64,000 nucleotides of DNA, taken from the NCBI RefSeq assembly GCF_013403985.1, contig NZ_JABFDF010000001.1, positions 930,001-994,000 of the forward strand, written 5' to 3'. Positions 1 through 64,000 of this stretch are shown one piece after another; position 1 is the first letter of the stretch; each line of letters starts with the position of its first letter. The DNA comes from Winogradskyella ludwigii. Lineage in GTDB: Bacteria; Bacteroidota; Bacteroidia; Flavobacteriales; Flavobacteriaceae. The position numbers and the translations under genes were made by a program. The notes under the pieces were generated by a model. The model worked only from the letters and a program-made list of their open reading frames with translations. It was not told where the DNA came from and did not search any database.

Positions 1-117
1 TTTTGCATTACCAACATAAAACTCTACGTAATCCGTTCCTAAAAGCGGCAAAAAATCTTGTGCACCTTCAAATATCTTTTCTAAACCGTAGTTTACGTTT
101 TCTACTTCTTTTGCCAT
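1..117 (-). CDS. hppD: 4-hydroxyphenylpyruvate dioxygenase, N-terminal part (cut by window edge)
   Basis: Only the first 39 codons are inside the window, starting at the ATG at 117 and running off the left edge. The peptide begins MAKEVENVNYGLEKIFEGAQ and continues with a DFLPLLGTDYVEFYVGNAK segment, which matches the opening of flavobacterial 4-hydroxyphenylpyruvate dioxygenase, a VOC-superfamily Fe(II) enzyme that converts 4-hydroxyphenylpyruvate to homogentisate. The catalytic iron ligands lie outside the window. Context supports the call: homogentisate dioxygenase, the next enzyme of tyrosine breakdown, is encoded on the same strand just upstream, with one small membrane-protein gene between them. 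Confidence 0.85.
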   Translation of the reverse strand, partial: MAKEVENVNYGLEKIFEGAQDFLPLLGTDYVEFYVGNAK

Positions 118-153
118 AATATTCTATTTTAAAAACTATAACTTAATTCTATT

Positions 154-630
154 TTAAAAATCTTCAACTTCAACTGAATCTATTTCCTCTTCAATAATAT
201 AAGTATCATCTTCCCAAGTATCAGAACTTTCAGATTCTATTATTGTATCGTCATATTCTGACTCGTAATAATAGTCATCTTCTTCAAAATTTCCATTCTG
301 AATACCGTCTAAAACAGCTGATGAAACTAAAGTACCATAAAAAGCAAGTGCAGCTAGCGCAAAAAGAACCACTAAACCATTAAGCACAATAGCTATAATA
401 TTTATAATCTTAGCTGTATTAACATTGCTACGCGATTGCGCATTATAAGCTTCCGGATTCTCTCCAAACTCTCGTAAACTTTTATTAGCCGAAACCAATC
501 CAATTATGGCCATAATTAAAGGAATAATAGCCGTAATACCATAACAACAACAGCCAGCTATACCAATAACTAATGCTAATATTCCTAATATAAGTGATAG
601 TGGATCTGCAGGTAATTTATTCTGATTCAT
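154..630 (-). CDS. CCC-motif small membrane protein
   Basis: A 158-residue protein with two long hydrophobic segments, about residues 10-45 and 75-100. The Cys-Cys-Cys triplet near residue 27 (GIAGCCCYG) is the hallmark of a small flavobacterial family called CCC motif membrane proteins, of unknown function. The C-terminal 45 residues are strongly acidic and rich in Tyr, Asp, Glu and Ser, with no predicted fold. The gene lies between hmgA and hppD on the same strand, 117 bp after hmgA and 36 bp before hppD, so it may be cotranscribed with tyrosine catabolism, but nothing in the protein suggests an enzymatic role there. Confidence 0.75.
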   Translation of the reverse strand: MNQNKLPADPLSLILGILALVIGIAGCCCYGITAIIPLIMAIIGLVSANKSLREFGENPEAYNAQSRSNVNTAKIINIIAIVLNGLVVLFALAALAFYGTLVSSAVLDGIQNGNFEEDDYYYESEYDDTIIESESSDTWEDDTYIIEEEIDSVEVEDF

Positions 631-747
631 TTTTTATAAGTCCCAACCTTACCTTCCTGTATTAACCACTATTGGCATTACTTTGAAAAGGGGCTCTTTT
701 TGTTGAGTATGTAGCCTTTGTTAAACTTCTATTTTATTTTTGTCAAT

Positions 748-1908
748 TTAGTGTTCTAGCCACGATTTAAAGTAATCTTCATCAGCAATTTTTAAAGCTT
801 CTTCAGTTACTTTTAAGGGTTTAAAAGTATCTACCATTACTGCTAATTCTTCTGTTTTTACTTTACCAATACTTTTTTCCATGGTTCCTGGATGTGGTCC
901 ATGAGGAATACCTGCTGGATGCAACGAAATGTGTCCTGCAGCTATATCATTCCTACTCATAAAATCACCATCAACATAATACAATACCTCATCACTATCT
1001 ATATTACTGTGATTGTATGGTGCTGGTACAGCGATAGGATGATAATCGTATAAACGCGGTACAAAACTACAAATTACAAAAGCATCAGTTTCAAAAGTTT
1101 GATGTACTGGTGGTGGTTGATGCACTCTCCCTGTAATAGGTTCAAAATCGTGAATTGAAAAGGCGTACGGATAATTATAACCATCATAACCTACCACATC
1201 AAAAGGATGAGAGGCATAAACCATATCAAAAATGTCGTCTTGCTTTTTAATTTTAATTAGGAAATCGCCCGACTCATTATAGGTTTCTAATTCTTGAGGC
1301 TGACGTAAATCGCGCTCACAAAATGGAGAGTGCTCTAGTAATTGGCCAAAATAATTACGGTATCGCTTTGGTGTATAAATTGGTCTGCGAGATTCTACTA
1401 TAAAAAGCCTATTGTCTTCTGTATCAAAATCCAGCTTGTAAATAACACCTCTTGGCACTAGTAAATAATCACCATATTTAAAATCTAGATTCCCAAGATG
1501 CGTTCTTAGTTTCCCTGTACCCTTATGTATAAAAATTAATTCGTCTGCATCTGTATTTTTATAAAAATAGGATTCTGTAGATTGTTTTGGTGCTGCTAAG
1601 ATGATATTACAGTCGCTATTTGTCAATACTATTTTCCGACTCTCTAAATAATCGTTTTCCGGCTTTACTTGAAACCCTCTAAAACGATACGATTGCATAT
1701 TGTTTTCCTTAGCAATCTTAGGCGCAACACTGTATTGTTTTTTAATTTCCTTGACTTGCGTTGGTCGTTGCTCATGATAGCTGTTGGTAGACATGCCGTC
1801 AAAACCAATAGTACCAAACAATTGCTCGTAATAAAAATCGCCATTTGTTTTTTTAAACTGTGTGTGGCGTTTTGGTGGTATGTTTCCTAGCTTATGATAG
1901 AATGGCAT
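748..1908 (-). CDS. hmgA: homogentisate 1,2-dioxygenase
   Basis: A 386-residue cupin-fold Fe(II) dioxygenase that opens the ring of homogentisate to maleylacetoacetate in tyrosine and phenylalanine catabolism. Diagnostic blocks are visible: the central PPPVHQTFETDAFVICSF segment, the YHSN/DSDEVLYYVDGDFMSRND-type block and the GIPHGPHPG signature near residues 335-343, which carry the conserved His and Glu side chains around the iron. It is shorter than the roughly 430-residue proteobacterial and animal enzymes, mainly at the N terminus. It is the first gene of a minus-strand run toward hppD. An inverted repeat sits just upstream at 1935-1956. Confidence 0.95.
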   Translation of the reverse strand: MPFYHKLGNIPPKRHTQFKKTNGDFYYEQLFGTIGFDGMSTNSYHEQRPTQVKEIKKQYSVAPKIAKENNMQSYRFRGFQVKPENDYLESRKIVLTNSDCNIILAAPKQSTESYFYKNTDADELIFIHKGTGKLRTHLGNLDFKYGDYLLVPRGVIYKLDFDTEDNRLFIVESRRPIYTPKRYRNYFGQLLEHSPFCERDLRQPQELETYNESGDFLIKIKKQDDIFDMVYASHPFDVVGYDGYNYPYAFSIHDFEPITGRVHQPPPVHQTFETDAFVICSFVPRLYDYHPIAVPAPYNHSNIDSDEVLYYVDGDFMSRNDIAAGHISLHPAGIPHGPHPGTMEKSIGKVKTEELAVMVDTFKPLKVTEEALKIADEDYFKSWLEH

Positions 1909-1930
1909 TTTTAATTAGTTTAAAAGTTGA

Positions 1931-2101
1931 TGTATTTATACGTTTAATGGTATAAACTTCATAGGTTTTAAAGGTACAAAAAATGCGTATCTATTCTGGG
2001 TTCCTAATGATAAGGAAATGAAGGTGAAGTTTTATATTGGCCCAGAATGGTTTCATGCTGTTACAAATATCAATATTTTTTTGGTATTTAAAAAGAATTA
2101 G
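1931..2101 (+). pseudogene. possible gene remnant: 56-codon open frame without a start
   Basis: Between hmgA and pth a plus-strand frame stays open for 56 codons before TAG at 2099-2101. Its translation is protein-like, with FIGFKGTKNAYLFWVPNDKE followed by an MKVKFYIGPEWFHAVTN stretch, but there is no start codon in a sensible place and no promoter. I do not recognise the family. It may be the decayed tail of a lost gene, or chance. Confidence 0.25.
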
Positions 2102-2156
2102 AAAAATCATTTAAAATGAAATCACTTACCACTTTAGTTTTTAGTCAACTTCTTTT

Positions 2157-2164
2157 TACTTTTG
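2157..2164 (+). promoter_or_regulatory. -7 promoter element of pth
   Basis: TACTTTTG matches the Bacteroidota -7 consensus TAnnTTTG and is followed 18 bp later by the ATG at 2183. It settles the pth start: an in-frame TTG at 2162 lies inside the element and cannot be translated from this promoter. Confidence 0.7.
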
Positions 2165-2182
2165 CACAAACTAGAAATACCT

Positions 2183-2815
2183 ATGTATAGGTTTTTAAAA
2201 AATTGGCTCAGTTTTAGTGATAAAACAGAACTCACAGAAGAAGACAAAATGAAAAAATTCTTAATCGTTGGCTTAGGAAACATAGGCGAAAAATATGCTA
2301 ATACCAGACATAACATTGGTTTTAAAATTCTAGATTATTTAGCCGAAACTAATGAAATTCCTTTTGAAACCGTAAAACTTGGAGATGTTGCCACTTTAAA
2401 AATAAAAGGTCGAACACTTATTCTTTTAAAGCCAAGTACATTTATGAACCTCAGCGGAAAATCCATAAAATACTGGTTAGAGAAGGAAAAAATACCTTTA
2501 GAAAATCTGCTCGTTGTCACTGACGATTTAAATCTTCCGTTTGGATCGCTTAGACTAAAAACAAAAGGAAGTGATGGTGGTCACAACGGCTTAAAAGACA
2601 CGCAAGACAAATTACAGACCGTAAAGTATAACCGTTTTAGATTTGGTATTAGTGCTGAATTTAGCACAGGAAGACAAGTAGATTACGTTTTAGGAGAATG
2701 GACTGAAGACGAAAACACAGCGCTTAAAGAACGCTTAAAAATTTCAGCAGATCTTGTAAAATCTTTTGCTTTAGCCGGAGTAAATACCACGATGAACCAA
2801 TTTAATGGAAAATAA
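2183..2815 (+). CDS. pth: peptidyl-tRNA hydrolase
   Basis: Releases tRNA from peptidyl-tRNA that drops off ribosomes. The core begins MKKFLIVGLGNIGEKYANTR with the catalytic-site His in NTRHNIGF, followed by KPSTFMNLSGKS and the DDLNLPFGSLRLKTKGSDGGHNG block containing the second Asp/His set. The frame is open upstream to a TTG at 2162, but that codon overlaps the promoter, so I place the start at the ATG at 2183. This leaves an extension of about 22 residues (MYRFLKNWLSF...) before the canonical core Met; such N-terminal extensions occur in flavobacterial homologues, although initiation at the core Met (2249) is also possible. ribF follows 55 bp later on the same strand. Confidence 0.93.
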   Translation: MYRFLKNWLSFSDKTELTEEDKMKKFLIVGLGNIGEKYANTRHNIGFKILDYLAETNEIPFETVKLGDVATLKIKGRTLILLKPSTFMNLSGKSIKYWLEKEKIPLENLLVVTDDLNLPFGSLRLKTKGSDGGHNGLKDTQDKLQTVKYNRFRFGISAEFSTGRQVDYVLGEWTEDENTALKERLKISADLVKSFALAGVNTTMNQFNGK

Positions 2816-2870
2816 CATTTAGCTTTGTTTTCAGTACGTTTCTAAATCAAAAACAACAATACCGTTTAAT

Positions 2871-3779
2871 TTGAATTCAAAATCAGCAAAAGTTACAACT
2901 ATTGGCACCTTCGACGGTATCCATATTGGTCATCAAAAAATCCTTAAACAGGTGGTAGCTCTTGCTAAAAAGCAAGGTTATGTCCCTGTGGTTCTCACCT
3001 TGTTTCCGCATCCAAGAATGGTGCTTCAAAAAGACGATTCTATTCGTTTATTAAACACCATTGAAGAACGTATAGAATTACTAAAATCCCACGGTATAAA
3101 AGAGGTAATTGTAAAAAAATTCACCAAAGATTTTGCCAACCTCTCTGCTAAAGATTACGTAAAACAAATTTTGTTAGACGAGTTAAACACCAAAAATATT
3201 GTTATTGGTTACGATCATCATTTTGGCAAAAACAGAAGTGCTAATATAAATGACCTTAAAGCATTTGCAGACCTCTATAATTTTAATGTTGAAGAAATTT
3301 CTGCACAAGATCTAAAAGATGTTACTGTGAGTTCTACAAAAATTAGAACAGCTTTAAACCAAGGAGAAGTAGATTTAGCAAATTCGTATTTAGGATACAA
3401 TTTCTTTATTACAGGTACTGTTATTAAAGGCAAAGGCTTAGGTAGAACTATAGATTTCCCAACAGCAAATATTAATGTAACAGCAGCTTATAAACTTATT
3501 CCAAGTGATGGTGTTTATGTTGTAAAATCCAAAATTGACAACAAAACCGTTTTTGGAATGATGAATATTGGTACAAATCCTACAGTTAATGGGAAAAAAC
3601 GCTCAATTGAAGTTCATTTTTTTAACTTCAACCAAGATATTTATGATTCTGAATTAAAGATTGAATTTTTAAAACGCTTACGTAGCGAACAAAAATTTGA
3701 AAATCTTGAAGCTTTAAAAGCGCAACTAAAGAAAGATATGACAAATGCTCATAGCTACATAAAAACCTTAAATGAATAA
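2871..3779 (+). CDS. ribF: bifunctional riboflavin kinase / FAD synthetase
   Basis: Makes FMN and FAD from riboflavin. The N-terminal nucleotidyltransferase (FAD synthetase) domain has the GTFDGIHIGHQ signature at residues 12-22 and SSTKIRTAL near 160. The C-terminal flavokinase domain follows from about residue 180, with GKGLGRTIDFPTANI and the NIGTNPTVNGKKRSIEVH block. The length of 302 residues is normal. The start must be the TTG at 2871, because an in-frame TAA lies directly upstream and no ATG precedes the GTFDG motif. The last 8 bp overlap the start of the next gene (ATGAATAA), indicating translational coupling. Confidence 0.95.
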   Translation: MNSKSAKVTTIGTFDGIHIGHQKILKQVVALAKKQGYVPVVLTLFPHPRMVLQKDDSIRLLNTIEERIELLKSHGIKEVIVKKFTKDFANLSAKDYVKQILLDELNTKNIVIGYDHHFGKNRSANINDLKAFADLYNFNVEEISAQDLKDVTVSSTKIRTALNQGEVDLANSYLGYNFFITGTVIKGKGLGRTIDFPTANINVTAAYKLIPSDGVYVVKSKIDNKTVFGMMNIGTNPTVNGKKRSIEVHFFNFNQDIYDSELKIEFLKRLRSEQKFENLEALKAQLKKDMTNAHSYIKTLNE

Positions 3780-5079
3780 ATTCTTATTTAAACATATAGA
3801 CAATTCAGGACTCATTGTTTTCAGAATCATTTTTGGATTGCTATGTGCTTTAGAAGCTTTCGGAGCCATTTTTACAGGTTGGATTAGACGTACGTTAATA
3901 GAACCTGAATTTACATTTTCATTTATTGGATTTGAGTGGCTGCAACCACTTCCTGGAAATTGGATGTATGTCTATTATTTTATAATGGGACTTTTAGGAC
4001 TCTGCATAATGTTGGGTTACAAATACAGATTTACCATGCTCATGTTTGCACTTATGTGGACGGCTACTTACCTCATGCAAAAATCTTCGTATAATAACCA
4101 CTATTATTTACTCATGTTATTAAGTTATTTAATGGTGTTTTTACCTGCAAATCGTTATGCTTCCTTAGACGCGAAACTAAACCCTTCACTTAAACAAATC
4201 TCGATGCCAAGTTGGTGTAAATGGGTTTTTGTACTTCAGTTATTTATTCTTTACACCTATGCGTCATTAGCTAAGTTTTATCCTGACTGGTTGGATGGCT
4301 CAGTAATGGAAATTCTTATGAGAAGTAAATCTAATTACTTCATAATCGGAGAACTCTTACAACAACAAACCGTGCATTATATGTTAGCTTATGGTGGTAT
4401 TTTGTTTGATGGTTTAATCATTCCATTGTTACTATTTAAACCCACTCGAAAATATGCGTTTTTCGCATCTACATTTTTTCATCTATTTAATTCTATTGTA
4501 TTTCAGATTGGTATTTTCCCATATATGTCATTAGCTTTTAGTCTCTTCTTTTTTGAACCTAAAATCGTTCGGAATATATTCTTAAAGAAGAAAGATTTTT
4601 ATGATGCTAATGAAATTAGTGTTCCAAATCACAGAATCCTATTAATCTCACTATTCTCAATTTATTTTATAGTCCAAGTGGCTTTACCTTTAAGACATCA
4701 TTTTTTTAAAGGCGATGTTTTATTAACAGAAGAAGGTCATCGTTTATCTTGGAGAATGATGTTGCGTGCAAAAAGCGGCAGAACAACATATTCGGTTATA
4801 GATGCTGAAACCAATTTAGGAATTAAGATAAGGTTAGATGATTATTTAACTAAAAAGCAGCAACGTGGTGCCAGCACAAAACCAGATGTTATTTGGCAAT
4901 TTGCACAACACCTAAAACAAGATTATGCTAAAAAGGGCAAAACTATAAAAGTTTACGTTAACGCTTTTGTAAGTATAAATGGTAAAGCTTCAAAACGACT
5001 TATTGACCCAAAAGTTGATATTGCGAATGAAGAATGGCACCATTTTAAGCATCAAGACTGGATATTAACTTCGGACTAA
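3772..5079 (+). CDS. HTTM-domain integral membrane protein, vitamin K-dependent gamma-carboxylase-like
   Basis: A 435-residue protein with several hydrophobic helices over residues 10-300 and a soluble C-terminal domain of about 150 residues. The membrane part resembles the HTTM domain shared with vitamin K-dependent gamma-glutamyl carboxylase, including the NNHYYLLMLLSYL segment around residue 110 and an AKFYPDWLDGS block near 165. Bacterial members are common in Bacteroidota and their substrates are mostly unknown; I infer no specific reaction. It overlaps ribF by 8 bp and is probably cotranscribed with it. A 213-bp gap containing the serS promoter follows. Confidence 0.75.
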   Translation: MNKFLFKHIDNSGLIVFRIIFGLLCALEAFGAIFTGWIRRTLIEPEFTFSFIGFEWLQPLPGNWMYVYYFIMGLLGLCIMLGYKYRFTMLMFALMWTATYLMQKSSYNNHYYLLMLLSYLMVFLPANRYASLDAKLNPSLKQISMPSWCKWVFVLQLFILYTYASLAKFYPDWLDGSVMEILMRSKSNYFIIGELLQQQTVHYMLAYGGILFDGLIIPLLLFKPTRKYAFFASTFFHLFNSIVFQIGIFPYMSLAFSLFFFEPKIVRNIFLKKKDFYDANEISVPNHRILLISLFSIYFIVQVALPLRHHFFKGDVLLTEEGHRLSWRMMLRAKSGRTTYSVIDAETNLGIKIRLDDYLTKKQQRGASTKPDVIWQFAQHLKQDYAKKGKTIKVYVNAFVSINGKASKRLIDPKVDIANEEWHHFKHQDWILTSD

Positions 5080-5238
5080 ATTCAAAATGTATAAAGACAA
5101 ATCCTATTCATTAATTTATCTTGGATAAAGTTAAATAGCAGATTTAGTTTTATCTACTCTTAAATTAGTCGTTAGTCTTTAAATTTCAACCGCATTTAAA
5201 ATAGCACGTATTATATTTTTTTCTGCTCATTTTCTTTT

Positions 5239-5246
5239 TACTTTTG
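5239..5246 (+). promoter_or_regulatory. -7 promoter element of serS
   Basis: TACTTTTG matches TAnnTTTG and lies 46 bp before the serS ATG at 5293. No clear -33 half is visible. Confidence 0.65.
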
Positions 5247-5292
5247 TTGCTTGTATTTCCTACGCTAGTTGGCGTTAACTTAAAATAGAATT

Positions 5293-6564
5293 ATGTTACA
5301 AGTTCCTTTTATTAGAGACAATAAAGAAGACATCATAGCACGTTTAGCTAAACGAAATATTGATGCTACCCAAATGATTAATGATGCCATTGCTTTAGAT
5401 GAAGATCGAAAAGCACTTCAAACATTATTAGACAACACAAAAGCAGAATCTAACGCTTTATCTAAAGAAATTGGTAACTTATATAAATCTGGAGAAGCTC
5501 AAAAAGCGACTATTTTAAAGGAAAAGACAACCCAATTAAAAGAATCTACAAAGAATTATGAGCAAGAGCTTAATGATAAAGTGGAGGCCTTAACAACACT
5601 TTTATATAAAATTCCTAACGTTCCTCACGCATCTGTACCAAAAGGAAATTCTGATGCAGATAATGAAGAAATTTTTAACGAAGGAGAGATTCCTACGTTG
5701 CATAAAGATGCTCAACCACACTGGGAACTAGCCAAAAAATATGATATCATAGATTTTGAACTAGGCAATAAAATTACTGGTGCTGGTTTTCCTGTTTATA
5801 AAGGTAAAGGAGCACGATTACAACGTGCATTAATCGCTTATTTTTTAGATAAAAACACAGCTGCTGGTTATACAGAATACCAATTACCGCATTTAGTTAA
5901 TGAAGCTTCTTGTTATGGAACAGGACAATTACCAGACAAAGAAGGCCAAATGTATCACGATGCTACAGACGATTTATATTTAATACCTACTGCAGAAGTT
6001 CCTGGAACAAATGTTTTTAGAGATGTTTTATTAAATGAAACGGATTTACCTATTGGTATTACAGGTTACACACCATGTTTTAGACGTGAAGCCGGAAGTT
6101 ATGGAGCACATGTACGTGGCTTAAATAGATTACACCAATTTGATAAAGTTGAAATTATACGAGTAGAGCATCCTGATAATTCTTATAAAGCATTTGAAGG
6201 TATGATAGAGCATGTAAAAGATATTTTACGCGAATTGAAATTACCATTTAGAATATTAAAATTATGCGGTGGAGATACTGGTTTTCCTGCGGCATTAACC
6301 TACGATTTTGAAGTGTTTTCAACAGCACAAGATCGTTGGTTAGAGATTTCTTCAGTTTCTAATTTTGAAACCTATCAAGCTAATCGTTTAAAATTACGTT
6401 TTAAAAATAGTGAAGGTAAAAATGAATTATGCCACACATTAAACGGAAGTTCTTTAGCTTTACCAAGAGTTTTAGCCGGAATTTTAGAAAATTATCAAAC
6501 AGAAGATGGCATTAAAATTCCAGATGTTTTAATCCCTTACACGAATTTTGATAGCATTTCTTAA
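5293..6564 (+). CDS. serS: seryl-tRNA synthetase
   Basis: Class II aminoacyl-tRNA synthetase that charges tRNA-Ser. The 423-residue protein has the N-terminal helical arm (about residues 30-110, rich in Lys, Glu and Leu) that grips the long variable loop of tRNA-Ser. The catalytic core has the TAEVPGTNVF segment, motif 2 around FRREAGSYGAHVRGLNR, and motif 3 around LNGSSLALPRVLAGILENYQ at the C terminus. Length and domain order are normal. It has its own promoter and is followed about 210 bp later by a terminator hairpin. Confidence 0.97.
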   Translation: MLQVPFIRDNKEDIIARLAKRNIDATQMINDAIALDEDRKALQTLLDNTKAESNALSKEIGNLYKSGEAQKATILKEKTTQLKESTKNYEQELNDKVEALTTLLYKIPNVPHASVPKGNSDADNEEIFNEGEIPTLHKDAQPHWELAKKYDIIDFELGNKITGAGFPVYKGKGARLQRALIAYFLDKNTAAGYTEYQLPHLVNEASCYGTGQLPDKEGQMYHDATDDLYLIPTAEVPGTNVFRDVLLNETDLPIGITGYTPCFRREAGSYGAHVRGLNRLHQFDKVEIIRVEHPDNSYKAFEGMIEHVKDILRELKLPFRILKLCGGDTGFPAALTYDFEVFSTAQDRWLEISSVSNFETYQANRLKLRFKNSEGKNELCHTLNGSSLALPRVLAGILENYQTEDGIKIPDVLIPYTNFDSIS

Positions 6565-6774
6565 AAAAGAAATAACAGGAGTATTTCAGCACAATTGTTA
6601 AGGTAATACGTATTTCATCTATTATTTTGGTCTTTCTTCGTTTTTATGATATTTTTTTTAGATATTAGACATTCCAATGTCGTCTAAATTAATTAGATTA
6701 TTACTGGATTAAAGACAAAATAATTGAATCATATTTTATAAAATATTGATTAATAGCACTTTTATTTTTCTACT

Positions 6775-6808
6775 AAAATGCCTAAACTAAAGTTTAGGTA
6801 TTTTTTTT
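6775..6808 (+). terminator. rho-independent terminator after serS
   Basis: A hairpin with arms 6775-6787 and 6792-6804 (core CCTAAAC / GTTTAGG, one G-T wobble) and a 4-base loop is followed by an almost unbroken T run. It is about 210 bp from the serS stop and insulates the downstream promoter. Confidence 0.7.
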
Positions 6809-6844
6809 ATATTTTTTTTCACAACATCTACCTAAAGCATTTGC

Positions 6845-6852
6845 TATATTTG
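6845..6852 (+). promoter_or_regulatory. -7 promoter element of the TPR gene
   Basis: TATATTTG, a match to TAnnTTTG, 35 bp before the ATG at 6888. Confidence 0.6.
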
Positions 6853-6887
6853 AAGTTAACTAGTTTATTTTTTTCTAAAATTTAAAT

Positions 6888-8672
6888 ATGCAACAGCGGT
6901 TTTTCGTTATCCTTTTAATATTGGCATCCTATTTTGGTTTCTCGCAAAACAGCGAAGACCAAGCAGAAAGCTATTACAAAAAAGGGGAATTTAAAAAAGC
7001 ACTAATTATATACCAAAACCTTCAAAAAGAAAATCCAACTAGCTATAATTACATTTATAAATTAGTAGATATCCATCAGCAATTAGAACAATATGATGCT
7101 TCTGAAAAAATCCTAGTAGAACGCTTAGAGAAAAGACAAAATCCGGCAATGCTAATTGCTCTAGGTTATAATTTTCAACTTAAAGACAGCATAAAAAGAG
7201 CAACCACACTCTACGAAGCAGCTATAACTTATGCAGATGAAAAACCTAATTACATCTATACAATTGCTCGGAAATTTGAAGATTATTCACTTTTAGATCA
7301 AGCCATTAGAACTTACGAAAAAGGAAAGATTCTAACACCAGATAAAAACTACAATATTCAGCTCGCTCGTATTTACGGAGACCAAGGTAATGTAGAACAA
7401 ATGTTTGTAAACTACATAGAATATGTAGATGATAAACCTAATTACCTTAACAACATTAAGCGTGCTATCAACGATTTTATATCAGAAAATAGAGACTCAG
7501 AAAACAATACCTATTTAAGGCGTTTACTTCTAAAAAAAATACAACAAGAACCCAAAGCTATTTGGTACGAAATGCTCAGTTGGTTGTATGTTCAAGAGAA
7601 AGCATATAGCAAATCTTTTGTTCAAGAGAAAGCACTTTACAAACGTAATCCTGAAAGTTTAGATCGTATTTTTGAATTGGCTGAAATAGCACATAAAGAT
7701 GACGATGACGACGCCGCAAAATTAATTTTCAATTACATCTTAGAAACCACACAAGGACCAACAACAGCCTTAACTGCACATCAGTATATTTTGGAAATGG
7801 ACACCAAAGATGCAGATGAAAAAACATTACAACAGATTAACGAAACGTACACTAACTTATTTAAGGAATTTGGCTCTTCTTCATTAACCTTATCATTACA
7901 ATTATCTTACGGAAAATTCTTAGCCTTTAACCAAAAAGATGCAAAAACTGCAACACGCTTTTTAAAGGAGACTTTAAAGCTGAACCTATCCTCATATCAA
8001 CAAGCCAGAGTAAAATTATTATTAGCAGATATTTTAGTACTTCAAGAAAAGTTTAACGAAGCTTTAATCTTCTATTCTCAAATTCAGGCCAATTTAAAAA
8101 ATAGTGTTATTGCTCAAGAAGCTAGATTTAAAGTCGCTAAAACCAGTTATTATAAAGGTGATTTTGATTGGGCAGAAGCACAGCTAAAAATTCTAAAATC
8201 ATCAACGTCTCAATTAATTGCAAACGACGCCTTAGACTTAAAATTATTAATTTCAGATAATAAATACGAGGACAGTTTACAAACCGCCTTAAAGTATTAT
8301 GCGAAAGCAGATTTATATGCCTTTCAGAATAAAACGGATGATGCTATTTCTCTTTTAGACAAAATTTTAGAAGAACATAAAACTGAAAATATTATTAGTC
8401 AAACACTTTTTCAACAAGCCAAACTCTACGAGAAAAAGAAACAGTACACTAAAGCTGAAGCCAATTACCAAGAAATTATAACAAATTACAGCGATGGCAT
8501 CTTAGCAGACGACGCACATTATTATTTAGCAGAACTTTACAACACACATTTGGCAAAACCAGAACAAGCCAAGGAACTTTACGAAAAAATAATCTTCGAA
8601 TTTCAGGACAGCATTTACTTCATTGAAGCAAGACGTATGTTTAGGATGCTAAGAGGAGATAGCATTAATTAA
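6888..8672 (+). CDS. exported tetratricopeptide-repeat protein
   Basis: A 594-residue protein with a signal peptide (hydrophobic residues 5-18, likely cleaved near SFSQ-type residue 20) followed by TPR helices along the whole length. Clear repeats are at the start (AESYYKKGEFKKALIIYQNL) and the end (AKLYEKKKQYTKAEANYQEI and AELYNTHLAKPEQAKELYEK). The C-terminal block resembles the YbgF/BamD style of periplasmic TPR repeats. It is probably a periplasmic scaffold, but I see no catalytic motif and cannot assign a partner. It has its own promoter; DUF4286 and rsmA follow. Confidence 0.8.
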   Translation: MQQRFFVILLILASYFGFSQNSEDQAESYYKKGEFKKALIIYQNLQKENPTSYNYIYKLVDIHQQLEQYDASEKILVERLEKRQNPAMLIALGYNFQLKDSIKRATTLYEAAITYADEKPNYIYTIARKFEDYSLLDQAIRTYEKGKILTPDKNYNIQLARIYGDQGNVEQMFVNYIEYVDDKPNYLNNIKRAINDFISENRDSENNTYLRRLLLKKIQQEPKAIWYEMLSWLYVQEKAYSKSFVQEKALYKRNPESLDRIFELAEIAHKDDDDDAAKLIFNYILETTQGPTTALTAHQYILEMDTKDADEKTLQQINETYTNLFKEFGSSSLTLSLQLSYGKFLAFNQKDAKTATRFLKETLKLNLSSYQQARVKLLLADILVLQEKFNEALIFYSQIQANLKNSVIAQEARFKVAKTSYYKGDFDWAEAQLKILKSSTSQLIANDALDLKLLISDNKYEDSLQTALKYYAKADLYAFQNKTDDAISLLDKILEEHKTENIISQTLFQQAKLYEKKKQYTKAEANYQEIITNYSDGILADDAHYYLAELYNTHLAKPEQAKELYEKIIFEFQDSIYFIEARRMFRMLRGDSIN

Positions 8673-8752
8673 GTCTTAGTTTTTACAAAATCCTTTTCTA
8701 CTTCCTGTAGCGCTTTTTCAACTTTAAGACTTCCCAAAACTTCACAAAGCAT
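8669..8752 (-). other. 27-codon antisense open frame in the gap after the TPR gene
   Basis: An ATG at 8752 opens a 27-codon frame on the minus strand (MLCEVLGSLKVEKALQEVEK...), ending within the stop region of the TPR gene. The product is amphipathic and protein-like, but there is no clear promoter and I recognise no family. It could be a remnant or chance. Confidence 0.15.
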
Positions 8753-8767
8753 TAACATCTAAATTCA

Positions 8768-8775
8768 TATTTTTG
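8768..8775 (+). promoter_or_regulatory. -7 promoter element of the DUF4286 gene
   Basis: TATTTTTG, matching TAnnTTTG, 23 bp before the ATG at 8799. Confidence 0.7.
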
Positions 8776-8798
8776 CATCAAATTCTTATTACCCAAAA

Positions 8799-9119
8799 AT
8801 GATTATATACAACGTTACTCTTAACATAGATAAAAGCATCCACAATGAATGGCTAGTGTGGATTAAAGAACACATTCCACAAGTTTTAGCAACAGGAAAA
8901 TTTAAAGAAGCCAAGCTTACCAAAGTATTGGTAGAAGATATTGAAACAGATACTTATTCTGTACAATACAGAGCCCATTCTAGAGAAGCTTTAGATTCGT
9001 ATTACGCAGAGCATGCAGAAGAACTAAGACAAGATGGCTTACAACGGTTTTCAGACAAAATGTTAGCCTTTAGAACGGAGTTAGAGATTGTAGACGAGTA
9101 TTCTGTTGATTTTAAATAA
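8799..9119 (+). CDS. DUF4286 family protein
   Basis: A small soluble protein of 106 residues. The opening MIIYNVTLNIDKSIHNEWLV and the later LADxY-like YSVQYRAHSREALDSYYAE block fit the DUF4286 family, a small ferredoxin-like fold found across Bacteroidota. Its function is unknown. No signal peptide or membrane segment is present. The gene commonly sits close to rsmA in this family of bacteria, and here rsmA follows after 134 bp with a promoter of its own. Confidence 0.8.
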   Translation: MIIYNVTLNIDKSIHNEWLVWIKEHIPQVLATGKFKEAKLTKVLVEDIETDTYSVQYRAHSREALDSYYAEHAEELRQDGLQRFSDKMLAFRTELEIVDEYSVDFK

Positions 9120-9212
9120 AAACACCGAGCAAAACAGCAAAATATAGTAATGCTATACGTTGCAACTTTACACCTCTACTATAAAAAACCTCAATTTAGT
9201 TACAACTCTGTG

Positions 9213-9220
9213 TATCTTTG
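9213..9220 (+). promoter_or_regulatory. -7 promoter element of rsmA
   Basis: TATCTTTG, matching TAnnTTTG, 33 bp before the GTG start at 9254. Confidence 0.7.
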
Positions 9221-9253
9221 CGTAACTACTAATTTTAAAACACTCCTATATTC

Positions 9254-10042
9254 GTGGCAAATCAGCATCAAGTAAGAGCAAAAAAACACCTAGGACAACA
9301 TTTCTTAGAAGACGAAACCATTGCCCAAGACATAGCAGATAGCTTATCTTACAAAGGCTACGACGACGTTTTAGAAATTGGCCCAGGAATGGGAGTGCTT
9401 ACCAAGTATCTTCTAAAAAAAGATATTACAACACACGTTATTGAAATAGATACAGAATCTGTAGACTATCTAAAAAACAATTACCTTACTCTTGCTGACC
9501 GAATTATTGAAAAAGATTTTTTAAAATACGACTTAAACCTTGTTTTTAAAGACAAACCTTACGCTATAATAGGTAATTTTCCATACAATATATCGTCTCA
9601 AATTTTATTTAAAACGCTAGAATTAAGACATCAAATTCCAGAATTTTCTGGGATGTTTCAAAAAGAAGTTGCGTTGAGAATTTGTTCAAAAGAAGGTTCT
9701 AAAGTTTATGGTATTTTATCTGTACTTACGCAAGCATTTTACGATGCAGAATACCTTTTTACTGTACCACCAACCGTTTTTAATCCACCACCAAGAGTAG
9801 ATTCTGGAGTTTTGTGTCTTAAACGTAAAGAGAACTTCACATTACCTTGTGATGAAAAACTATTTTTTAGAGTTGTAAAAACAGGCTTTCAACAACGTAG
9901 AAAAACATTAAGAAATAGTTTAAAAACCTTTAATCTATCGGATAACTTAAAAGCAAATACTATATTTGGGCAACGCCCAGAACAATTAAGCGTTTCACAA
10001 TTTATTGAGCTAACGTTGCTAATTCAAAACGATATCAACTAA
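9254..10042 (+). CDS. rsmA: 16S rRNA dimethyladenosine transferase
   Basis: Dimethylates two adjacent adenosines in the 3'-terminal hairpin of 16S rRNA during small-subunit assembly. The 262-residue protein begins with the family signature [11 protein letters not shown], then the SAM-binding [12 protein letters not shown] (residues about 38-49), the acidic residue in HVIEIDTES, and the catalytic NFPYNIS motif near 108. The C-terminal helical domain contains [13 protein letters not shown]. The start is GTG. mgtE follows after only 32 bp. Confidence 0.96.
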
Positions 10043-10052
10043 TTTTTACTGT

Positions 10053-10078
10053 TGTCACACTGAGCACAGTCTAAATGC
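10053..10078 (+). repeat. copy of a dispersed Bacteroidota intergenic repeat, overlapping the mgtE start
   Basis: The segment TGTCACACTGAGCACAGTC followed by TAAATGC closely resembles a very common Bacteroidota intergenic sequence that I recall as TGTCACACTGAGC(G)CAGTC plus GAAGTGC. The match is from memory, not a search. The copy ends inside the mgtE start codon, so the ATG itself falls where the remembered consensus has GTG. Confidence 0.5.
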
Positions 10079-11475
10079 TTTTTAAGCAAAAAAAAAATCT
10101 AGTGGAAGACATTCAAGAAAACATACAATTTCAGCTAACTAATGCGCTTGTAGAAAAGGTAGAAATCCTTGTCGAAGACCAAAACGACAAAGATTTAAAA
10201 ACCTTACTAAATGAGTATCATCATGCAGATATTGCAGAAATTCTTGACGAACTAGATCTCGATGATGCCGTTTACGTCATTAAACTTCTAGATTCTGAAA
10301 CCACCTCAGAAATCCTCATGGAACTTGATGAGGATATTAGAGAAAAAGTACTTAAAAACCTATCCTCAAAAGAAATTGCAGAAGAAGTCGAAGAACTCGA
10401 TACCGATGATGCAGCAGACATGATTTCTGAGCTTCCCGAAGCACGGCAAGCAGAAGTTATTTCTCAAATAGAAGACGAAGAACACCGAGAAGAAATACAA
10501 GAACTTTTAGCTTACGATGAAGACACAGCTGGTGGACTCATGGCTAAAGAGTTAGTTAAGGTTTACGAAACTTGGACCGTTGCAGGCTGCTTACGCAGAA
10601 TTAGAGGTCAAGCAAAAGATGTTACCAGAGTACACTCTGTTTACGTTGTAGATAAGCAAGACAAACTCGTAGGAAGATTATCATTAAAAGACTTAATTAC
10701 TTCAAAAAGCGATCAAAAAATATCTGATATTGTAAAAGAAAATGTGGATTGGGTCCATGTTAACGATGACGTAGAGGATGTTGCAAAAGTGATGGCTAAA
10801 TACGATTTAGAAGCCATTCCTGTGGTTAACGACGATCAAACTTTAGTAGGCAGAATTACCATTGATGATATTATAGATGTTATCCGTGAAGAAGCAGATA
10901 AAGATTACCAAATGGCTGCAGGTATTTCGCAAGGTGTAGAAGCAGATGATAGTATTCTAAAATTAACCAAAGCACGTTTACCATGGTTGTTTATTGGTAT
11001 GTTTGGAGGTTTGGGAGCCGCAAGTATTATTGAACAATTCAATGATAATATGGGCAACTTTATTGTACTGCTTAGTTTTGTTCCCTTAATTCAAGCCACA
11101 GCTGGAAACGTAGGTGTGCAATCCTCTGCAATTGTCGTTCAAGGTATTGCAAATGGCACTATAGATGGCAACATTCTAAAACGCTTATTTAAAGAATTTT
11201 TATTAGGTCTCGTCAATGGAGTGGCCATTTCTTTAGTAGCCATACTTATTACTCATTTTATTTTTGGCACACCATATATTGTATCCATAACTATCAGCAT
11301 AGCCTTAATTGCAGTGATTGTAATGGCCGCAATAATTGGCACTTTTATTCCCATATTTTTAAACAAAAGAGGTATTGATCCTGCCGTTGCCACAGGGCCA
11401 TTTATTACCACAAGTAATGATGTTTTTGGCATATTAATTTACTTCTTAATCGCTAAATTAATTTTAGGAATTTAA
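10075..11475 (+). CDS. mgtE: magnesium transporter MgtE
   Basis: A Mg2+ channel/transporter of 466 residues. Domain order is standard: an acidic N-terminal superhelical domain (residues about 40-145, with the HHADIAEILDELD and ELDTDDAADMISELP repeats), two CBS domains (about 150-275, with the GGLMAKELVKV and DYDLEAIPVV-type blocks) that sense cytoplasmic Mg2+, and five membrane helices at the C terminus (about 300-466) with ATAGNVGVQSSAIVVQGIA lining the pore. The ATG lies at the edge of a dispersed repeat copy (10053-10078). A second dispersed element begins six bases after the stop codon. Confidence 0.95.
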   Translation: MLFKQKKNLVEDIQENIQFQLTNALVEKVEILVEDQNDKDLKTLLNEYHHADIAEILDELDLDDAVYVIKLLDSETTSEILMELDEDIREKVLKNLSSKEIAEEVEELDTDDAADMISELPEARQAEVISQIEDEEHREEIQELLAYDEDTAGGLMAKELVKVYETWTVAGCLRRIRGQAKDVTRVHSVYVVDKQDKLVGRLSLKDLITSKSDQKISDIVKENVDWVHVNDDVEDVAKVMAKYDLEAIPVVNDDQTLVGRITIDDIIDVIREEADKDYQMAAGISQGVEADDSILKLTKARLPWLFIGMFGGLGAASIIEQFNDNMGNFIVLLSFVPLIQATAGNVGVQSSAIVVQGIANGTIDGNILKRLFKEFLLGLVNGVAISLVAILITHFIFGTPYIVSITISIALIAVIVMAAIIGTFIPIFLNKRGIDPAVATGPFITTSNDVFGILIYFLIAKLILGI

Positions 11476-11481
11476 TTTTTT

Positions 11482-11562
11482 GGGCGTTACCACAAGGGTC
11501 GCGTTTTCCGTTACAATCTTTTGTAAAAAAACAAAAGGATTTCCGCTGCAACCGCTAACGCA
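11482..11562 (+). repeat. dispersed palindromic element, copy 1, directly after mgtE stop
   Basis: Bounded by GCGTTA at 11484-11489 and its complement TAACGC at 11556-11561. Inside, ATCTTTTG (11516-11523) and CAAAAGGAT (11532-11540) pair across an A-rich loop. A related copy lies at 36864-36991, also directly after a stop codon and in the same orientation. Confidence 0.65.
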
Positions 11563-11797
11563 GTCACCTCTAACTTCATTGCAATAAAGCTAAAGACAAA
11601 ACTTCTTATTTGTCTTGCTTAACTTGTTTCAGTATCTGATAATACTTAACTTTACTTCAATATTTCATGAAATCTAATAGAATTTAAAAAGTGATACACG
11701 CATCCTTTTTTTACTTTAGAAATTGCAGACACTAATTTTTCATAAAAACTAGTCGATCTAAAACTCACAAAAAACACCTGCTTTAGCAGACATTGTT
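11563..11797. other. remainder of the gap between mgtE and the dehydrogenase gene
   Basis: Nothing coding seen. There is a small hairpin with arms AAGACAAA (11593-11600) and TTTGTCTT (11609-11616), not followed by a T run. No clear TAnnTTTG element precedes the next gene. Confidence 0.5.
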
Positions 11798-12781
11798 ATG
11801 AAAATACTACACTTAGACCAAAACCATCCATTACTCTTACAGCAACTTAACGATTTAGGCTATACAAATCACACAGATTTCACATCTTCAAAATCAGAAG
11901 TAGAAGCTAAAATTGCAGATTATGATGGTTTCATAATCCGAAGTCGTTTCACCATTGACAAACAATTTTTAGACGCAGCCAAAAACTTAAAATTTATAGG
12001 TAGAGTTGGTGCAGGATTAGAAAACATTGATTGCGACTATGCGACAGAAAAAGGCATTTACCTCATTTCTGCGCCAGAAGGTAACAGAAATGCGGTTGGC
12101 GAACATGCTCTAGGTATGCTACTTTCGCTTTTTAATAAATTGAATAAAGCAGACAAAGAAGTAAGACAAGGTAAATGGTTACGCGAGGAAAACCGCGGAT
12201 TAGAGTTAGATGGAAAAACAGTTGGCCTTATTGGTTATGGTAATATGGGAAAAGCATTTGCTAAAAAACTAAGAGGTTTTGATGTCGAAGTTTTATGTTA
12301 TGATATTAAACCAAATGTTGCAGACGGAAACGCAAAACAAGTTTCGTTAGAAGAGCTACAAACCAAAGCAGATGTCTTAAGTCTTCATATTCCACAAACT
12401 GATTTAACTTTAAATATGGTGGATTCTGCATTTATAAATGGATTCAAAAAACCATTTTGGCTCATTAACACGGCTCGTGGGAAAAGTGTTGTTACAAAAG
12501 ATTTAGTTGAAGCTTTAGAAGCTAAGAAAATTCTAGGAGCTGGATTAGATGTTTTAGAATATGAAAAGGCCTCTTTTGAAAACTTATTCAAACCTTCAAA
12601 TGATAACGACCATAACGCACTTAAAGAAGTAGAAGTATCAGATAATATGCCAGAAGCATTTCAATATTTAATTAATTCAGAACACGTTTTACTCTCACCA
12701 CATGTTGCAGGTTGGACTATTGAAAGTAACATAAAACTGTCACAAACCATTGTAGATAAAGTAAAAGCTAAATTTTGCTAA
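11798..12781 (+). CDS. D-2-hydroxyacid dehydrogenase, 3-phosphoglycerate dehydrogenase-like
   Basis: A 327-residue NAD-dependent dehydrogenase. The nucleotide-binding Rossmann motif is VGLIGYGNMGKAFAKKL near residue 145. The catalytic trio is visible: Arg in NTARGKSVV, Glu in GLDVLEYE and His in LLSPHVAGWT. It lacks the C-terminal ACT/regulatory domain of long SerA proteins, so it is either a short-form phosphoglycerate dehydrogenase of serine synthesis or a related 2-hydroxyacid dehydrogenase. Neighbouring genes do not decide the substrate. The short DUF1801 gene follows after 28 bp. Confidence 0.88.
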   Translation: MKILHLDQNHPLLLQQLNDLGYTNHTDFTSSKSEVEAKIADYDGFIIRSRFTIDKQFLDAAKNLKFIGRVGAGLENIDCDYATEKGIYLISAPEGNRNAVGEHALGMLLSLFNKLNKADKEVRQGKWLREENRGLELDGKTVGLIGYGNMGKAFAKKLRGFDVEVLCYDIKPNVADGNAKQVSLEELQTKADVLSLHIPQTDLTLNMVDSAFINGFKKPFWLINTARGKSVVTKDLVEALEAKKILGAGLDVLEYEKASFENLFKPSNDNDHNALKEVEVSDNMPEAFQYLINSEHVLLSPHVAGWTIESNIKLSQTIVDKVKAKFC

Positions 12782-12809
12782 CTTACAGTTTTATTAAAAG
12801 ACCTTAATT

Positions 12810-13265
12810 ATGACATCTCAAGCCACATCACCTGAAGACTATATTGCACAACTTCCTGAAGATAGAAAAGCTGCAATTACAAAATTAAATAATCTTATAA
12901 TAAAACATATGCCTAAAGGTTTAGAGACAGGAATGGCATATGGAATGCTGGCTTACTATGTACCAAAGTCTATTTACCCAGATGGCTACCATTGTAAACC
13001 GTTTCCGCCGTTACCATTTATAAATTTAGCCTCTCAAAAAAACTTTATTGCACTTTACCATTCTGGTATGTATGCAAAAAAAGAATTGTACGATTGGTTT
13101 GTAGCAGAATACCCAAAGCATTGCAAATACAAATTAGATATAGGAAAGAGCTGTATTCGGTTTAAAAAAATGGATGATATTCCTTATAATTTAATTGAGC
13201 AGTTATTAGGAAAAATGACCGTAAATGAATGGGTTGATATTTATGAAAAAACGATAAAAAAGTAA
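12810..13265 (+). CDS. DUF1801 domain-containing protein
   Basis: A 151-residue soluble protein of the DUF1801/YdhG-like family: it opens with SPEDYIAQLPEDRKAAITKL, has the central FINLASQKNFIALYHSGMY block typical of the family, and ends with a conserved IGKSCIRFKKMDDIP segment. These proteins resemble frataxin-like folds and have no established biochemical role. It is cotranscribed in all likelihood with the upstream dehydrogenase and the downstream VOC protein, which are 28 and 51 bp away. Confidence 0.8.
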   Translation: MTSQATSPEDYIAQLPEDRKAAITKLNNLIIKHMPKGLETGMAYGMLAYYVPKSIYPDGYHCKPFPPLPFINLASQKNFIALYHSGMYAKKELYDWFVAEYPKHCKYKLDIGKSCIRFKKMDDIPYNLIEQLLGKMTVNEWVDIYEKTIKK

Positions 13266-13293
13266 ACTAACAATTCAGGGTTTAGTTATTAAG

Positions 13294-13314
13294 ATCCTGA
13301 ACTAAATTCAGGAT
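13294..13314 (+). repeat. perfect hairpin abutting a start codon
   Basis: ATCCTGAA (13294-13301) and TTCAGGAT (13307-13314) form a perfect 8-bp stem with a 5-base loop, ending two bases before the ATG of the VOC gene. A further TTCAGG lies about 25 bp upstream and could compete for pairing. The sequence resembles short palindromes scattered in flavobacterial genomes. Confidence 0.55.
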
Positions 13315-13316
13315 AA

Positions 13317-13703
13317 ATGAAAAAAAGAGTTACAGGTATTGGAGGATTATTCTTTAAAACAAAAGATCCTAAAGCTGCAAAAGATTGGTACAGTAAACAC
13401 CTTGGTTTTAATACAGACGATTATGGTTCTACGTTTTGGTGGAAAGATAAAGAAGGAAAAGATTGCTCTACACAATGGAGTCCGTTTGCAGAAGATAGTA
13501 AACACTTTGAGCCTTCAAAAAAAGAGTTTATGTTTAATTATCGCGTCGAAGATTTAGAGACACTTTTAAAGGTTTTAAAGGATGAAGGTGTAACTATTGT
13601 AGGCGACATAGAGACTTACGATTACGGAAAATTTGCTTGGATTCTAGACAATGAAAACAACAAAATTGAATTATGGGAACCTATAGATGCCGCATTTCAA
13701 TAA
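13317..13703 (+). CDS. VOC family (glyoxalase-like) protein
   Basis: A 128-residue single-fold member of the vicinal oxygen chelate superfamily, with the paired beta-alpha-beta-beta-beta modules expected: GIGGLFFKTKDPKAAKDWYSKHLGF at the start and the IVGDIETYDYGKFAWILDNENNKIELWEP block at the end, where the terminal Glu is the usual metal ligand. Function ranges from glyoxalase to antibiotic resistance in this superfamily and cannot be fixed here. Its start codon lies two bases after a hairpin that could occlude ribosome binding. Confidence 0.82.
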   Translation: MKKRVTGIGGLFFKTKDPKAAKDWYSKHLGFNTDDYGSTFWWKDKEGKDCSTQWSPFAEDSKHFEPSKKEFMFNYRVEDLETLLKVLKDEGVTIVGDIETYDYGKFAWILDNENNKIELWEPIDAAFQ

Positions 13704-13776
13704 TGGTATGTGTTTTTTTACTAATTTTATAGCTTCAACTTATTATTAATATTACTAACCAAAAAATAAAAGTACA

Positions 13777-14244
13777 ATGTCAGATGATAATAAAAATTTA
13801 GGAGATGATCTTAACGATATGCTAGATGATGCTAAAGATGGAGCAAAAAAAGCAGGCGATAAAATAAGTCAAAAAGCTAGCGAAATTTCAGAAGAGGCTA
13901 AAGAAATAGGACGTGAAGCCAAAGAATCTGCTAAAGAATTTTCAGATAGTGCCAAAGAAGCGTTTGATAAAGGTGCTGGTGACAACAAAAAAGTGTTAGT
14001 AGGAATATTAGCTATTATTTTAGGTGGCTTAGGTGTACATAAATTTATTTTAGGCTACAATAAAGAAGGTGGTATTTTATTAGGTATTTGGTTGCTAGGA
14101 GCTATCTTATCTTGTGTAGGTATTGGTCTTTTAATCATTTGGATTCCTGGAATTATTGGTCTTATTGAAGGTATTATATACCTCACAAAATCTGATGAAG
14201 AATTTTACAACACGTACCAAGTTGGTAAAAAACCTTGGTTCTAA
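13777..14244 (+). CDS. TM2 domain membrane protein with a helical charged N terminus
   Basis: A 155-residue protein in two parts. Residues 1-70 are a highly charged amphipathic helix (repeats of the type AKEIGREAKESAKEFSDSAKE) resembling late-embryogenesis or YtxH-like sequences. Residues 75-145 form a TM2 domain: a short helix, a turn (GLGVHKFILGYNKEGG) and a second helix, ending in a soluble tail. TM2 proteins are small two-helix membrane proteins of unclear role. The gene is followed by a strong bidirectional terminator. Confidence 0.82.
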   Translation: MSDDNKNLGDDLNDMLDDAKDGAKKAGDKISQKASEISEEAKEIGREAKESAKEFSDSAKEAFDKGAGDNKKVLVGILAIILGGLGVHKFILGYNKEGGILLGIWLLGAILSCVGIGLLIIWIPGIIGLIEGIIYLTKSDEEFYNTYQVGKKPWF

Positions 14245-14260
14245 GATATTAAATTATTAG

Positions 14261-14300
14261 AAATAAAAAACCCAGAATTAGCGTTCTGGGTTTTTTATTT
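14261..14300. terminator. bidirectional terminator between convergent genes
   Basis: A perfect 17-bp stem: arms 14261-14277 and 14284-14300, core CCCAGAA / TTCTGGG, 6-base loop, flanked by A and T tracts so it works on both strands. The minus-strand stop codon at 14295-14297 is inside the right arm. Confidence 0.92.
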
Positions 14301-15314
14301 ATTCTTTTTTAAGCGATAATCTAAAGGCAAAGTATCTCCAACGCGCTGATCTCCCATATCACCAATAAAATAGACTCCTGTAATAGGTGCGTAATTCCCA
14401 AAAGTATCTACAAAAAAATCGTTCATTTCTAATTGTAATTCTGTCTGTAATTCTTTGTTGTATAAAATAGAAACTTTCTCTTTTAAAGTCACCTTTTTAA
14501 AATCTGAATTATCAAGATCTTCTACCTTAAAATAATTCCATTCTTCTACTACAAAGCCATCATAAAAAATCCTATAATCTTCATCTCTAAGATTTTTATT
14601 AAAAAGCGAACGCATAAAATGTTGCACAGAGCCTTTGTATGTTAATTCTCTATTTTTAGTTGTTTTATTTTTATGAACTTTTTCTAAATCTTTATAAAAC
14701 GTGGTTCCTAAATACATAACTGAGTTTATAGTAAAGCTATAAGTTTTGATATTTATATATCTAAAATTGATTTCAAAATCTTTTAAATCATATAAAATTT
14801 CGTATTGCAATGCCTTATTTATAATCTTAAGTGGCACTTTAGAACTGGCATACAAGGCTTTATTATATTGGTCATATTTCAATATTAAATCTTCTTCATT
14901 CTCAATTTTACAAGATCTTCCAAACTTAGAGGTTCCCAAGAATTCTTTTCTAAATAATCGTAATTTTTGTCGTCTGGTTAAGCCATCATCATACGTAATA
15001 TAAACTTCGTCTAAAGCCGCATCAGCTTCAACAAGTTCTATTACAATATTGTTTTGGTTTCTATAATCAGAAACGAAGGCTTTCTCATAACCTAGGTAAG
15101 AAATAACTAACGTCGATTGAACTCCGTCTGTAAATGAAATAGAAAATTCACCATTGTTATTTGTAGTGGTGCCAATGGTTGTGTTATCAAAATAAACTGC
15201 AACCGTTTCTATGGGTTGTTGGGTTATTTTATCTACAACTCGTCCTGTAAAAGTTTGCGAAACACAGAACAAAGGCAGAAGAAGTAAAATTATACTCGTC
15301 TTATTTATCATCAT
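14295..15314 (-). CDS. exported protein with a CarboxypepD_reg-like domain
   Basis: A 339-residue protein with a signal peptide (residues 1-20, ending CVSQ) followed by a carboxypeptidase regulatory-like beta-sandwich, FTGRVVDKITQQPIETVAVY through about residue 95, as found at the N terminus of many Bacteroidota outer-membrane proteins. Here the domain is followed by a soluble region of about 220 residues and not a TonB-dependent barrel. Such stand-alone proteins are common and uncharacterised. It is the last gene of a minus-strand operon, and its start overlaps the end of the acyltransferase gene by 14 bp (a tandem ATGATG gives a second possible start). Confidence 0.78.
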   Translation of the reverse strand: MMINKTSIILLLLPLFCVSQTFTGRVVDKITQQPIETVAVYFDNTTIGTTTNNNGEFSISFTDGVQSTLVISYLGYEKAFVSDYRNQNNIVIELVEADAALDEVYITYDDGLTRRQKLRLFRKEFLGTSKFGRSCKIENEEDLILKYDQYNKALYASSKVPLKIINKALQYEILYDLKDFEINFRYINIKTYSFTINSVMYLGTTFYKDLEKVHKNKTTKNRELTYKGSVQHFMRSLFNKNLRDEDYRIFYDGFVVEEWNYFKVEDLDNSDFKKVTLKEKVSILYNKELQTELQLEMNDFFVDTFGNYAPITGVYFIGDMGDQRVGDTLPLDYRLKKNK

Positions 15315-17133
15315 GGTTATCCATGAATTTTCGCTCTAATTCTGCTTGAAATTCTTCCATAACAGGTCTAACCGTACTTTCTGGTAAATCCGCGATTTTT
15401 ATATACATTAAACCATCAACGGCATTATTAAATAATGGATCGACGTTAAATGCTACAAGTCTGGCATTTTGCTTAATATACTTTTTTAGTAAAACAGGAA
15501 GACGTAAAGCTCCGGGTTCTACTTCATCTATAATCTTGTCAAATTTATTTAAATCGGCTTCAGTAGCATCAAACACAAAGTCTTTATCTGCATCCTGTAG
15601 TTTTACCTTAAATTCTTTTTTAGGATGAACATATTGTGCCACGTATGGATCGTAATAATGTGATTTCATAAACTCAATCATCAAACTTTTAGAGAAGTTA
15701 GAAAACTGATTACTTATACTTACACCTCCAATTAAATATTTATGCTCCGGAAAACGTAATGTGGTATGCACAATACCTTTCCAAAGTAAAAACAATGGCA
15801 TAGGTTTTTGTTGGTATTCTTTAATGATAAACGCACGACCCATTTCTATAGATTGGCTCATCATTTTATACAGTTCAGGCTCAAAACGAAATAAATCTTG
15901 CAAATAAAATCCGTCTATACCATAGCGCTCAAAAATCTGAGAACCAATACCCATTCTGTACGCGCCTGCCATGACTTTTTTCTCATTATCCCATAAGAAC
16001 ATGTGGTGGTAATACGTATCAAACGTATCTAAGTCAATAGCTTCATTGGTACCTTCTCCTATTTCTCTGAAGGTAATCTCTCTAAGCCTTCCTATTTCTC
16101 TTAATAAATTAGGAATCTCTTTTGCTGAAGCTAAAAATACTTCATAATTTTTACTTTCTAAAAGCCTACTATCACCTTCTCTAAGCTTATCTACCTCTGC
16201 AATCATAACCTCTGGAGCGATTGGAGTTACAATTCGTTTTGGTGGTTTTGGTGGTTTTAATTGTGATTGTAAATTATCTAAAATCTTAGGTTTATCTTCA
16301 AACGTTTTAGATAACATATAGGTTTTTCGTCTTAAAAAATCTGTAAATTCAGAAAGACTTTGGTGTTCTTTTTGATCCTTAACCGAAATTGGTTTACCGA
16401 CTCTCACTTTAATAACACGACGTTTTTGCGATAATACTTCTGACGGTAATTTTGCCGTTCTTAGCGTATCACTTAACTTAGAAAGTCTGTAAAATAAACG
16501 ACTATTTTTTGCATGAAAATAAATAGGAACTACAGGAACTTGTGCTTTCTGTATCAGTTTCATCGCTGATGCTTCCCATTCTTTATCTACCACTAATTTC
16601 CCATCTCTATACGTAGACACTTCACCTGCAGGAAAAACACCTAACGGATGACCTGCTCTTAAATGTAAAATTGCATTTTTAAATCCAGCGATACTACTTT
16701 TAACATCCTTACGATCTTCAAAAGGGTTAACAGGCATTATGTATGGCTTTAACGGCTCTATACGATGAAGCAGAAAATTCGCAATGATTTTAAAATCACT
16801 ACGTTGTTCTACCATTAATTTCAATAATAAAATACCATCAATTCCACCTAATGGATGGTTAGAAATGGTAATATAAGGTCCCTCTTTAGGGAGACGTTTC
16901 ATGTCTTCTTCAGGTATTTCAAATTTAATCTGAAATTCATCTAAAATGGCATCAAGAAAATCAACATCACTAAGATGCTTATTACGCAAGTAAAATTTAT
17001 TGATGGTAGAGATTTTAAGAACCTTCATCAAAATCCAACCAAAAAACGTACCTAAGAAACCATACTTATCAGCATGGATTGCCTTAGCAACTTCCTTTGG
17101 GGTTACTAAACCTGTATCAGACGATTTCCTCAT
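15301..17133 (-). CDS. olsF: OlsF-like bifunctional aminolipid acyltransferase
   Basis: A 610-residue fusion. Residues about 80-270 form a PlsC/OlsA-like O-acyltransferase with the motif ISNHPLGGIDGILL, a VFPAGEVSTYRDG block and VPVVPIYFHAKNSRLFY. Residues about 330-520 form an OlsB-like N-acyltransferase of the GNAT/hemolysin type with LREIGRLREITFREIGEGTN. This is the architecture of OlsF, reported to make ornithine lipids in one polypeptide in Flavobacterium and Serratia; related Bacteroides proteins make glycine lipids. The acceptor amino acid cannot be read from sequence. It lies 19 bp after aspartate kinase in the same operon. Confidence 0.8.
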   Translation of the reverse strand: MRKSSDTGLVTPKEVAKAIHADKYGFLGTFFGWILMKVLKISTINKFYLRNKHLSDVDFLDAILDEFQIKFEIPEEDMKRLPKEGPYITISNHPLGGIDGILLLKLMVEQRSDFKIIANFLLHRIEPLKPYIMPVNPFEDRKDVKSSIAGFKNAILHLRAGHPLGVFPAGEVSTYRDGKLVVDKEWEASAMKLIQKAQVPVVPIYFHAKNSRLFYRLSKLSDTLRTAKLPSEVLSQKRRVIKVRVGKPISVKDQKEHQSLSEFTDFLRRKTYMLSKTFEDKPKILDNLQSQLKPPKPPKRIVTPIAPEVMIAEVDKLREGDSRLLESKNYEVFLASAKEIPNLLREIGRLREITFREIGEGTNEAIDLDTFDTYYHHMFLWDNEKKVMAGAYRMGIGSQIFERYGIDGFYLQDLFRFEPELYKMMSQSIEMGRAFIIKEYQQKPMPLFLLWKGIVHTTLRFPEHKYLIGGVSISNQFSNFSKSLMIEFMKSHYYDPYVAQYVHPKKEFKVKLQDADKDFVFDATEADLNKFDKIIDEVEPGALRLPVLLKKYIKQNARLVAFNVDPLFNNAVDGLMYIKIADLPESTVRPVMEEFQAELERKFMDNHDDK

Positions 17134-17152
17134 AAAGCAAATGTAGTAAAGT

Positions 17153-18403
17153 TTATTTAGTTACAATCTGAACTGTACCTTGTGTTAACTGTTTCAATAA
17201 TAATTCTTTATCCTTTTCAAGTTCTTGTATAGCAGCATCATTATAATGCCTAATTGTATACAAGCTTACATTTTGGTGACAGGTTACATTAAATTTTGCT
17301 TTTAAGTGCTGTAATAATTTCTCTAAATTATCAAATAGGTTATCAATACATACAGAAAAACTAATCGCTGAATTCTGAATAACATCGACCTTCATTTTAT
17401 ACAAATGTAATAGACTAAATATTTCACTAATGTTATCTTCCATGATGTATGAAAAATCTAAGGATGATAATGAAATTAAGGTTTGATTTTTCTTTACGAT
17501 AAAACATGGAATTTCTGGCACTAAAGCCTCTCCTTTACTTACACACGTACCATCATTTTCAGGATTTAAAAACGATTTTACATATAAAGGAATTTCCTTT
17601 TGTTGTAATGGCTGAAGTGTTTTAGGGTGAATTACAGACGCACCATAAAACGCTAATTCTATAGCTTCTCTATAAGAAATTTGATGTAGTAGCTGTGCGT
17701 TTTCAAAATAACGAGGATCTGCATTTAATACTCCTGGTACATCTTTCCAAATGGTAACACTTTGTGCATTTAAGCAATAGGCGAAAATTGCTGCTGTATA
17801 ATCACTTCCTTCTCTTCCTAAAGTCGTCGTGAAATTATTGGCATCACTCCCTAAAAATCCTTGAGTAATATTTAAAATATTGGTATCTAAGTTAGACGAC
17901 ATATTTTCTTGTGTGGTTTCCCAATTCACATTAGATCGTCTGTAGTAATTATCCGTTTTTATAAATTCTCTAACATCAATCCAATTATTTTTCATGCCAA
18001 TTTCATTAAGATAATGGCTGATAATTGTAGTAGAAATTAATTCTCCAAAACCAATAGTCTGATCATAAACGTAATTATAATCTGGTGACTTATTACTTTT
18101 AAAAAATGCATTTAACTCATCAAAAAGTGCTTTTACATCTGTAAATACTTGATGTTGATTATTCTCAAACAAGTCTGTTAAGATATCGTTATGACATTTA
18201 ATAACTTCGTGAATAGCATTTTGCAATTCGGCTTTATTTTCAAAATAATTTTTAATCACCAATTCCATTCTATTCGTTGTCTTTCCCATTGCAGAAACGA
18301 CAACCAAAGTATTATTATAACCTGTTGTTTTTAAAACCTTTGCTAGGTTTTTAACACCATCTGCATCTTTTACAGATGCTCCACCAAATTTATAAATTCG
18401 CAT
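17153..18403 (-). CDS. lysC: aspartate kinase
   Basis: Phosphorylates aspartate at the entry to lysine, threonine and methionine synthesis. The 416-residue protein opens with MRIYKFGGASVKDADGVKNL (KFGGxS phosphate-binding motif), has a LGREGSDYTAAIFAYCL block near residue 195 and a WKDVPGVLNADPR block near 220. A C-terminal region from about residue 300 is consistent with ACT-type regulation. The start overlaps the stop of the upstream GNAT gene by one base (TAATG), and the OlsF-like gene follows after 19 bp. Confidence 0.92.
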   Translation of the reverse strand: MRIYKFGGASVKDADGVKNLAKVLKTTGYNNTLVVVSAMGKTTNRMELVIKNYFENKAELQNAIHEVIKCHNDILTDLFENNQHQVFTDVKALFDELNAFFKSNKSPDYNYVYDQTIGFGELISTTIISHYLNEIGMKNNWIDVREFIKTDNYYRRSNVNWETTQENMSSNLDTNILNITQGFLGSDANNFTTTLGREGSDYTAAIFAYCLNAQSVTIWKDVPGVLNADPRYFENAQLLHQISYREAIELAFYGASVIHPKTLQPLQQKEIPLYVKSFLNPENDGTCVSKGEALVPEIPCFIVKKNQTLISLSSLDFSYIMEDNISEIFSLLHLYKMKVDVIQNSAISFSVCIDNLFDNLEKLLQHLKAKFNVTCHQNVSLYTIRHYNDAAIQELEKDKELLLKQLTQGTVQIVTK

Positions 18404-18879
18404 TATATAGCTTTTAAATAATTTTCAATTCCTTTTTCGTCTAATTGCACAACGTCCCAATCTCGCATAACATTGGCTCCTTTGCTTTCGTAGAACTTTA
18501 TCGCTGGATCGTTCCAGTCTATAACCTCCCAACTAACACGTTTTACACCTAACTGCTTGGCATGTTTAACTACTGAATTTAACAACAATGTTCCTAGACC
18601 TTTGCCTCTACATTTCTCACTTACAATGAGATCTTCTAAATGTAAAACCTCTCCTTTCCATGTAGAATATCTAGGATAAACTAAAGCAATACCCTCAATA
18701 CTATTGTTAACTTCTAAAACAAAACAAGTAAATTTTGGATTTTCACCAAAACCATCTCTTTCCAAATCAAGAACGTTTACTTCTACAGCATCTGTTTCTT
18801 TTTCAAAAGTCGCTAACTCTTGAATGAGTTCTAAAACTCTTGACATATCTTGTTTAACGGCTAATCGTGGTTGATTCAT
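18403..18879 (-). CDS. GNAT family N-acetyltransferase
   Basis: A 158-residue single-domain acetyltransferase. The acetyl-CoA site is seen as VSEKCRGKGLGTLLLNSVVKHA (Q/RxxGxG/A), preceded by the strand YPRYSTWKGEVLHLEDLIV and followed by NDPAIKFYESKGA. The sequence resembles diamine/thialysine acetyltransferases (SAT family), but the substrate is not certain. It is the first gene of the operon with aspartate kinase, sharing a TAATG stop-start overlap with it. Confidence 0.85.
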   Translation of the reverse strand: MNQPRLAVKQDMSRVLELIQELATFEKETDAVEVNVLDLERDGFGENPKFTCFVLEVNNSIEGIALVYPRYSTWKGEVLHLEDLIVSEKCRGKGLGTLLLNSVVKHAKQLGVKRVSWEVIDWNDPAIKFYESKGANVMRDWDVVQLDEKGIENYLKAI

Positions 18880-18901
18880 TGTGTAATTTTAAAAAGGATA
18901 T

Positions 18902-18909
18902 CAAAGATA
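18902..18909 (-). promoter_or_regulatory. -7 promoter element of the GNAT-lysC-olsF operon
   Basis: On the minus strand the element reads TATCTTTG, matching TAnnTTTG, 22 bp before the ATG at 18879. Confidence 0.65.
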
Positions 18910-19010
18910 ATCTAAACTCACTTTATATAACAATTATTTTAGTCTACGAAAACGTTATAGTTTGTTAAAAAAAGCGATATTTGTGTGCTAATAATCAATA
19001 ATTCAGTTTC

Positions 19011-20021
19011 ATGTCTAAAAGAAATCAAACCTTAGGGGAATTTATAATTGAAAATCAAACCTCTTTTAAATACTCATCTGGGGAACTTTCCAGACTTATT
19101 AACTCTATTCGTTTAGCTGCTAAAGTGGTTAATCACGAAGTAAATAAAGCCGGCTTGGTTGATATTATTGGTGCTGCTGGAGATACCAACATCCAAGGTG
19201 AAGACCAGCAAAAATTAGACGTTTATGCTAATGATAAATTCATTCAAACTTTAACGAAACGGAATATTGTTTGCGGTATTGCTAGTGAAGAGGAAGATGA
19301 TTTTATTACAATTAATAGCCAAGATGAAAATCATCAGAATAAATATGTGGTTTTAATTGACCCTTTAGATGGCTCTTCTAACATTGATGTTAATGTTTCT
19401 GTGGGAACCATTTTTTCAATCTATAGACGTGTTACTCCATTAGGAACACCTGTTACTTTAGAAGATTTTCTTCAGAAAGGTAGTGCTCAAGTTGCTGCAG
19501 GTTATGTGGTTTACGGAACCTCTACAATGTTAGTTTACACTACAGGACACGGAGTTAATGGTTTCACATTAAACCCTGCAATTGGATCTTATTATTTATC
19601 GCATCCAGATATGCAATTTCCTGAAGATGGAAATATCTATTCTGTAAATGAGGGTAACTATTCTGATTTCCCAACAGGTATCAAAAAATATATTAAATAC
19701 TGCCAAGAAGACGAAGGTGAAAGACCATATACAAGCAGATACATAGGATCTTTAGTTTCTGATTTTCATAGAAATATGATAAAAGGTGGAATTTACATGT
19801 ATCCAAAAAGTACTAAAAACCCAAAAGGTAAATTGCGCTTACTTTATGAGTGTAATCCTATGGCTTTTATTGCAGAACAAGCTAACGGAAAAGCTAGTGA
19901 TGGTTTTACACGAATTATGGATATAGAGCCAACAGAACTTCATGAGCGCGTACCATTTATATGTGGTAGTAAAAACATGGTAGACAAAGCTGAAGAATTT
20001 ATGCGTAACAATAAGGAATAA
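19011..20021 (+). CDS. fbp: class I fructose-1,6-bisphosphatase
   Basis: Hydrolyses fructose 1,6-bisphosphate to fructose 6-phosphate in gluconeogenesis. The metal-binding motif [11 protein letters not shown] lies at residues 115-126, with the upstream acidic GIASEEEDD cluster and the C-terminal [20 protein letters not shown] block that holds the active-site Lys and the sugar-binding residues. At 336 residues it is a normal class I enzyme. The gene stands alone, divergent from the GNAT operon, and is followed by a perfect hairpin terminator. Confidence 0.97.
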
Positions 20022-20040
20022 GATATACAATAGCATTTGT

Positions 20041-20081
20041 AATTAAAAAAGCAACCTAAAATTTAGGTTGCTTTTTTAATT
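20041..20081. terminator. bidirectional terminator between fbp and the TerB-like gene
   Basis: Perfect palindrome with 20-base arms at 20041-20060 and 20062-20081 around one central base; core GCAACCTAAA / TTTAGGTTGC with A and T tracts outside. It serves both convergent genes. Confidence 0.9.
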
Positions 20082-20105
20082 TATAGAAATGTAATACACT
20101 AAGTA

Positions 20106-20537
20106 TTATCTATTCATATTTTTCATTTCTTCAACAAAAGTATCAGCATCTAATTTGTCATAAGCTAAAGCCAAAGCCTTATCTGCAATGTACTTAACAT
20201 TTTGAGCATGAAACCCTAAACCAACACATAGCTTCTCTAGTAACCAATGCTGATTTGGCCCTTCGATATCATCTGCCCAAACCATTCGTGCTAAATCATA
20301 CAAACGTTCTAAACGCTCATCATAAGAATGAGGAGCATTAATTGGATGACTTTTATAATCCCCTAAAATTGTTTCATAATCGAGCTCCGAAATACTTAAT
20401 CTTGTAGCTAAACGATCTAAAAAGGCTTTTTCGTTGTCGGAAATAACACCATCACTCATTGCAACTCTTACAATCGCAGCAAAATGGTCTTCATTACGTT
20501 TTTTAAATCCGCTATCGAATAAATCTGAAAATGACAT
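20106..20537 (-). CDS. TerB-like protein
   Basis: A 143-residue all-helical soluble protein with the TerB signature AAIVRVAMSDGVISDNEKAFLDRLATRL near the N terminus, in which the Asp-rich turn (SDGVISDNE) resembles a metal-binding loop. TerB was named for tellurite resistance, but isolated copies like this are widespread in Flavobacteriaceae and usually have no ter neighbours, as here. No membrane or signal segment is present. It has its own promoter facing away from mfd. Confidence 0.8.
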   Translation of the reverse strand: MSFSDLFDSGFKKRNEDHFAAIVRVAMSDGVISDNEKAFLDRLATRLSISELDYETILGDYKSHPINAPHSYDERLERLYDLARMVWADDIEGPNQHWLLEKLCVGLGFHAQNVKYIADKALALAYDKLDADTFVEEMKNMNR

Positions 20538-20573
20538 ATATGTTTTATTTTAGTATCTAATTATTAATTCGGA

Positions 20574-20581
20574 CAAATATA
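20574..20581 (-). promoter_or_regulatory. -7 promoter element of the TerB-like gene
   Basis: Minus strand TATATTTG, matching TAnnTTTG, 36 bp before the ATG at 20537. Confidence 0.6.
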
Positions 20582-20783
20582 ATTCTATTCAAAGAATTAT
20601 CATCCACTCAATTAAACTTTTTGAATTTCAGGGAACATTAAATATTGCACACGTTAAACTCATTTTCACCATACTTTTACCGTTTTGGACGTATTAAAAT
20701 AACAAAAGCCTACTAAAAAACACTATTTCTTTTATAATTAGAAAAAGTTTAAATAAGTAGAACAATGAACACTTCAAAACTTT

Positions 20784-20791
20784 TATATTTG
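20784..20791 (+). promoter_or_regulatory. -7 promoter element of mfd
   Basis: TATATTTG, matching TAnnTTTG, 19 bp before the TTG start at 20811. The short distance supports TTG as the real start codon. Confidence 0.7.
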
Positions 20792-20810
20792 TACTTCCAA
20801 ACAAAGAAAC

Positions 20811-23800
20811 TTGAGTAAAGTATCTATTGCCCAAACATTCGCACAGACTTTGCAATTGCAAAATCTAAAAACTGCTATTGCCCAAAGTGAACTTTTAGAC
20901 TCCTCTCAAGGCAAATCTAAAACACATTTAAAAGGTTTAATAGGATCTTCTTTTTCAATTTCTGTTGCCGAAGCTTTTAAAACCGCAGATCAACCATTTT
21001 TACTCATTTTTGATGATAAAGAAGAAGCTGCCTATTATCTCAACGATTTAGAACAACTCATCAATAATAAAGATGTATTATTCTATCCTGGAAGTTACAG
21101 AAGACCTTATCAAATTGAAGAAACCAATAATGCCAACGTACTCTTACGTGCCGAAGTTTTAAACCGAATTAATTCGCGTAAAAAACCATGTATTATTGTC
21201 ACCTATCCTGATGCACTTTTTGAAAAGGTAGTCACTAAAAAGGAACTCGAAAAGAATACTTTAAAGATTTCAGTTGGCAACGATTTAAGTATCGATTTTG
21301 TTAACGAAGTTTTATTTGAGTACAAATTTAAACGTGTAGACTTTGTTACAGAACCAGGAGATTTTTCAGTTAGAGGTGGTATTGTAGATGTGTTTTCGTT
21401 TTCGCATGATGAACCTTACAGAATAGAGTTTTTTGGGGATGAAGTAGATAGTATTAGAACGTTTGATGTAGAGACACAACTCTCTACTGAGCGCATTAAA
21501 AAAGTGAGTATTATTCCAAATGTAGCCAACAAACTTATTGCAGAAGAGCGTGAAAGTTTTTTAAAATACATTTCTAATAAAACGGTTATTTTCTCTAAAA
21601 ATGCCGCTTTAATATTTTCAAGAATTGATGATTTTTATAATAAAGCAGAAGACGCTTTTAAAAATCTAACTAGTGAAGTAAAACAGGCTTCACCAAATCA
21701 ATTATTCTGTAATTCAGATTTATTAAAGCGTCAATTCTTAGACTATTGTTTAGTGGAGTTTGGTACTGAAGCCCAATTTGCAAAACAGCTTATTGCTTTT
21801 AATACCAAACCTCAGCCTGCATTTAATAAACAATTCAATTTATTAATTGAAGATTTAAATGAAAATCACGCTAATGGCATTACTAATTTCATTGCTTGCG
21901 TTAGCGAACAACAAGCCAAACGTTTTCATGATATTTTTGATGATGCTGAACAAACTGTACATTATAAAACGGTAGTACTTTCGCTCTATCAAGGTTTTAT
22001 AGCGCCAGACCTAAATATTGCTATTTATACAGATCATCAAATTTTTGATCGTTACCATAAATTTCAACTTAAAAATGGCTACGCCAAAAAGCAAGCTATT
22101 ACTTTAAAAGAATTGACAAATCTTGAAATTGGAGATTATGTAACACACATAGATCATGGAATTGGAAAGTTTGGTGGACTTCAAAAAATTGATGTCGAAG
22201 GCAAAAAACAAGAGGCTATAAAATTGGTTTATGGTGAGCGTGATATTTTATATTTAAGCATTCACTCTTTACATAAAATCACAAAATTTAATGGTAAAGA
22301 TGGTAAGCCACCAACAGTTTATAAATTAGGTAGTAAAGCTTGGAAAGTTTTAAAACAAAAAACCAAGTCTAGAGTTAAGGAAATTGCTTTCAATCTTATA
22401 AAGCTATACGCTAAACGAAAATTAAAAAAAGGATTTCAATACGCGCCAGATAGCCATATGCAATTAGAGTTAGAGGCTTCTTTTATTTATGAAGATACGC
22501 CTGACCAAATAACCTCAACGGCAGATATTAAAGCAGATATGGAAAGTGAGCGACCAATGGATCGTTTAATTTGTGGTGATGTTGGTTTTGGAAAGACAGA
22601 AGTTGCCATAAGAGCAGCTTTTAAAGCGGTAGATAACGGAAAGCAAGTTGCTGTTTTAGTACCAACAACCATATTAGCTTATCAGCATTCTAGAACTTTT
22701 AAAGAACGATTAAAAGATTTTCCGGTGACTGTAGATTACGTGAATCGTTTTAGAACAGCTAAAGAAAAACGTGAAACTTTAGAAGGTTTAGAAAAAGGAA
22801 ATATTGATATTATTATTGGCACACACCAATTAGCGAGTAAAAACGTAAAATTTAAAGATTTAGGTTTACTCATTGTAGATGAAGAACAAAAATTTGGAGT
22901 TTCGGTAAAAGAAAAGCTAAAAACAATAAAAGAAAACGTTGATGTACTGACGTTAACAGCGACACCAATTCCAAGAACATTGCAGTTTAGTTTAATGGCT
23001 GCCCGAGATTTATCGGTAATTAATACAGCTCCACCAAACAGATATCCTATAGAAAGTAATGTTATTAGATTTGGAGAAGAAACCATAAGAGATGCGGTGA
23101 GTTATGAAATTCAACGTGGAGGTCAGGTTTATTTTATTCATAATAGAATCGAGAATATTAAGGAGGTTGCAGGAATGATTCAACGTTTAGTGCCTGATGC
23201 TAAAATTGGTATTGGACATGGACAACTCGATGGTAAAAAATTAGAGAATTTAATGCTTGCTTTTATGGATGGTGAGTTTGATGTTTTAGTAGCAACTACT
23301 ATTGTAGAAAGTGGTTTAGACGTCCCAAATGCCAACACCATTTTTATTAATAATGCTAATAATTTTGGATTGAGTGATTTACACCAAATGCGAGGTCGTG
23401 TTGGTCGAAGTAACAAAAAAGCCTTCTGTTACTTTATTACTCCAGAATATTCTGCAATGACCAATGATGCCAGAAAACGAATTTCAGCATTAGAACAATT
23501 TACAGAGCTTGGTAGCGGATTTAATATTGCTATGAAAGATTTAGAGATTCGTGGTGCAGGAGATTTATTAGGTGGCGAACAAAGTGGATTTATTAGCGAT
23601 ATTGGCTTTGACACCTATCAAAAAATATTAAATGAAGCCATTGAAGAATTAAAGGAAACTGAGTTTTCAGATTTATATAAAGATGATGGCAAACCTAAAA
23701 ACTATGTAAAGGATATCACCATTGACACGGATTTTGAATTATTATTCCCAGACGATTACATTAATAATATTACGGAACGTTTAAATCTTTACACCAAACT

Positions 23801-24164
23801 TAACGAGATTAAAACTGAAGAAGAACTCGCTAAATTTGAAACGGAAATTATTGACCGTTTTGGAGAATTACCAACACAAGTAGCAGACTTATTAGATAGT
23901 GTACGTCTTAAATGGATTGCGACTAAAATGGGTATTGAAAAACTGATTATGAAACAAGGTAAGATGATTGGTTATTTTGTACAGGATCAGCAAAGTGGAT
24001 TTTATCAAAGTGAAGCCTTTACTAACGTGCTAAAATTTGTACAAATGAATGCTAGTAAATGTAAAATGAAAGAAAAGCAAACCCGAAAAGGGCTTCGTTT
24101 ATTGGTTACTTTCGATAAAATAAAAACAACAAAACAAGCACTCTCTGCTTTATCTGATATATAA
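20811..24164 (+). CDS. mfd: transcription-repair coupling factor
   Basis: Removes RNA polymerase stalled at lesions and recruits UvrA. The 1117-residue protein has the UvrB-homology region at the N terminus (FSVRGGIVDVFSF near residue 185), the RNA-polymerase-interacting CarD-like domain (GDYVTHIDHGIGKFGGL, about 440-456), the RecG-type translocase with Walker A GDVGFGKTE (about 588-596) and DEEQKFG box, TATPIPRT, and QMRGRVGRS. The C-terminal TRCF domain follows (RGAGDLLGGEQSGF). The start is TTG, downstream of a good promoter. The stop overlaps the next start as TAATG. Confidence 0.97.
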   Translation: MSKVSIAQTFAQTLQLQNLKTAIAQSELLDSSQGKSKTHLKGLIGSSFSISVAEAFKTADQPFLLIFDDKEEAAYYLNDLEQLINNKDVLFYPGSYRRPYQIEETNNANVLLRAEVLNRINSRKKPCIIVTYPDALFEKVVTKKELEKNTLKISVGNDLSIDFVNEVLFEYKFKRVDFVTEPGDFSVRGGIVDVFSFSHDEPYRIEFFGDEVDSIRTFDVETQLSTERIKKVSIIPNVANKLIAEERESFLKYISNKTVIFSKNAALIFSRIDDFYNKAEDAFKNLTSEVKQASPNQLFCNSDLLKRQFLDYCLVEFGTEAQFAKQLIAFNTKPQPAFNKQFNLLIEDLNENHANGITNFIACVSEQQAKRFHDIFDDAEQTVHYKTVVLSLYQGFIAPDLNIAIYTDHQIFDRYHKFQLKNGYAKKQAITLKELTNLEIGDYVTHIDHGIGKFGGLQKIDVEGKKQEAIKLVYGERDILYLSIHSLHKITKFNGKDGKPPTVYKLGSKAWKVLKQKTKSRVKEIAFNLIKLYAKRKLKKGFQYAPDSHMQLELEASFIYEDTPDQITSTADIKADMESERPMDRLICGDVGFGKTEVAIRAAFKAVDNGKQVAVLVPTTILAYQHSRTFKERLKDFPVTVDYVNRFRTAKEKRETLEGLEKGNIDIIIGTHQLASKNVKFKDLGLLIVDEEQKFGVSVKEKLKTIKENVDVLTLTATPIPRTLQFSLMAARDLSVINTAPPNRYPIESNVIRFGEETIRDAVSYEIQRGGQVYFIHNRIENIKEVAGMIQRLVPDAKIGIGHGQLDGKKLENLMLAFMDGEFDVLVATTIVESGLDVPNANTIFINNANNFGLSDLHQMRGRVGRSNKKAFCYFITPEYSAMTNDARKRISALEQFTELGSGFNIAMKDLEIRGAGDLLGGEQSGFISDIGFDTYQKILNEAIEELKETEFSDLYKDDGKPKNYVKDITIDTDFELLFPDDYINNITERLNLYTKLNEIKTEEELAKFETEIIDRFGELPTQVADLLDSVRLKWIATKMGIEKLIMKQGKMIGYFVQDQQSGFYQSEAFTNVLKFVQMNASKCKMKEKQTRKGLRLLVTFDKIKTTKQALSALSDI

Positions 24165-25036
24165 TGAGCGAAAAAAGCCATTTTAATAATTTATTACTGC
24201 TTACCATAGCAACATTATTTATTAGTACCTCTGGTACGTTAGGCAAATTTATAGATATGCCAACACCTGTTGTTATTTGGTGGCGCTCTATTTTATCCGT
24301 TTTTTTTCTGTTAATCTTCTGCTTATATAAAGGCATTAACTTGAAAATTAAAAACAATAAAGACCGTTGGACATTTTTTGTGGCAGCATTATTTATGGGA
24401 GGTCATTGGATTTTTTATTTCTATGCTCTAAAACTCTCTAATGTTGCTATTGGAATGCTGTCGCTGTTTACATTTCCTGTTTTAATAGCGTTTTTGGAAC
24501 CCTTATTTGCTAAGACTAAATTTGACCCCATACATATTCTATTAGGAGCTATGGTGCTTTTAGGGATTTATATTTTGGCTCCGGAATTTAATATAGAAAG
24601 CAGTCAATTACAAGGACTTCTATTTGGTCTACTATCGGCTTTGTGTTATGCCGTAAGGATTCTTATTCTAAAAAGCCACACTACCAATTATAATAGTACC
24701 ATGCTTATGTTTTACCAAGTATTAGTGCTATCGGTAGTTTTGGCACCTACGTTATATTTCATGGGAACCTCATCTATTACCACACAATATCCTTATGTTT
24801 TAATACTCGCTTTAGTGACTACAACTCTTGGACACACTATGTTTGTAAATAGTCTAAAGCATTTTAAAGCGAGTACAGCCAGTATTATTGGAAGCTCTCA
24901 ACCTATTTTCGGAATTATTATGGCTTACTTTTTCTTGAATGAAATACCAACAAAACATACCTTTGTTGGAGGTGCTTTAATATTAGCCACAGTTATTGTT
25001 GAGAGTGTGAGGTCTAAAAAGACATTGAATGATTAA
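24164..25036 (+). CDS. EamA-family drug/metabolite transporter
   Basis: A 290-residue inner-membrane protein with ten hydrophobic helices in two EamA repeats (about 8-140 and 150-285). The second repeat ends with the family-typical SSQPIFGIIMAYFFLNEIPT and GGALILATVI. Substrates of this superfamily range from amino acids to nucleotide sugars and cannot be inferred. Its ATG overlaps the mfd stop by one base, so the two are translationally coupled, though no functional link is obvious. Confidence 0.85.
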   Translation: MSEKSHFNNLLLLTIATLFISTSGTLGKFIDMPTPVVIWWRSILSVFFLLIFCLYKGINLKIKNNKDRWTFFVAALFMGGHWIFYFYALKLSNVAIGMLSLFTFPVLIAFLEPLFAKTKFDPIHILLGAMVLLGIYILAPEFNIESSQLQGLLFGLLSALCYAVRILILKSHTTNYNSTMLMFYQVLVLSVVLAPTLYFMGTSSITTQYPYVLILALVTTTLGHTMFVNSLKHFKASTASIIGSSQPIFGIIMAYFFLNEIPTKHTFVGGALILATVIVESVRSKKTLND

Positions 25037-25085
25037 TATGGCTTAATTTTTGAAGTCCTATTTACAAATAAAACAGCTTATTTAA

Positions 25086-26387
25086 ATGAAAAGAATCCTA
25101 ATTATCTTATTCGTATTACCATTAATTTCCTTTTCTCAAAGTGTAAAGGGCACATTTTCACCAGCCGAAGATTTTAGTTATGCATTTCTCTACGAAGCCA
25201 CACCAGAAAGTGCAAATTACGTCAACAGAGGAAAGCTTGATAGTCTTGGGAATTTTGAAATTAAATTAGACTCTACAGTAAAACCAGGTATTTATAAGAT
25301 TGTATATGCCATTCCTCCAGAAGAAAATAATTTCGATTTTATATACGACGGAAAAGAAAGTGTGAGCTTTAATTTTAGCAATGACAAAGGCGTAAATTTC
25401 ACAGAATCTGAAGAAAATAAACTTTGGAGTTCTTACCTAAAAAGTATTGCTATGGTAAACCAAACAATAAGTAATTATTACACTAAAGATAACTCAGATA
25501 AGAAAGGCTTCAATGCTATTTTTAAAACCCTGAACGACACCCAAAAAGCGTACGAAGAATTAGCTCAAGACAAATTAGTTTCTCGTTTTATAAAAGCCAA
25601 CAGACCTTACATACCAACCAAATATGAAGATATCACTACCTATTCACAAAATCTTAAATCACATTATCTTAGCCAAGTAAACTTTAGTGATTACCTGCTA
25701 CAGAGCTCGTCGTATCTAACAGATCGTGTAACGGCTTATGTGTTTAATATGGTTGAAAACCCAAATAATGATACCTACAAACAACACATAGACGATGTTG
25801 CTTTAGCTATTGGGAACGAAGATTTAAAAATTAAAACAACTCTTTTACAAGTCCTTTGGCAAAATTTTACAGCCTTAAAAAATAATACTGTAGCTAATTA
25901 TATTGCAGACAGCTATTTATTAGAATTAGCTCAGAAAACAAATAACAAGGTTTTAGAAGATATGCTAATTTCTTATAAAAACACCTCAATAGGTGCTTTA
26001 GCTCCCAATTTTGACATCACATTAGATGGAAAAGAAACAAGCTTACAGCAATTAGAAGGAGCAGATCATTATTTACTAATTTTTTGGAGCAGTGCTTGTG
26101 GTCATTGCCTCAATGAATTACCCAAAGTAAGAGAACTTATTGCCAACAAACCTCACTTAAAAGTCGTTGCTTTTGGTTTAGAAAATGATAAAAGTAATTG
26201 GGAAACAGAAATAAAAAACTACCCAGAATTTATCCATAAAAAAGGATTAGGTAAATGGGACAACCCTATTGTAAAAACGTATGATATCTCAGCTACACCA
26301 TCTTATTTTATATTAAATGCTTCTAAAATAATTGTAGCTAAACCTAATGATTTTGAAGCTTTAGAAGTTCTCTTAAAGACGCTTTAA
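25086..26387 (+). CDS. TlpA-like thioredoxin-fold exported protein
   Basis: A 433-residue protein with a signal peptide (MKRILIILFVLPLISFSQ), an N-terminal beta-rich domain of about 280 residues of the DUF4369/DUF5106-like kind often found in Bacteroidota thiol-disulfide proteins, and a C-terminal thioredoxin domain from about residue 300. The redox pair is CGHC in IFWSSACGHCLNELPKV, and the cis-Pro is in DISATPSYFIL. It probably acts as a periplasmic disulfide reductase or sensor; the partner is unknown. A perfect 17-bp inverted repeat lies 47 bp after the stop. Confidence 0.83.
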   Translation: MKRILIILFVLPLISFSQSVKGTFSPAEDFSYAFLYEATPESANYVNRGKLDSLGNFEIKLDSTVKPGIYKIVYAIPPEENNFDFIYDGKESVSFNFSNDKGVNFTESEENKLWSSYLKSIAMVNQTISNYYTKDNSDKKGFNAIFKTLNDTQKAYEELAQDKLVSRFIKANRPYIPTKYEDITTYSQNLKSHYLSQVNFSDYLLQSSSYLTDRVTAYVFNMVENPNNDTYKQHIDDVALAIGNEDLKIKTTLLQVLWQNFTALKNNTVANYIADSYLLELAQKTNNKVLEDMLISYKNTSIGALAPNFDITLDGKETSLQQLEGADHYLLIFWSSACGHCLNELPKVRELIANKPHLKVVAFGLENDKSNWETEIKNYPEFIHKKGLGKWDNPIVKTYDISATPSYFILNASKIIVAKPNDFEALEVLLKTL

Positions 26388-26434
26388 AATCTTTAAAACA
26401 GCAATAATTATATTGTTTTTGTTTTTAATTGGCA

Positions 26435-26474
26435 ATTCATGTATCAATTCTCATTTCAGAATTGATACATGAAT
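26435..26474. repeat. perfect 17-bp inverted repeat, 6-base loop
   Basis: Arms 26435-26451 and 26458-26474 (ATTCATGTATCAATTCT and its exact complement). There is no T tract on either side, so it is a poor rho-independent terminator; an mRNA 3'-end stabiliser or a protein site are alternatives. Confidence 0.8.
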
Positions 26475-26567
26475 CACTATATATTAAATGATCAAAACCT
26501 TATCTAATTAGTACAAATATAATCTAGGCTTAATTTAAAAACCTCGTTTAAAAGCAATATATTTCGT

Positions 26568-26575
26568 TATATTTG
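26568..26575 (+). promoter_or_regulatory. -7 promoter element in the long intergenic region
   Basis: TATATTTG, matching TAnnTTTG. It would start a transcript near 26581 that runs over the small open frame at 26593. Confidence 0.55.
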
Positions 26576-26592
26576 TATCTATTATAAAATTT

Positions 26593-26853
26593 ATGATTCA
26601 TTCTATAATAGATTCTGGTAAATCCATTCTTCATTTACCAATAACAATAATTACAGTAAAGACCAAGTATCTTAACCGTAAGACACTACAAGCCAAAGAA
26701 ATAACATCTTTCACCTCTCAAAAAATTAAAAAATTAAATTTCCATAAGCATACATACGCACAATTAAAAAGAAGTATTGTAATATTCCTTTGTCATTTAA
26801 AAAAGACTGATAAAAAAACAACAACACAACTTTATAAACCTTTGATTAATTAG
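26593..26853 (+). CDS. hypothetical small basic protein (doubtful)
   Basis: An 86-codon frame beginning ATG 17 bp after a good -7 element. The product is basic and rich in Lys, Ile, Thr and His (MIHSIIDSGKSILHLPITII at the start), with no signal peptide, membrane helix or known motif. Its composition is close to what AT-rich non-coding DNA would translate to. The well-placed promoter is the main argument that something is transcribed here; it could equally be a small RNA. I do not recognise it. Confidence 0.3.
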   Translation: MIHSIIDSGKSILHLPITIITVKTKYLNRKTLQAKEITSFTSQKIKKLNFHKHTYAQLKRSIVIFLCHLKKTDKKTTTQLYKPLIN

Positions 26854-27052
26854 CTGAATGCTATATGAATATTGTTTTTTTATAATTAATTTCTATTCAT
26901 TAGCAAATCCCTAAAACAAGAACACAATTTTATTAGTGTGATTATACATTTTTACATTTACCTACACTATTTGTAAAAACCGTCTTTCACATTTATACGT
27001 ATATGTATACGAGTTCTAAAATATGTTGTCTTAAAAACTAATCCCTAAATAG

Positions 27053-27083
27053 TGTAAAAGGCTTTATCCCTAAACCTTTTACA
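27053..27083 (+). promoter_or_regulatory. hairpin in the leader of the CheB/CheR hybrid gene
   Basis: TGTAAAAGG (27053-27061) pairs with CCTTTTACA (27075-27083), ending 10 bases before the ATG at 27094. ATCCCTAAA occurs twice around it (near 27041 and 27066). This could be an operator or an mRNA structure that limits translation. Confidence 0.4.
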
Positions 27084-27093
27084 AGAACATAAA

Positions 27094-30000
27094 ATGAAAA
27101 AGAAAAACCCCAAATTTTACGTGGTTGGCATTGGTGCATCAGCTGGAGGCCTAGATGCTATTCAAAACTTATTTGATCATCTTCCAAGCGATACAGGAAT
27201 GGCATTTATAATCATTCAACACCTTTCTCCTGATTTTAAGAGTTTAATGCCAGAATTGCTTAGTAAGCATACCAAAATGCCCATTTTCACGGCAGAAGAC
27301 AAACAAACTATTAATCCTAACTGTATTTACTTAAATCAAAGAAGTAAAAACTTACATGTAAAGGGTTCTGAGCTTTATTTGTTAGACAAAGGCCCTAAAC
27401 ACAATCTTAACTTACCAATAGATATCTTTTTTCACACTTTAGGAGAAGAATATAAAGAACACTCTATAGGTGTAATTCTATCTGGAACAGGATCTGATGG
27501 TTCTAGAGGAATTAAAACTATAAAAGAAGGTGGAGGAACTATAATTGTTCAGGACCCTGCGTCTGCACAGTTTGATGGAATGCCTAATTCTGCTATTTCA
27601 ACCAACACTGTAGATTACATTTTAAATCCGCAAAAAATAGCTGAAATATTACATAAAAATCCAACGAGCAGACCTCTGTTACAAGAAGATTTTAACAAAC
27701 ACCCCTCTAACGAAACTTTAATTAACGATATACTTACTATTGTTTATAAGCACTCTGGAATAGATTTTAGAGAATATAAAAAGAATACGCTTTTGAGAAG
27801 AATTGAAAAACGTATGAATATAAACAATATTGAACATGTGTTTGATTATGCTACCTTCTTATCAAGCAATGTTACTGAGCAACAATCACTTCAAGAAGAT
27901 TTTCTAATTGGTGTCACTCGTTTTTTTAGAGATACAGAGGCTTTTAAAAGTTTAAAAGATAACGTTATACCAGAAATTTGCAAGAACAGAAATAGCGAAA
28001 GTACCATTCGTGTTTGGATTGCTGGTTGTTCTACAGGAGAAGAAGTGTATTCCCAGGCTATTTTAATAGATAATTACTTAAGAACGCATCAATTAAACCT
28101 TGATTTTAAAATATTTGCAACAGATATAGATCCAAGAGCACTTGCTATTGCTGGTTTGGGTGTATATCACGTAAATATTATAAATGAAATTGAAAAGCCA
28201 TACTTAGATCAATATTTTATTAAAAATGGTGATAAAATTCAAATTATAAAACGCATTAGAGAAAAGATTGTATTCTCTAATCATAACCTAATTAAAGATC
28301 CTCCATTTATAAGAATGGATCTTATTTCTTGTAGAAATTTACTTATCTATTTTGATAGTAATATACAAAAAAAGGTAATGTTCAATTTTCAATTTGCCTT
28401 AAATCAATTTTCTTATTTATTTCTAGGTAATAGTGAGTCGTTAGGAGAAACAGCTAAACTTTTTAAAACCATAGATGTAAAATGGAAAATATTCCAAAAC
28501 ATTTCACCTGCAAAACAAATACCATCTCACAGCTCTAATTTAGATAGAATAACAACACTTGCTTATAAATACCCTGAAATACCAAGAAGCGTTCCATCTC
28601 TAAACATAAAGGAAAATCCAGAATTAATTTTTCATAAATATTTAAGTCAAAAATTTAGTCCAGCTTCTATTTTTATAGATCAAGATTTCAATATTCTATT
28701 TATAAATGGTGATGCAGGCAAACGATTATCACATGGTTCTGGCCTTTTTCAGAATAATTTATTAAAAATGGTAAATACTGATATCGCTGTAATTATTAGA
28801 AGCGGTATTAGAAGGGTTGAAGCCACAAAACAAGATATTGTTATTGAAGGCGTCATGAATGAAACGGCAAGTCAGACGTATTCTTTCGACTTGAACTTTC
28901 ATCAAGTAAAAGACTATGATAATTTAAATAAATGTTATTTAATTGAATTTAGTAATGATGTAATTTTATCGGAAAGCATACCTTTAATCATAGATACTAT
29001 TAATTTAGATGAGGTATCCAATCAACGGCTCGAAGACTTAGAAACCGCTCTTAAAATAGCTAAAACAGAATTACAAAATGCTATTGAAGAATTAGAAACA
29101 AGTAACGAAGAGTTGCAATCTTCTAATGAAGAGTTAATGGCATCTAACGAAGAACTTCAGAGTACAAATGAAGAACTTCAATCTGTAAATGAAGAACTGT
29201 ATACTGTAAATACAGAAATGCAGGAAAAAAACAAAGAGCTTACCAATTTAAATAACGATATAACCAACTTACTGGACAATACGGCAATCGCGACGTTATT
29301 TTTAGATACAGATTTACGCATTAGAAAATTTACTCCTGCTCTTAAAGAGGTCTTTAATTTAGACGAAGTAGATCTAGGACGAACATTATCTAGCTTTACC
29401 TCTAATTTTAGAGAAGAAACAAGAAACTCAATTATTGAAGATTCTAAATTTGTTTTAGACAAATTAAAGGTCGTTGAAAGGCAAGTAAAAGATCAAAACG
29501 AAAATTACTACCTATTACGTATTAGTCCTTTTATTACTGCGAATAAAATAATTAATGGTGTTGTAATTACATTAAACAATATAAACAAACTTAAAGAAAT
29601 AGAGCTTAAACTTGTTGATACAGGTATAAAATACCATAAATTATTTGAAAACCTTAATGAAGGTTTTATGCACGCAAAAATTATTACAAATAATAAAGGC
29701 GAGCCTATAGATTGGGAATACATTGATGTAAATCCTGCTTTCGAAAAAATAATCAATTTAAAAAATGACGATATTGTAGGTAAACGCGTTTCTACCATTC
29801 ATCCGGATGTAAAAAATGATCCGAATGATTGGTTACCTAAATATGGAAAAACAGCACTCTCAGGTATAAATCAAACCTTTGAAGCCTATATTGCTTCTAC
29901 AGATAAATATTATTTAGTAAATATATTCTCTCCTAAGGAAGGAGAATTTGCAGGTACAATTTCAGATTTCACAGAGCTTAAAAATAAAGAAGAAGCACTG

Positions 30001-31530
30001 AGTAAAAGTGAAGCGGAACTAAATAGAGTTCAAGAATTAACTCATGTAGGAGGTTGGTATCTAGATCTAATTACAGACAAAGTTATTTGGACTGAACAAT
30101 TGTATAAAATGTATGGTTTAGACCCTAATTTACCACCACCAGATTATAAAGAACAGATTAAAATCTTTTCGAAAGACAGCTGGTTAACGCTATCTAATGC
30201 CGTAGAAAAAGCTCAGAAGTTTGGGACCCCTTATGAATTAGAATTAAACCTCTCTAAAGATAATGGAGATTTGGTATGGATTAAGGCACAAGGAGAAGCG
30301 GTAAAAAATAAAGTAGGCGATATTATTGCCTTAAGAGGCGCTGCTCAAGATATTACAAGACAAAAACTATCAGAATCAGAACTTATAAACGCGAAAAAAC
30401 TAGCAGAAGAAGCAAATCTTCACAAAAATTATTTTCTCGCTAATATGAGTCATGAAATTAGAACACCAATGAATGGAGTTCTAGGATTTTCAGAATTATT
30501 AAAAAATGATAGTTTAACTAAAGATGAGCGTTTCAAATATCTTGAAATTATAGATGGAAACTCTAAACAACTTCTTAACTTAATAGACGATATTATAGAT
30601 ATTGCAAAAATAGAATCTAACGAGCTAAAAGTAACTTTTAAAGACTGTAACGTCTCTACACTTATTAAAAATTTAGAGATTACTTACAATCAATTAAAAA
30701 TTGCAAAACATAAAAAAGATATTGACTTTAAAACTCATATCCCTGTTGAAGATTTACGTATTGTAACTGATGGACAACGACTTCAACAAGTTGTTTCTAA
30801 CCTTTTAAATAATGCTCTAAAGTTTTCTGAAAAAGGAGAAATTTCATTTGGTTTTAATGTCAATGAAAAGGACATTAAATTCTTTGTTAAAGACAACGGA
30901 ATGGGTATTAAGAAAAGTAAACAAATAGAAATATTTGAACGCTTTAAACAACTCAATTATGAAAGTAATGCCAAATATGGTGGTACAGGTCTAGGTCTTA
31001 CTATTTGTAAAGGAATCCTAACACTTTTAGGAGGAGATATTAATGTAACCTCAGAAGAAAACGAGGGAACGTTGTTTGAGTTTACTATACCTATAAAATA
31101 TGCGAAAGCAGATGCAGAATTAGAACAAGCTGTGTTACCTAAGAGAAAAGACTTTTTAAATAATAGAACCATTTTAATTGCTGAAGACGACTCTTTAATA
31201 AGACTATTATTTAAAATAGTACTTAAAGATACTGGAGCTCAAGTTTTATTTGCTAAAACAGGTAAAGAAGCTGTAGACATATACTCTACAACAGAAGGCA
31301 TAGATATTGTCTTACTAGACATTAGAATGCCTGTTATGAGCGGTATTGAAGCCATAGAAAAGATTTTAAAAATTGATCCTAATGCTAAAATTATCATGCA
31401 AACAGCTTACTCCATGCCAGATGAAAAAGAAAAGTGTTATAAGAAAGGGTGCTTAGGTTTTCTATCTAAGCCAATTATTAAAGACGAGCTTTATGCAACC
31501 TTAAATAAATATATTAATATAGAAGACTAA
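27094..31530 (+). CDS. CheB-CheR-PAS-histidine kinase-receiver hybrid
   Basis: A 1478-residue cytoplasmic signalling protein. Domains in order: CheB methylesterase (about 5-190; Ser in IGASAGGLDA, His in IIQHLSPDF, Asp in SGTGSDGSRG), CheR methyltransferase (about 210-460; VWIAGCSTGEEVYS binds SAM), a coiled coil (about 645-720) built from ELQSxNEEL repeats, three PAS-like domains (about 725-1095), HisKA with His in MSHEIRTPMNG (about 1120), HATPase with DNGMGI and GGTGLGLTI (about 1230-1335), and a receiver domain with Asp in VLLDIRMP (about 1407) and a C-terminal Lys in FLSKP. There are no chemoreceptors nearby, and flavobacteria of this type normally lack flagellar chemotaxis, so it probably works as a stand-alone sensor kinase. 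Confidence 0.93.
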   Translation: MKKKNPKFYVVGIGASAGGLDAIQNLFDHLPSDTGMAFIIIQHLSPDFKSLMPELLSKHTKMPIFTAEDKQTINPNCIYLNQRSKNLHVKGSELYLLDKGPKHNLNLPIDIFFHTLGEEYKEHSIGVILSGTGSDGSRGIKTIKEGGGTIIVQDPASAQFDGMPNSAISTNTVDYILNPQKIAEILHKNPTSRPLLQEDFNKHPSNETLINDILTIVYKHSGIDFREYKKNTLLRRIEKRMNINNIEHVFDYATFLSSNVTEQQSLQEDFLIGVTRFFRDTEAFKSLKDNVIPEICKNRNSESTIRVWIAGCSTGEEVYSQAILIDNYLRTHQLNLDFKIFATDIDPRALAIAGLGVYHVNIINEIEKPYLDQYFIKNGDKIQIIKRIREKIVFSNHNLIKDPPFIRMDLISCRNLLIYFDSNIQKKVMFNFQFALNQFSYLFLGNSESLGETAKLFKTIDVKWKIFQNISPAKQIPSHSSNLDRITTLAYKYPEIPRSVPSLNIKENPELIFHKYLSQKFSPASIFIDQDFNILFINGDAGKRLSHGSGLFQNNLLKMVNTDIAVIIRSGIRRVEATKQDIVIEGVMNETASQTYSFDLNFHQVKDYDNLNKCYLIEFSNDVILSESIPLIIDTINLDEVSNQRLEDLETALKIAKTELQNAIEELETSNEELQSSNEELMASNEELQSTNEELQSVNEELYTVNTEMQEKNKELTNLNNDITNLLDNTAIATLFLDTDLRIRKFTPALKEVFNLDEVDLGRTLSSFTSNFREETRNSIIEDSKFVLDKLKVVERQVKDQNENYYLLRISPFITANKIINGVVITLNNINKLKEIELKLVDTGIKYHKLFENLNEGFMHAKIITNNKGEPIDWEYIDVNPAFEKIINLKNDDIVGKRVSTIHPDVKNDPNDWLPKYGKTALSGINQTFEAYIASTDKYYLVNIFSPKEGEFAGTISDFTELKNKEEALSKSEAELNRVQELTHVGGWYLDLITDKVIWTEQLYKMYGLDPNLPPPDYKEQIKIFSKDSWLTLSNAVEKAQKFGTPYELELNLSKDNGDLVWIKAQGEAVKNKVGDIIALRGAAQDITRQKLSESELINAKKLAEEANLHKNYFLANMSHEIRTPMNGVLGFSELLKNDSLTKDERFKYLEIIDGNSKQLLNLIDDIIDIAKIESNELKVTFKDCNVSTLIKNLEITYNQLKIAKHKKDIDFKTHIPVEDLRIVTDGQRLQQVVSNLLNNALKFSEKGEISFGFNVNEKDIKFFVKDNGMGIKKSKQIEIFERFKQLNYESNAKYGGTGLGLTICKGILTLLGGDINVTSEENEGTLFEFTIPIKYAKADAELEQAVLPKRKDFLNNRTILIAEDDSLIRLLFKIVLKDTGAQVLFAKTGKEAVDIYSTTEGIDIVLLDIRMPVMSGIEAIEKILKIDPNAKIIMQTAYSMPDEKEKCYKKGCLGFLSKPIIKDELYATLNKYINIED

Positions 31531-31561
31531 TCTATTTTATAAACAAGTTATAATTTAACTC

Positions 31562-31594
31562 AAAAAGTCAGCTCAATGAGCTGACTTTTTTTTT
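31562..31594 (+). terminator. rho-independent terminator after the hybrid kinase
   Basis: Arms 31562-31575 and 31577-31590 (core GTCAGCTCA / TGAGCTGAC) around one central base, followed by a T run. Confidence 0.9.
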
Positions 31595-31625
31595 AAAAAA
31601 CCAATTTAAATTATCATATAAAAAA

Positions 31626-31658
31626 AACACTCATCCAAATCAAGTTCAGATGAGTGTT
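31626..31658 (-). terminator. terminator of the lipoprotein gene
   Basis: AACACTCATC (31626-31635) and GATGAGTGTT (31649-31658) form a perfect 10-bp stem. On the minus strand it is followed by a run of T residues (plus-strand A tract 31621-31627). Confidence 0.8.
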
Positions 31659-31692
31659 AAGAAGCTAAATAACCAACCAAATTTAGCTTCTT
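31659..31692. repeat. second hairpin over the lipoprotein stop codon
   Basis: Perfect 12-bp stem, arms 31659-31670 and 31681-31692 (AAGAAGCTAAAT and its complement), 10-base loop. It covers the stop codon at 31683-31685 and directly abuts the terminator hairpin. Confidence 0.7.
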
Positions 31693-32624
31693 GTATTTTC
31701 TCTAGTATTTTCTACTTTCTTAGTTTTACGTTTACGTTTTTTTAATCGTTCTTCTGTTTTATCAGATTTTCCTTCTTCTGCAGATTCTCTGTAATAAGCA
31801 ATGTAATTACGACCGTTAAACTTATAAACTGTTCCAGAGTTTGAATGAAACAACTCTATCTTACTATCATTAATAACGGTGAGTTCGAAGAATTCATTGT
31901 CAAAGAAATCATAATCTAATGTTAATGTTTTTAGATACATATTTCCAGAGACATCTCCCACTCCATAATCCCCTGTAAAATCCCAAAAAAGATTATTGAT
32001 ATTATTTACACCAGCATCTTGAGAACTTCTAAAGGTATCATCATTACCTCCTGATAAAAACTGTAAATAGTTTTCGTTATCAAAATCATTTAAAGCACCA
32101 AAATTACTCGTATATGTTTTTTCCCAAGCTTCGTATTCTTGTAAGAAATAATGGATATTATCATAAAACACATAGTCGTAATCGAAATTAGATTTCTGAT
32201 AACCATTTAAAAAGTAAGATGTATCGTTAAATGGATTGTATAATTCAATGGTATTATTATCTATCTGGTAAACATCAAAACTATCAAAACCATCAATAAT
32301 GTGGTTTACATCCAAAATCATATCATAAGCATTATAACTTCCTATTTCTACACCGTAACCATTTCCTTGATTTCCAATTCCAACAAGGTTATTATTAGCA
32401 TACATACGACCATTAATAAAAGATACTGTAAACGCTATTTGTAAAAACGGTGTTTCGCTATAACCTTGGGTAGCGTTAATATCTACGTACCATAAATCAT
32501 AAGAATTTAATAACTGATTTAACGAAATTGTAGGCTCATCTATATAAGCTGTTTCCTCTACATAACATGATGTAAATAATGTGGCAACAAATGCAAATCC
32601 TAATAGTAGTTTTAAATTTCTCAT
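31683..32624 (-). CDS. hypothetical lipoprotein with a basic C-terminal tail
   Basis: A 313-residue protein with a lipoprotein signal peptide: hydrophobic residues 5-17 and the lipobox LFTSC with the acylated Cys at about residue 20. The mature part is rich in Asp, Asn, Tyr and Phe, with alternating short strands (YKFNGRNYIAYYRES near 275), and looks like a secreted beta-rich protein. The last 30 residues are sharply different, strongly basic (a KKRKRKTKK cluster). I do not recognise the family. It is divergent from the T9SS gene and ends in two adjacent hairpins. Confidence 0.72.
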   Translation of the reverse strand: MRNLKLLLGFAFVATLFTSCYVEETAYIDEPTISLNQLLNSYDLWYVDINATQGYSETPFLQIAFTVSFINGRMYANNNLVGIGNQGNGYGVEIGSYNAYDMILDVNHIIDGFDSFDVYQIDNNTIELYNPFNDTSYFLNGYQKSNFDYDYVFYDNIHYFLQEYEAWEKTYTSNFGALNDFDNENYLQFLSGGNDDTFRSSQDAGVNNINNLFWDFTGDYGVGDVSGNMYLKTLTLDYDFFDNEFFELTVINDSKIELFHSNSGTVYKFNGRNYIAYYRESAEEGKSDKTEERLKKRKRKTKKVENTRENTRS

Positions 32625-32780
32625 AATCTAACGGTTTTAAGGTTATATGAGTGTAGTTTCAAAAGGCGTGCCAAAATATCGATGATGTATGGTCTTAAAT
32701 TAGTATCAATGCTTCCAATAAGAACCTTTTATAAAAAGAAATTGGTTCATTTGTAAAGAACAATCCTTTAAAACTATATT

Positions 32781-34502
32781 ATGAAAAAGAAAATTACCCT
32801 CTTATGCATTAGCCTTTGTGTTGCATTAATTTGTGAAGCTCAAACCGTAGAATGGCACCAAAAATTTGGTGGGTATTCAGAAGACGTAATGCTATCTGTT
32901 GCAACAGATAATAATGACAATACTTATACAACTGGTTATTTTGCAGAAACTTCTACTTTTGGCACAGTTACCTTAAGCGGTTTAGGTTTCTTTAATGGGT
33001 TTGTAACAAAAACTGATAGCGCTGGAAATGTCTTATGGGCAAAATCATTGGCTCAACCAGATGATAGTGATATTGACCCTTATCATTCTGTAATACCTAA
33101 AAGTATTTCTGTAGACTTAAATGGCAATGTCATTATTGTCGGTTATTTTGATGCTGGAGAATTTGATGCCAATCCTGGTTCTGAAGAATATATTCTAAGT
33201 TCTACAAATTATGAAATGTTTATTGTAAAATTAGATACTAATGGAAACTTTATCTGGGCAACTTCTTTTGGAGCAACCGATGATTCTTTTGAGAGTATAA
33301 CTGATGTTGGCACAGACAGTAATGGAGACATATATGTAACAGGATATTTTAGTAGTACAATATCAATTGCTCATGCTGCAGGAACTTCATCTATTACAAG
33401 CAGCGGATACTCTGATATATTTGTTTTAAAATATGCTTCTGAAGGTTATTATGTTTGGATGTACAGTGCTGGAGGTACAGACTTTGACTTGGGTATGAGC
33501 ATAGATGTAACACCAACAGGTGATTCTTATATTACTGGGCAATATAGAGAAACGGCTACTTTTTACACGCCTATGTTTGGTCCTGGTGCAATTACCCTAA
33601 GTACTACCGCTAACTACAGAGGTTTATTTGCTCTAAAACTAGATGCATCAGGTAATTACCAAAATGCAATTAAAGTTGGCGAAGCCCAATCTGAATGCAT
33701 CGGAACTGCAATTGCTGTTGACACTAATAATGACGCTTATGTAACTGGGTATTATGGAGGTGTTTTAACATCTAATGAAGGCACCACGGATCAATTAACC
33801 ATTGATTCTGATGGCAATTATGAAGCTTTTATTGCAAAAATTAACTTCACTAATGAAAACACCGTTTGGATTAAAGAGATTGATGGAGGTACAGAATCAA
33901 ATTTTGGTTACGGCATAGATACAGATTCTAACAACAATGTTTATGCTACCGGTTTCTTTAGTGCATCAATAACAGTTGGTGGTTACACACTAAATAAACA
34001 AACTACCCATATTTTTGATAGTTATTTATTAAAAATAAATAGCTCAGGAGCATTTATAGGAGCATATCAATTTGGAGCTCTAAACGCAATAGAGACTCAA
34101 CCTATAACCGTAGACACTAATGACAATATTATAGTTGCTGGATCCTTTAGAGAAACTGCAGATATTAGTCCTTTTTCAACTGAGAACTTACAAATTACAT
34201 CTTCTGGATTTAGAGATAATTACCTTTTTAAAATTGCCCAAGGTAATTTATTAAGCATAACAGATAATAGCATTAACAATACCCTTAAAGTGTATCCAAA
34301 CCCTGTAGATGACATTCTTTACATAACTAGTCAGCAGCCAATACTTTCTGAAAACTACACCATTTTTGATGTAAACGGTAAATTAATTTTATCAGGTAAA
34401 TTACTATTTAATAATGAAATCAATATCAGCCATTTAAAAGGTGGATTTTATTTTTTATCATTAAATGAAAGTTATCAAACTTTTAAAATTTTAAAAAAAT
34501 AA
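32781..34502 (+). CDS. secreted SBBP beta-propeller protein with a T9SS sorting domain
   Basis: A 573-residue protein with a signal peptide (residues 1-20) and repeated SBBP/beta-propeller units, seen as recurring blocks of the type TDSNGDIYVTGYFSSTISI, TNNDAYVTGYYGG and DSNNNVYATGFFSASITV across residues 40-480. The last 80 residues are a type A C-terminal sorting domain (LKVYPNPVDDILYITSQ through GFYFLSLNE and a basic KILKK end), which directs export through the type IX secretion system and attachment to the cell surface. Its ligand is unknown. The AraC-type gene follows after 65 bp. Confidence 0.88.
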   Translation: MKKKITLLCISLCVALICEAQTVEWHQKFGGYSEDVMLSVATDNNDNTYTTGYFAETSTFGTVTLSGLGFFNGFVTKTDSAGNVLWAKSLAQPDDSDIDPYHSVIPKSISVDLNGNVIIVGYFDAGEFDANPGSEEYILSSTNYEMFIVKLDTNGNFIWATSFGATDDSFESITDVGTDSNGDIYVTGYFSSTISIAHAAGTSSITSSGYSDIFVLKYASEGYYVWMYSAGGTDFDLGMSIDVTPTGDSYITGQYRETATFYTPMFGPGAITLSTTANYRGLFALKLDASGNYQNAIKVGEAQSECIGTAIAVDTNNDAYVTGYYGGVLTSNEGTTDQLTIDSDGNYEAFIAKINFTNENTVWIKEIDGGTESNFGYGIDTDSNNNVYATGFFSASITVGGYTLNKQTTHIFDSYLLKINSSGAFIGAYQFGALNAIETQPITVDTNDNIIVAGSFRETADISPFSTENLQITSSGFRDNYLFKIAQGNLLSITDNSINNTLKVYPNPVDDILYITSQQPILSENYTIFDVNGKLILSGKLLFNNEINISHLKGGFYFLSLNESYQTFKILKK

Positions 34503-34567
34503 TAACTAAAACAGACATTCTTGAGGTAATTTTTGGATTCAACGCATAACCTTTCTATATTCGAAGT

Positions 34568-35761
34568 ATGTATAGTTGGGAAATGTTTATCGATTTCTTT
34601 TTAATCGCAGGAATGTCTTTCTTAGCGTTCTTAATTCTTATACTTATAAAATCTAAAGTTCATTTTTCAAAAACTATACTGAACATATTTTTTATAAACG
34701 CCTTTTTCTTTTTACTCTATTACTACTCTTATCTCCACAAAATTAGAATTACGGGAGGTATTGCTATACTTTTTGGTCATGGAGTTGGTTACCTTTTAGG
34801 ACCCTCTTTTTTGTATTTGGTTAAATCCTTAGTGTTTTCTAAAGAGAAAATTTTAAAACCCTATCTAAAGAGTCTCATTCCTTTTGCCTTAGTTTTTGTG
34901 TTTTGTAATGTGCCACTATTCATTGCAATGACTACAGATTATTTTGATAGTTATCACAACCTTTATATTACATTAGAGATTCCATTTAATATCTTAGAAA
35001 ATATATTCATCATTTTTTACATTTTTAAAACGCTTAAATTTTTAAATCGTTTAAAAATATCCATACAAGAAAATTATGCCAATCTATCGTCACAAAATCT
35101 TCAGTGGTATAAACATTTTATAATTGGATTTTTAATCATTGTGATTATAGATTCGCTACTTAGTGTTTACGAATTCTTTTTTACAGTAGATTTATGGAAT
35201 ATTGGTACCGTTATCGCCTTTATGTTATTCTTCCTATATCTTTATTTGGGTTATAAGGGATTATATCAAGCTCAAATTCTTATTCCAAGCTTTCTATTAG
35301 ACCAATTAGATGAAACTCAAACATCTTTTAAAGATCCTATTTTAGACACTGATACTACAACAGAAAAGGAAAAAACAATAGTTAGGCAACTCGATAGCTT
35401 AAAGCCTCTAGAAATTGAAAATTTAAAACAAAAACTACACGTACTTTTAACAGAAGATAAAGTGTATCTCAATGAGGATCTTAATCTAACTCAACTTTCC
35501 GAGTACATGGATATTTCTAACAAAAAACTATCTGAATTACTAAATCATCATTTAAATACTAATTTTTACGATTTAATTAATGAATACCGCATTAATGCCA
35601 TTAAGCAACGATTTGAAAATGGTGATGCTGAAAAATACACTATTATTTCTATAGCCTATGATGCCGGTTTTAAGTCTAAAGCCAGTTTTTATAGAATTTT
35701 TAAGCAAAAAGAAGGGATCTCACCCTCTAATTATAATAAAAAATTTCAGGAAGTATCCTAA
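34568..35761 (+). CDS. membrane-anchored AraC family regulator
   Basis: A 397-residue protein with seven or so hydrophobic helices in residues 5-240 and a cytoplasmic C-terminal AraC-type DNA-binding domain (about 300-395). The two helix-turn-helix units are NLTQLSEYMDISNKKLSELLNHHL and TIISIAYDAGFKSKASFYRIFKQKEGISPSNY, the latter the family signature. Such 7TM-AraC proteins are common in Bacteroidota, where they couple an envelope signal to transcription; the signal here is unknown. The T9SS cargo gene just upstream is a plausible target or partner. Confidence 0.88.
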   Translation: MYSWEMFIDFFLIAGMSFLAFLILILIKSKVHFSKTILNIFFINAFFFLLYYYSYLHKIRITGGIAILFGHGVGYLLGPSFLYLVKSLVFSKEKILKPYLKSLIPFALVFVFCNVPLFIAMTTDYFDSYHNLYITLEIPFNILENIFIIFYIFKTLKFLNRLKISIQENYANLSSQNLQWYKHFIIGFLIIVIIDSLLSVYEFFFTVDLWNIGTVIAFMLFFLYLYLGYKGLYQAQILIPSFLLDQLDETQTSFKDPILDTDTTTEKEKTIVRQLDSLKPLEIENLKQKLHVLLTEDKVYLNEDLNLTQLSEYMDISNKKLSELLNHHLNTNFYDLINEYRINAIKQRFENGDAEKYTIISIAYDAGFKSKASFYRIFKQKEGISPSNYNKKFQEVS

Positions 35762-35826
35762 ATATCTTACCGCACTTTAAGAGACAATACTTAGTCCTTT
35801 AAAACTAAATTTCACATTATTTTGAC

Positions 35827-35834
35827 TATTTTTG
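35827..35834 (+). promoter_or_regulatory. -7 promoter element of gpsA
   Basis: TATTTTTG, matching TAnnTTTG, 24 bp before the ATG at 35859. Confidence 0.7.
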
Positions 35835-35858
35835 ATATAGAAAAATGACACAATCACT

Positions 35859-36860
35859 ATGAGTGACACCACAAAATATGCTGTATTTGGCGCAGGAAGT
35901 TGGGCAACAGCCATTGTAAAAATGCTTTGCGAAAATTTAGATGAAGTTGGTTGGTACATGCGAAGTGTTTATGCTAAGGAACATATCCTAAAAGAAAAAC
36001 ATAATCCCAGTTATTTAAGTTCTGTAGAGTTTCATACAGAGCAATTAAAACTTAGCAACGATATTAACGAAATTGCAGATTGGGCAGATGTCCTTATTTT
36101 TGTGATTCCATCTGCGTTTATGCATTCCGAATTAGAAAAACTCACTACAGATATTAGTAAAAAGACTATAGTTTCTGCCGTAAAAGGTATTATGCCAGAA
36201 ACCGGAAAATTAGTTGGTGAGCATTTTCATGATGCCTATAATATTCCTTTCGAAAACATTGCAGTTATCGCTGGTCCTTGTCATGCAGAAGAGGTCGCAC
36301 TTGAGCGTTTATCGTATTTAACCATAGCTTGTGACGATACTAAAAAAGCACAAGCCATAGCAGATAATTTAGCAAGCGATTATATTAAAACAAAAACTAG
36401 TGACGATGTTATTGGCATTGAATACGCAGTTATGCTAAAAAATATTTACGCTATTGCTGCTGGAATAGCTCATGGTTTAGGCTACGGAGATAATTTTCAA
36501 AGTGTATTAATGAGTAATTCTATTCGTGAAATGAAGCGTTTTATTAAAAAGATGCATAAGATGAAACGTAATATTAATAACTCGGCTTATTTAGGAGATT
36601 TATTAGTAACGGGTTATTCTGTATTTTCTAGAAACCGCATGTTTGGAAATATGATTGGCAAAGGCTACACCGTAAAATCTGCACAAATGGAAATGAATAT
36701 GGTTGCAGAAGGTTATTACGCCACAAAAAGTGCCTTTGAATTAAACAAAAAGAATAAAAAGAAAACGCAACTCCCTATAATAAATGCAGTTTATGATATT
36801 TTATATGAAGGGAAAGATGCTAAAAAAACATTTAAAAAATTAGTTGATAAGCTGGATTAA
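35859..36860 (+). CDS. gpsA: NAD(P)-dependent glycerol-3-phosphate dehydrogenase
   Basis: Makes sn-glycerol 3-phosphate from dihydroxyacetone phosphate for phospholipid synthesis. The 333-residue protein opens with the dinucleotide-binding FGAGSWATAIVKML, followed by VSAVKGIMPETGKL and AVIAGPCHAEEV, and has the catalytic Lys in EYAVMLKNIYAIAAGIAHGLGYGDN near residue 190. Length is normal. It is monocistronic from its own promoter, and its stop codon is directly followed by copy 2 of a dispersed palindromic element. Confidence 0.94.
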   Translation: MSDTTKYAVFGAGSWATAIVKMLCENLDEVGWYMRSVYAKEHILKEKHNPSYLSSVEFHTEQLKLSNDINEIADWADVLIFVIPSAFMHSELEKLTTDISKKTIVSAVKGIMPETGKLVGEHFHDAYNIPFENIAVIAGPCHAEEVALERLSYLTIACDDTKKAQAIADNLASDYIKTKTSDDVIGIEYAVMLKNIYAIAAGIAHGLGYGDNFQSVLMSNSIREMKRFIKKMHKMKRNINNSAYLGDLLVTGYSVFSRNRMFGNMIGKGYTVKSAQMEMNMVAEGYYATKSAFELNKKNKKKTQLPIINAVYDILYEGKDAKKTFKKLVDKLD

Positions 36861-36863
36861 CTA

Positions 36864-36991
36864 TCGCGTTACCTAAAGGTCGGGATTTCCACTATATCTT
36901 TTGAAAAAAAACAAAAGGATGCCGTTTCAATTGTGAAACACTCACGAATTCATATTTAATAAAATAGAATATATGAGTAATCCCTAACGCA
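36864..36991 (+). repeat. dispersed palindromic element, copy 2, with an internal insertion
   Basis: Bounded by GCGTTA (36866-36871) and TAACGC (36985-36990), with the ATCTTTTG (36896-36903) and CAAAAGGAT (36912-36920) inner pair. It matches the element after mgtE at 11482-11562 but is longer by about 49 bp, because an AT-rich segment at about 36932-36981 interrupts the right half. Confidence 0.62.
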
Positions 36992-37065
36992 CCAACTTTG
37001 CAATCTTTAGTTGACACTGTTTAGTTATTATCAATACACAAAGAGATTCTGCCTTCGCAGGAATT

Positions 37066-37461
37066 TTATTTTACCAAAACACCACGCAATTGCATTAATG
37101 GAATAGTCTGTAAAGCCCTATCATTAATCGTGTTTTTTCTGAACAAATAGGTTTTATCAAACATTTTATTGCCTTCAAAAAACGTGATTTTAAATTCGTT
37201 ATTCAGCTCTAAAACTTTTTCCTGTAAATATTCAATCTTAGCGTAACTTCTTGCCGGCAATTTAGAAAGCGTATGACGCATTGGAGGCGTCATTTTCTTA
37301 TCTGTGTAACCTTGAGAAACAATTAAAACCGTTTCTAGGTCTTTATCAGTATTGTTAATGATATAAGCATTCCAGTCTTGAGTTTTATATTCAATATGCT
37401 CTTCTTGCACAACGGCAACATAAACATCTTTAACTTCTGGAATTTCAATATCTTTCTTCAT
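37066..37461 (-). CDS. conserved flavobacterial hypothetical protein
   Basis: A 131-residue soluble protein (MKKDIEIPEVKDVYVAVVQE at the start, then a WNAYIINNTDKDLETVLIVS block and MRHTLSKLPARSYAKIE). It belongs to a family widely found in Flavobacteriaceae that some databases label phenylalanyl-tRNA synthetase subunit alpha, a label the sequence does not support. I start it at the ATG at 37461; an upstream in-frame TTG at 37476 lies in the promoter. The -7 element ends only four bases before the ATG, so the mRNA should be leaderless. Confidence 0.75.
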   Translation of the reverse strand: MKKDIEIPEVKDVYVAVVQEEHIEYKTQDWNAYIINNTDKDLETVLIVSQGYTDKKMTPPMRHTLSKLPARSYAKIEYLQEKVLELNNEFKITFFEGNKMFDKTYLFRKNTINDRALQTIPLMQLRGVLVK

Positions 37462-37465
37462 GCTG

Positions 37466-37473
37466 CAAAAATA
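37466..37473 (-). promoter_or_regulatory. -7 promoter element touching the start codon
   Basis: Minus strand TATTTTTG, matching TAnnTTTG, with four bases before the ATG at 37461. Transcription should begin at or inside the start codon. Confidence 0.7.
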
Positions 37474-37490
37474 CAAATCTATTTAATACA

Positions 37491-37524
37491 GAAAAGCAGA
37501 TTCTATCTCTAAAATCTGCTTTTC
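37491..37524 (-). terminator. terminator at the end of the efflux operon
   Basis: Perfect 12-bp stem, arms 37491-37502 and 37513-37524 (GAAAAGCAGATT and its complement), 10-base loop, T-rich right arm on the minus strand. It sits between the operon end and the promoter of the next minus-strand gene. Confidence 0.65.
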
Positions 37525-37567
37525 GTTTTCGTAATTGTGGTTAAATAAAGACGTCTTAATCTTCAAT

Positions 37568-37690
37568 TTATTTTTCTAGAGCAAATAACTGTAACTCATC
37601 ACTAATAATATTCTCCGTGATATTGTTAATGTAATTACTAATTGATTTTGATGCTTCAGGAGCACTTTCAATAGTACATTTTACAAATTG
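37568..37690 (-). pseudogene. possible gene remnant: C-terminal 40 residues without a start
   Basis: Downstream of the efflux operon, on the minus strand, a frame of 40 codons without a start codon lies between a TAG at 37693 and a TAA at 37568-37570. It reads like a real protein tail (QFVKCTIESAPEASKSISNY, then an INNITENIISDELQLFALEK stretch): amphipathic helices with balanced charge and few AT-bias residues. I do not recognise the family. Most likely it is the decayed end of a lost gene. Confidence 0.4.
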
Positions 37691-37728
37691 CTAATAGGTG
37701 TGTTTTAAAATAAATTATGTTTTAATAC

Positions 37729-39162
37729 TTATTTCCACCCACCACCAAGGGCTTCGTATAAATCTACTATAGATACTAATTGTTGTAATTTGCTATCTAT
37801 AATGTTAAGCTCTGCACTTAAAGCACTCTGCCTTGCAGTTAATAAATCTAAATAGTTAGCATAACCATTTTTAAGTAATTCTTCTGAGTTTGCCTCAGCA
37901 GTGCGTAACGCTTCAACTTCATTTTTTCTAAATTCGAATTTTTTAGTTTCGGCATCAAAAGAATATAGAGCATTAGAGACTTCACTACCAGCAACCAATA
38001 AGGTTTTCTTAAAATTTAAAAGTGAAGCTTCTTGATTTGCAAGGGCAACTTCTTTTTGAGTTTTAAGTTTTCTTTGGTTTAAAAGTGGTTGCGTTAAGCC
38101 ACCAACAATTGTAGCGAATAATGAATTAGCATTAAATAACTTATCTAATTCTAAACTTTGCAAACCACCAGAAGCTGTTAAAGTTAACGATGGATAAAAA
38201 TTACTATTGGCTACATTGGTTAACTCAAAATCTTTAATTAAAGCATATTCTGCAGCCATAACATCTGGTCTATTTCTTAGCAATGTTGCAGGAACTCCCA
38301 GTTTCAAATCCTGAGAAATACTTTGAGTATCTAAATCACTTCTCTCAAACTCTTGAGGAGCTTTACCTAACAAAATACTCAACGTATTTTCTGTTTTAAA
38401 AATAGCAACTTCAATATCTACTTGTAATGCTCTTGCACTATTATATTGAGCGATATTTTGATCTACAGCAACTTGTGTTACTTGGCCAGCATCTTTTAAA
38501 GCTTTAATGGTTTCTACACCACTTTCTCTAGTTGCTATAGTTTGTTTGGTTATCTCTAACTGTGCATCTAAAGCTAATAGGTTGTAATACGTGTTTGCAA
38601 TACTAGAAATCAGTTGTGTTTTCACCGCTTGATGTCCAGCAACATTTTGTAAATAATCAGCTTGCGACGCTCTTTTATTACTTCTTATTTTTCCCCAGAT
38701 ATCAGCTTCCCAAGATAAATCTGCAGTAACATCATAGGTATCTAAACCACCACTAAAAATTGAACCAAATTGGCTATTTTCTGAAAACTCTTGACGCGTA
38801 TAATTAGCTCCTACACTTACAGTAGGCAAATAACCTGCTTTTCCTTGTTTTGCATAAGCCTCTGCAGCTATCATTTGCTGTATTGCAATACGTATGTCCA
38901 TATTATTTTGTAGACCTTCTTCAATATAGTCTTGAAGCTTCTGATCTGTAAATAATGTTTTCCAAGATACATCTGCCATAGACATACTATCTGTTGGAAG
39001 ATTTTCTGTTCTGTAAAGCGCTTCAGATTCTATATCTAATTCTGGTCGCACATAATCTTGTGCTACAAAACAACTTTGTAATGTTAGCGCTACAATTAGT
39101 AAAAGAGCTCCTTTACTAAAATTTCTATGTTTTATAATTGATTTCATAGTTTTATTCTTCAA
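37729..39162 (-). CDS. outer-membrane efflux factor of an RND pump (OprM/NodT type)
   Basis: A 477-residue TolC-family outer-membrane channel. It has a lipoprotein signal peptide with lipobox LQSC (Cys about residue 31) and two OEP repeats of long helices (about 70-270 and 290-470), including SWEADIWGKIRSNKRASQAD and LLRNRPDVMAAEYALIK, both typical of the NodT/OprM group. It is the last gene of the efflux operon. The first ATG at 39162 overlaps the end of the pump gene by 11 bp; an ATG five codons further in is an alternative start. A terminator follows at 37491-37524. Confidence 0.93.
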   Translation of the reverse strand: MKNKTMKSIIKHRNFSKGALLLIVALTLQSCFVAQDYVRPELDIESEALYRTENLPTDSMSMADVSWKTLFTDQKLQDYIEEGLQNNMDIRIAIQQMIAAEAYAKQGKAGYLPTVSVGANYTRQEFSENSQFGSIFSGGLDTYDVTADLSWEADIWGKIRSNKRASQADYLQNVAGHQAVKTQLISSIANTYYNLLALDAQLEITKQTIATRESGVETIKALKDAGQVTQVAVDQNIAQYNSARALQVDIEVAIFKTENTLSILLGKAPQEFERSDLDTQSISQDLKLGVPATLLRNRPDVMAAEYALIKDFELTNVANSNFYPSLTLTASGGLQSLELDKLFNANSLFATIVGGLTQPLLNQRKLKTQKEVALANQEASLLNFKKTLLVAGSEVSNALYSFDAETKKFEFRKNEVEALRTAEANSEELLKNGYANYLDLLTARQSALSAELNIIDSKLQQLVSIVDLYEALGGGWK

Positions 39163-42100
39163 TAATTTGTACTGCTGGTTTACTAGAAAATTTTTCTTGT
39201 AACCATTGAAATAATATAAATAAAATAGGAATTACAAAGACCCCTAAAATGGTTCCTATAAGCAAGCCACCAACGGCTCCGGTTCCTATAGATCGGTTTC
39301 CTTCAGAACCAACTCCTGTTGCTAATACTAACGGCATTAACCCTAATATAAAAGCAAATGATGTCATTAAAATTGGACGCAAACGTACTTTTGCTCCGGT
39401 AATAGCCGCATCAACAATACTCTCTCCTGCTTTTCGTCGTTGTAATGCAACTTCTACAATAAGTATGGCATTTTTGGCTAATAAACCAATTAACATAATT
39501 AAGGAAATTTGAAAATAAATATTATTCTCTAATCCTAAAAGATGGGTACTTATATAAGCACCAAATACTCCAAATGGTAAAGATAGAATTACAGCAAACG
39601 GTAATAAATAACTTTCATATTGTGCACTTAATAAGAAATACACAAACAAAATACTTAAGATAAAAATGAACGTTGTTTGGTTTCCTGCACTCACCTCTTC
39701 ACGAGTTAAACCAGAATAAGCAACGGTATAATTACTTGGTAATTTTGCGACTTCTTCTTCAATGACTCTAATAGCATCACCAGTACTAAACCCTTCATTG
39801 GTAGCACCTGTAATACTCGTAGAATTTAATAAGTTAAAACGCGTTACCGATTGTGGTCCATAAACGCGTTCTAAGTTTACAAACTGTGTAATTGGTGTCA
39901 TTTCGCCTGTATCTGTTCTTACATACATGCTGTTTAAAGCATTTACATCTGCTCTGTCTTCTGGTAAAGCCTGAATATATACTCTAAACTGTTTTCCGAA
40001 TTTAGAAAAATCTGAAGCATATATACCACCTATATAACCTTGTAAGGTTGAAAAAATACTAGATATATCAACTCCTTTTTCTTTTGCTAAAGGCACATTT
40101 ACTTCCATCTCATATTGTGGATAGCTTGTATTAAAAGCCGATTGTGCATATTTAATTTCTGGATGACTCATTAAAGCCATTGTAAAATCTTTATTGGCTT
40201 GATCTAAGTCGGTGAATTCACCGCCAAATTTATCTAATAAATTAACTTCAAATCCTGCTGAATTACCAAATCCACGAATACTAGGTGGTGAGAAGAAAAT
40301 AATTTTAGCCTCTGGAATTCCAGCTGCAATACCAAACAATTTTCCTGTAATAGCTGCTGAAGAAAGTGATGGATCTTCACGTTCACTCCAATCCTTCAAC
40401 TTAATAATTCCCATTCCGTAGTTTGAGCCTGTACCATTTATTAAACTTCTACCTTTAATAAAGTTGACACCTACAATACCGTCCATACCATCAATTTTAG
40501 AGTATAGATTTCTTGCAACACCGTCTGTTCTATCTAAAGATGCACCAGCTGGTAATTCAATATTGGCAAAAATAATACCTCTATCTTCATTAGGTACGAA
40601 ACCTGTTGGTGTATTATTTGCTGCCCAATAAATACCTACAACTGCAATAATTAATAACAATACAGACACAAATTTTTTCTTATATAAGAACTGAAGTGAA
40701 TTTCCGTATTTGTTTATTGTGGCATTAAATCCACGATTAAAAAGTGTATAAAAACGTTTTAATGGACTTTTTCCTTTTAGTTCTTCATCTTCTTTATGTG
40801 ACTTTAATAATAATGCACATAAAGCCGGACTTAATGTTAAGGCGTTTACTGCAGAAATTAGAATCGCAATAATTAACGTCACACCAAATTGTTCGTAGAA
40901 CACACCTGTTGGACCTGTTACAAAAGTTACCGGAATAAATACAGCAGCCATTACCAAAGTAATAGAGATAATTGCTCCAGAAATTTCATTCATAGCAGTT
41001 AATGTCGCCTTCTTTGGATCTTTTTCTCCTTCATCCATTTTAGCATGGACGGCTTCCACAACAACAATGGCATCATCTACCACAATACCAATGGCGAGAA
41101 CTAGTGCAAATAGTGTTAACAAGTTAATTGAATACCCAAAAACATTCAAGAAAAAGAACGTACCAATAATAGAAACTGGTACTGCAATTGCCGGAATTAA
41201 TGTCGATCTAAAATCTTGTAAGAAAATAAATACCACTAAGAATACCAGTAAAAAGGCTTCAAGTAAAGTATGAATTACTTTTTCTATAGATGCGTTTAAG
41301 AATAAACTGGTATCATAAGGTACAAAAATACCTAAGCCTTCAGGTAAATCATTTTCTACAGCATCTAAAGTGGTTTTAATACCTTCAATAATCTCTTGTG
41401 CATTAGAACCTTTAGTTTGAAAAATCCCCATAAAAACAGCAGGATGTCCTAAACTCATTGCATTTGCTGCATAAGATTGTGCATCTAATTCTATAGTTGC
41501 TACATCTTTTAATCTTAAAAACTCACCGTTTCCTAAAGCTTTAATTACAATATCACTGTATTGTGCTTCGTCTTTAAAACGACCACTATAAGTTAAGGTA
41601 TATGAAAAAGACTCTCCACTATTTTGACCTAAAGAACCTGCTGCGGCTTCTAAATTTTGTTCTGCTAAAGCTGCAGAAATATCTGAAGGAATTAGATTAT
41701 AAGCTGCTAATTTTTCTGGCTTTAACCAAATACGCATGGCATAATCTTGTTGTGAGAATACACTAACATCACCAACACCACTAATACGTTGCATTGCAGG
41801 AATAACGTTAATTTTTAAGTAATTCTGAATAAACGTTGCATCATAATTCTCACTTTCAGAATACATAGAAACAAACATTAATGCACTCGTTTCTTGTTTC
41901 TGTGTGGTTACACCTGTTTGAGTAACCTCTTGTGGTAATAATGGTGTTGCTCTAGCGACACGGTTTTGTACGTTTACAGCTGCAATATCTGCATCCATAT
42001 CCTGATCAAAATAGACCGTAATTTCAGCAGTTCCTGTATTTGATGCCGTAGACGTAATGTATGTCATTCCTTCTACACCATTAATTTGCTCTTCTATAGG

Positions 42101-42289
42101 AATAATAACACTCTCTAAAACGGTTTCTGCATTTGCACCAGTATAACTTGCAGACACCTTAATTGTTGGTGGTGCAATATCTGGGTATTCCTCTATTGGT
42201 AACGTACCAATACTTATTGCTCCTAGTAAAACTATAATAATAGAAATTACTGTCGAAAGCACAGGTCTTTCAATAAATGTTTTTAACAT
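39152..42289 (-). CDS. RND efflux pump, inner-membrane permease (HAE1/AcrB type)
   Basis: A 1045-residue proton-driven multidrug exporter. The N terminus MLKTFIERPVLSTVISIIIV and twelve membrane helices in two bundles flank large periplasmic porter domains. Proton-relay residues are present: the Asp-Asp pair in GIVVDDAIVVVEAV (helix 4) and the Lys in GLLAKNAILIVE (helix 10). Length and blocks (EEQINGVEGMTYITSTAS, RLKDVATIELDAQ) are those of hydrophobe/amphiphile exporters, not heavy-metal CusA types. It is flanked by its adaptor (22 bp upstream) and its outer-membrane channel. Confidence 0.95.
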   Translation of the reverse strand: MLKTFIERPVLSTVISIIIVLLGAISIGTLPIEEYPDIAPPTIKVSASYTGANAETVLESVIIPIEEQINGVEGMTYITSTASNTGTAEITVYFDQDMDADIAAVNVQNRVARATPLLPQEVTQTGVTTQKQETSALMFVSMYSESENYDATFIQNYLKINVIPAMQRISGVGDVSVFSQQDYAMRIWLKPEKLAAYNLIPSDISAALAEQNLEAAAGSLGQNSGESFSYTLTYSGRFKDEAQYSDIVIKALGNGEFLRLKDVATIELDAQSYAANAMSLGHPAVFMGIFQTKGSNAQEIIEGIKTTLDAVENDLPEGLGIFVPYDTSLFLNASIEKVIHTLLEAFLLVFLVVFIFLQDFRSTLIPAIAVPVSIIGTFFFLNVFGYSINLLTLFALVLAIGIVVDDAIVVVEAVHAKMDEGEKDPKKATLTAMNEISGAIISITLVMAAVFIPVTFVTGPTGVFYEQFGVTLIIAILISAVNALTLSPALCALLLKSHKEDEELKGKSPLKRFYTLFNRGFNATINKYGNSLQFLYKKKFVSVLLLIIAVVGIYWAANNTPTGFVPNEDRGIIFANIELPAGASLDRTDGVARNLYSKIDGMDGIVGVNFIKGRSLINGTGSNYGMGIIKLKDWSEREDPSLSSAAITGKLFGIAAGIPEAKIIFFSPPSIRGFGNSAGFEVNLLDKFGGEFTDLDQANKDFTMALMSHPEIKYAQSAFNTSYPQYEMEVNVPLAKEKGVDISSIFSTLQGYIGGIYASDFSKFGKQFRVYIQALPEDRADVNALNSMYVRTDTGEMTPITQFVNLERVYGPQSVTRFNLLNSTSITGATNEGFSTGDAIRVIEEEVAKLPSNYTVAYSGLTREEVSAGNQTTFIFILSILFVYFLLSAQYESYLLPFAVILSLPFGVFGAYISTHLLGLENNIYFQISLIMLIGLLAKNAILIVEVALQRRKAGESIVDAAITGAKVRLRPILMTSFAFILGLMPLVLATGVGSEGNRSIGTGAVGGLLIGTILGVFVIPILFILFQWLQEKFSSKPAVQIIEE

Positions 42290-42310
42290 GACTAATATGT
42301 TTGGTGTTAT

Positions 42311-43444
42311 TTAATTTCTGAATAAAGTTGCAATGGGCTTAATTGCTTCTTCAAAAGTTGTGTCTTGTGGTGCGATTACCATTCCGTTTCTTAGTTTACC
42401 TACTCCAGAAATAATAATTTTATCTTTTACATCTAAACCAGATCCTACAACATATAAGTTATCTACTGTTCCTTCTATTTCTAAAATAGCAGTTTCTACT
42501 TTGTTATCTTCACCAAGTTTAAAAATCATTACATTTCCTTGTTGCTCAAAAGTTGCTGTTTGAGGTACAACTATCGCATCTTTATATTCTATAGGAAATC
42601 TAATTCTACCACTATTTCCGTTAGTTAAAATTTCGTTAGGGTTATCAAAAGCGGCTCTAATCTTAATAGTACCTGTACTTTGGTTAACTTGTCCTGTGCT
42701 TGTTTGAATACGTCCTTTTTCAGAATACATCTTACCATTCGCTAAAATCAAACTTAAGTCTGGTGAATTTTTAATACGTTCAGCTTTCGTTGCTCCTTCT
42801 GAGCGTTGTAAATGATTGATATATTGTGCTTCGTTAAAACTAAAAAAAGCATAAACTTGATCTATTTCACTTACAGTAGTTAAAGGCCTTGCATCACTCG
42901 GGCTAATTAAAGTCCCCTCTCTGAAATTAATAGAACCAACATAACCATCTATTGGGCTTTTAATGGTTGCATAACCGATATTTGCAGAAACTCCACTATA
43001 ATTTGCTTTTGCTTGTGCTAGATTTGCTTTTGCTGTTTCTAATTGTACGGCACTAATAATGTTCTTTTCTACAAGAGGAATCAATTTATCTACCTCTACT
43101 TGTGCTACATTAATACGTGCTTTTGCAGCACCTGCGTCTTGACTTAAAGATTGTGTTTCTAACTTAAATAACACTTGACCTTTACGTACTTTCTGTCCTT
43201 CATCTACATATACCTTTTCAATATAACCTGATGTTTTAGCTCTTACATCACTATTTACAACACCCTCTATAGTTGCAGGATATTCTGTAAAACCTGTTAC
43301 AGTTTTAATTTGTAATTGAGTGACAGGAAAAGGTGCAGGAGGAGCTTCTTGAGCAGCTGCGGCATTATCTTTGTTCTCACCACAACTGATAATAACTAAG
43401 AATGAACTTAGTGCTATAATGGTATATAAAATTTTGTTTTTCAT
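42311..43444 (-). CDS. RND efflux periplasmic adaptor (membrane fusion protein)
   Basis: A 377-residue AcrA-type adaptor. It has a lipoprotein signal peptide (lipobox VIISC, Cys about residue 21), a lipoyl/biotinyl-like barrel (VRAKTSGYIEKVYVDEGQKVRKGQVLFKLE), a short alpha-hairpin (about 100-150), the second lipoyl half with ATIKSPIDGYVGSINFREGT, and C-terminal beta domains. It links the AcrB-type permease to the outer-membrane channel. It lies 13 bp after the regulator gene and 22 bp before the permease in one operon. Confidence 0.93.
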   Translation of the reverse strand: MKNKILYTIIALSSFLVIISCGENKDNAAAAQEAPPAPFPVTQLQIKTVTGFTEYPATIEGVVNSDVRAKTSGYIEKVYVDEGQKVRKGQVLFKLETQSLSQDAGAAKARINVAQVEVDKLIPLVEKNIISAVQLETAKANLAQAKANYSGVSANIGYATIKSPIDGYVGSINFREGTLISPSDARPLTTVSEIDQVYAFFSFNEAQYINHLQRSEGATKAERIKNSPDLSLILANGKMYSEKGRIQTSTGQVNQSTGTIKIRAAFDNPNEILTNGNSGRIRFPIEYKDAIVVPQTATFEQQGNVMIFKLGEDNKVETAILEIEGTVDNLYVVGSGLDVKDKIIISGVGKLRNGMVIAPQDTTFEEAIKPIATLFRN

Positions 43445-43457
43445 TTTTAATCTTTCT

Positions 43458-43961
43458 TTATATATGGAATTGGTTGTTTATTAACTTTTCTCTTAATTCT
43501 TTTACTGATGATGTGGCTTCATCTATAAACTTCACGTAATCATTATGAAAACTTAAATCGAATTTCTCATCTACGTTTTCAATTTTTTTAGTGTTTTGTT
43601 TTTCTTTATAATCTTTGATTTCTAAATGAATTTCTCGCTCTTGATCCCAATGATTTATCATTCTATCTACATGCTGAATAATCGTATTTTTATTAATTAT
43701 AAAATATTTTTTACGATCTCCTGTTTTTGTGAAATATTCAATTTTATTTAGATCTTGTAAATGATTAAGGTGTGTAGAAATTGTGCTTTTACTTGCACAA
43801 AGAATACTCACCATATCTTCAAAAGTTGCTCCGGTTTTACCTGTTAGTATAATGTAAGATAAAATACGCGCAGCCACAGGAGCTAATTGTTCTCTTGCTT
43901 CTAAATGGACACCTAGTTTTTCAACTAAACCCATTTTTTTTTGGCATATACTTTCTTTCAT
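43458..43961 (-). CDS. GbsR/MarR family transcriptional regulator of the efflux operon
   Basis: A 167-residue regulator with a winged helix-turn-helix (about 20-95): PVAARILSYIILTGKTGATFEDMVSILCASKSTISTHLNHL, the recognition helix being KSTISTHLNHLQDLNKI, followed by the wing FTKTGDRKKYF and a C-terminal helical dimerisation region (about 105-167). It is the first gene of the adaptor-permease-channel operon, so autoregulation is likely. A perfect inverted repeat overlaps the operon promoter just upstream and is the natural operator candidate. Confidence 0.88.
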   Translation of the reverse strand: MKESICQKKMGLVEKLGVHLEAREQLAPVAARILSYIILTGKTGATFEDMVSILCASKSTISTHLNHLQDLNKIEYFTKTGDRKKYFIINKNTIIQHVDRMINHWDQEREIHLEIKDYKEKQNTKKIENVDEKFDLSFHNDYVKFIDEATSSVKELREKLINNQFHI

Positions 43962-44021
43962 TTTTAATTAATTTATTGATTACTGTTATTTGAAAGTGAA
44001 CTATTCACAATAAATTTCATG

Positions 44022-44029
44022 CAAATATA
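44022..44029 (-). promoter_or_regulatory. -7 promoter element of the efflux operon
   Basis: Minus strand TATATTTG, matching TAnnTTTG, 60 bp before the regulator ATG at 43961. Confidence 0.65.
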
Positions 44030-44032
44030 TTA

Positions 44033-44056
44033 TTAGTTCGGAACAAACCGAACTAA
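44033..44056. promoter_or_regulatory. candidate operator of the efflux regulator
   Basis: TTAGTTCGG (44033-44041) and CCGAACTAA (44048-44056) are perfect inverted 9-mers with a 6-base spacer. They lie just upstream of the -7 element, where a bound repressor would block RNA polymerase. Size and symmetry fit a MarR-type dimer site. Confidence 0.7.
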
Positions 44057-44075
44057 ACGAAGTTAAATTGATGTT

Positions 44076-44108
44076 AATAAAAAAAGCCGACTGATAACAG
44101 TCGGCTTT
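44076..44108 (-). terminator. terminator of pheS
   Basis: AAAGCCGACT (44083-44092) pairs with AGTCGGCTTT (44099-44108), 6-base loop, followed on the minus strand by a T run. It separates pheS from the efflux operon downstream on the same strand. Confidence 0.88.
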
Positions 44109-44128
44109 AGAATATATTTTTTGGAAGT

Positions 44129-45148
44129 TTATAAGGCAGATTTAAACTGCTCTAAGAAGCGAACATCATTCTCGCTCAATAATCTAATATCACTAATTTG
44201 GTTTAACAACATTGCTATACGATCTATACCAACACCAAAGGCAAAACCTGAGTATTCGGTGGCATCTATACCACAATTTGCTAAAACATTTGGGTCTACC
44301 ATACCACAACCACCAATTTCTAACCAACCTGTTCCTTTGGTTATCTTATAATCTGTTTCGCTTTCTAATCCCCAAAACACATCGATTTCTGCACTTGGTT
44401 CTGTAAATGGAAAGTAAGATGGACGTAATCTGATCTTAGATTTACCAAATAATTCTGTTGTAAAGTATTGTAAGGTCTGTTTTAAATCTGCAAAACTGAC
44501 ATCTTTGTCAATATACAAACCTTCTAATTGATGAAAAAAGCAATGTGAACGTGCCGAAATTGCTTCATTTCTATAAACTCTACCTGGCGAAATAGTACGT
44601 ATTGGCGGTTTATTGTTTTCCATATAACGCACTTGCACAGAGCTGGTATGTGTACGTAATAAAATATCTGGATCAGTTTGAATAAAAAACGTATCCTGCA
44701 TATCTCTTGCCGGATGGTATTCTGGTAAATTTAACGCTGTAAAATTATGCCAATCGTCTTCGATTTCTGGACCTTCACTTACGTTAAAACCAATACGAGA
44801 AAAGATATCAATAATTTCATTTTTAACTATAGATATAGGATGACGCGCACCAATAGATATTGGTTCTCCTGGTCGAGATAAATCTCCATAAATTCCTTTA
44901 TCCTCCTCCTGACTTTCTAAAGCTTCCTTTAAGTCATTAACTTTAGTTTCAGCTGTATTTTTAAGCTCATTAATTATTTGTCCGAATTCTCGTTTCTGAT
45001 CATTCGCTACATTTTTTAATTCGCCATAAAATGCTTTTAAATGCCCTTTTGCACCTAAGTATTTAATTCTAAAGGCTTCAACCTCTTCTTTAGATTGTGC
45101 TTTAAAAGCTTCTGCTTCTGCTATAAGTTCTTTTATCTTATCTATCAT
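44129..45148 (-). CDS. pheS: phenylalanyl-tRNA synthetase alpha subunit
   Basis: Catalytic subunit of the alpha2-beta2 enzyme that charges tRNA-Phe. The 339-residue protein has the N-terminal coiled-coil arm (about 1-90), class II motif 1 near GARHPISIVKNEIIDIF, motif 2 with SPGRVYRNEAISARSHCFFHQLEGLYID, and motif 3 with YSGFAFGVGIDRIAMLLNQI. Length is normal. The beta subunit gene is not in this window, so the two are unlinked here. It has its own promoter and terminator. Confidence 0.97.
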   Translation of the reverse strand: MIDKIKELIAEAEAFKAQSKEEVEAFRIKYLGAKGHLKAFYGELKNVANDQKREFGQIINELKNTAETKVNDLKEALESQEEDKGIYGDLSRPGEPISIGARHPISIVKNEIIDIFSRIGFNVSEGPEIEDDWHNFTALNLPEYHPARDMQDTFFIQTDPDILLRTHTSSVQVRYMENNKPPIRTISPGRVYRNEAISARSHCFFHQLEGLYIDKDVSFADLKQTLQYFTTELFGKSKIRLRPSYFPFTEPSAEIDVFWGLESETDYKITKGTGWLEIGGCGMVDPNVLANCGIDATEYSGFAFGVGIDRIAMLLNQISDIRLLSENDVRFLEQFKSAL

Positions 45149-45170
45149 GGTATCTATTCAAAAACGAGTG

Positions 45171-45178
45171 CAAATTTA
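45171..45178 (-). promoter_or_regulatory. -7 promoter element of pheS
   Basis: Minus strand TAAATTTG, matching TAnnTTTG, 22 bp before the ATG at 45148. Confidence 0.65.
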
Positions 45179-45218
45179 GTTTTTTTTTGCGAGTTATGGT
45201 AACTGAACGATGTCTAAG

Positions 45219-45575
45219 CTATTCAATATATTCTGTTTCTACAAAATAATTAACAATCGCTTCTTTCATTAACACACTTTGCTCACCAGCTTTAAGATGA
45301 GGCAATTGCGCTAATACTTTATAATGTGGCCAACCATCGTCGTCTACAAAATCGAATTCATAAAACCCATAAGGCTCTAAAACCTTACAAATTGCAATAT
45401 GCATTAAATCTAGTTTATGATCTTTTTTATATTCGCGATGCAATTGCCCAAGCTCTTGAACACCAATAAGATAAATTATAGAATCGAGATCTAATCGATC
45501 TCCGTCTGCAAACTGGTTAGAGAGTTTCTCTACCACCAAATCCCATCGTACTTTTAATTGTTCGTCTCTTGCCAT
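45219..45575 (-). CDS. conserved hypothetical protein
   Basis: A 118-residue soluble protein, acidic, with an N-terminal helical part (MARDEQLKVRWDLVVEKLSN) and a C-terminal block DFVDDDGWPHYKVLAQLPHL that looks conserved. No signal peptide, membrane helix or catalytic motif is visible, and I cannot name a function. It is encoded 70 bp upstream of pheS on the same strand, with the pheS promoter in between. Confidence 0.7.
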   Translation of the reverse strand: MARDEQLKVRWDLVVEKLSNQFADGDRLDLDSIIYLIGVQELGQLHREYKKDHKLDLMHIAICKVLEPYGFYEFDFVDDDGWPHYKVLAQLPHLKAGEQSVLMKEAIVNYFVETEYIE

Positions 45576-45743
45576 GTTCTCTTACTATATAAATGGAAAT
45601 CTTATTTGATTATTTTAATACTATTAGGTTCCATGCATTGAATTTATAATTGGGAATTCAACTCTAACCTTTTTTAAGACTTCAAAGTTAAGAAACTAAA
45701 GCATCTTGAATTGCGTTATTATTTATAAATGCGGAAAATTGTG

Positions 45744-45751
45744 TACGTTTG
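45744..45751 (+). promoter_or_regulatory. -7 promoter element of cvpA
   Basis: TACGTTTG, matching TAnnTTTG, 17 bp before the ATG at 45769. Confidence 0.7.
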
Positions 45752-45768
45752 TCTAAACCACTACCACT

Positions 45769-46296
45769 ATGAGTATAATTGACATTATTTTAGCAGCCCT
45801 TTTATTATTTGGATTTATACGTGGCTTATCTAAAGGACTTTTTGTAGAAGTTGCTTCTTTAGTTGCACTTGTTTTGGGTGTTTATGGTGCTATTCACTTT
45901 AGTTATTTTGCTTCTGAACTTTTAGAATCTAAGGTCGATTGGAATGAAAGAACCATAAATATTATCGCTTTTGCCATCACTTTTGTGGTGATTGTTTTGG
46001 TGATTAGCTTAGCAGGAAAAGCATTAACCAAATTAGCTGATTTTGCTGCTTTAGGCATTATAAATAAACTGGCAGGTGGTGTTTTTGGTGCTGTTAAGAT
46101 TGGATTAATTCTTAGTGTACTTTTAATTGTTTTTCATAAAATGAATAATACCTTACCTTTTATGGAAAAAGAGGATCTAGAAGAAAGTATGCTTTATAAA
46201 CCTGTAAAATCTTTAGCGCCAATGATTTTTCCTAGTTTAATAAAGAGTGAAGACGACACTATAATTAAAGAAGAAGAAGAAGAAGAAGAAGAATAA
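45769..46296 (+). CDS. cvpA: CvpA family membrane protein
   Basis: A 175-residue inner-membrane protein with four hydrophobic helices (about 5-25, 28-48, 62-85, 100-122), opening MSIIDIILAALLLFGFIRGLSKGLF with the FRGxxKG-like CvpA signature. CvpA is required for colicin V export in E. coli and has been tied to envelope maintenance; its biochemical role is unsettled. The protein ends in eight consecutive Glu residues encoded by an uninterrupted (GAA)8 tract. It converges on the carbonic anhydrase gene 26 bp away. Confidence 0.88.
   Translation: MSIIDIILAALLLFGFIRGLSKGLFVEVASLVALVLGVYGAIHFSYFASELLESKVDWNERTINIIAFAITFVVIVLVISLAGKALTKLADFAALGIINKLAGGVFGAVKIGLILSVLLIVFHKMNNTLPFMEKEDLEESMLYKPVKSLAPMIFPSLIKSEDDTIIKEEEEEEEE
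46270..46293 (+). repeat. (GAA)8 microsatellite at the end of cvpA
   Basis: Eight pure GAA triplets encode a poly-Glu C terminus just before the TAA stop. Unit changes would keep the frame. Confidence 0.9.
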
Positions 46297-46311
46297 AAGC
46301 CACTTTCTCTA

Positions 46312-46331
46312 TTGGATTTCATCTAATCCAA
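46312..46331. terminator. weak hairpin between convergent cvpA and carbonic anhydrase genes
   Basis: TTGGATT (46312-46318) and AATCCAA (46325-46331), 6-base loop, covering the minus-strand stop codon. No T tract, so only a possible terminator. Confidence 0.4.
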
Positions 46332-46949
46332 GTGGTAGATCTCCATAATATCTTTGAGATATTTTTCGAAATTAATTTTTAAATCTATTAATTTTCCTGT
46401 GTGAACGTCAAACACCCAACCGTGTACTTTTAAGCCTCTATCTCTATAAGCTTTTTGTACTGCTGCTGTTTTAATTAAATTTACACATTGCTCTTGTACA
46501 TTAAGTTCTACTAAACGATCGTATTTTTTTTCTTCACAATCTATAGCATTCAACTCATCATGATGCATTCTATAAACGTCTCTAATATTACGTAACCAAC
46601 CGTTTAACACCCCTAAATCTGCAGATTGCATGGCTGCTTTTACACCACCACATGCGTAATGTCCACAAACTACGACATGATTTACTTTTAAATGTGTAAC
46701 CGCGTAATTAACTACAGACATGCCATTAGCGTCTGTACCAACTACCATATTGGCAATATTACGGTGTACAAAAACATCACCAGGACCAAGCCCCATTAAT
46801 TCTTCGGCGGTTACTCTACTATCTGAGCACCCAATAAATAACAACTCTGGATTTTGACCTTCGCCTAACCTATCAAAATAAGCGGCATCATTTTCTAATT
46901 TGTCTTTAATCCACTTTTCATTATTTCTAAATACGTTACTTAAATCCAT
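46323..46949 (-). CDS. beta-carbonic anhydrase (Can/CynT-like)
   Basis: Interconverts CO2 and bicarbonate. The 208-residue protein has the zinc ligands in place: Cys and the Asp/Arg dyad in FIGCSDSRVTAEE, and His and Cys in VVCGHYACGGVKAAM. The FVHRNIANMV block follows as in E. coli Can. No signal peptide, so cytoplasmic. It lies 12 bp after a SulP transporter gene and is the last gene of the inorganic-carbon cluster. It is clearly different from the second anhydrase at 49580-50209. Confidence 0.94.
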   Translation of the reverse strand: MDLSNVFRNNEKWIKDKLENDAAYFDRLGEGQNPELLFIGCSDSRVTAEELMGLGPGDVFVHRNIANMVVGTDANGMSVVNYAVTHLKVNHVVVCGHYACGGVKAAMQSADLGVLNGWLRNIRDVYRMHHDELNAIDCEEKKYDRLVELNVQEQCVNLIKTAAVQKAYRDRGLKVHGWVFDVHTGKLIDLKINFEKYLKDIMEIYHLD

Positions 46950-46961
46950 AGGTCTTCTTCT

Positions 46962-48824
46962 TTAATAATTATCTGCAACGTTATTTTTTATCCATTGTAA
47001 ACATGTTCTAAAATCTTTAAAAATATGTTCATTCGGAATAAAATCTGGTATAATATCAATACGCTCCATCATATATCGTGGCTGTTTTAAAAGCCCAACA
47101 AATAAAACTTCGATATCATTCTTTTTCAATTCTTGAAGCATATCTTCCATAGCATATAAACCTGATTGATCCATATATTGCATTCTCCCTAATCTTAAAA
47201 TGACCGTTTTTGCTGTTTTAGGTATCTGTTCGGTTAAGGCTTGAAAATCACTTGTAGAACCAAAAAACAAAGGGCCTTTAAGATGTTTTATAAAGACTTC
47301 TTCTTTTAAAGCTGAAGGAAAACTAGCTTCATCTTCCCAAGCTTCCTCTTTAAGTGACTTCACATCTGAACGTTCTGCTGTTAAGTCTCCAATTTTTTTC
47401 ATAAACATTAAAGACGCAATAATTAAACCAATACCTACAGCATAAATTAAATCCCAAAATGTTGAAAGTACTAAAACAACAAGCATTATTAATACTTCTG
47501 AACTTAACTTTAAAGGACCAAATTTAATATCTCTTGGTAAACTTGGAATTGCTTTTAGACCTTTATAATCCATTACTCCTATACCAACCGTAATTAATAT
47601 ACCTGCTAAAACTGCTGCAGGAATTTTAGAAGCAATAGGTCCTAATGCTAACATAATAACTAATAGCATTACACCAGCTATCATACCTGATAGTTTTGTT
47701 CTTCCTCCTGCATTAATATTTACGACTGTTCTAATGGTTGCTCCTGCACCAGGAATACCTCCAAATATTGATGCAATACTGTTTCCAATCCCTTGACCAA
47801 TTAATTCTTTATTTGGTTTGTGTTTAGTTTTGGTCATGTTATCTGCAACTACACTTGTTAACAGCGAATCTATAGCTCCCAATAATGACAATGTTAATGC
47901 TGTGAATATATAAGGTGTAATGTTTCCTAAATTAAAATTGGTAAACATCTCTAATTTTGGAACTGGAATCCCTCCAGGTATCTCAGAAATCCGAACATAA
48001 CCTAAGTCAAATCCAAAAGCAATTCCGGACATTACAACTAAAGCAACTAAGGTGCTTGGAATCGCTGTAGTAATACGTTTAAAACCATAAATAATAAATA
48101 TAGTTCCTAAAGCCAACAACAGCTCTAGCCATTTTATATGCTGTAAAGCTCTTGGTAAAACTTTGATTGCGCCAATAGTACCTGAAGCTTCTTTAGCCGC
48201 TAAAGTTCTCGATTCGTTTAAAATCTCTTCTGCTGTAATTAAATCTGCTCTATCAATAGTTTCTTTAAAGTTTTCGAGCACTAGGATACCTTCTCCTGCT
48301 TCTTCCTTTAGTATATTTTCTAGAATAACTTCTTCGGCTTGTGGCTTAAACTGTTCTACAAAGCTTTCATCTTCTTTAGGATAATACCCTAAGGATGGTA
48401 GAATTTGAGTTAAGAGAATAATAACGCCAATCGCAGTCATAAAACCAGAAACCACAGGGTAAGGAATGTATCTTATATATTTCCCAACTCCTAAAAACCC
48501 TAAACCAATTTGAATAAGACCTGCTAATAAAAAAACGGTTAGAATAGCAGGTAATGCTTTTTCTACACTGCCATCGTTTGCCGCAACTATACCAGCAATA
48601 ATAACCATACTTACAGCAGTCATTGGTGCTGTTGGCCCAGAAATCTGAGTCGCTGTACCACCAAAAAGCGCTGCAAAGAAGCTAATAAAAATGGCTCCAT
48701 ACAAACCTGCTTCTGGACCTAAACCTGAAGAAACACCAAAAGCTAATGCCAAAGGCAAAGCAACAATTCCGGCTGTTATACCTCCAAAAGCATCACCTTT
48801 AATATTCGAAAACAAATTCTTCAT
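46962..48824 (-). CDS. SulP family inorganic anion transporter with STAS domain (620 residues)
   Basis: A SulP/SLC26-type membrane transporter. It opens GDAFGGITAGIVALPLALAFGVSSG, the family signature, and has about 12-14 helices with NSIASIFGGIPGAGATIRTVVNINAGGRTKLSG near residue 350, then a cytoplasmic STAS domain (about 500-610; RMQYMDQSGLYAMEDML). An insertion of roughly 85 mainly acidic residues lies between helices at about 145-230, absent from its partner at 51055-52647. Coupling to a carbonic anhydrase 12 bp downstream suggests bicarbonate as substrate, although sulfate cannot be excluded by sequence. Confidence 0.9.
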   Translation of the reverse strand: MKNLFSNIKGDAFGGITAGIVALPLALAFGVSSGLGPEAGLYGAIFISFFAALFGGTATQISGPTAPMTAVSMVIIAGIVAANDGSVEKALPAILTVFLLAGLIQIGLGFLGVGKYIRYIPYPVVSGFMTAIGVIILLTQILPSLGYYPKEDESFVEQFKPQAEEVILENILKEEAGEGILVLENFKETIDRADLITAEEILNESRTLAAKEASGTIGAIKVLPRALQHIKWLELLLALGTIFIIYGFKRITTAIPSTLVALVVMSGIAFGFDLGYVRISEIPGGIPVPKLEMFTNFNLGNITPYIFTALTLSLLGAIDSLLTSVVADNMTKTKHKPNKELIGQGIGNSIASIFGGIPGAGATIRTVVNINAGGRTKLSGMIAGVMLLVIMLALGPIASKIPAAVLAGILITVGIGVMDYKGLKAIPSLPRDIKFGPLKLSSEVLIMLVVLVLSTFWDLIYAVGIGLIIASLMFMKKIGDLTAERSDVKSLKEEAWEDEASFPSALKEEVFIKHLKGPLFFGSTSDFQALTEQIPKTAKTVILRLGRMQYMDQSGLYAMEDMLQELKKNDIEVLFVGLLKQPRYMMERIDIIPDFIPNEHIFKDFRTCLQWIKNNVADNY

Positions 48825-48894
48825 GGTCTAATTATTAGCGTCTATTAAAATACCACAAATCTCGGTGAATTAAAAATTATAATTTCGTTATTTA

Positions 48895-49587
48895 TTAAAG
48901 ATTTACAAATGCAATTATATTGATTTGATCTCTTCCTGAATGTTCAAAAAACTGATTCATATAACCCAATTCTAACCTTAGCGTCTTAGAAAATTTATAG
49001 CCCAAACCTCCAAAAACTCTATTTCTATCAAAAACAGCAGACTCTGTATTTAAAAATATTTCATTATACATAGAAAGATATAAAGGATTCTTCCCATCTT
49101 CTTTATACTGAAGCGGAATATTAATGCCTAAAAAATACCTGAGGCGCATTTTAAAATCGTCTTCTACAAAACGCTGCTCAAAACGGTATCTATGACTCAA
49201 ACCTACTTTTCCTATCTTTTGTTTTGTAGTAAATTGTTGAAATATGCGATGTTCATTTACCGAAACTTTATCATCAGTGTCACCACTATAATTTTCTGAT
49301 AATATGTAACCATAACCTAGTAATATATTATTATTATCTGATAAATTATAACCAACTCCAGTTCTTATAAGCAATTGCTCTAGATCTCCAATAGCATTAT
49401 AATTTCTGTACTGAACTTCATTATGAATATTCCATTTTGAATTCAGTTTTTTATTTCCAATATAGATTAGCCAATTTCCTAAATCACTGTCTTGTGCATT
49501 TACAAAAACAGGTAGCACCAACAAAAATGTCAGTGCTACCATGCTTAATCTCTTTCTTATAGAATATATTGATGTTCTTTTATTCAT
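48895..49587 (-). CDS. DUF2490 outer-membrane protein
   Basis: A 230-residue protein with a signal peptide (hydrophobic residues 14-27, cleavage near VNAQ) and alternating amphipathic strands throughout, such as WNIHNEVQYRNYN, LLIRTGVGYNLSDNNNILLGYGYI and FSKTLRLELGYMNQFF. This is the pattern of DUF2490, predicted small outer-membrane beta-barrels of unknown substrate. It overlaps the upstream carbonic anhydrase by 8 bp (ATGAATAA), so it is tightly tied to the inorganic-carbon cluster and could be its outer-membrane pore. Confidence 0.85.
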   Translation of the reverse strand: MNKRTSIYSIRKRLSMVALTFLLVLPVFVNAQDSDLGNWLIYIGNKKLNSKWNIHNEVQYRNYNAIGDLEQLLIRTGVGYNLSDNNNILLGYGYILSENYSGDTDDKVSVNEHRIFQQFTTKQKIGKVGLSHRYRFEQRFVEDDFKMRLRYFLGINIPLQYKEDGKNPLYLSMYNEIFLNTESAVFDRNRVFGGLGYKFSKTLRLELGYMNQFFEHSGRDQINIIAFVNL

Positions 49588-50209
49588 AAAAAGTAACGGC
49601 TCCTGAATTCACATCGTACATCGCTCCAATAATTTTAATCTCATTATTTTTCTCCATTTCTGTTAGAACTGGGCTTTCAGCATGAATTCTATCGATCATT
49701 AGATCTACATTAATATGTGAAACCTCATCTACAAATGCTAAGTTTTTAGACGTTCTTAAACTTTCGTCCTTAGGCTCTTTAACGGCATTTACAGCTGGTG
49801 TGATCTTCTGAATTAACTTCGTTAAATTACCCATTTCTGCATGATCACAAGCTCCTTTTACAGCACCACAACTTGTATGTCCTAATACAACTATTAATTC
49901 TGTACCTGCTAATTTACATGCAAACTCCATACTTCCTAAGATGTCTTCATTTACAATGTTACCTGCTACACGTACGCTAAAAATATCGCCTAAACCTTGA
50001 TCGAATACCAATTCTGCAGAAACTCTAGAGTCAATACAACTTAAAATAGTAGCGAAAGGAAATTGCCCATCACTTGTATCATTTACTTGTTCTAAAAGGT
50101 TTCGGTTTGCTTTTAAGTTATTTTGAAATCTTTGGTTGCCTTCTTTTAAATATTGTAATGACTTTGCAGGTGTCATTGTAGATTGTGTTTCTTTTGTATG
50201 TGCTTTCAT
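49580..50209 (-). CDS. beta-carbonic anhydrase (second type)
   Basis: A 209-residue enzyme with ligands in TILSCIDSRVSAELVFDQGL and VVLGHTSCGAVKGACDHAEM (Cys, Asp/Arg, His, Cys), and the FSVRVAGNIVNEDILGSMEFA block. It belongs to a different beta-class subgroup from the enzyme at 46323-46949: the spacing around SxRV and the GHTSCGA motif differ. There is no cleavable signal peptide; the first 15 residues are hydrophilic. It follows the universal stress gene by 36 bp and overlaps the DUF2490 gene. Confidence 0.94.
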   Translation of the reverse strand: MKAHTKETQSTMTPAKSLQYLKEGNQRFQNNLKANRNLLEQVNDTSDGQFPFATILSCIDSRVSAELVFDQGLGDIFSVRVAGNIVNEDILGSMEFACKLAGTELIVVLGHTSCGAVKGACDHAEMGNLTKLIQKITPAVNAVKEPKDESLRTSKNLAFVDEVSHINVDLMIDRIHAESPVLTEMEKNNEIKIIGAMYDVNSGAVTFYE

Positions 50210-50245
50210 AATGTTTTGTTTTTTAAATAATTAAAATTGATTTTT

Positions 50246-51049
50246 TTACAATGCGTCAGAGACTAACAATGAAACATTCAACTTACTTATGACCTCTTTT
50301 AATGAGGTTCCTGTTGTGTTTTTATTTTTGCTTGGATCTCTATCTACACACAGTAAATTAATCTTATTTTTTAATAGATATGAAGAAAGCGTAGTCATGG
50401 CATTATCATTTTGCTCAAAGACATATTCAATTTTATTTTCTTCAGTTTCTAAAGCTGTAGTATTTAATTGGGTTTGACTATTAATAATTTTGAAAGATTT
50501 TAAAGGTGATTCTGAATGTGTGATTAGATCTTGCGAAAACTTACTTTCAAAAATTTTATTAGAATCATTAAAAACACCTAAAGTCATTTTTTTATTTGGC
50601 ACTAATGCATTTTCATTGGATGCAATCATGATAATGCCTTTAAACTCTTTTAATATAAAACGTGTAACGCTATCTCCAATAAGTTGAAGTGGATTAGAAT
50701 CGCGCTGACCCAAAACAATAATATCTGGCTTAACACTTTCAATTTTAGCTCTAATCTCTTCTTTTATTTTTCCAAATGAATAACTAAAACCAATTGTTAC
50801 ATTATAATCTGCTGAGATTGTCTTTACTAATCTTTCAATGGTCTTTTTGGTATTGTTATGTTCTTCATTTAAGGTTCTAATGGCAGATAACTGATTGTCA
50901 CGATCTACAATATCAATGAATTTTTTAACATGAAACAATTCAATTTTTGCATCTATCATGTTGGCTAAACTCACACTACTTTTTAACGTTGTAGTCGTCG
51001 CTTTATTTAAATCTGAAAGTACCAGTATTTTATAGTTACCGTTTTTCAT
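50246..51049 (-). CDS. universal stress protein family, two-domain
   Basis: A 267-residue protein with an N-terminal Usp domain (KILVLSDLNKATTTTLKSSV through PDIIVLGQRDSNPLQLIGDSVTRFIL, about 1-145) and a second, more diverged Usp-like half. The nucleotide-binding loop GQRDSNPLQLIGDS keeps only part of the GxxGx9GS pattern, so ATP binding is uncertain. It sits 5 bp after a SulP transporter gene and 36 bp before a carbonic anhydrase. In this place it may regulate the transporter, which is an inference from position only. Confidence 0.82.
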   Translation of the reverse strand: MKNGNYKILVLSDLNKATTTTLKSSVSLANMIDAKIELFHVKKFIDIVDRDNQLSAIRTLNEEHNNTKKTIERLVKTISADYNVTIGFSYSFGKIKEEIRAKIESVKPDIIVLGQRDSNPLQLIGDSVTRFILKEFKGIIMIASNENALVPNKKMTLGVFNDSNKIFESKFSQDLITHSESPLKSFKIINSQTQLNTTALETEENKIEYVFEQNDNAMTTLSSYLLKNKINLLCVDRDPSKNKNTTGTSLKEVISKLNVSLLVSDAL

Positions 51050-51054
51050 GATTT

Positions 51055-52647
51055 CTAACTTAAACTGATATTAGACTTAGGTCTTAATTGAAAAAACTCA
51101 ATAAAACTTGGCGGATTTTCTACAATACCACGTTTTGAAATTAACTTAATATCTATATTTCGTTCTTTTGCTTTAAACGCAAAATCTTCGAGAATTTCAA
51201 CAATATCATAATCAAGATATCTTGTTTTAGTCACATCAAATTCTAAATAAGTGTCTCTTGGCAAACTATCTAATTCCTTTAAAATAGCACCTTTATTAAA
51301 GAAGGTTACTTCTTCTGCAAGTTCCATTTTAATTTTATGTTTTCCGTTACTATTATCTTCGATATGAAGAAAGTGAGAGTTTTGGTAACTTTTTAGTAAT
51401 ATAACAACAATACCAACAGCCAATCCTAAACCAATACCTACTAATAAATCTGTAAAAACAATACCTACTACAGTTACAAAAAATGGAACCGATTGTTTCC
51501 ATCCTAATTTATACATTTTCACAAATAGTGATGGTTTTGCAAGTTTGTAACCCACTATCAATAAAATTGCAGCTAATACAGATAAAGGAATCTTATTAAG
51601 TAGTGTAGGAATTAAAATTACAGAAATCAATAATAATAACCCGTGAAAAATAGCCGACATCTTAGATTTTCCACCAGATTGAATATTAGCAGAACTTCTT
51701 ACAATTACTTGAGTTATTGGAAGACCACCAACTAAACCAGATAAAATATTACCTGTACCTTGAGCTAATAATTCTCTATTTGTAGGTGTAACATTTTTGT
51801 CTGGATCTATCTTATCAGATGCTTCTACACATAATAATGTTTCTAAACTTGCTACTAAAGCAATAGTGAAAGCAACAACCCAAACTTCTGGATTTGTGAT
51901 AACTGCAAAATTAGGAAATCTAAATTGACCAATAAAAGAATCTATACTATCTGGAACTGGTACACTTACTAAATGTGAATTTGCAATAGCTAGTGTTTCA
52001 TTAGATTTTGTTACTAAGAAAAAAACGATTCCTACTACAACGGCAACTAAAGGACCTTGAATAATTTCAAAAAACTTTCCTTTTTTTACTAAAACATTAC
52101 TCCATAATATTAAAATACCTAAGGCTATAAAACCAACAACCATTGAACCTATAATAAGGTTATCAAAAATATGCCAAATTGCAGAAAACGTATTTTCTCC
52201 TGAAGCTTCTACAAAGCTATCTGCTCCTTCCGCTTCAGCATCGTAACCAAAGAAGTGCGGTATTTGTTTTAAAATAATGATTATTCCAATACCTGTAAGC
52301 ATCCCTTTAATAACAGATGAAGGAAAATAATAACCAATAATTCCGGCTTTTAAAATTCCAAAAACTAATTGAATAACACCACCTAAAACTACGGCAACCA
52401 AGAAGTTTTCATAACCTCCTAAAGTACCAATTGCAGTTAATACAATAGCAGCTAAACCTGCTGCAGGTCCACTTACTCCAATTTTAGAACCACTTAAGGC
52501 TCCTACTACAACTCCTCCAATAATTCCGGCAATTACTCCAGAGAAAAGAGGTGCGCCACTGGCTAAAGCAATACCTAAACATAAAGGTAAGGCTACAAAA
52601 AATACAACAACACTTGCAGGCAAGTCGTTTTTTAATGTTTTGAACAT
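51055..52647 (-). CDS. SulP family inorganic anion transporter with STAS-like domain (530 residues)
   Basis: A BicA-like SulP transporter: MFKTLKNDLPASVVVFFVALPLCLGIALASGAPLF at the start, GNILSGLVGGLPITQVIVRSSANIQSGGKSKM near residue 300, and about 12 membrane helices, then a C-terminal STAS-like segment (about 430-520; LEFDVTKTRYLDYDIVEILEDFA). It is the first gene of the cluster, which also holds two carbonic anhydrases; bicarbonate uptake is the simplest reading. A 250-bp upstream gap holds a long hairpin but no clear TAnnTTTG element. Confidence 0.9.
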   Translation of the reverse strand: MFKTLKNDLPASVVVFFVALPLCLGIALASGAPLFSGVIAGIIGGVVVGALSGSKIGVSGPAAGLAAIVLTAIGTLGGYENFLVAVVLGGVIQLVFGILKAGIIGYYFPSSVIKGMLTGIGIIIILKQIPHFFGYDAEAEGADSFVEASGENTFSAIWHIFDNLIIGSMVVGFIALGILILWSNVLVKKGKFFEIIQGPLVAVVVGIVFFLVTKSNETLAIANSHLVSVPVPDSIDSFIGQFRFPNFAVITNPEVWVVAFTIALVASLETLLCVEASDKIDPDKNVTPTNRELLAQGTGNILSGLVGGLPITQVIVRSSANIQSGGKSKMSAIFHGLLLLISVILIPTLLNKIPLSVLAAILLIVGYKLAKPSLFVKMYKLGWKQSVPFFVTVVGIVFTDLLVGIGLGLAVGIVVILLKSYQNSHFLHIEDNSNGKHKIKMELAEEVTFFNKGAILKELDSLPRDTYLEFDVTKTRYLDYDIVEILEDFAFKAKERNIDIKLISKRGIVENPPSFIEFFQLRPKSNISLS

Positions 52648-52792
52648 TTGATATAATGATTTTACTATTGAATGGAATTCAACAGTGATTTTAATACTTA
52701 TTTTGAGGACAATGAATGTCGGACGAGTAAAATGACGTTATTGGAACTTTAATGTTTCTCGAAAATTTGATATTACATTACCTAAATTTTTA

Positions 52793-52835
52793 CTTTTATA
52801 AATGGCATAGCCCATGACTATGTGATTTATAAAAG
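52793..52835. repeat. 43-base composite hairpin upstream of the SulP-Usp-CA cluster
   Basis: Outer arms CTTTTATAAAT (52793-52803) and ATTTATAAAAG (52825-52835) plus inner arms CATAG (52806-52810) and CTATG (52818-52822), with a 2-base internal loop. No T run follows on the minus strand, so it may be a regulatory site and not a terminator. Confidence 0.6.
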
Positions 52836-52897
52836 CATCTTAAAGATAAAACATCTATGATTTCCGAATTAAAACGAATGGTTATGCCACTTCTATT

Positions 52898-53191
52898 TTA
52901 AATAAAATCGGGAGGAGGAAAAACTAAATTAAGGTGAGGTTTGGTATACTGTTTAAACGTATATCCAATAAGGTGTGTGTTTTCTTGATCTTCAAACAAA
53001 AATTCTGGAGTTTGATGATCTTTATCAAAGAGAAGCTTCGCATTTGCATTTTCTTCTTCTTCGTTTACACTTAAAAAGCAAGTTGTGTCTATTGAGTCAT
53101 CAATAGTCAAAATAACTGTAGGTGCACTGATAAGTGCCATAAATAATATGGTAACAAAAATGGCTATTTTGTTCTTAGTGCTTTTTTGCAT
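52898..53191 (-). CDS. small membrane-anchored protein at the end of the bat operon
   Basis: A protein of 97 residues if started at the ATG at 53191. It has one membrane helix or uncleaved signal (about 9-25, IAIFVTILFMALISAPTVIL), an acidic middle (NEEEENANAKLLF) and an ending FPPPDFI that looks like a conserved C-terminal motif. I recognise no family. An upstream in-frame TTG at 53224 would lie in the promoter. The -7 element ends six bases before the ATG, so its mRNA should be almost leaderless. The gene lies 47 bp after batE. Confidence 0.65.
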   Translation of the reverse strand: MQKSTKNKIAIFVTILFMALISAPTVILTIDDSIDTTCFLSVNEEEENANAKLLFDKDHQTPEFLFEDQENTHLIGYTFKQYTKPHLNLVFPPPDFI

Positions 53192-53197
53192 AAGCGA

Positions 53198-53205
53198 CAA
53201 AGATA
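53198..53205 (-). promoter_or_regulatory. -7 promoter element of the small membrane-protein gene
   Basis: Minus strand TATCTTTG, matching TAnnTTTG, with six bases before the ATG at 53191. It lies between batE and the small gene. Confidence 0.65.
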
Positions 53206-53238
53206 ATAAGTTAGATATTAACAACTGTTAAATAAGTT

Positions 53239-54006
53239 CTAAAAATCTTTTAATAGTCTAATATCTTTTGTAGGAATCCAACCTGTAGAATTGTCTGAGA
53301 TTTTAATTTTTTTCCAATCATCATACGTTTCTATGACTTGGACCTTGGTTCCTTCATGCAATCTAAAGACTTCTTCACTTGTAGCACTAGGATCTGTTTT
53401 TACTCTACTTTCTTGAGAAAATACAATAGCAGGATTATATTTTTTATTTAAACTATACTTCTGAAACGCCATGGCAACAGAAAAACAAGCAATAAATAAG
53501 GCTATTACACTTGTAACAAATGCAATTCGTTTTTTAGTTGTTGTGTGAGAAAAATGATATGCTAAAAATATTATAACAAATAAGAGCACTCCAGCTATAG
53601 CAATCATAGCCCAAGTATCTGTATTATATATATTGACTACATTATTGATAATACGAGAAAAACCAACTACAGGAACTTTATCTATGGCGTCTATCGTCAT
53701 GTTTTGTGCAAACGCCAAATTGTTTTGTATGTCTTTATCGTTAGGCTCTAATTGTAATGCTTTTTCGTAATAAAAAATACTAGGTGCAATATTATTGAGC
53801 TTATAATTGGCATTCCCTAAGTTAAAATATAACTCAGCCGAATGCTGCTTAGAGTCTAAAATGGATTCATATTTATCAATAGCTTCTGCATACTTTCCGT
53901 TATTATATAACGTATTGGCCTCACTAAACTTTTGGTCGTTTTGAGAGAATCCAATGCTGCTAAAACAACATAAAAGTAATACCAAATAAATTTTAATGGC
54001 TTTCAT
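53239..54006 (-). CDS. batE: BatE: TPR and SH3-like domain protein
   Basis: A 255-residue protein with a signal peptide (residues 1-21, ending FSQ), a TPR block (about 25-105; AEAIDKYESILDSKQHSAELYFNLGNANYKLNN), two membrane helices (about 130-150 and 160-180), and a C-terminal SH3-like domain (RVKTDPSATSEEVFRLHEGTKVQVIETYDDWKKIKI). This is the BatE layout. In Bacteroides fragilis the bat genes were linked to aerotolerance. It lies 1 bp after batD, with which it must be cotranscribed. Confidence 0.9.
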   Translation of the reverse strand: MKAIKIYLVLLLCCFSSIGFSQNDQKFSEANTLYNNGKYAEAIDKYESILDSKQHSAELYFNLGNANYKLNNIAPSIFYYEKALQLEPNDKDIQNNLAFAQNMTIDAIDKVPVVGFSRIINNVVNIYNTDTWAMIAIAGVLLFVIIFLAYHFSHTTTKKRIAFVTSVIALFIACFSVAMAFQKYSLNKKYNPAIVFSQESRVKTDPSATSEEVFRLHEGTKVQVIETYDDWKKIKISDNSTGWIPTKDIRLLKDF

Positions 54007-54007
54007 A

Positions 54008-55777
54008 TTATCTCAATTGCTTATCTATTAATGAAATTGTATTTGCTGCTTTGTCAAAATCATTCTGCATGGTAACTTGTGTAATTGGTGTGTAACGTGC
54101 CAATTCACAATTCTCTAAAATGGATAAAAAATCTGAAACCACATGACTTTGAACCTCACGTTCTGCTAATAGACTTTCAATTTTTTCTTTATTAAAATCG
54201 CTAGTTTCAATATTTAATTTTGCCTTTAAATAATTATGAAGGGCTTTCTCTAAAGCTAAATAAAAAGCTTCCTTTTTTCCTAAGGCTTTTTTAGCTTCTC
54301 CTAAATACTTTTTAGCTAAACGATCTGCTTTTCTAATTCGGTTACCTTGAACATCTGCATTTCGCTTGTCTCTACCACGTCTAAAAATGATAGCTAAAGG
54401 AATCGCTAAAAATGGCAATAGTAGTAACAACCAAAATCGTGTAGATTTAAAGAGCGGTTCTGATGTGATATCAGACCAATTAGATGACGTTTTTATAAAC
54501 GCAAATGTATGACTAGTAGGATTTACACTTTGTTTATTATCTACTGCTACATTTTCCGCATTACTGCTTGCTGCAGTAGGCCCTTCTATAACATCAATTA
54601 TAACTTCGTCTGAAGTAATACGTTTATAACTTTCAGAATTAGGATCGAAATATGAAAATGAAATACTTGGCACTGGGTATTTACCTCTGTACTGAGGCAC
54701 AATAGTATAAGTATCTGAAATACTACCTTGCATTCCACTTAAGTTGGTACGAACATTCTCTTGATGTTCTGGCTCATAAACTTCTAAAGAACTAGGAACG
54801 GTTAACTTTGGTAGTTCAAACAATTTTAAATTTCCTTTTCCTTTTACCTCAATTTTTGCTTGTAACGATTCTGTTGCGTTTAACTGCGTTTTAGATGTTG
54901 TAACGTTAAACTCATAAGTACCAACAGCACCTGTAAAATCTGCAGGTCTACCTTGTTCTGGTAACGCTTTTACATTTATAGTTCTACTACCAGCTGTAAC
55001 CACTCTAGGTACTTTTGTCATTAAAGCACGTCCAAAAATATCTCGTCGGTTAGAGGGCACCTCTACTGTAATATCTAATACTAAAGGTTCTAATTTTAAG
55101 GCTCCTGTTTTCTGAGGATAAAGCACCGTTTTTCTAAGAACTACGTAACGATATCGCTCTCCTTTATATTCTCCTTCGAGAGCATTAATTCCTTTTATTT
55201 CTATGTTCTGACTCCAAAAATCATTATACCTAGGAGTCTCTTTTTCTCTCCAACTATTAACACCAATATCTGGTGACACATAGAGTTTATAAACTACTGT
55301 TATGGCTTCGTTTAGATATGGGTTTGCTTTTGAAACCTCTGCTACTAAATGAATCTTATCATTAGCAGTATCCGAAGCTGCTGTGCTTCCATTAGGTTTA
55401 CTTACTGCTGCTGTAACATTAACTGTTATTGGAAATGTCTTATAAGTTTCCCCATCTATTTCTATGGTAGCTTGCTTAATTGTGAATTTTCCACGAGATT
55501 TTGGTGCTAAAAAATAACTATACGTTTTTTGATAAGAGCGTTTACCATTTCTCCAAGAATTACTAACAGAGGTGTTTGGACCACCTACCACATCGAAATT
55601 TTCAAAACTTGGTGGTACAAAATTGTCACCATCTTGGTTCATCTCAAAATCGATACGCAAACGCTCGTTAATTCCTAATGTTGTCTTACTTACTTTAGCT
55701 TCAAATTTTACTTGTGCAGAAGCGATACTTGTTGCAAGTATGAGGAAAAGAATTGATATGTGTTTTATTAGTTTCAT
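54008..55777 (-). CDS. batD: BatD: exported beta-domain protein
   Basis: A 589-residue protein with a signal peptide (cleavage near SAQ, residue 21), a long periplasmic region of immunoglobulin-like beta domains (about 22-430; KVSKTTLGINERLRIDFEMN and VSKANPYLNEAITVVYKLYV are typical BatD repeats), one membrane helix (about 445-465, FWLLLLLPFLAIPLAIIF) and a cytoplasmic helical tail rich in Lys and Glu. This matches BatD in length and order. It lies between batC (41 bp) and batE (1 bp). Confidence 0.92.
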   Translation of the reverse strand: MKLIKHISILFLILATSIASAQVKFEAKVSKTTLGINERLRIDFEMNQDGDNFVPPSFENFDVVGGPNTSVSNSWRNGKRSYQKTYSYFLAPKSRGKFTIKQATIEIDGETYKTFPITVNVTAAVSKPNGSTAASDTANDKIHLVAEVSKANPYLNEAITVVYKLYVSPDIGVNSWREKETPRYNDFWSQNIEIKGINALEGEYKGERYRYVVLRKTVLYPQKTGALKLEPLVLDITVEVPSNRRDIFGRALMTKVPRVVTAGSRTINVKALPEQGRPADFTGAVGTYEFNVTTSKTQLNATESLQAKIEVKGKGNLKLFELPKLTVPSSLEVYEPEHQENVRTNLSGMQGSISDTYTIVPQYRGKYPVPSISFSYFDPNSESYKRITSDEVIIDVIEGPTAASSNAENVAVDNKQSVNPTSHTFAFIKTSSNWSDITSEPLFKSTRFWLLLLLPFLAIPLAIIFRRGRDKRNADVQGNRIRKADRLAKKYLGEAKKALGKKEAFYLALEKALHNYLKAKLNIETSDFNKEKIESLLAEREVQSHVVSDFLSILENCELARYTPITQVTMQNDFDKAANTISLIDKQLR

Positions 55778-55818
55778 TTATAATTTAGGGTAAATCAGAC
55801 TAAATAAAGTTATTAAAC

Positions 55819-56664
55819 CTACCAGTCTTTTTCAGTTTTAACCTTTGCTCCTTTCTGCTTTTCAGCATTCATTTTCTCTTGAACCTTTTGTTCTTGATTC
55901 TGCATGGCTTCCAAAATGTTCTTTATTTGCTGAGGAGACATTTGTCCTGGTTGAGGCTTAGGTTGTTTCTTTTCGTCTTTATCGCCTTTGCCTTCATCCT
56001 TTTTATCATCTTTTGGCTTTCCTTCATCATCCTTATCCTTATCGCCATCCTTTTTGTCCTTATCTCCTTCGTCCTTTTTATCTTGGTCGTCTTTCTTGTC
56101 TTTATCGTCCTTGTTCTCGTCGTCTTTCTTTTGATCTTCTTCTTTGTCTTTTTCTTCGTTTTTATCCTCGTCCTTTTTATCGTCTTCTCCACCACCATCT
56201 TGCTGCTGCTGTTCTGCACATTCTTTAGCTAAGGCGAAGTTGTAGCGTGACTCTTCATCATTGGGATTGTTTCTCAACGCATTTTTAAAAGCTTCTACAG
56301 CTTCTTTACATTGTTCATTTTGCATTAAAATATTTCCAATATTATGAAATGCTCTGTGTTTTTCGTCTTTTGTAATGGCGTTTTTAGCGGCTTCTTGACT
56401 TCTGAATAGCGCCTCATCAAAACTGCCTTTTTTATAATATGAATGTGCCAAATTATAAGCTCCTACAGCTTTACTTGGTGCTTCTGAAATGGCTTTTCTG
56501 TATTCCATTTCTGCTTCTACATAGTTATCTTCTGCTGCTAACTCATTTGCTTTATAAACCAAATTAGTTGCATTTTTTTCTGCTTTTAACTGCTCCTCAT
56601 TTTGATCTTGAGAAAACCCAAGACTTCCAGTTATTAGCGTAATAAGTAGTATATAAAATTTCAT
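55819..56664 (-). CDS. batC: BatC: TPR protein with a highly charged tail
   Basis: A 281-residue protein with a signal peptide (residues 1-18, GFSQ), TPR repeats (about 30-150; AEDNYVEAEMEYRKAISEAPSKAVGAYNLAHSYYKKGSF) and a disordered segment at about 155-240 consisting almost only of Lys, Asp, Glu and Gly, then a PQQIKNILEAMQNQEQKVQEKM helix at the end. The last helix and the TPR block are BatC hallmarks. The low-complexity part generates spurious long frames on both strands. It lies between batB (120 bp) and batD. Confidence 0.9.
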   Translation of the reverse strand: MKFYILLITLITGSLGFSQDQNEEQLKAEKNATNLVYKANELAAEDNYVEAEMEYRKAISEAPSKAVGAYNLAHSYYKKGSFDEALFRSQEAAKNAITKDEKHRAFHNIGNILMQNEQCKEAVEAFKNALRNNPNDEESRYNFALAKECAEQQQQDGGGEDDKKDEDKNEEKDKEEDQKKDDENKDDKDKKDDQDKKDEGDKDKKDGDKDKDDEGKPKDDKKDEGKGDKDEKKQPKPQPGQMSPQQIKNILEAMQNQEQKVQEKMNAEKQKGAKVKTEKDW

Positions 56665-56784
56665 ATGTATATTAATTATGAAAACAACGTCTAAATTACT
56701 AAAGCCTTTAATGACTTAGCGTTAAAGAAAATTTAAATCTTAGAAATTTATTTCAATCCCTTCTATAGCTCCAATAAATTGAGA

Positions 56785-57825
56785 TTAGATATAAGTTTCA
56801 TTAAATAAATTTAACTTCTTTAACCAAGCTGTTTTTCGTTCTAAAAAGAAGATATCAATGAATAAAAAGAAAATTCCGAAAGCCAAAAACCACTGAAATT
56901 GGTCTTTAAAGTCTGCGATCTGTTTAGATTCAAACTCTTGCTTATCCATTTTATTTAACTCTTCTTTTATCATATTTACAACCTCTGCAGTATTACTACC
57001 ATTAATGTAAACACCATTAGCCTCTGCTGCAATGTCTTTTAACGTGGTTTCGTTTAATCTAGTAATTACCGTTTCTCCTTGGTTGTCTTTTTTATAATTT
57101 AAAACAACACCATTTCTTTTTATAGGAATTGGACCACCTTTAACATCACCAACACCAACAGTAAATATTCTTATGCCTTGTTCTGCTGCTTCCTCAGCAA
57201 TTTCTAAAGCCTCTCCATCATGATCTTCTCCATCAGAGATAATAATTAAAACACGATTAGATTGCTCTTCGTTATCGTAATATGTTTTTGAAAGTTGAAT
57301 TGCTTCGCTAATTGCTGTTCCTTGAGAAGACAACATATCAGTATTCATGTTTTGTAAAAACATTTTTGCCGAAGCATAATCTGTAGTAATAGGTAATTGC
57401 GGAAATGCTTTACCTGCATAAGCAATAATACCAACACGATCACTAACCAAACTATTAATGATTTGTGTTACTAATTGTTGTGATTTTTGCAATCTGTTTG
57501 GCGCAATATCTTCTGCCAACATACTTTTAGATACATCTATAGCAAATACAATATCTACACCTTCACTACGAACTGTTTCTAGTTTTGTTCCTATTTTAGG
57601 GTTTACCAATGCCAAAGACAAACACGCAAAAGCCAAACAAAGCACTACGACTTTTAAAATACTTTTAAATAATGATTGATTAGGACTCAGACGTTTTAAC
57701 AACGCAGAATCTGCAAATTTTTTCTGTGCAGAACGCCTCCATATCTGAAGGAATATAAACAACAGAATGATTACTGGAATTACCAGTAACGTCCAAAACC
57801 ATATTTTTTCATCGAGTTTAAACAA
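56785..57825 (-). CDS. batB: BatB: von Willebrand factor A domain protein
   Basis: A 346-residue membrane-bound VWA protein. Helices at about 10-28 and 58-78, the VWA domain (about 85-290) with an intact metal-ion-dependent adhesion site DVSKSM in IVFAIDVSKSMLAEDIAPNRLQKSQ, the Thr loop TAISEAIQL and ISDGEDHDGEA, then a final membrane helix (about 315-330). There is no ATG before the first helix, so it starts at a TTG overlapping the batA stop by 8 bp. Confidence 0.92.
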   Translation of the reverse strand: MFKLDEKIWFWTLLVIPVIILLFIFLQIWRRSAQKKFADSALLKRLSPNQSLFKSILKVVVLCLAFACLSLALVNPKIGTKLETVRSEGVDIVFAIDVSKSMLAEDIAPNRLQKSQQLVTQIINSLVSDRVGIIAYAGKAFPQLPITTDYASAKMFLQNMNTDMLSSQGTAISEAIQLSKTYYDNEEQSNRVLIIISDGEDHDGEALEIAEEAAEQGIRIFTVGVGDVKGGPIPIKRNGVVLNYKKDNQGETVITRLNETTLKDIAAEANGVYINGSNTAEVVNMIKEELNKMDKQEFESKQIADFKDQFQWFLAFGIFFLFIDIFFLERKTAWLKKLNLFNETYI

Positions 57826-58828
57826 AGCTTCTAAATTTTGTGTGTCGCAATAATACTTCTATCAACAATAATAGTCCTGCAAACAAAACTAATGGTCTAT
57901 ATTTCTCAGCGTAGTTGTAGTATTTTTTTTCTTCAACTTCGGTTTTTTCAAGCTTATTGATTTCGTTATAAATTTCGGCTAACTTATCATTATTGGTCGC
58001 TCTAAAATATTTGCCACCAGTTTCTGCTGCGATTTCTTTTAATAATACTTCATCAATTTCTACTTGACTACGACCATATCTAAATGTTCCATTAGAATTA
58101 ATACCAATTGGTGATAATGCCATTCCGTTTGTACCTAATCCAATAGCATATACTTTAATACCGTATTCAACAGCCAATTCACTGGCGATTTTTGGATCTA
58201 TAAAACCAGAATTATTGACACCATCTGTAAGTAAAATAATTACTTTACTCTTGGCTCTACTGTCTTTTAATCGGTTTACAGAAGTTGCTAACCCCATACC
58301 AATTGCTGTTCCGCTTTCGATAATAGTATTATAATTAATATCTCTTAATGCTCTTTTTACAATAGATTTATCACTAGTAATAGGTGTTTTAGTATAGGCT
58401 TCTCCAGCATATTCTACTAAACCTATTCTGTCGTTTGGACGACCATCTATAAAATCTGCTGCGACTTCCTTTAAGGCATCTAATCGGTTAGGTCGTAAAT
58501 CTTTTGCCAACATACTTGCAGAAACATCAATTGCCATAACAATATCAATTCCGCTAGTGGTTTTTGTTTTCGTAGAAACATCTACAGTTCTTGGTCTTGC
58601 TAGTGCTGTAATTAAACATGCTAAAGCAATTAAACGCAATGCAAAAAGTACATGTTTAAATTTTGACCAAAATGAAGACATCCCTTTAAAACCCTGTATG
58701 CTAGACATTTTTAGCGCTGCCGTTTGCTTACTATGCTTAAGAATGTACCAAACTATTGCTATTGGCAAAAGCAATAATAACCAGAAAAATTCTTTATTTA
58801 AAAATTGTATGTTTTCGAGCATCATCAT
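57818..58828 (-). CDS. batA: BatA: von Willebrand factor A domain protein
   Basis: A 336-residue paralogue of BatB: helices at about 15-30 and 62-80, a VWA domain (about 90-300) with the metal site DVSASM in VMAIDVSASMLAKDLRPNRLDALK, SGTAIGMGLATSV and LLTDGVNNSGFIDP, and a C-terminal helix (about 312-330). It starts at the first of three tandem ATG codons, overlapping the upstream stop codon. Confidence 0.93.
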   Translation of the reverse strand: MMMLENIQFLNKEFFWLLLLLPIAIVWYILKHSKQTAALKMSSIQGFKGMSSFWSKFKHVLFALRLIALACLITALARPRTVDVSTKTKTTSGIDIVMAIDVSASMLAKDLRPNRLDALKEVAADFIDGRPNDRIGLVEYAGEAYTKTPITSDKSIVKRALRDINYNTIIESGTAIGMGLATSVNRLKDSRAKSKVIILLTDGVNNSGFIDPKIASELAVEYGIKVYAIGLGTNGMALSPIGINSNGTFRYGRSQVEIDEVLLKEIAAETGGKYFRATNNDKLAEIYNEINKLEKTEVEEKKYYNYAEKYRPLVLFAGLLLLIEVLLRHTKFRSFV

Positions 58829-60552
58829 TCTTTCTCTTCTTCTACCTGTTCAGAATTAAGTTCTATGGAGTCTACAATACGTTCAATGATATCATCTATA
58901 TAATTGTCATCAGTCCTCCAACTTAAAATTATTTGTTGTCTAACGCTTTCTGATCTAAAAAGAAACAGGTTGTATTTTGCTGGCACCATATGATCATCAC
59001 TCAGAGCCAAGTTCATTGTACCGTACGTTTTAACTCCTTCAGCACCATTTGGTGTGGTGAACTTTTCTCGTTTAACTATAATATCTTTTGCGCCTTGTGC
59101 TTCTAATTGTTTTAAATAAGTTTCAGATGTTTTTTGTAAATCTTGCGATTTTTCATCATCAGTCAATTCTTTTGGTTGACCTTGCGCATCGGTAATTTTG
59201 AAAGCTGTAGTGCTGACTTGAACATCTAATCCAGATTTTTCCGATAAATACCTAAATAAGGCTGTACTAATTTTATCTTTATATTCTTCAGGAACCTCAA
59301 CGTCTTCACGTTTTAAAACCTCTGGTGTTTCAATAAAAATTGGTGGAAATCCGTAAGCACTTTCTACCCAATTACCTTCTAACAGTTCTTTACTTTCTTG
59401 ACCAATAATAGTATCCTTTACATAACCAAAACCATATTTTAGTCCAAAACCAATAAAAGTAGCAATAACAAGGAATAACGAAATACCAACAGTTATCCAG
59501 ATTTTTCTACGTTTCTTTTTAAGTTCTTGGTCTTCTTTATATTTCTGATCTAATAACTTCTCTTCTTCCGATGGTTCTGGCAAACTCACCTTAACATGAT
59601 CTATGGCTTTATCTATCGTAGATTTGTCCATTTCGGCAAGTGCTTTGTCTGGTGCAGACTTCGCAAACTTTACTAAATCGGCACGCTGTAAAATAGATTC
59701 AATATGTAAAATAGTTTCTTTAGACAACGGAATTTGGTTGCCATCCTTTAATAAATTTAATCTCGTAATAAGCTCTGATGTGGTACTTTCTAAAGCACGA
59801 TCGTAAACTTTTTCATCTAAATATTTTCTGATGATAAAGGTTAATTCCGAGTAATATTCTTTGACTTCTGAGCGCAACAAAAACTGACTCTCATCTAATT
59901 TCTGTAAGGCTAACTTTGCACGATCGTAAGGTGGTAATAAGGCAATTTCTTCCGCTTCTGTTAATGGTTTTTTTCTCCATATAAACCAGTATAGTAAAAA
60001 TGCGATTGCAGCAATTATAAGCACCACTATTAAAACCCATTTCCACCAATCGCTTCCACTCTCTTCAACTTCTATGATGGGTTTAATATCGTATAATTTC
60101 TGTTTGGTCGTATCAACCACAATGGTATTTACGTCAACTTTTAAAGAATCGGTAAAAAATGGTTGATCTCCTATAATAATTTTTTGTCTTGGAATGGTAT
60201 AAACTCCCGAATCGAATTGTGTTAGCTTATAGATTCTTGATAAGAGAAACTTAGCTTCGCGTTTGGTAGTATCGATCTTTAATGCTTCAACATTTTCTAA
60301 AGGCATAAAGGTTTGACCTTCTGGAAATACAACCAATGCTAGTGAATCTGCTTCAACTTTAATTTTATAATTAATTTGCTCGCCGACTCTAATTTTAGTA
60401 GTGTCAATTTCTGTTGAAACTTGAGCAAATGAAAATAAAGAACCTAGAAAAAAGAACACAAAAAATAGACCGAAAACGGAAGACCGAAGACGGAAGATCG
60501 ATGCGATCTCATTTTTAGTTAATATGCCGAATATATAATTTAAACTTTTCAC
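58825..60552 (-). CDS. unrecognised two-TM protein of the bat operon
   Basis: A 575-residue protein. An N-terminal export signal (hydrophobic residues about 29-43, ending SFAQ), a beta-rich periplasmic part (about 45-165; IDTTKIRVGEQINYKIKVEA, BatD-like), a first membrane helix at about 172-192 (WWKWVLIVVLIIAAIAFLLYWFIW), a cytoplasmic helical domain (about 200-350), a second helix (about 357-378) and a C-terminal domain of about 190 residues. The first part recalls BatD and DUF4381; the whole is not a family I can name. The start is a GTG inside a heptanucleotide array, and a second array (60467-60501) runs through the signal region. Confidence 0.78.
   Translation of the reverse strand: MKSLNYIFGILTKNEIASIFRLRSSVFGLFFVFFFLGSLFSFAQVSTEIDTTKIRVGEQINYKIKVEADSLALVVFPEGQTFMPLENVEALKIDTTKREAKFLLSRIYKLTQFDSGVYTIPRQKIIIGDQPFFTDSLKVDVNTIVVDTTKQKLYDIKPIIEVEESGSDWWKWVLIVVLIIAAIAFLLYWFIWRKKPLTEAEEIALLPPYDRAKLALQKLDESQFLLRSEVKEYYSELTFIIRKYLDEKVYDRALESTTSELITRLNLLKDGNQIPLSKETILHIESILQRADLVKFAKSAPDKALAEMDKSTIDKAIDHVKVSLPEPSEEEKLLDQKYKEDQELKKKRRKIWITVGISLFLVIATFIGFGLKYGFGYVKDTIIGQESKELLEGNWVESAYGFPPIFIETPEVLKREDVEVPEEYKDKISTALFRYLSEKSGLDVQVSTTAFKITDAQGQPKELTDDEKSQDLQKTSETYLKQLEAQGAKDIIVKREKFTTPNGAEGVKTYGTMNLALSDDHMVPAKYNLFLFRSESVRQQIILSWRTDDNYIDDIIERIVDSIELNSEQVEEEKE
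60467..60501 (+). repeat. heptanucleotide array A: five AGACSGA-type units inside a coding region
   Basis: On the plus strand five consecutive 7-mers fit AGA(C/T)(C/G)GA, one of them AAACGGA. They lie in the sequence coding for residues about 18-29 of the 58825-60552 protein. Seven is not a multiple of three, so gain or loss of a unit would change the frame. Confidence 0.8.
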
Positions 60553-60592
60553 TTTACGTTTCTTACTTTACACTTTTTACTTCCTAGTCTTT
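60544..60592 (+). repeat. heptanucleotide array B: seven degenerate ACTTTWY-type units
   Basis: Units of ACTTTTC, ACTTTAC, GTTTCTT, ACTTTAC, and so on, in strict 7-bp register. The array fills the gap between the DUF58 stop (60591-60593) and the next gene, and contains that gene's GTG start (60550-60552, minus strand). Confidence 0.7.
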
Positions 60593-61457
60593 ATCCTCTT
60601 CTCTTAAAATAACCTAACAGTTTTTTCACGTAACTTTCATCGACACGAATATCAATAACACCTGCTCCAGATTTTGTAAAGCTATCTTTAAAGTAGTTCA
60701 CTTTTTCGTTATAAAACTTGCTATAATTTTGTCTTACACTTTTTGAAGCGGTATTAACAAGCATTGACTCTCCTGTTTCTTCATCTTCCATTTGCACCAT
60801 TCCAATATTTGGAATTTCGGCTTCGTGTCTATCATAAATCCTAATTCCAGTAATATCGTGTCTATTCGCTGCAATTTTAAGATTCTGTTTATAATCGTCT
60901 GCAATAAAATCTGACAACACAAAAACAATGGCTGTCTTTTTCATAACACGAGACAAAAACTTAAATGCTTCTGCTGCATTTGTCTGTTTACTTTTAGGCT
61001 CAAATTCTATAAGTTCTCTAATAATCCTAAGTACATGAGAACGCCCTTTTTTAGGTGGTATATAAAGTTCTACATCTCCAGAGAATAAAATAAGGCCTAT
61101 TTTATCATTATTTTGAGTGGCAGAAAACGCTAATGTTGCTGCAATCTCAGTAACAATTTCATTTTTAAATTGATTTTTTGTTCCAAACAACGCACTACCA
61201 GAAACATCTGCCATTAACATCATAGTAAGTTCCCGTTCTTCTTCAAAAACTTTAATGTGTGGCTCATTAGTTCTTGCCGTAACATTCCAATCTATGTTTC
61301 TAACATCATCTCCAAATTGGTATTGACGCACTTCAGAAAACGTCATACCACGACCTTTAAAGGTAGAATGATATTCACCTCCAAATATATGATCAGACAA
61401 ACGACGTGTCTTAATCTCTATTTTTCGTACTTTTTTAAGTAATTCCTTAGTATCCAT
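60591..61457 (-). CDS. DUF58 domain protein of the bat operon
   Basis: A 288-residue cytoplasmic protein with the DUF58 core: RQYQFGDDVRNIDWNVTARTNEPHIKVFEEERE near residues 45-78, followed by a VWA-like fold with the DVSGS motif (MLMADVSGSALFGTK). DUF58 proteins are regularly encoded next to MoxR-type ATPases and Bat VWA proteins and are thought to act with them in a chaperone-like assembly. Four heptanucleotide units end two bases before its ATG. It lies 98 bp after the MoxR gene. Confidence 0.9.
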   Translation of the reverse strand: MDTKELLKKVRKIEIKTRRLSDHIFGGEYHSTFKGRGMTFSEVRQYQFGDDVRNIDWNVTARTNEPHIKVFEEERELTMMLMADVSGSALFGTKNQFKNEIVTEIAATLAFSATQNNDKIGLILFSGDVELYIPPKKGRSHVLRIIRELIEFEPKSKQTNAAEAFKFLSRVMKKTAIVFVLSDFIADDYKQNLKIAANRHDITGIRIYDRHEAEIPNIGMVQMEDEETGESMLVNTASKSVRQNYSKFYNEKVNYFKDSFTKSGAGVIDIRVDESYVKKLLGYFKRRG

Positions 61458-61459
61458 TT

Positions 61460-61487
61460 TTTCAGTTTGCAGTGTGCAGTCTTCAGT
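61460..61487 (-). repeat. heptanucleotide array C: four ACTGMAV-type units before the DUF58 gene
   Basis: Minus-strand 7-mers ACTGAAG, ACTGCAC, ACTGCAA and ACTGAAA in strict register, ending two bases before the ATG at 61457. They occupy the place of a ribosome-binding site. Confidence 0.82.
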
Positions 61488-61555
61488 AAGCCTTTAATTA
61501 AAATCAAGATTCAAATCGTATAACACCAACTAAATATTGATTTTATGACCACTAT

Positions 61556-62557
61556 CTATGGTACTTCGATTTCGTTAACGATTTTATTAATAATATCTTC
61601 AGAAGTTACATTCTCTGCTTCGGCTTCGTAAGTAATACCAATTCTGTGACGTAATACATCGTGTACAACTGCACGTACATCTTCTGGGATTACATAACCT
61701 CTTCGTTTTATAAAAGCGTAACATTTAGCAGCTGTTGCTAAGTTGATACTTCCACGAGGAGAAGCTCCAAAAGAAATTAAAGGTTTTAAATCTCCTAATC
61801 TATATTTTTCAGGGTAACGTGTTGCAAAAATAATATCGAGAATATATTTTTCGATTTTTTCATCCATGTAAACCTCTCTAACGGCATTTTGTGCACTTAA
61901 AATTTGAGCGATTGTCACTACAGGATTTACTTTATCGTAAGTTCCTCTTAAGTTGGCTCTTACTATTTGTTGCTCGTCTTCAATATTAGGATAATCAATT
62001 ACTGTTTTTAGCATAAATCTATCGACTTGTGCTTCTGGTAAAGAATATGTTCCTTCTTGCTCAACCGGATTCATAGTTGCCATTACTAAGAATGGTTTTT
62101 CTAAAATAAAAGTTTCGTCTCCAATAGTAACTTGTTTTTCTTGCATTGCTTCAAGTAATGCAGATTGCACTTTAGCTGGTGCTCTGTTAATCTCATCTGC
62201 TAAAACAAAATTGGCGAAAATTGGCCCTTTTTTAATAGTAAAGTCATTCTCTTTCATATTAAAGATTAATGTACCTACAACATCTGCTGGCAATAAATCT
62301 GGCGTAAACTGAATTCTACTAAAACTAGCATCAATGGCTTTAGACAGTGTATTAATCGCTAATGTTTTTGCTAAACCAGGAACACCTTCTAATAAAATAT
62401 GACCTTGACCTAATAAACCGATGAGCAAACGCTCTATCATATGTTTTTGTCCAACAATAACCTTATTCATTTCAAAGGTTAATAAGTCTACAAATGCACT
62501 TTCTCTTTCTATCTTTTCGTTAATTGATTTGATATCAACTGTACTCGTTTCTTCCAT
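61556..62557 (-). CDS. moxR: MoxR family AAA+ ATPase
   Basis: A 333-residue AAA+ ATPase. Walker A is GVPGLAKT (about residue 57), Walker B is FVLADEINRAP (about 118), the sensor 1 region is PFLVMATMNPVEQEGTY (about 150) and the sensor 2 region is SFGASPRGSINLATAAK (about 258). MoxR proteins act as chaperones that mature or insert metals into VWA-domain proteins, and here it is the first gene of the operon that encodes BatA and BatB. A terminator and a DUF4382 gene lie upstream. Confidence 0.95.
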   Translation of the reverse strand: MEETSTVDIKSINEKIERESAFVDLLTFEMNKVIVGQKHMIERLLIGLLGQGHILLEGVPGLAKTLAINTLSKAIDASFSRIQFTPDLLPADVVGTLIFNMKENDFTIKKGPIFANFVLADEINRAPAKVQSALLEAMQEKQVTIGDETFILEKPFLVMATMNPVEQEGTYSLPEAQVDRFMLKTVIDYPNIEDEQQIVRANLRGTYDKVNPVVTIAQILSAQNAVREVYMDEKIEKYILDIIFATRYPEKYRLGDLKPLISFGASPRGSINLATAAKCYAFIKRRGYVIPEDVRAVVHDVLRHRIGITYEAEAENVTSEDIINKIVNEIEVP

Positions 62558-62697
62558 TATTTAAGGCTTTAAAAACAAAACTATTTTTTATATTCTTTCT
62601 TCTAATAAACTAATTTAAAACAAGAAATGATTTAGTATCTTTTAGAAGGTGCAAAGTGTTAAAATTTTTTCTTAGTTGCTGTTAACAATTGGTTAAA

Positions 62698-62731
62698 AAA
62701 AAAGAGTAATGCCTAAGCATTACTCTTTTTT
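62698..62731 (-). terminator. terminator of the DUF4382-like gene
   Basis: Perfect 15-bp stem, arms 62698-62712 and 62717-62731 (core GAGTAATGC / GCATTACTC), 4-base loop, A and T tracts outside. It isolates the bat operon from the gene upstream of it. Confidence 0.92.
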
Positions 62732-62758
62732 ATCAGTATTAATCATGGATTAGGATAA

Positions 62759-63328
62759 TTAATATTTAGTTTGTCTTAATTCTGTATAAATTTTAGGGTT
62801 TAAAACCATCATATTTTCGTCTTCGTTGAAGCTAACAGATTCGTCAATATCGATCTCTATTGTAAAATCATAAAAACGATTTGCTAATAATTCTGACTGC
62901 ACTAAGTTAGAAGGTGTTGCGTTACCAGATTCAGTAATATCTAAACTATATAGTATATTATTCATATCCATAAAGTTATTATCTCCAAGTACTAGTCTAA
63001 TTTCATAAATACTAGTTGAGTTAACTTCAAAATCATCTACTAAAAGTAACTCTGAATCCTGAACAAAATCTGATGCTTTTTGAGCTCCATCATTAATTGT
63101 ATTTAAAGTTATCCAAGCATCTGCAGCATTAGCATTTTCTTTAACTCTTAATTGTACAGATTCAACTTCAATATAAACTTTATCAAGAGTACCTACTGTA
63201 CTTTTCAATTTTACTGATACACCAGAAAACTCTGACTCAGTATTTATATCATCTTTAGAACAGCTAGAAAAGCATACTAAGATGATAAGCGTAAAAATAA
63301 CAGATTTTATAGTTTGTAATGATTTCAT
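62759..63328 (-). CDS. DUF4382-like lipoprotein
   Basis: A 189-residue protein with a lipoprotein signal peptide (lipobox CFSSC, Cys about residue 23). The following domain, VSVKLKSTVGTLDKVYIEVESVQLRV, then YEIRLVLGDNNFMDMNNILYSL, is like DUF4382, a beta-sandwich found in surface lipoproteins, where the VKLTD-type start and the IRLVLG block are landmarks. It is shorter than many family members (which exceed 250 residues), missing part of the C-terminal half. Function unknown. Confidence 0.7.
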   Translation of the reverse strand: MKSLQTIKSVIFTLIILVCFSSCSKDDINTESEFSGVSVKLKSTVGTLDKVYIEVESVQLRVKENANAADAWITLNTINDGAQKASDFVQDSELLLVDDFEVNSTSIYEIRLVLGDNNFMDMNNILYSLDITESGNATPSNLVQSELLANRFYDFTIEIDIDESVSFNEDENMMVLNPKIYTELRQTKY

Positions 63329-63432
63329 AATTTGGGGGCTTTAATTATTACAGGTCAATGATACTGTAATCCTTAGGTTTTGAGTATTTTTATACATGAA
63401 TTGCACAAAAACCTATATAAACTGAAAAAAAA

Positions 63433-64000
63433 GTGAAATATTCTCGATTAATAGCAGGCACCATGACTTGGGGAAGTTGGGGAAAACAGCTCTCGAAAAC
63501 CGAAATGGCAGATTTAATGAACTTCTGCGTACAAAACCAAATTACCACTTTTGATCATGCCGATATTTATGGATCTTATACAACTGAAGCTCAATTTGGT
63601 AAAGCACTTACCTATTCTGGATTGCAACGTGAAGACATTCAACTAATTTCTAAATGTGGCATTCAAGACTTTAGTGACAACCGAAATAATACCGTTAAAC
63701 ATTATAATTATAGTAAAGACTATATTATTTGGTCTGCTGAAGAATCTTTAAAACATCTTGAAACCGAGTATTTAGATCTATTGTTATTACATAGACCCAG
63801 TCCTTTAATGGTTGCCGAAGATATTGCCGAAGCGATTACCACCTTAAAGAAAGACGGAAAGATTAGAGATTTTGGTGTGTCTAATTTTACACCATCGCAA
63901 ATGGACATGATTGGTTTACGTATGGATATTGATGTGAATCAGATTGAATTTTCGCTTACCCAACATTCTGCCATGCACAATGGCACGTTAGATTATATAA
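63433..64000 (+). CDS. aldo/keto reductase, N-terminal part (cut by window edge)
   Basis: An open frame of 189 codons running off the right edge, starting at GTG (63433), since an in-frame TAA precedes it and the next ATG comes only after ten codons, inside the first strand. The peptide KYSRLIAGTMTWGSWGKQLS opens a TIM-barrel oxidoreductase. Catalytic residues are in place: Asp and Tyr in FDHADIYGSYTTE, Lys in LISKCGI and His in LLLLHRPSPL. NADPH-dependent reduction of an aldehyde or ketone is expected; the substrate is unknown. Confidence 0.9.
   Translation, partial: MKYSRLIAGTMTWGSWGKQLSKTEMADLMNFCVQNQITTFDHADIYGSYTTEAQFGKALTYSGLQREDIQLISKCGIQDFSDNRNNTVKHYNYSKDYIIWSAEESLKHLETEYLDLLLLHRPSPLMVAEDIAEAITTLKKDGKIRDFGVSNFTPSQMDMIGLRMDIDVNQIEFSLTQHSAMHNGTLDYI

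Follow-up and report, generated by a model that had tools for sequence, protein, structure and literature searches.

Heptanucleotide arrays at the gene junctions of a moxR-DUF58 operon in Winogradskyella ludwigii and putative period-7 palindromes in operon gaps of Flavobacteriaceae

The window, a stretch of 64,000 nt (64 kb) of the W. ludwigii genome, contains a moxR-type AAA ATPase gene (61556..62557, 333 aa, PF07726), followed on the same minus strand by a DUF58 gene (60591..61457, 288 aa, PF01882, VWA_2) and an ORF of 575 aa (58825..60552, minus strand) that has no Pfam match at E 0.001. Two VWA/BatA genes and then a TPR gene are encoded further downstream. The ORF calls come from a simple script, and the labels of unit classes used below are our own patterns. 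Three arrays of 7-nt units, all on the minus strand, are found around the DUF58 gene. Array C (61459..61487), with the ACTGNNN units ACTGAAG, ACTGCAC and ACTGCAA, is located in the moxR-DUF58 gap (61458..61555, minus strand, 98 nt) and stops a few nucleotides short of the DUF58 ATG. Array B (60544..60582) consists of degenerate AAGTNNN units (sense) between the DUF58 stop and the next ORF, whose GTG start (60552) it overlaps. Array A (60467..60501; CSGTYTT units) is coding and belongs to the N-terminal region of that ORF, which by reading appears signal-peptide-like. This is the placement given in the original prediction, a note made from the sequence alone. Its coordinates are about right for A and C, but array B ends at 60582 and not at 60592, a position within the DUF58 stop codon.

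A strict 7-bp period had been claimed for all three arrays. Arrays A and C are real period-7 arrays: compared at lag 7, array A agrees at 21 of 28 positions and array C at 17 of 21, and as good a match is found in none of 399,320 and 399,460 equal-size windows, respectively, in 400 kb of the same genome outside the 64-kb window. Array B is weak alone (23 of 42 positions; 241 of 399,040 windows elsewhere in 400 kb are as good) and is called with a period of 14 by Tandem Repeats Finder (60539-60582), but periodicity at the same site in relatives lends it support. When segments are scored with +1 per match and -1.5 per mismatch, A and C are the only period-7 segments in the window to reach 12 or more, and none at periods 4, 5, 8, 10, 11 or 13 reaches this cut-off there. 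Across 464 kb of the genome, three period-7 segments including A and C pass it, versus a mean of 0.7 in three third-order Markov simulations. Chance or base composition, which would suffice for array B by itself, is refuted for A and C by these simulations and window counts; it also leaves the lack of counterparts at other periods and the lag-7 excess in the gaps of relatives unexplained, and is extremely improbable overall.

In relatives, 193 moxR-DUF58 gaps are 50-250 nt long, and 115 of them are periodic at lag 7 (z>2). The corresponding numbers for control gaps of 50-200 nt from the same loci are 45/604 for other same-strand, 8/149 for divergent and 1/65 for convergent gaps. Both this persistence at the same sites and the randomised-sequence control favour the original prediction. 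The best lag is 7 or 14 in 68 of 113 gaps of the genus panel and 62 of 79 of the named panel, and neither of the two in 63 of the 193 gaps; 50 of 142 gaps in the genus panel fall in the class 'other'. Unit families vary by genus (among them CAGTNNN, GATTTAN and AATTGAN), and in some cases the gap is filled by an unrelated palindrome instead. A well-supported set of 15 rows, the window included, comprises eight with CAGT heptads, four with a TCATTCC-type palindrome, two with a C-rich palindrome and one other. Since the unit sequence changes while period and place are conserved, the arrays are not one sequence that spread, in agreement with the original prediction. A putative class of period-7 palindromes is widespread in Flavobacteriaceae operon gaps, the letters being species-dependent and the place and rhythm constant.

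Array C aligns with the 3' arm of the gap palindrome in relatives, e.g. L007. The alignment with L007 also places a decayed 5' arm at 61526..61555 (minus strand), directly 3' of the moxR stop, in which the CAGT units are mutated yet recognisable. The window's own gap folds weakly (z -1.06), its ends unpaired. The description of the three arrays as unrelated calls for a caveat: in relatives, the gap that holds array C also contains its inverted counterpart, which is decayed here. That C is an arm of a gap-wide palindrome, the polarity relative to gene ends and the recurrence in other operons had gone unnoticed.

Across 107 genera, the ends of the moxR-DUF58 gap form 4.41 expected pairs versus 1.36 after shuffling; for the ends of 114 other same-strand gaps the values are 1.34 and 1.43. 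Structure as such is not rare elsewhere (fold z < -2 in 47/107 moxR-DUF58 gaps versus 30/114 control gaps). In 28 of 30 callable gaps the two arms belong to a single unit family, and with all classes pooled own arms beat the swapped-arm mean in 83 of 103 gaps. For the CAGT class by itself, own arms show no better pairing than swapped ones, if anything worse (own lower in 11/33 chimera folds), and as duplexes own arms are the stronger in 10/43 (CAGT) and 8/24 (GATTTA). Recent inverted copying of the arms is therefore ruled out for the CAGT class.

The arrays are oriented relative to gene ends, with CAGTNNN after stops and ACTGNNN before starts. Of the 42 arrays no more than 60 nt from an ORF edge, most of which by far belong to the same genus as the window, 40 follow this rule. 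Close to starts, ACTG arrays number 15 and CAGT arrays one, and ACTGNNN arrays end 2-19 nt upstream of the start, with one at 58. The order CAGT..ACTG yields 117 matches in 35 of 149 genera, the order ACTG..CAGT five in three. All 29 placeable two-arm loci, each from a different genus, are located in same-strand gaps, and one-armed arrays are found in convergent gaps at 10 of 40 sites. In the CAGT and GATTTA classes, an A-poor phase lies 6-7 nt, modulo 7, from the ATG. Read for an intrinsic terminator (hairpin and T run), 124 heptad gaps are instead A-rich at their end, with an A fraction of 0.51-0.81 at -5 to -1. The joint after DUF58, where B and A are located, generally has no hairpin (median z -0.27; 6/79 below -2). 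B and A fold as two arms of a second hairpin in a few species (L053, L017, L079), which was rejected as a general rule.

Such gaps recur at atpD-atpC, rpoB-rpoC, a second moxR-DUF58 pair, sufC-sufB/D, an Rnf/Nqr pair and trpD-trpC. Among independent gaps of 50-250 nt, z>2 is reached in 12/17 for atpD-atpC, 7/22 for rpoB-rpoC and 5/8 for the second moxR-DUF58 pair; the sufC-sufB/D gap places were located across genera. Of 30 rpoB-rpoC loci, 8 have a gap of 25-32 nt and the rest a longer one, and 20 of 22 rpoB-rpoC gaps have a fold z < -2. The second moxR-DUF58 gap was resolved in 27 loci; it is shorter than 12 nt in 17 of them and long in those with arrays, and in this genome it carries an array too. 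A link to DUF58 itself was rejected: rpoB-rpoC carries an array and the third DUF58 paralogue does not, so the link is to operon joints.

REP/BIME and similar enterobacterial palindromes are extragenic and common between genes of one operon. An extragenic palindrome is likewise found in the relatives, but not in the window's own decayed gap. While REP copies share a conserved sequence, the gap palindromes share period and architecture; among the copies listed, CAGT alone is common and the three other letters vary. Cyanobacterial STRR are heptanucleotide tandem repeats between genes, and the arrays resemble them in this respect. The original prediction knew of heptanucleotide repeats in cyanobacteria; direct repeats of the heptamer TAACTGA do occur there, but according to the relevant passages of MacGregor 2015 (PMC4679880) also in Beggiatoaceae and in five Bacteroidetes including Gramella forsetii and Aequorivita sublithincola. 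As described there, these repeats are mostly intergenic, most point toward a start codon a few nucleotides off, indels between two Cyanothece strains are mostly in 7-nt steps, and other heptamers occupy the same gaps in Gramella and Aequorivita. The 7-nt units, the ACTG core and the orientation toward a nearby start are common to both systems. However, the TAACTGA system has one fixed unit, direct repeats of variants being rare in the main genome, whereas here units differ inside a single array as well as from one array to another; array C holds no exact TAACTGA direct repeat, the rest varying around the common ACTG core. In addition, the two arms here are inverted relative to each other, and across orthologous gaps the period is retained with a changed unit; the TAACTGA passages of PMC4679880 describe no operon-gap palindrome. 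The survey of Mrazek 2007, as cited in PMC4679880, found 7 nt to be the commonest unit in most repeat-rich genomes and proposed polymerase slippage; its long simple sequence repeats share the 7-nt unit, and operon gaps or inverted arms do not figure in that citation. Open-licence papers and search listings gave no report of period-7 operon palindromes save MacGregor's heptamers.

An intercistronic stem-loop could be selected in the mRNA, where it would bring the stop beside the next start for coupled translation or block nucleases or Rho, and any hairpin would serve. The pairing of moxR-DUF58 gap ends far above shuffles, absent from control gaps, the replacement of heptads by unrelated palindromes in the same gap and the short or folded rpoB-rpoC gaps all suit such selection. 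Reinitiation past a stop fails at ~20-38 nt in Haloferax and E. coli, according to the passages on this point in PMC10666635, so gap folding could matter. Yet the rpoB-rpoC gap ends hardly exceed shuffled pairing (2.03 versus 1.55 pairs), and one-armed arrays cannot form a hairpin. G-U does not exceed A-C in the mismatched columns of 217 gap palindromes (307 versus 385; ratio 0.80, expected 0.91, p 0.08), as it would in a structured regulatory RNA; seven tRNA acceptor stems, a very small control, gave five G-U and no A-C. Together with own CAGT arms that pair no better than swapped ones and a window palindrome that has ceased folding end to end, this argues against selection on the RNA fold, which is rather unlikely to be the cause.

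Equally hard to favour is a mobile palindrome of REP/MITE type, in which a CAGT heptad element moved around by copying, was tolerated within operon gaps and later altered. Pattern matches range from 0 to 109 per genome (21 genomes), own arms match no better than swapped ones, as copies of one family would, the second moxR-DUF58 gap is long where arrays sit, and other fillers of the moxR-DUF58 gap resemble dispersed palindromes. The copies read, however, show no conservation past CAGT, orthologous gaps hold different unit families, and the confinement of two-arm forms to same-strand gaps is unexpected for free insertion. For TAACTGA repeats, binding by a protein of cold-shock, S1 or Csr type has been proposed, each molecule recognising a single heptamer; for the present arrays this is improbable. 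The distance of ACTGNNN arrays to starts, which matches that described for Beggiatoaceae in passages of PMC4679880, and the A-poor phase would fit, but the unit at the same site differs between genera and arrays after stop codons are the complement.

The reading we prefer, with about an even chance of being correct, is that of strand-symmetric gap palindromes of 7-nt units with a DNA-level origin, of which A, B and C are members and C a remnant. It takes up the position, period, polarity, arm concordance and recurrence described above; for the rest, we infer replication slippage and any effect on RNA. A short unit would multiply by slippage at the joint of two co-directional operon genes, where growth in steps not divisible by three could be tolerated without harm to a reading frame. 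The gap would end as an inverted repeat: moving away from either flanking reading frame, one would meet the unit in the same orientation. Origin and upkeep look strand-symmetric. Between genera the unit would turn over in both arms together, while place, period and nearness to stop and start persist. The folded gap would hold the stop and the next start close, which may keep the palindrome harmless or may alternatively favour mRNA survival or the passage of ribosomes to the next gene. Here in W. ludwigii the palindrome between moxR and DUF58 has lost its 5' arm, array C being what remains. B and A would be edge arrays of the joint that follows, some of their sequence having become part of the N-terminal end of the downstream protein.

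The original prediction suggested a copying mechanism for 7-bp units or a selected spacing; the latter may apply, and for the former 35 close pairs (one genome per species) were compared. L022 and L033, 97% identical in DUF58, differ in the gap by exactly 14 nt, and a more distant pair, L036 and L051, by 7, 7 and 1 nt. Over the 25 pairs alignable in the moxR-DUF58 gap, however, 12 of 68 indels of at least 4 nt are multiples of 7, little above the chance of about 1 in 7, and 6 of 31 after DUF58 (15 alignable pairs) constitute no clear excess. Direct support for the putative 7-step copying from pair comparisons is thin. It is possible, if doubtful, that a sequence-free but period-strict joint element exists: a palindrome of 7-nt units anchored to the edges of both flanking reading frames and renewed with new units per lineage, with arms switching together, at the same core-operon joints (atpD-atpC, rpoB-rpoC, sufC-sufB/D, the Rnf/Nqr pair, moxR-DUF58). 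This would require a process by which 7-nt units are added from the ends of genes outward.

Heptamer repeats are on record from scattered bacteria, so far with no general placement rule. Such a rule now emerges: the repeats run outward from gene ends and are palindromic in operon joints, and their unit can change freely. It opens two questions to testing, namely why the period is 7 and whether an intra-operon gap must be short or folded. By reading, some predicted proteins owe their start codon and initial residues to heptad arrays, and annotators should treat such array-derived starts with caution.

In the window from the 4.0 Mb genome of W. ludwigii (contig C11:930001-994000), the DUF58 gene (60591-61457) shares the minus strand with moxR (61556-62557), a 575-aa ORF that matches no Pfam family (58825-60552), two genes of VWA type and one TPR gene. 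The original prediction of three heptanucleotide arrays in this operon holds for A (60467-60501) and C (61459-61487), which stand out in the sequence compared. They are the only period-7 segments over threshold in the 64-kb window, and among ~399,000 windows taken from another 400 kb of the genome, none equals either of them in periodicity. Array B (60544-60582) is weak by itself, with 241 of 399,040 windows elsewhere in the genome as periodic or better. Across 464 kb of this genome, three period-7 segments were detected, including A and C, against a simulation mean of 0.7. By our own reading, heptad arrays at 60544-60582, and after DUF58 in L066, L056 and other compared loci, provide the protein that follows with its start codon and N-terminal residues, so that this N-terminus varies among species. 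Imperfect coding repeats with periods of 18 and 48 nt (56060-56188) lie in the Asp/Lys-rich portion of the TPR gene that closes the operon.

Relatives were collected with a DUF58 search, which gave a named panel (the best 80 of 571 relatives, mostly titled Winogradskyella or other Flavobacteriaceae) and a panel of one genome per genus (149 genera, 147 of them with a DUF58 match at E 1e-90). Loci were obtained through search or by place and total 227 including the window. In the 1.60 Mb of named loci, period-7 segments (score ≥10) number 21 within the 130 nt preceding DUF58 (20 loci), 55 within the 170 nt that follow it (44 loci) and 17 in all remaining sequence. A period-7 signal of lag-7 z>2 is present in 58/113 (genus panel) and 57/79 (named panel) of the moxR-DUF58 gaps measuring 50-200 nt, and in 115/193 of those measuring 50-250 nt. 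With ORFs taken from a simple script, the 50-200 nt gaps of the same loci exceed this value in 45/604 other same-strand (at least one of which, L227, is really a moxR-DUF58 gap), 8/149 divergent and 1/65 convergent cases. The corresponding counts are 6/38 for batA-batB and 4/99 for batB-batC of the same operon, 18/224 for the 100 nt before moxR, and 43/147 genera and 58/79 named loci for the 150 nt after DUF58. In many loci, the batB-batC gap contains a recurrent TTTTTAAC..GGTTTTATATCTTAG-type stretch upstream of batC that could be a leader or a promoter internal to the operon. Near-perfect long heptamer arrays were seen at L082:13554-13680 (AGAGGTT, 18 units, contig end) and L063:7792-7870 (TTCACTA, 11 units).

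The form of the moxR-DUF58 gap stays while its units change. Heptad gaps are of the types CAGTNNN..ACTGNNN, GATTTAN..TAAATC, AATTGAC.., GTTTAAT.. and others, and some species carry an unrelated palindrome (TGTCATTCC..GGAATGACA, or C-rich). Our pattern rules, with six loci with gaps >250 nt excluded, assigned 221 gaps to the heptad (124), TCATTCC-type (16), C-rich palindrome (16), <36 nt (10) and other (55) classes. On a FastTree phylogeny of MoxR+DUF58, in which 91/211 inner branches are weak, the gap labels require at least 107 changes versus 140.5 when shuffled. A well-supported set of 15 rows including the window combines CAGT (8), TCATTCC-type (4), C-rich (2) and other (1) gaps. Units of the CAGT and GATTTA classes keep a constant phase with respect to the ATG, perhaps partly through descent; in both classes the positions poor in A are 6-7 nt (modulo 7) away from it.

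The ends of the moxR-DUF58 gap (first 12 and last 18 nt) form 4.41 expected pairs versus 1.36 in dinucleotide shuffles (107 genera); the values are 5.31 versus 1.53 in the named panel, where 65/79 exceed the shuffle mean, and 1.34 versus 1.43 in 114 other same-strand gaps. The whole-gap fold has z < -2 in 47/107 moxR-DUF58 gaps, yet also in 30/114 control gaps. Arm swaps among 103 genera weakened pairing in 83. Both arms belong to one family in 28 of the 30 genus-panel gaps in which both were callable, the remaining gaps being uncallable on one or both arms. Within the CAGT class, own arms are no better than swapped ones (own lower in 11/33 chimera folds, stronger in only 10/43 duplexes), and own arms gave the stronger duplex in only 8/24 GATTTA cases.

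The window's own gap is 82% identical to that of L007 over aligned positions. In this alignment, the CAGT units visible in the 5' arm carry mutations, while array C, which forms the 3' arm, is preserved. The fold of the gap does not stand out (z -1.06), and its ends are unpaired (0.35 expected pairs versus 1.44 shuffled). Array C is thus the remaining half of a former palindrome.

Palindromes in CAGT..ACTG order were also counted over whole genomes. The pattern CAGTNNNCAGT(10-40)ACTGNNNACTG has 117 forward-strand matches in 35/149 genera (overlapping matches counted), compared with 2 when read backwards and 5, in 3 genera, for the opposite order. Among 30 placed loci of 30 genera, 29 are flanked by two same-strand ORFs and one falls at a contig end. 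The distance from the stop to the matched core is 3-17 nt in 25/29 (others -6, 1, 22 and 24), and that from the core to the next start is 5-26 nt in 25/29 (others 38, 64, 132 and 220; the 132 nt of L374 reflects a wrong start, the same gap measuring 88 nt elsewhere in the analysis). Since other same-strand gaps (without J1/J2) make up 604/818 of the comparison set, 29/29 is unlikely by location alone (~0.0002 by our arithmetic), while gap length also favours operons. Ten Pfam-typed flanking pairs comprise ATP synthase beta-epsilon, ABC_tran-SUFBD (2), an Rnf-Nqr pair, trpD-trpC type (2), ClpP-DUF58 and three others; five further placed loci were recognised as moxR-DUF58 from their position or from an identical gap. 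Polarity was followed in 33 loci, all but one from the window's genus (20 regions of one genome, G011, among the matches listed, and 13 others). Of 42 arrays ≤60 nt from an ORF edge, 25 are CAGT after a stop and 15 ACTG before a start, with 2 exceptions; 7 more lie far from any ORF edge. Array sites are same-strand (25), convergent (10), divergent (3), within an ORF (1) or at a locus edge (1).

In W. ludwigii itself, CAGTNNNCAGTNNNCAGT occurs at four sites: the window's moxR-DUF58 gap, the one separating a second moxR from a second DUF58, the one between a TPR gene and a Mur ligase, and the one 3' of the RNA polymerase Rpb2-domain gene, rpoB, whose neighbor we take by its sequence to be rpoC. 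Three joints were compared in the best 30 loci per search (58, 41 and 49 genomes matched for rpoB-rpoC, moxR2-DUF58-2 and atpD-atpC). Eight rpoB-rpoC gaps measure 25-32 nt. The 22 longer ones show z>2 in 7 and fold z < -2 in 20, many of those without z>2 reading as different hairpins, and their ends, as measured, barely pair (2.03 versus 1.55). In many of these loci (L310-L339), a short leader (..CCATATATT or similar) is kept before the rpoC ATG, with unrelated hairpins between it and the rpoB stop. For moxR2-DUF58-2, 27 loci were resolved; 17 gaps are <12 nt, and z>2 is found in 5/8 of those of 50-250 nt. The gap in W. ludwigii (L110:1501-1577, equal to C22:218401-218477 of its own contigs) holds a one-sided direct array, CAGTAAT followed by ten CAGTAAG, without inverted arm. 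For atpD-atpC, 11 gaps are <24 nt; those of 50-250 nt have z>2 in 12/17 and a best lag of 7 or 14 in 15/17, with several different units.

Among the matches listed, the other literature searches gave no account of period-7 operon palindromes. In Beggiatoaceae, some Cyanobacteria and five Bacteroidetes, TAACTGA repeats precede start codons, as described by MacGregor 2015 (PMC4679880); protein binding is proposed for them there, and a slippage proposal for 7-nt repeats is cited. Reinitiation-based coupling requires very short gaps, according to PMC10666635. Slippage in 7-nt units is suggested by L022 and L033, which differ by 14 nt, and by L036 and L051 (7, 7 and 1 nt). Indels in multiples of 7 show no clear excess in the moxR-DUF58 gap (12/68) or after DUF58 (6/31). 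Our preferred reading is that 7-nt units multiplying at gene ends give rise to the palindromes and to their changes, that operon joints tolerate them, and that they fold the gap. For a sense-RNA hairpin under selection, G-U is expected to be tolerated above A-C. A small positive control of seven tRNA acceptor stems gave 5 G-U and 0 A-C. In 217 gap palindromes (not all independent), G-U (307) is not above A-C (385; ratio 0.80 versus 0.91 expected, p 0.08), which argues against selection on the RNA and favours an origin at the DNA level, symmetric between the strands.
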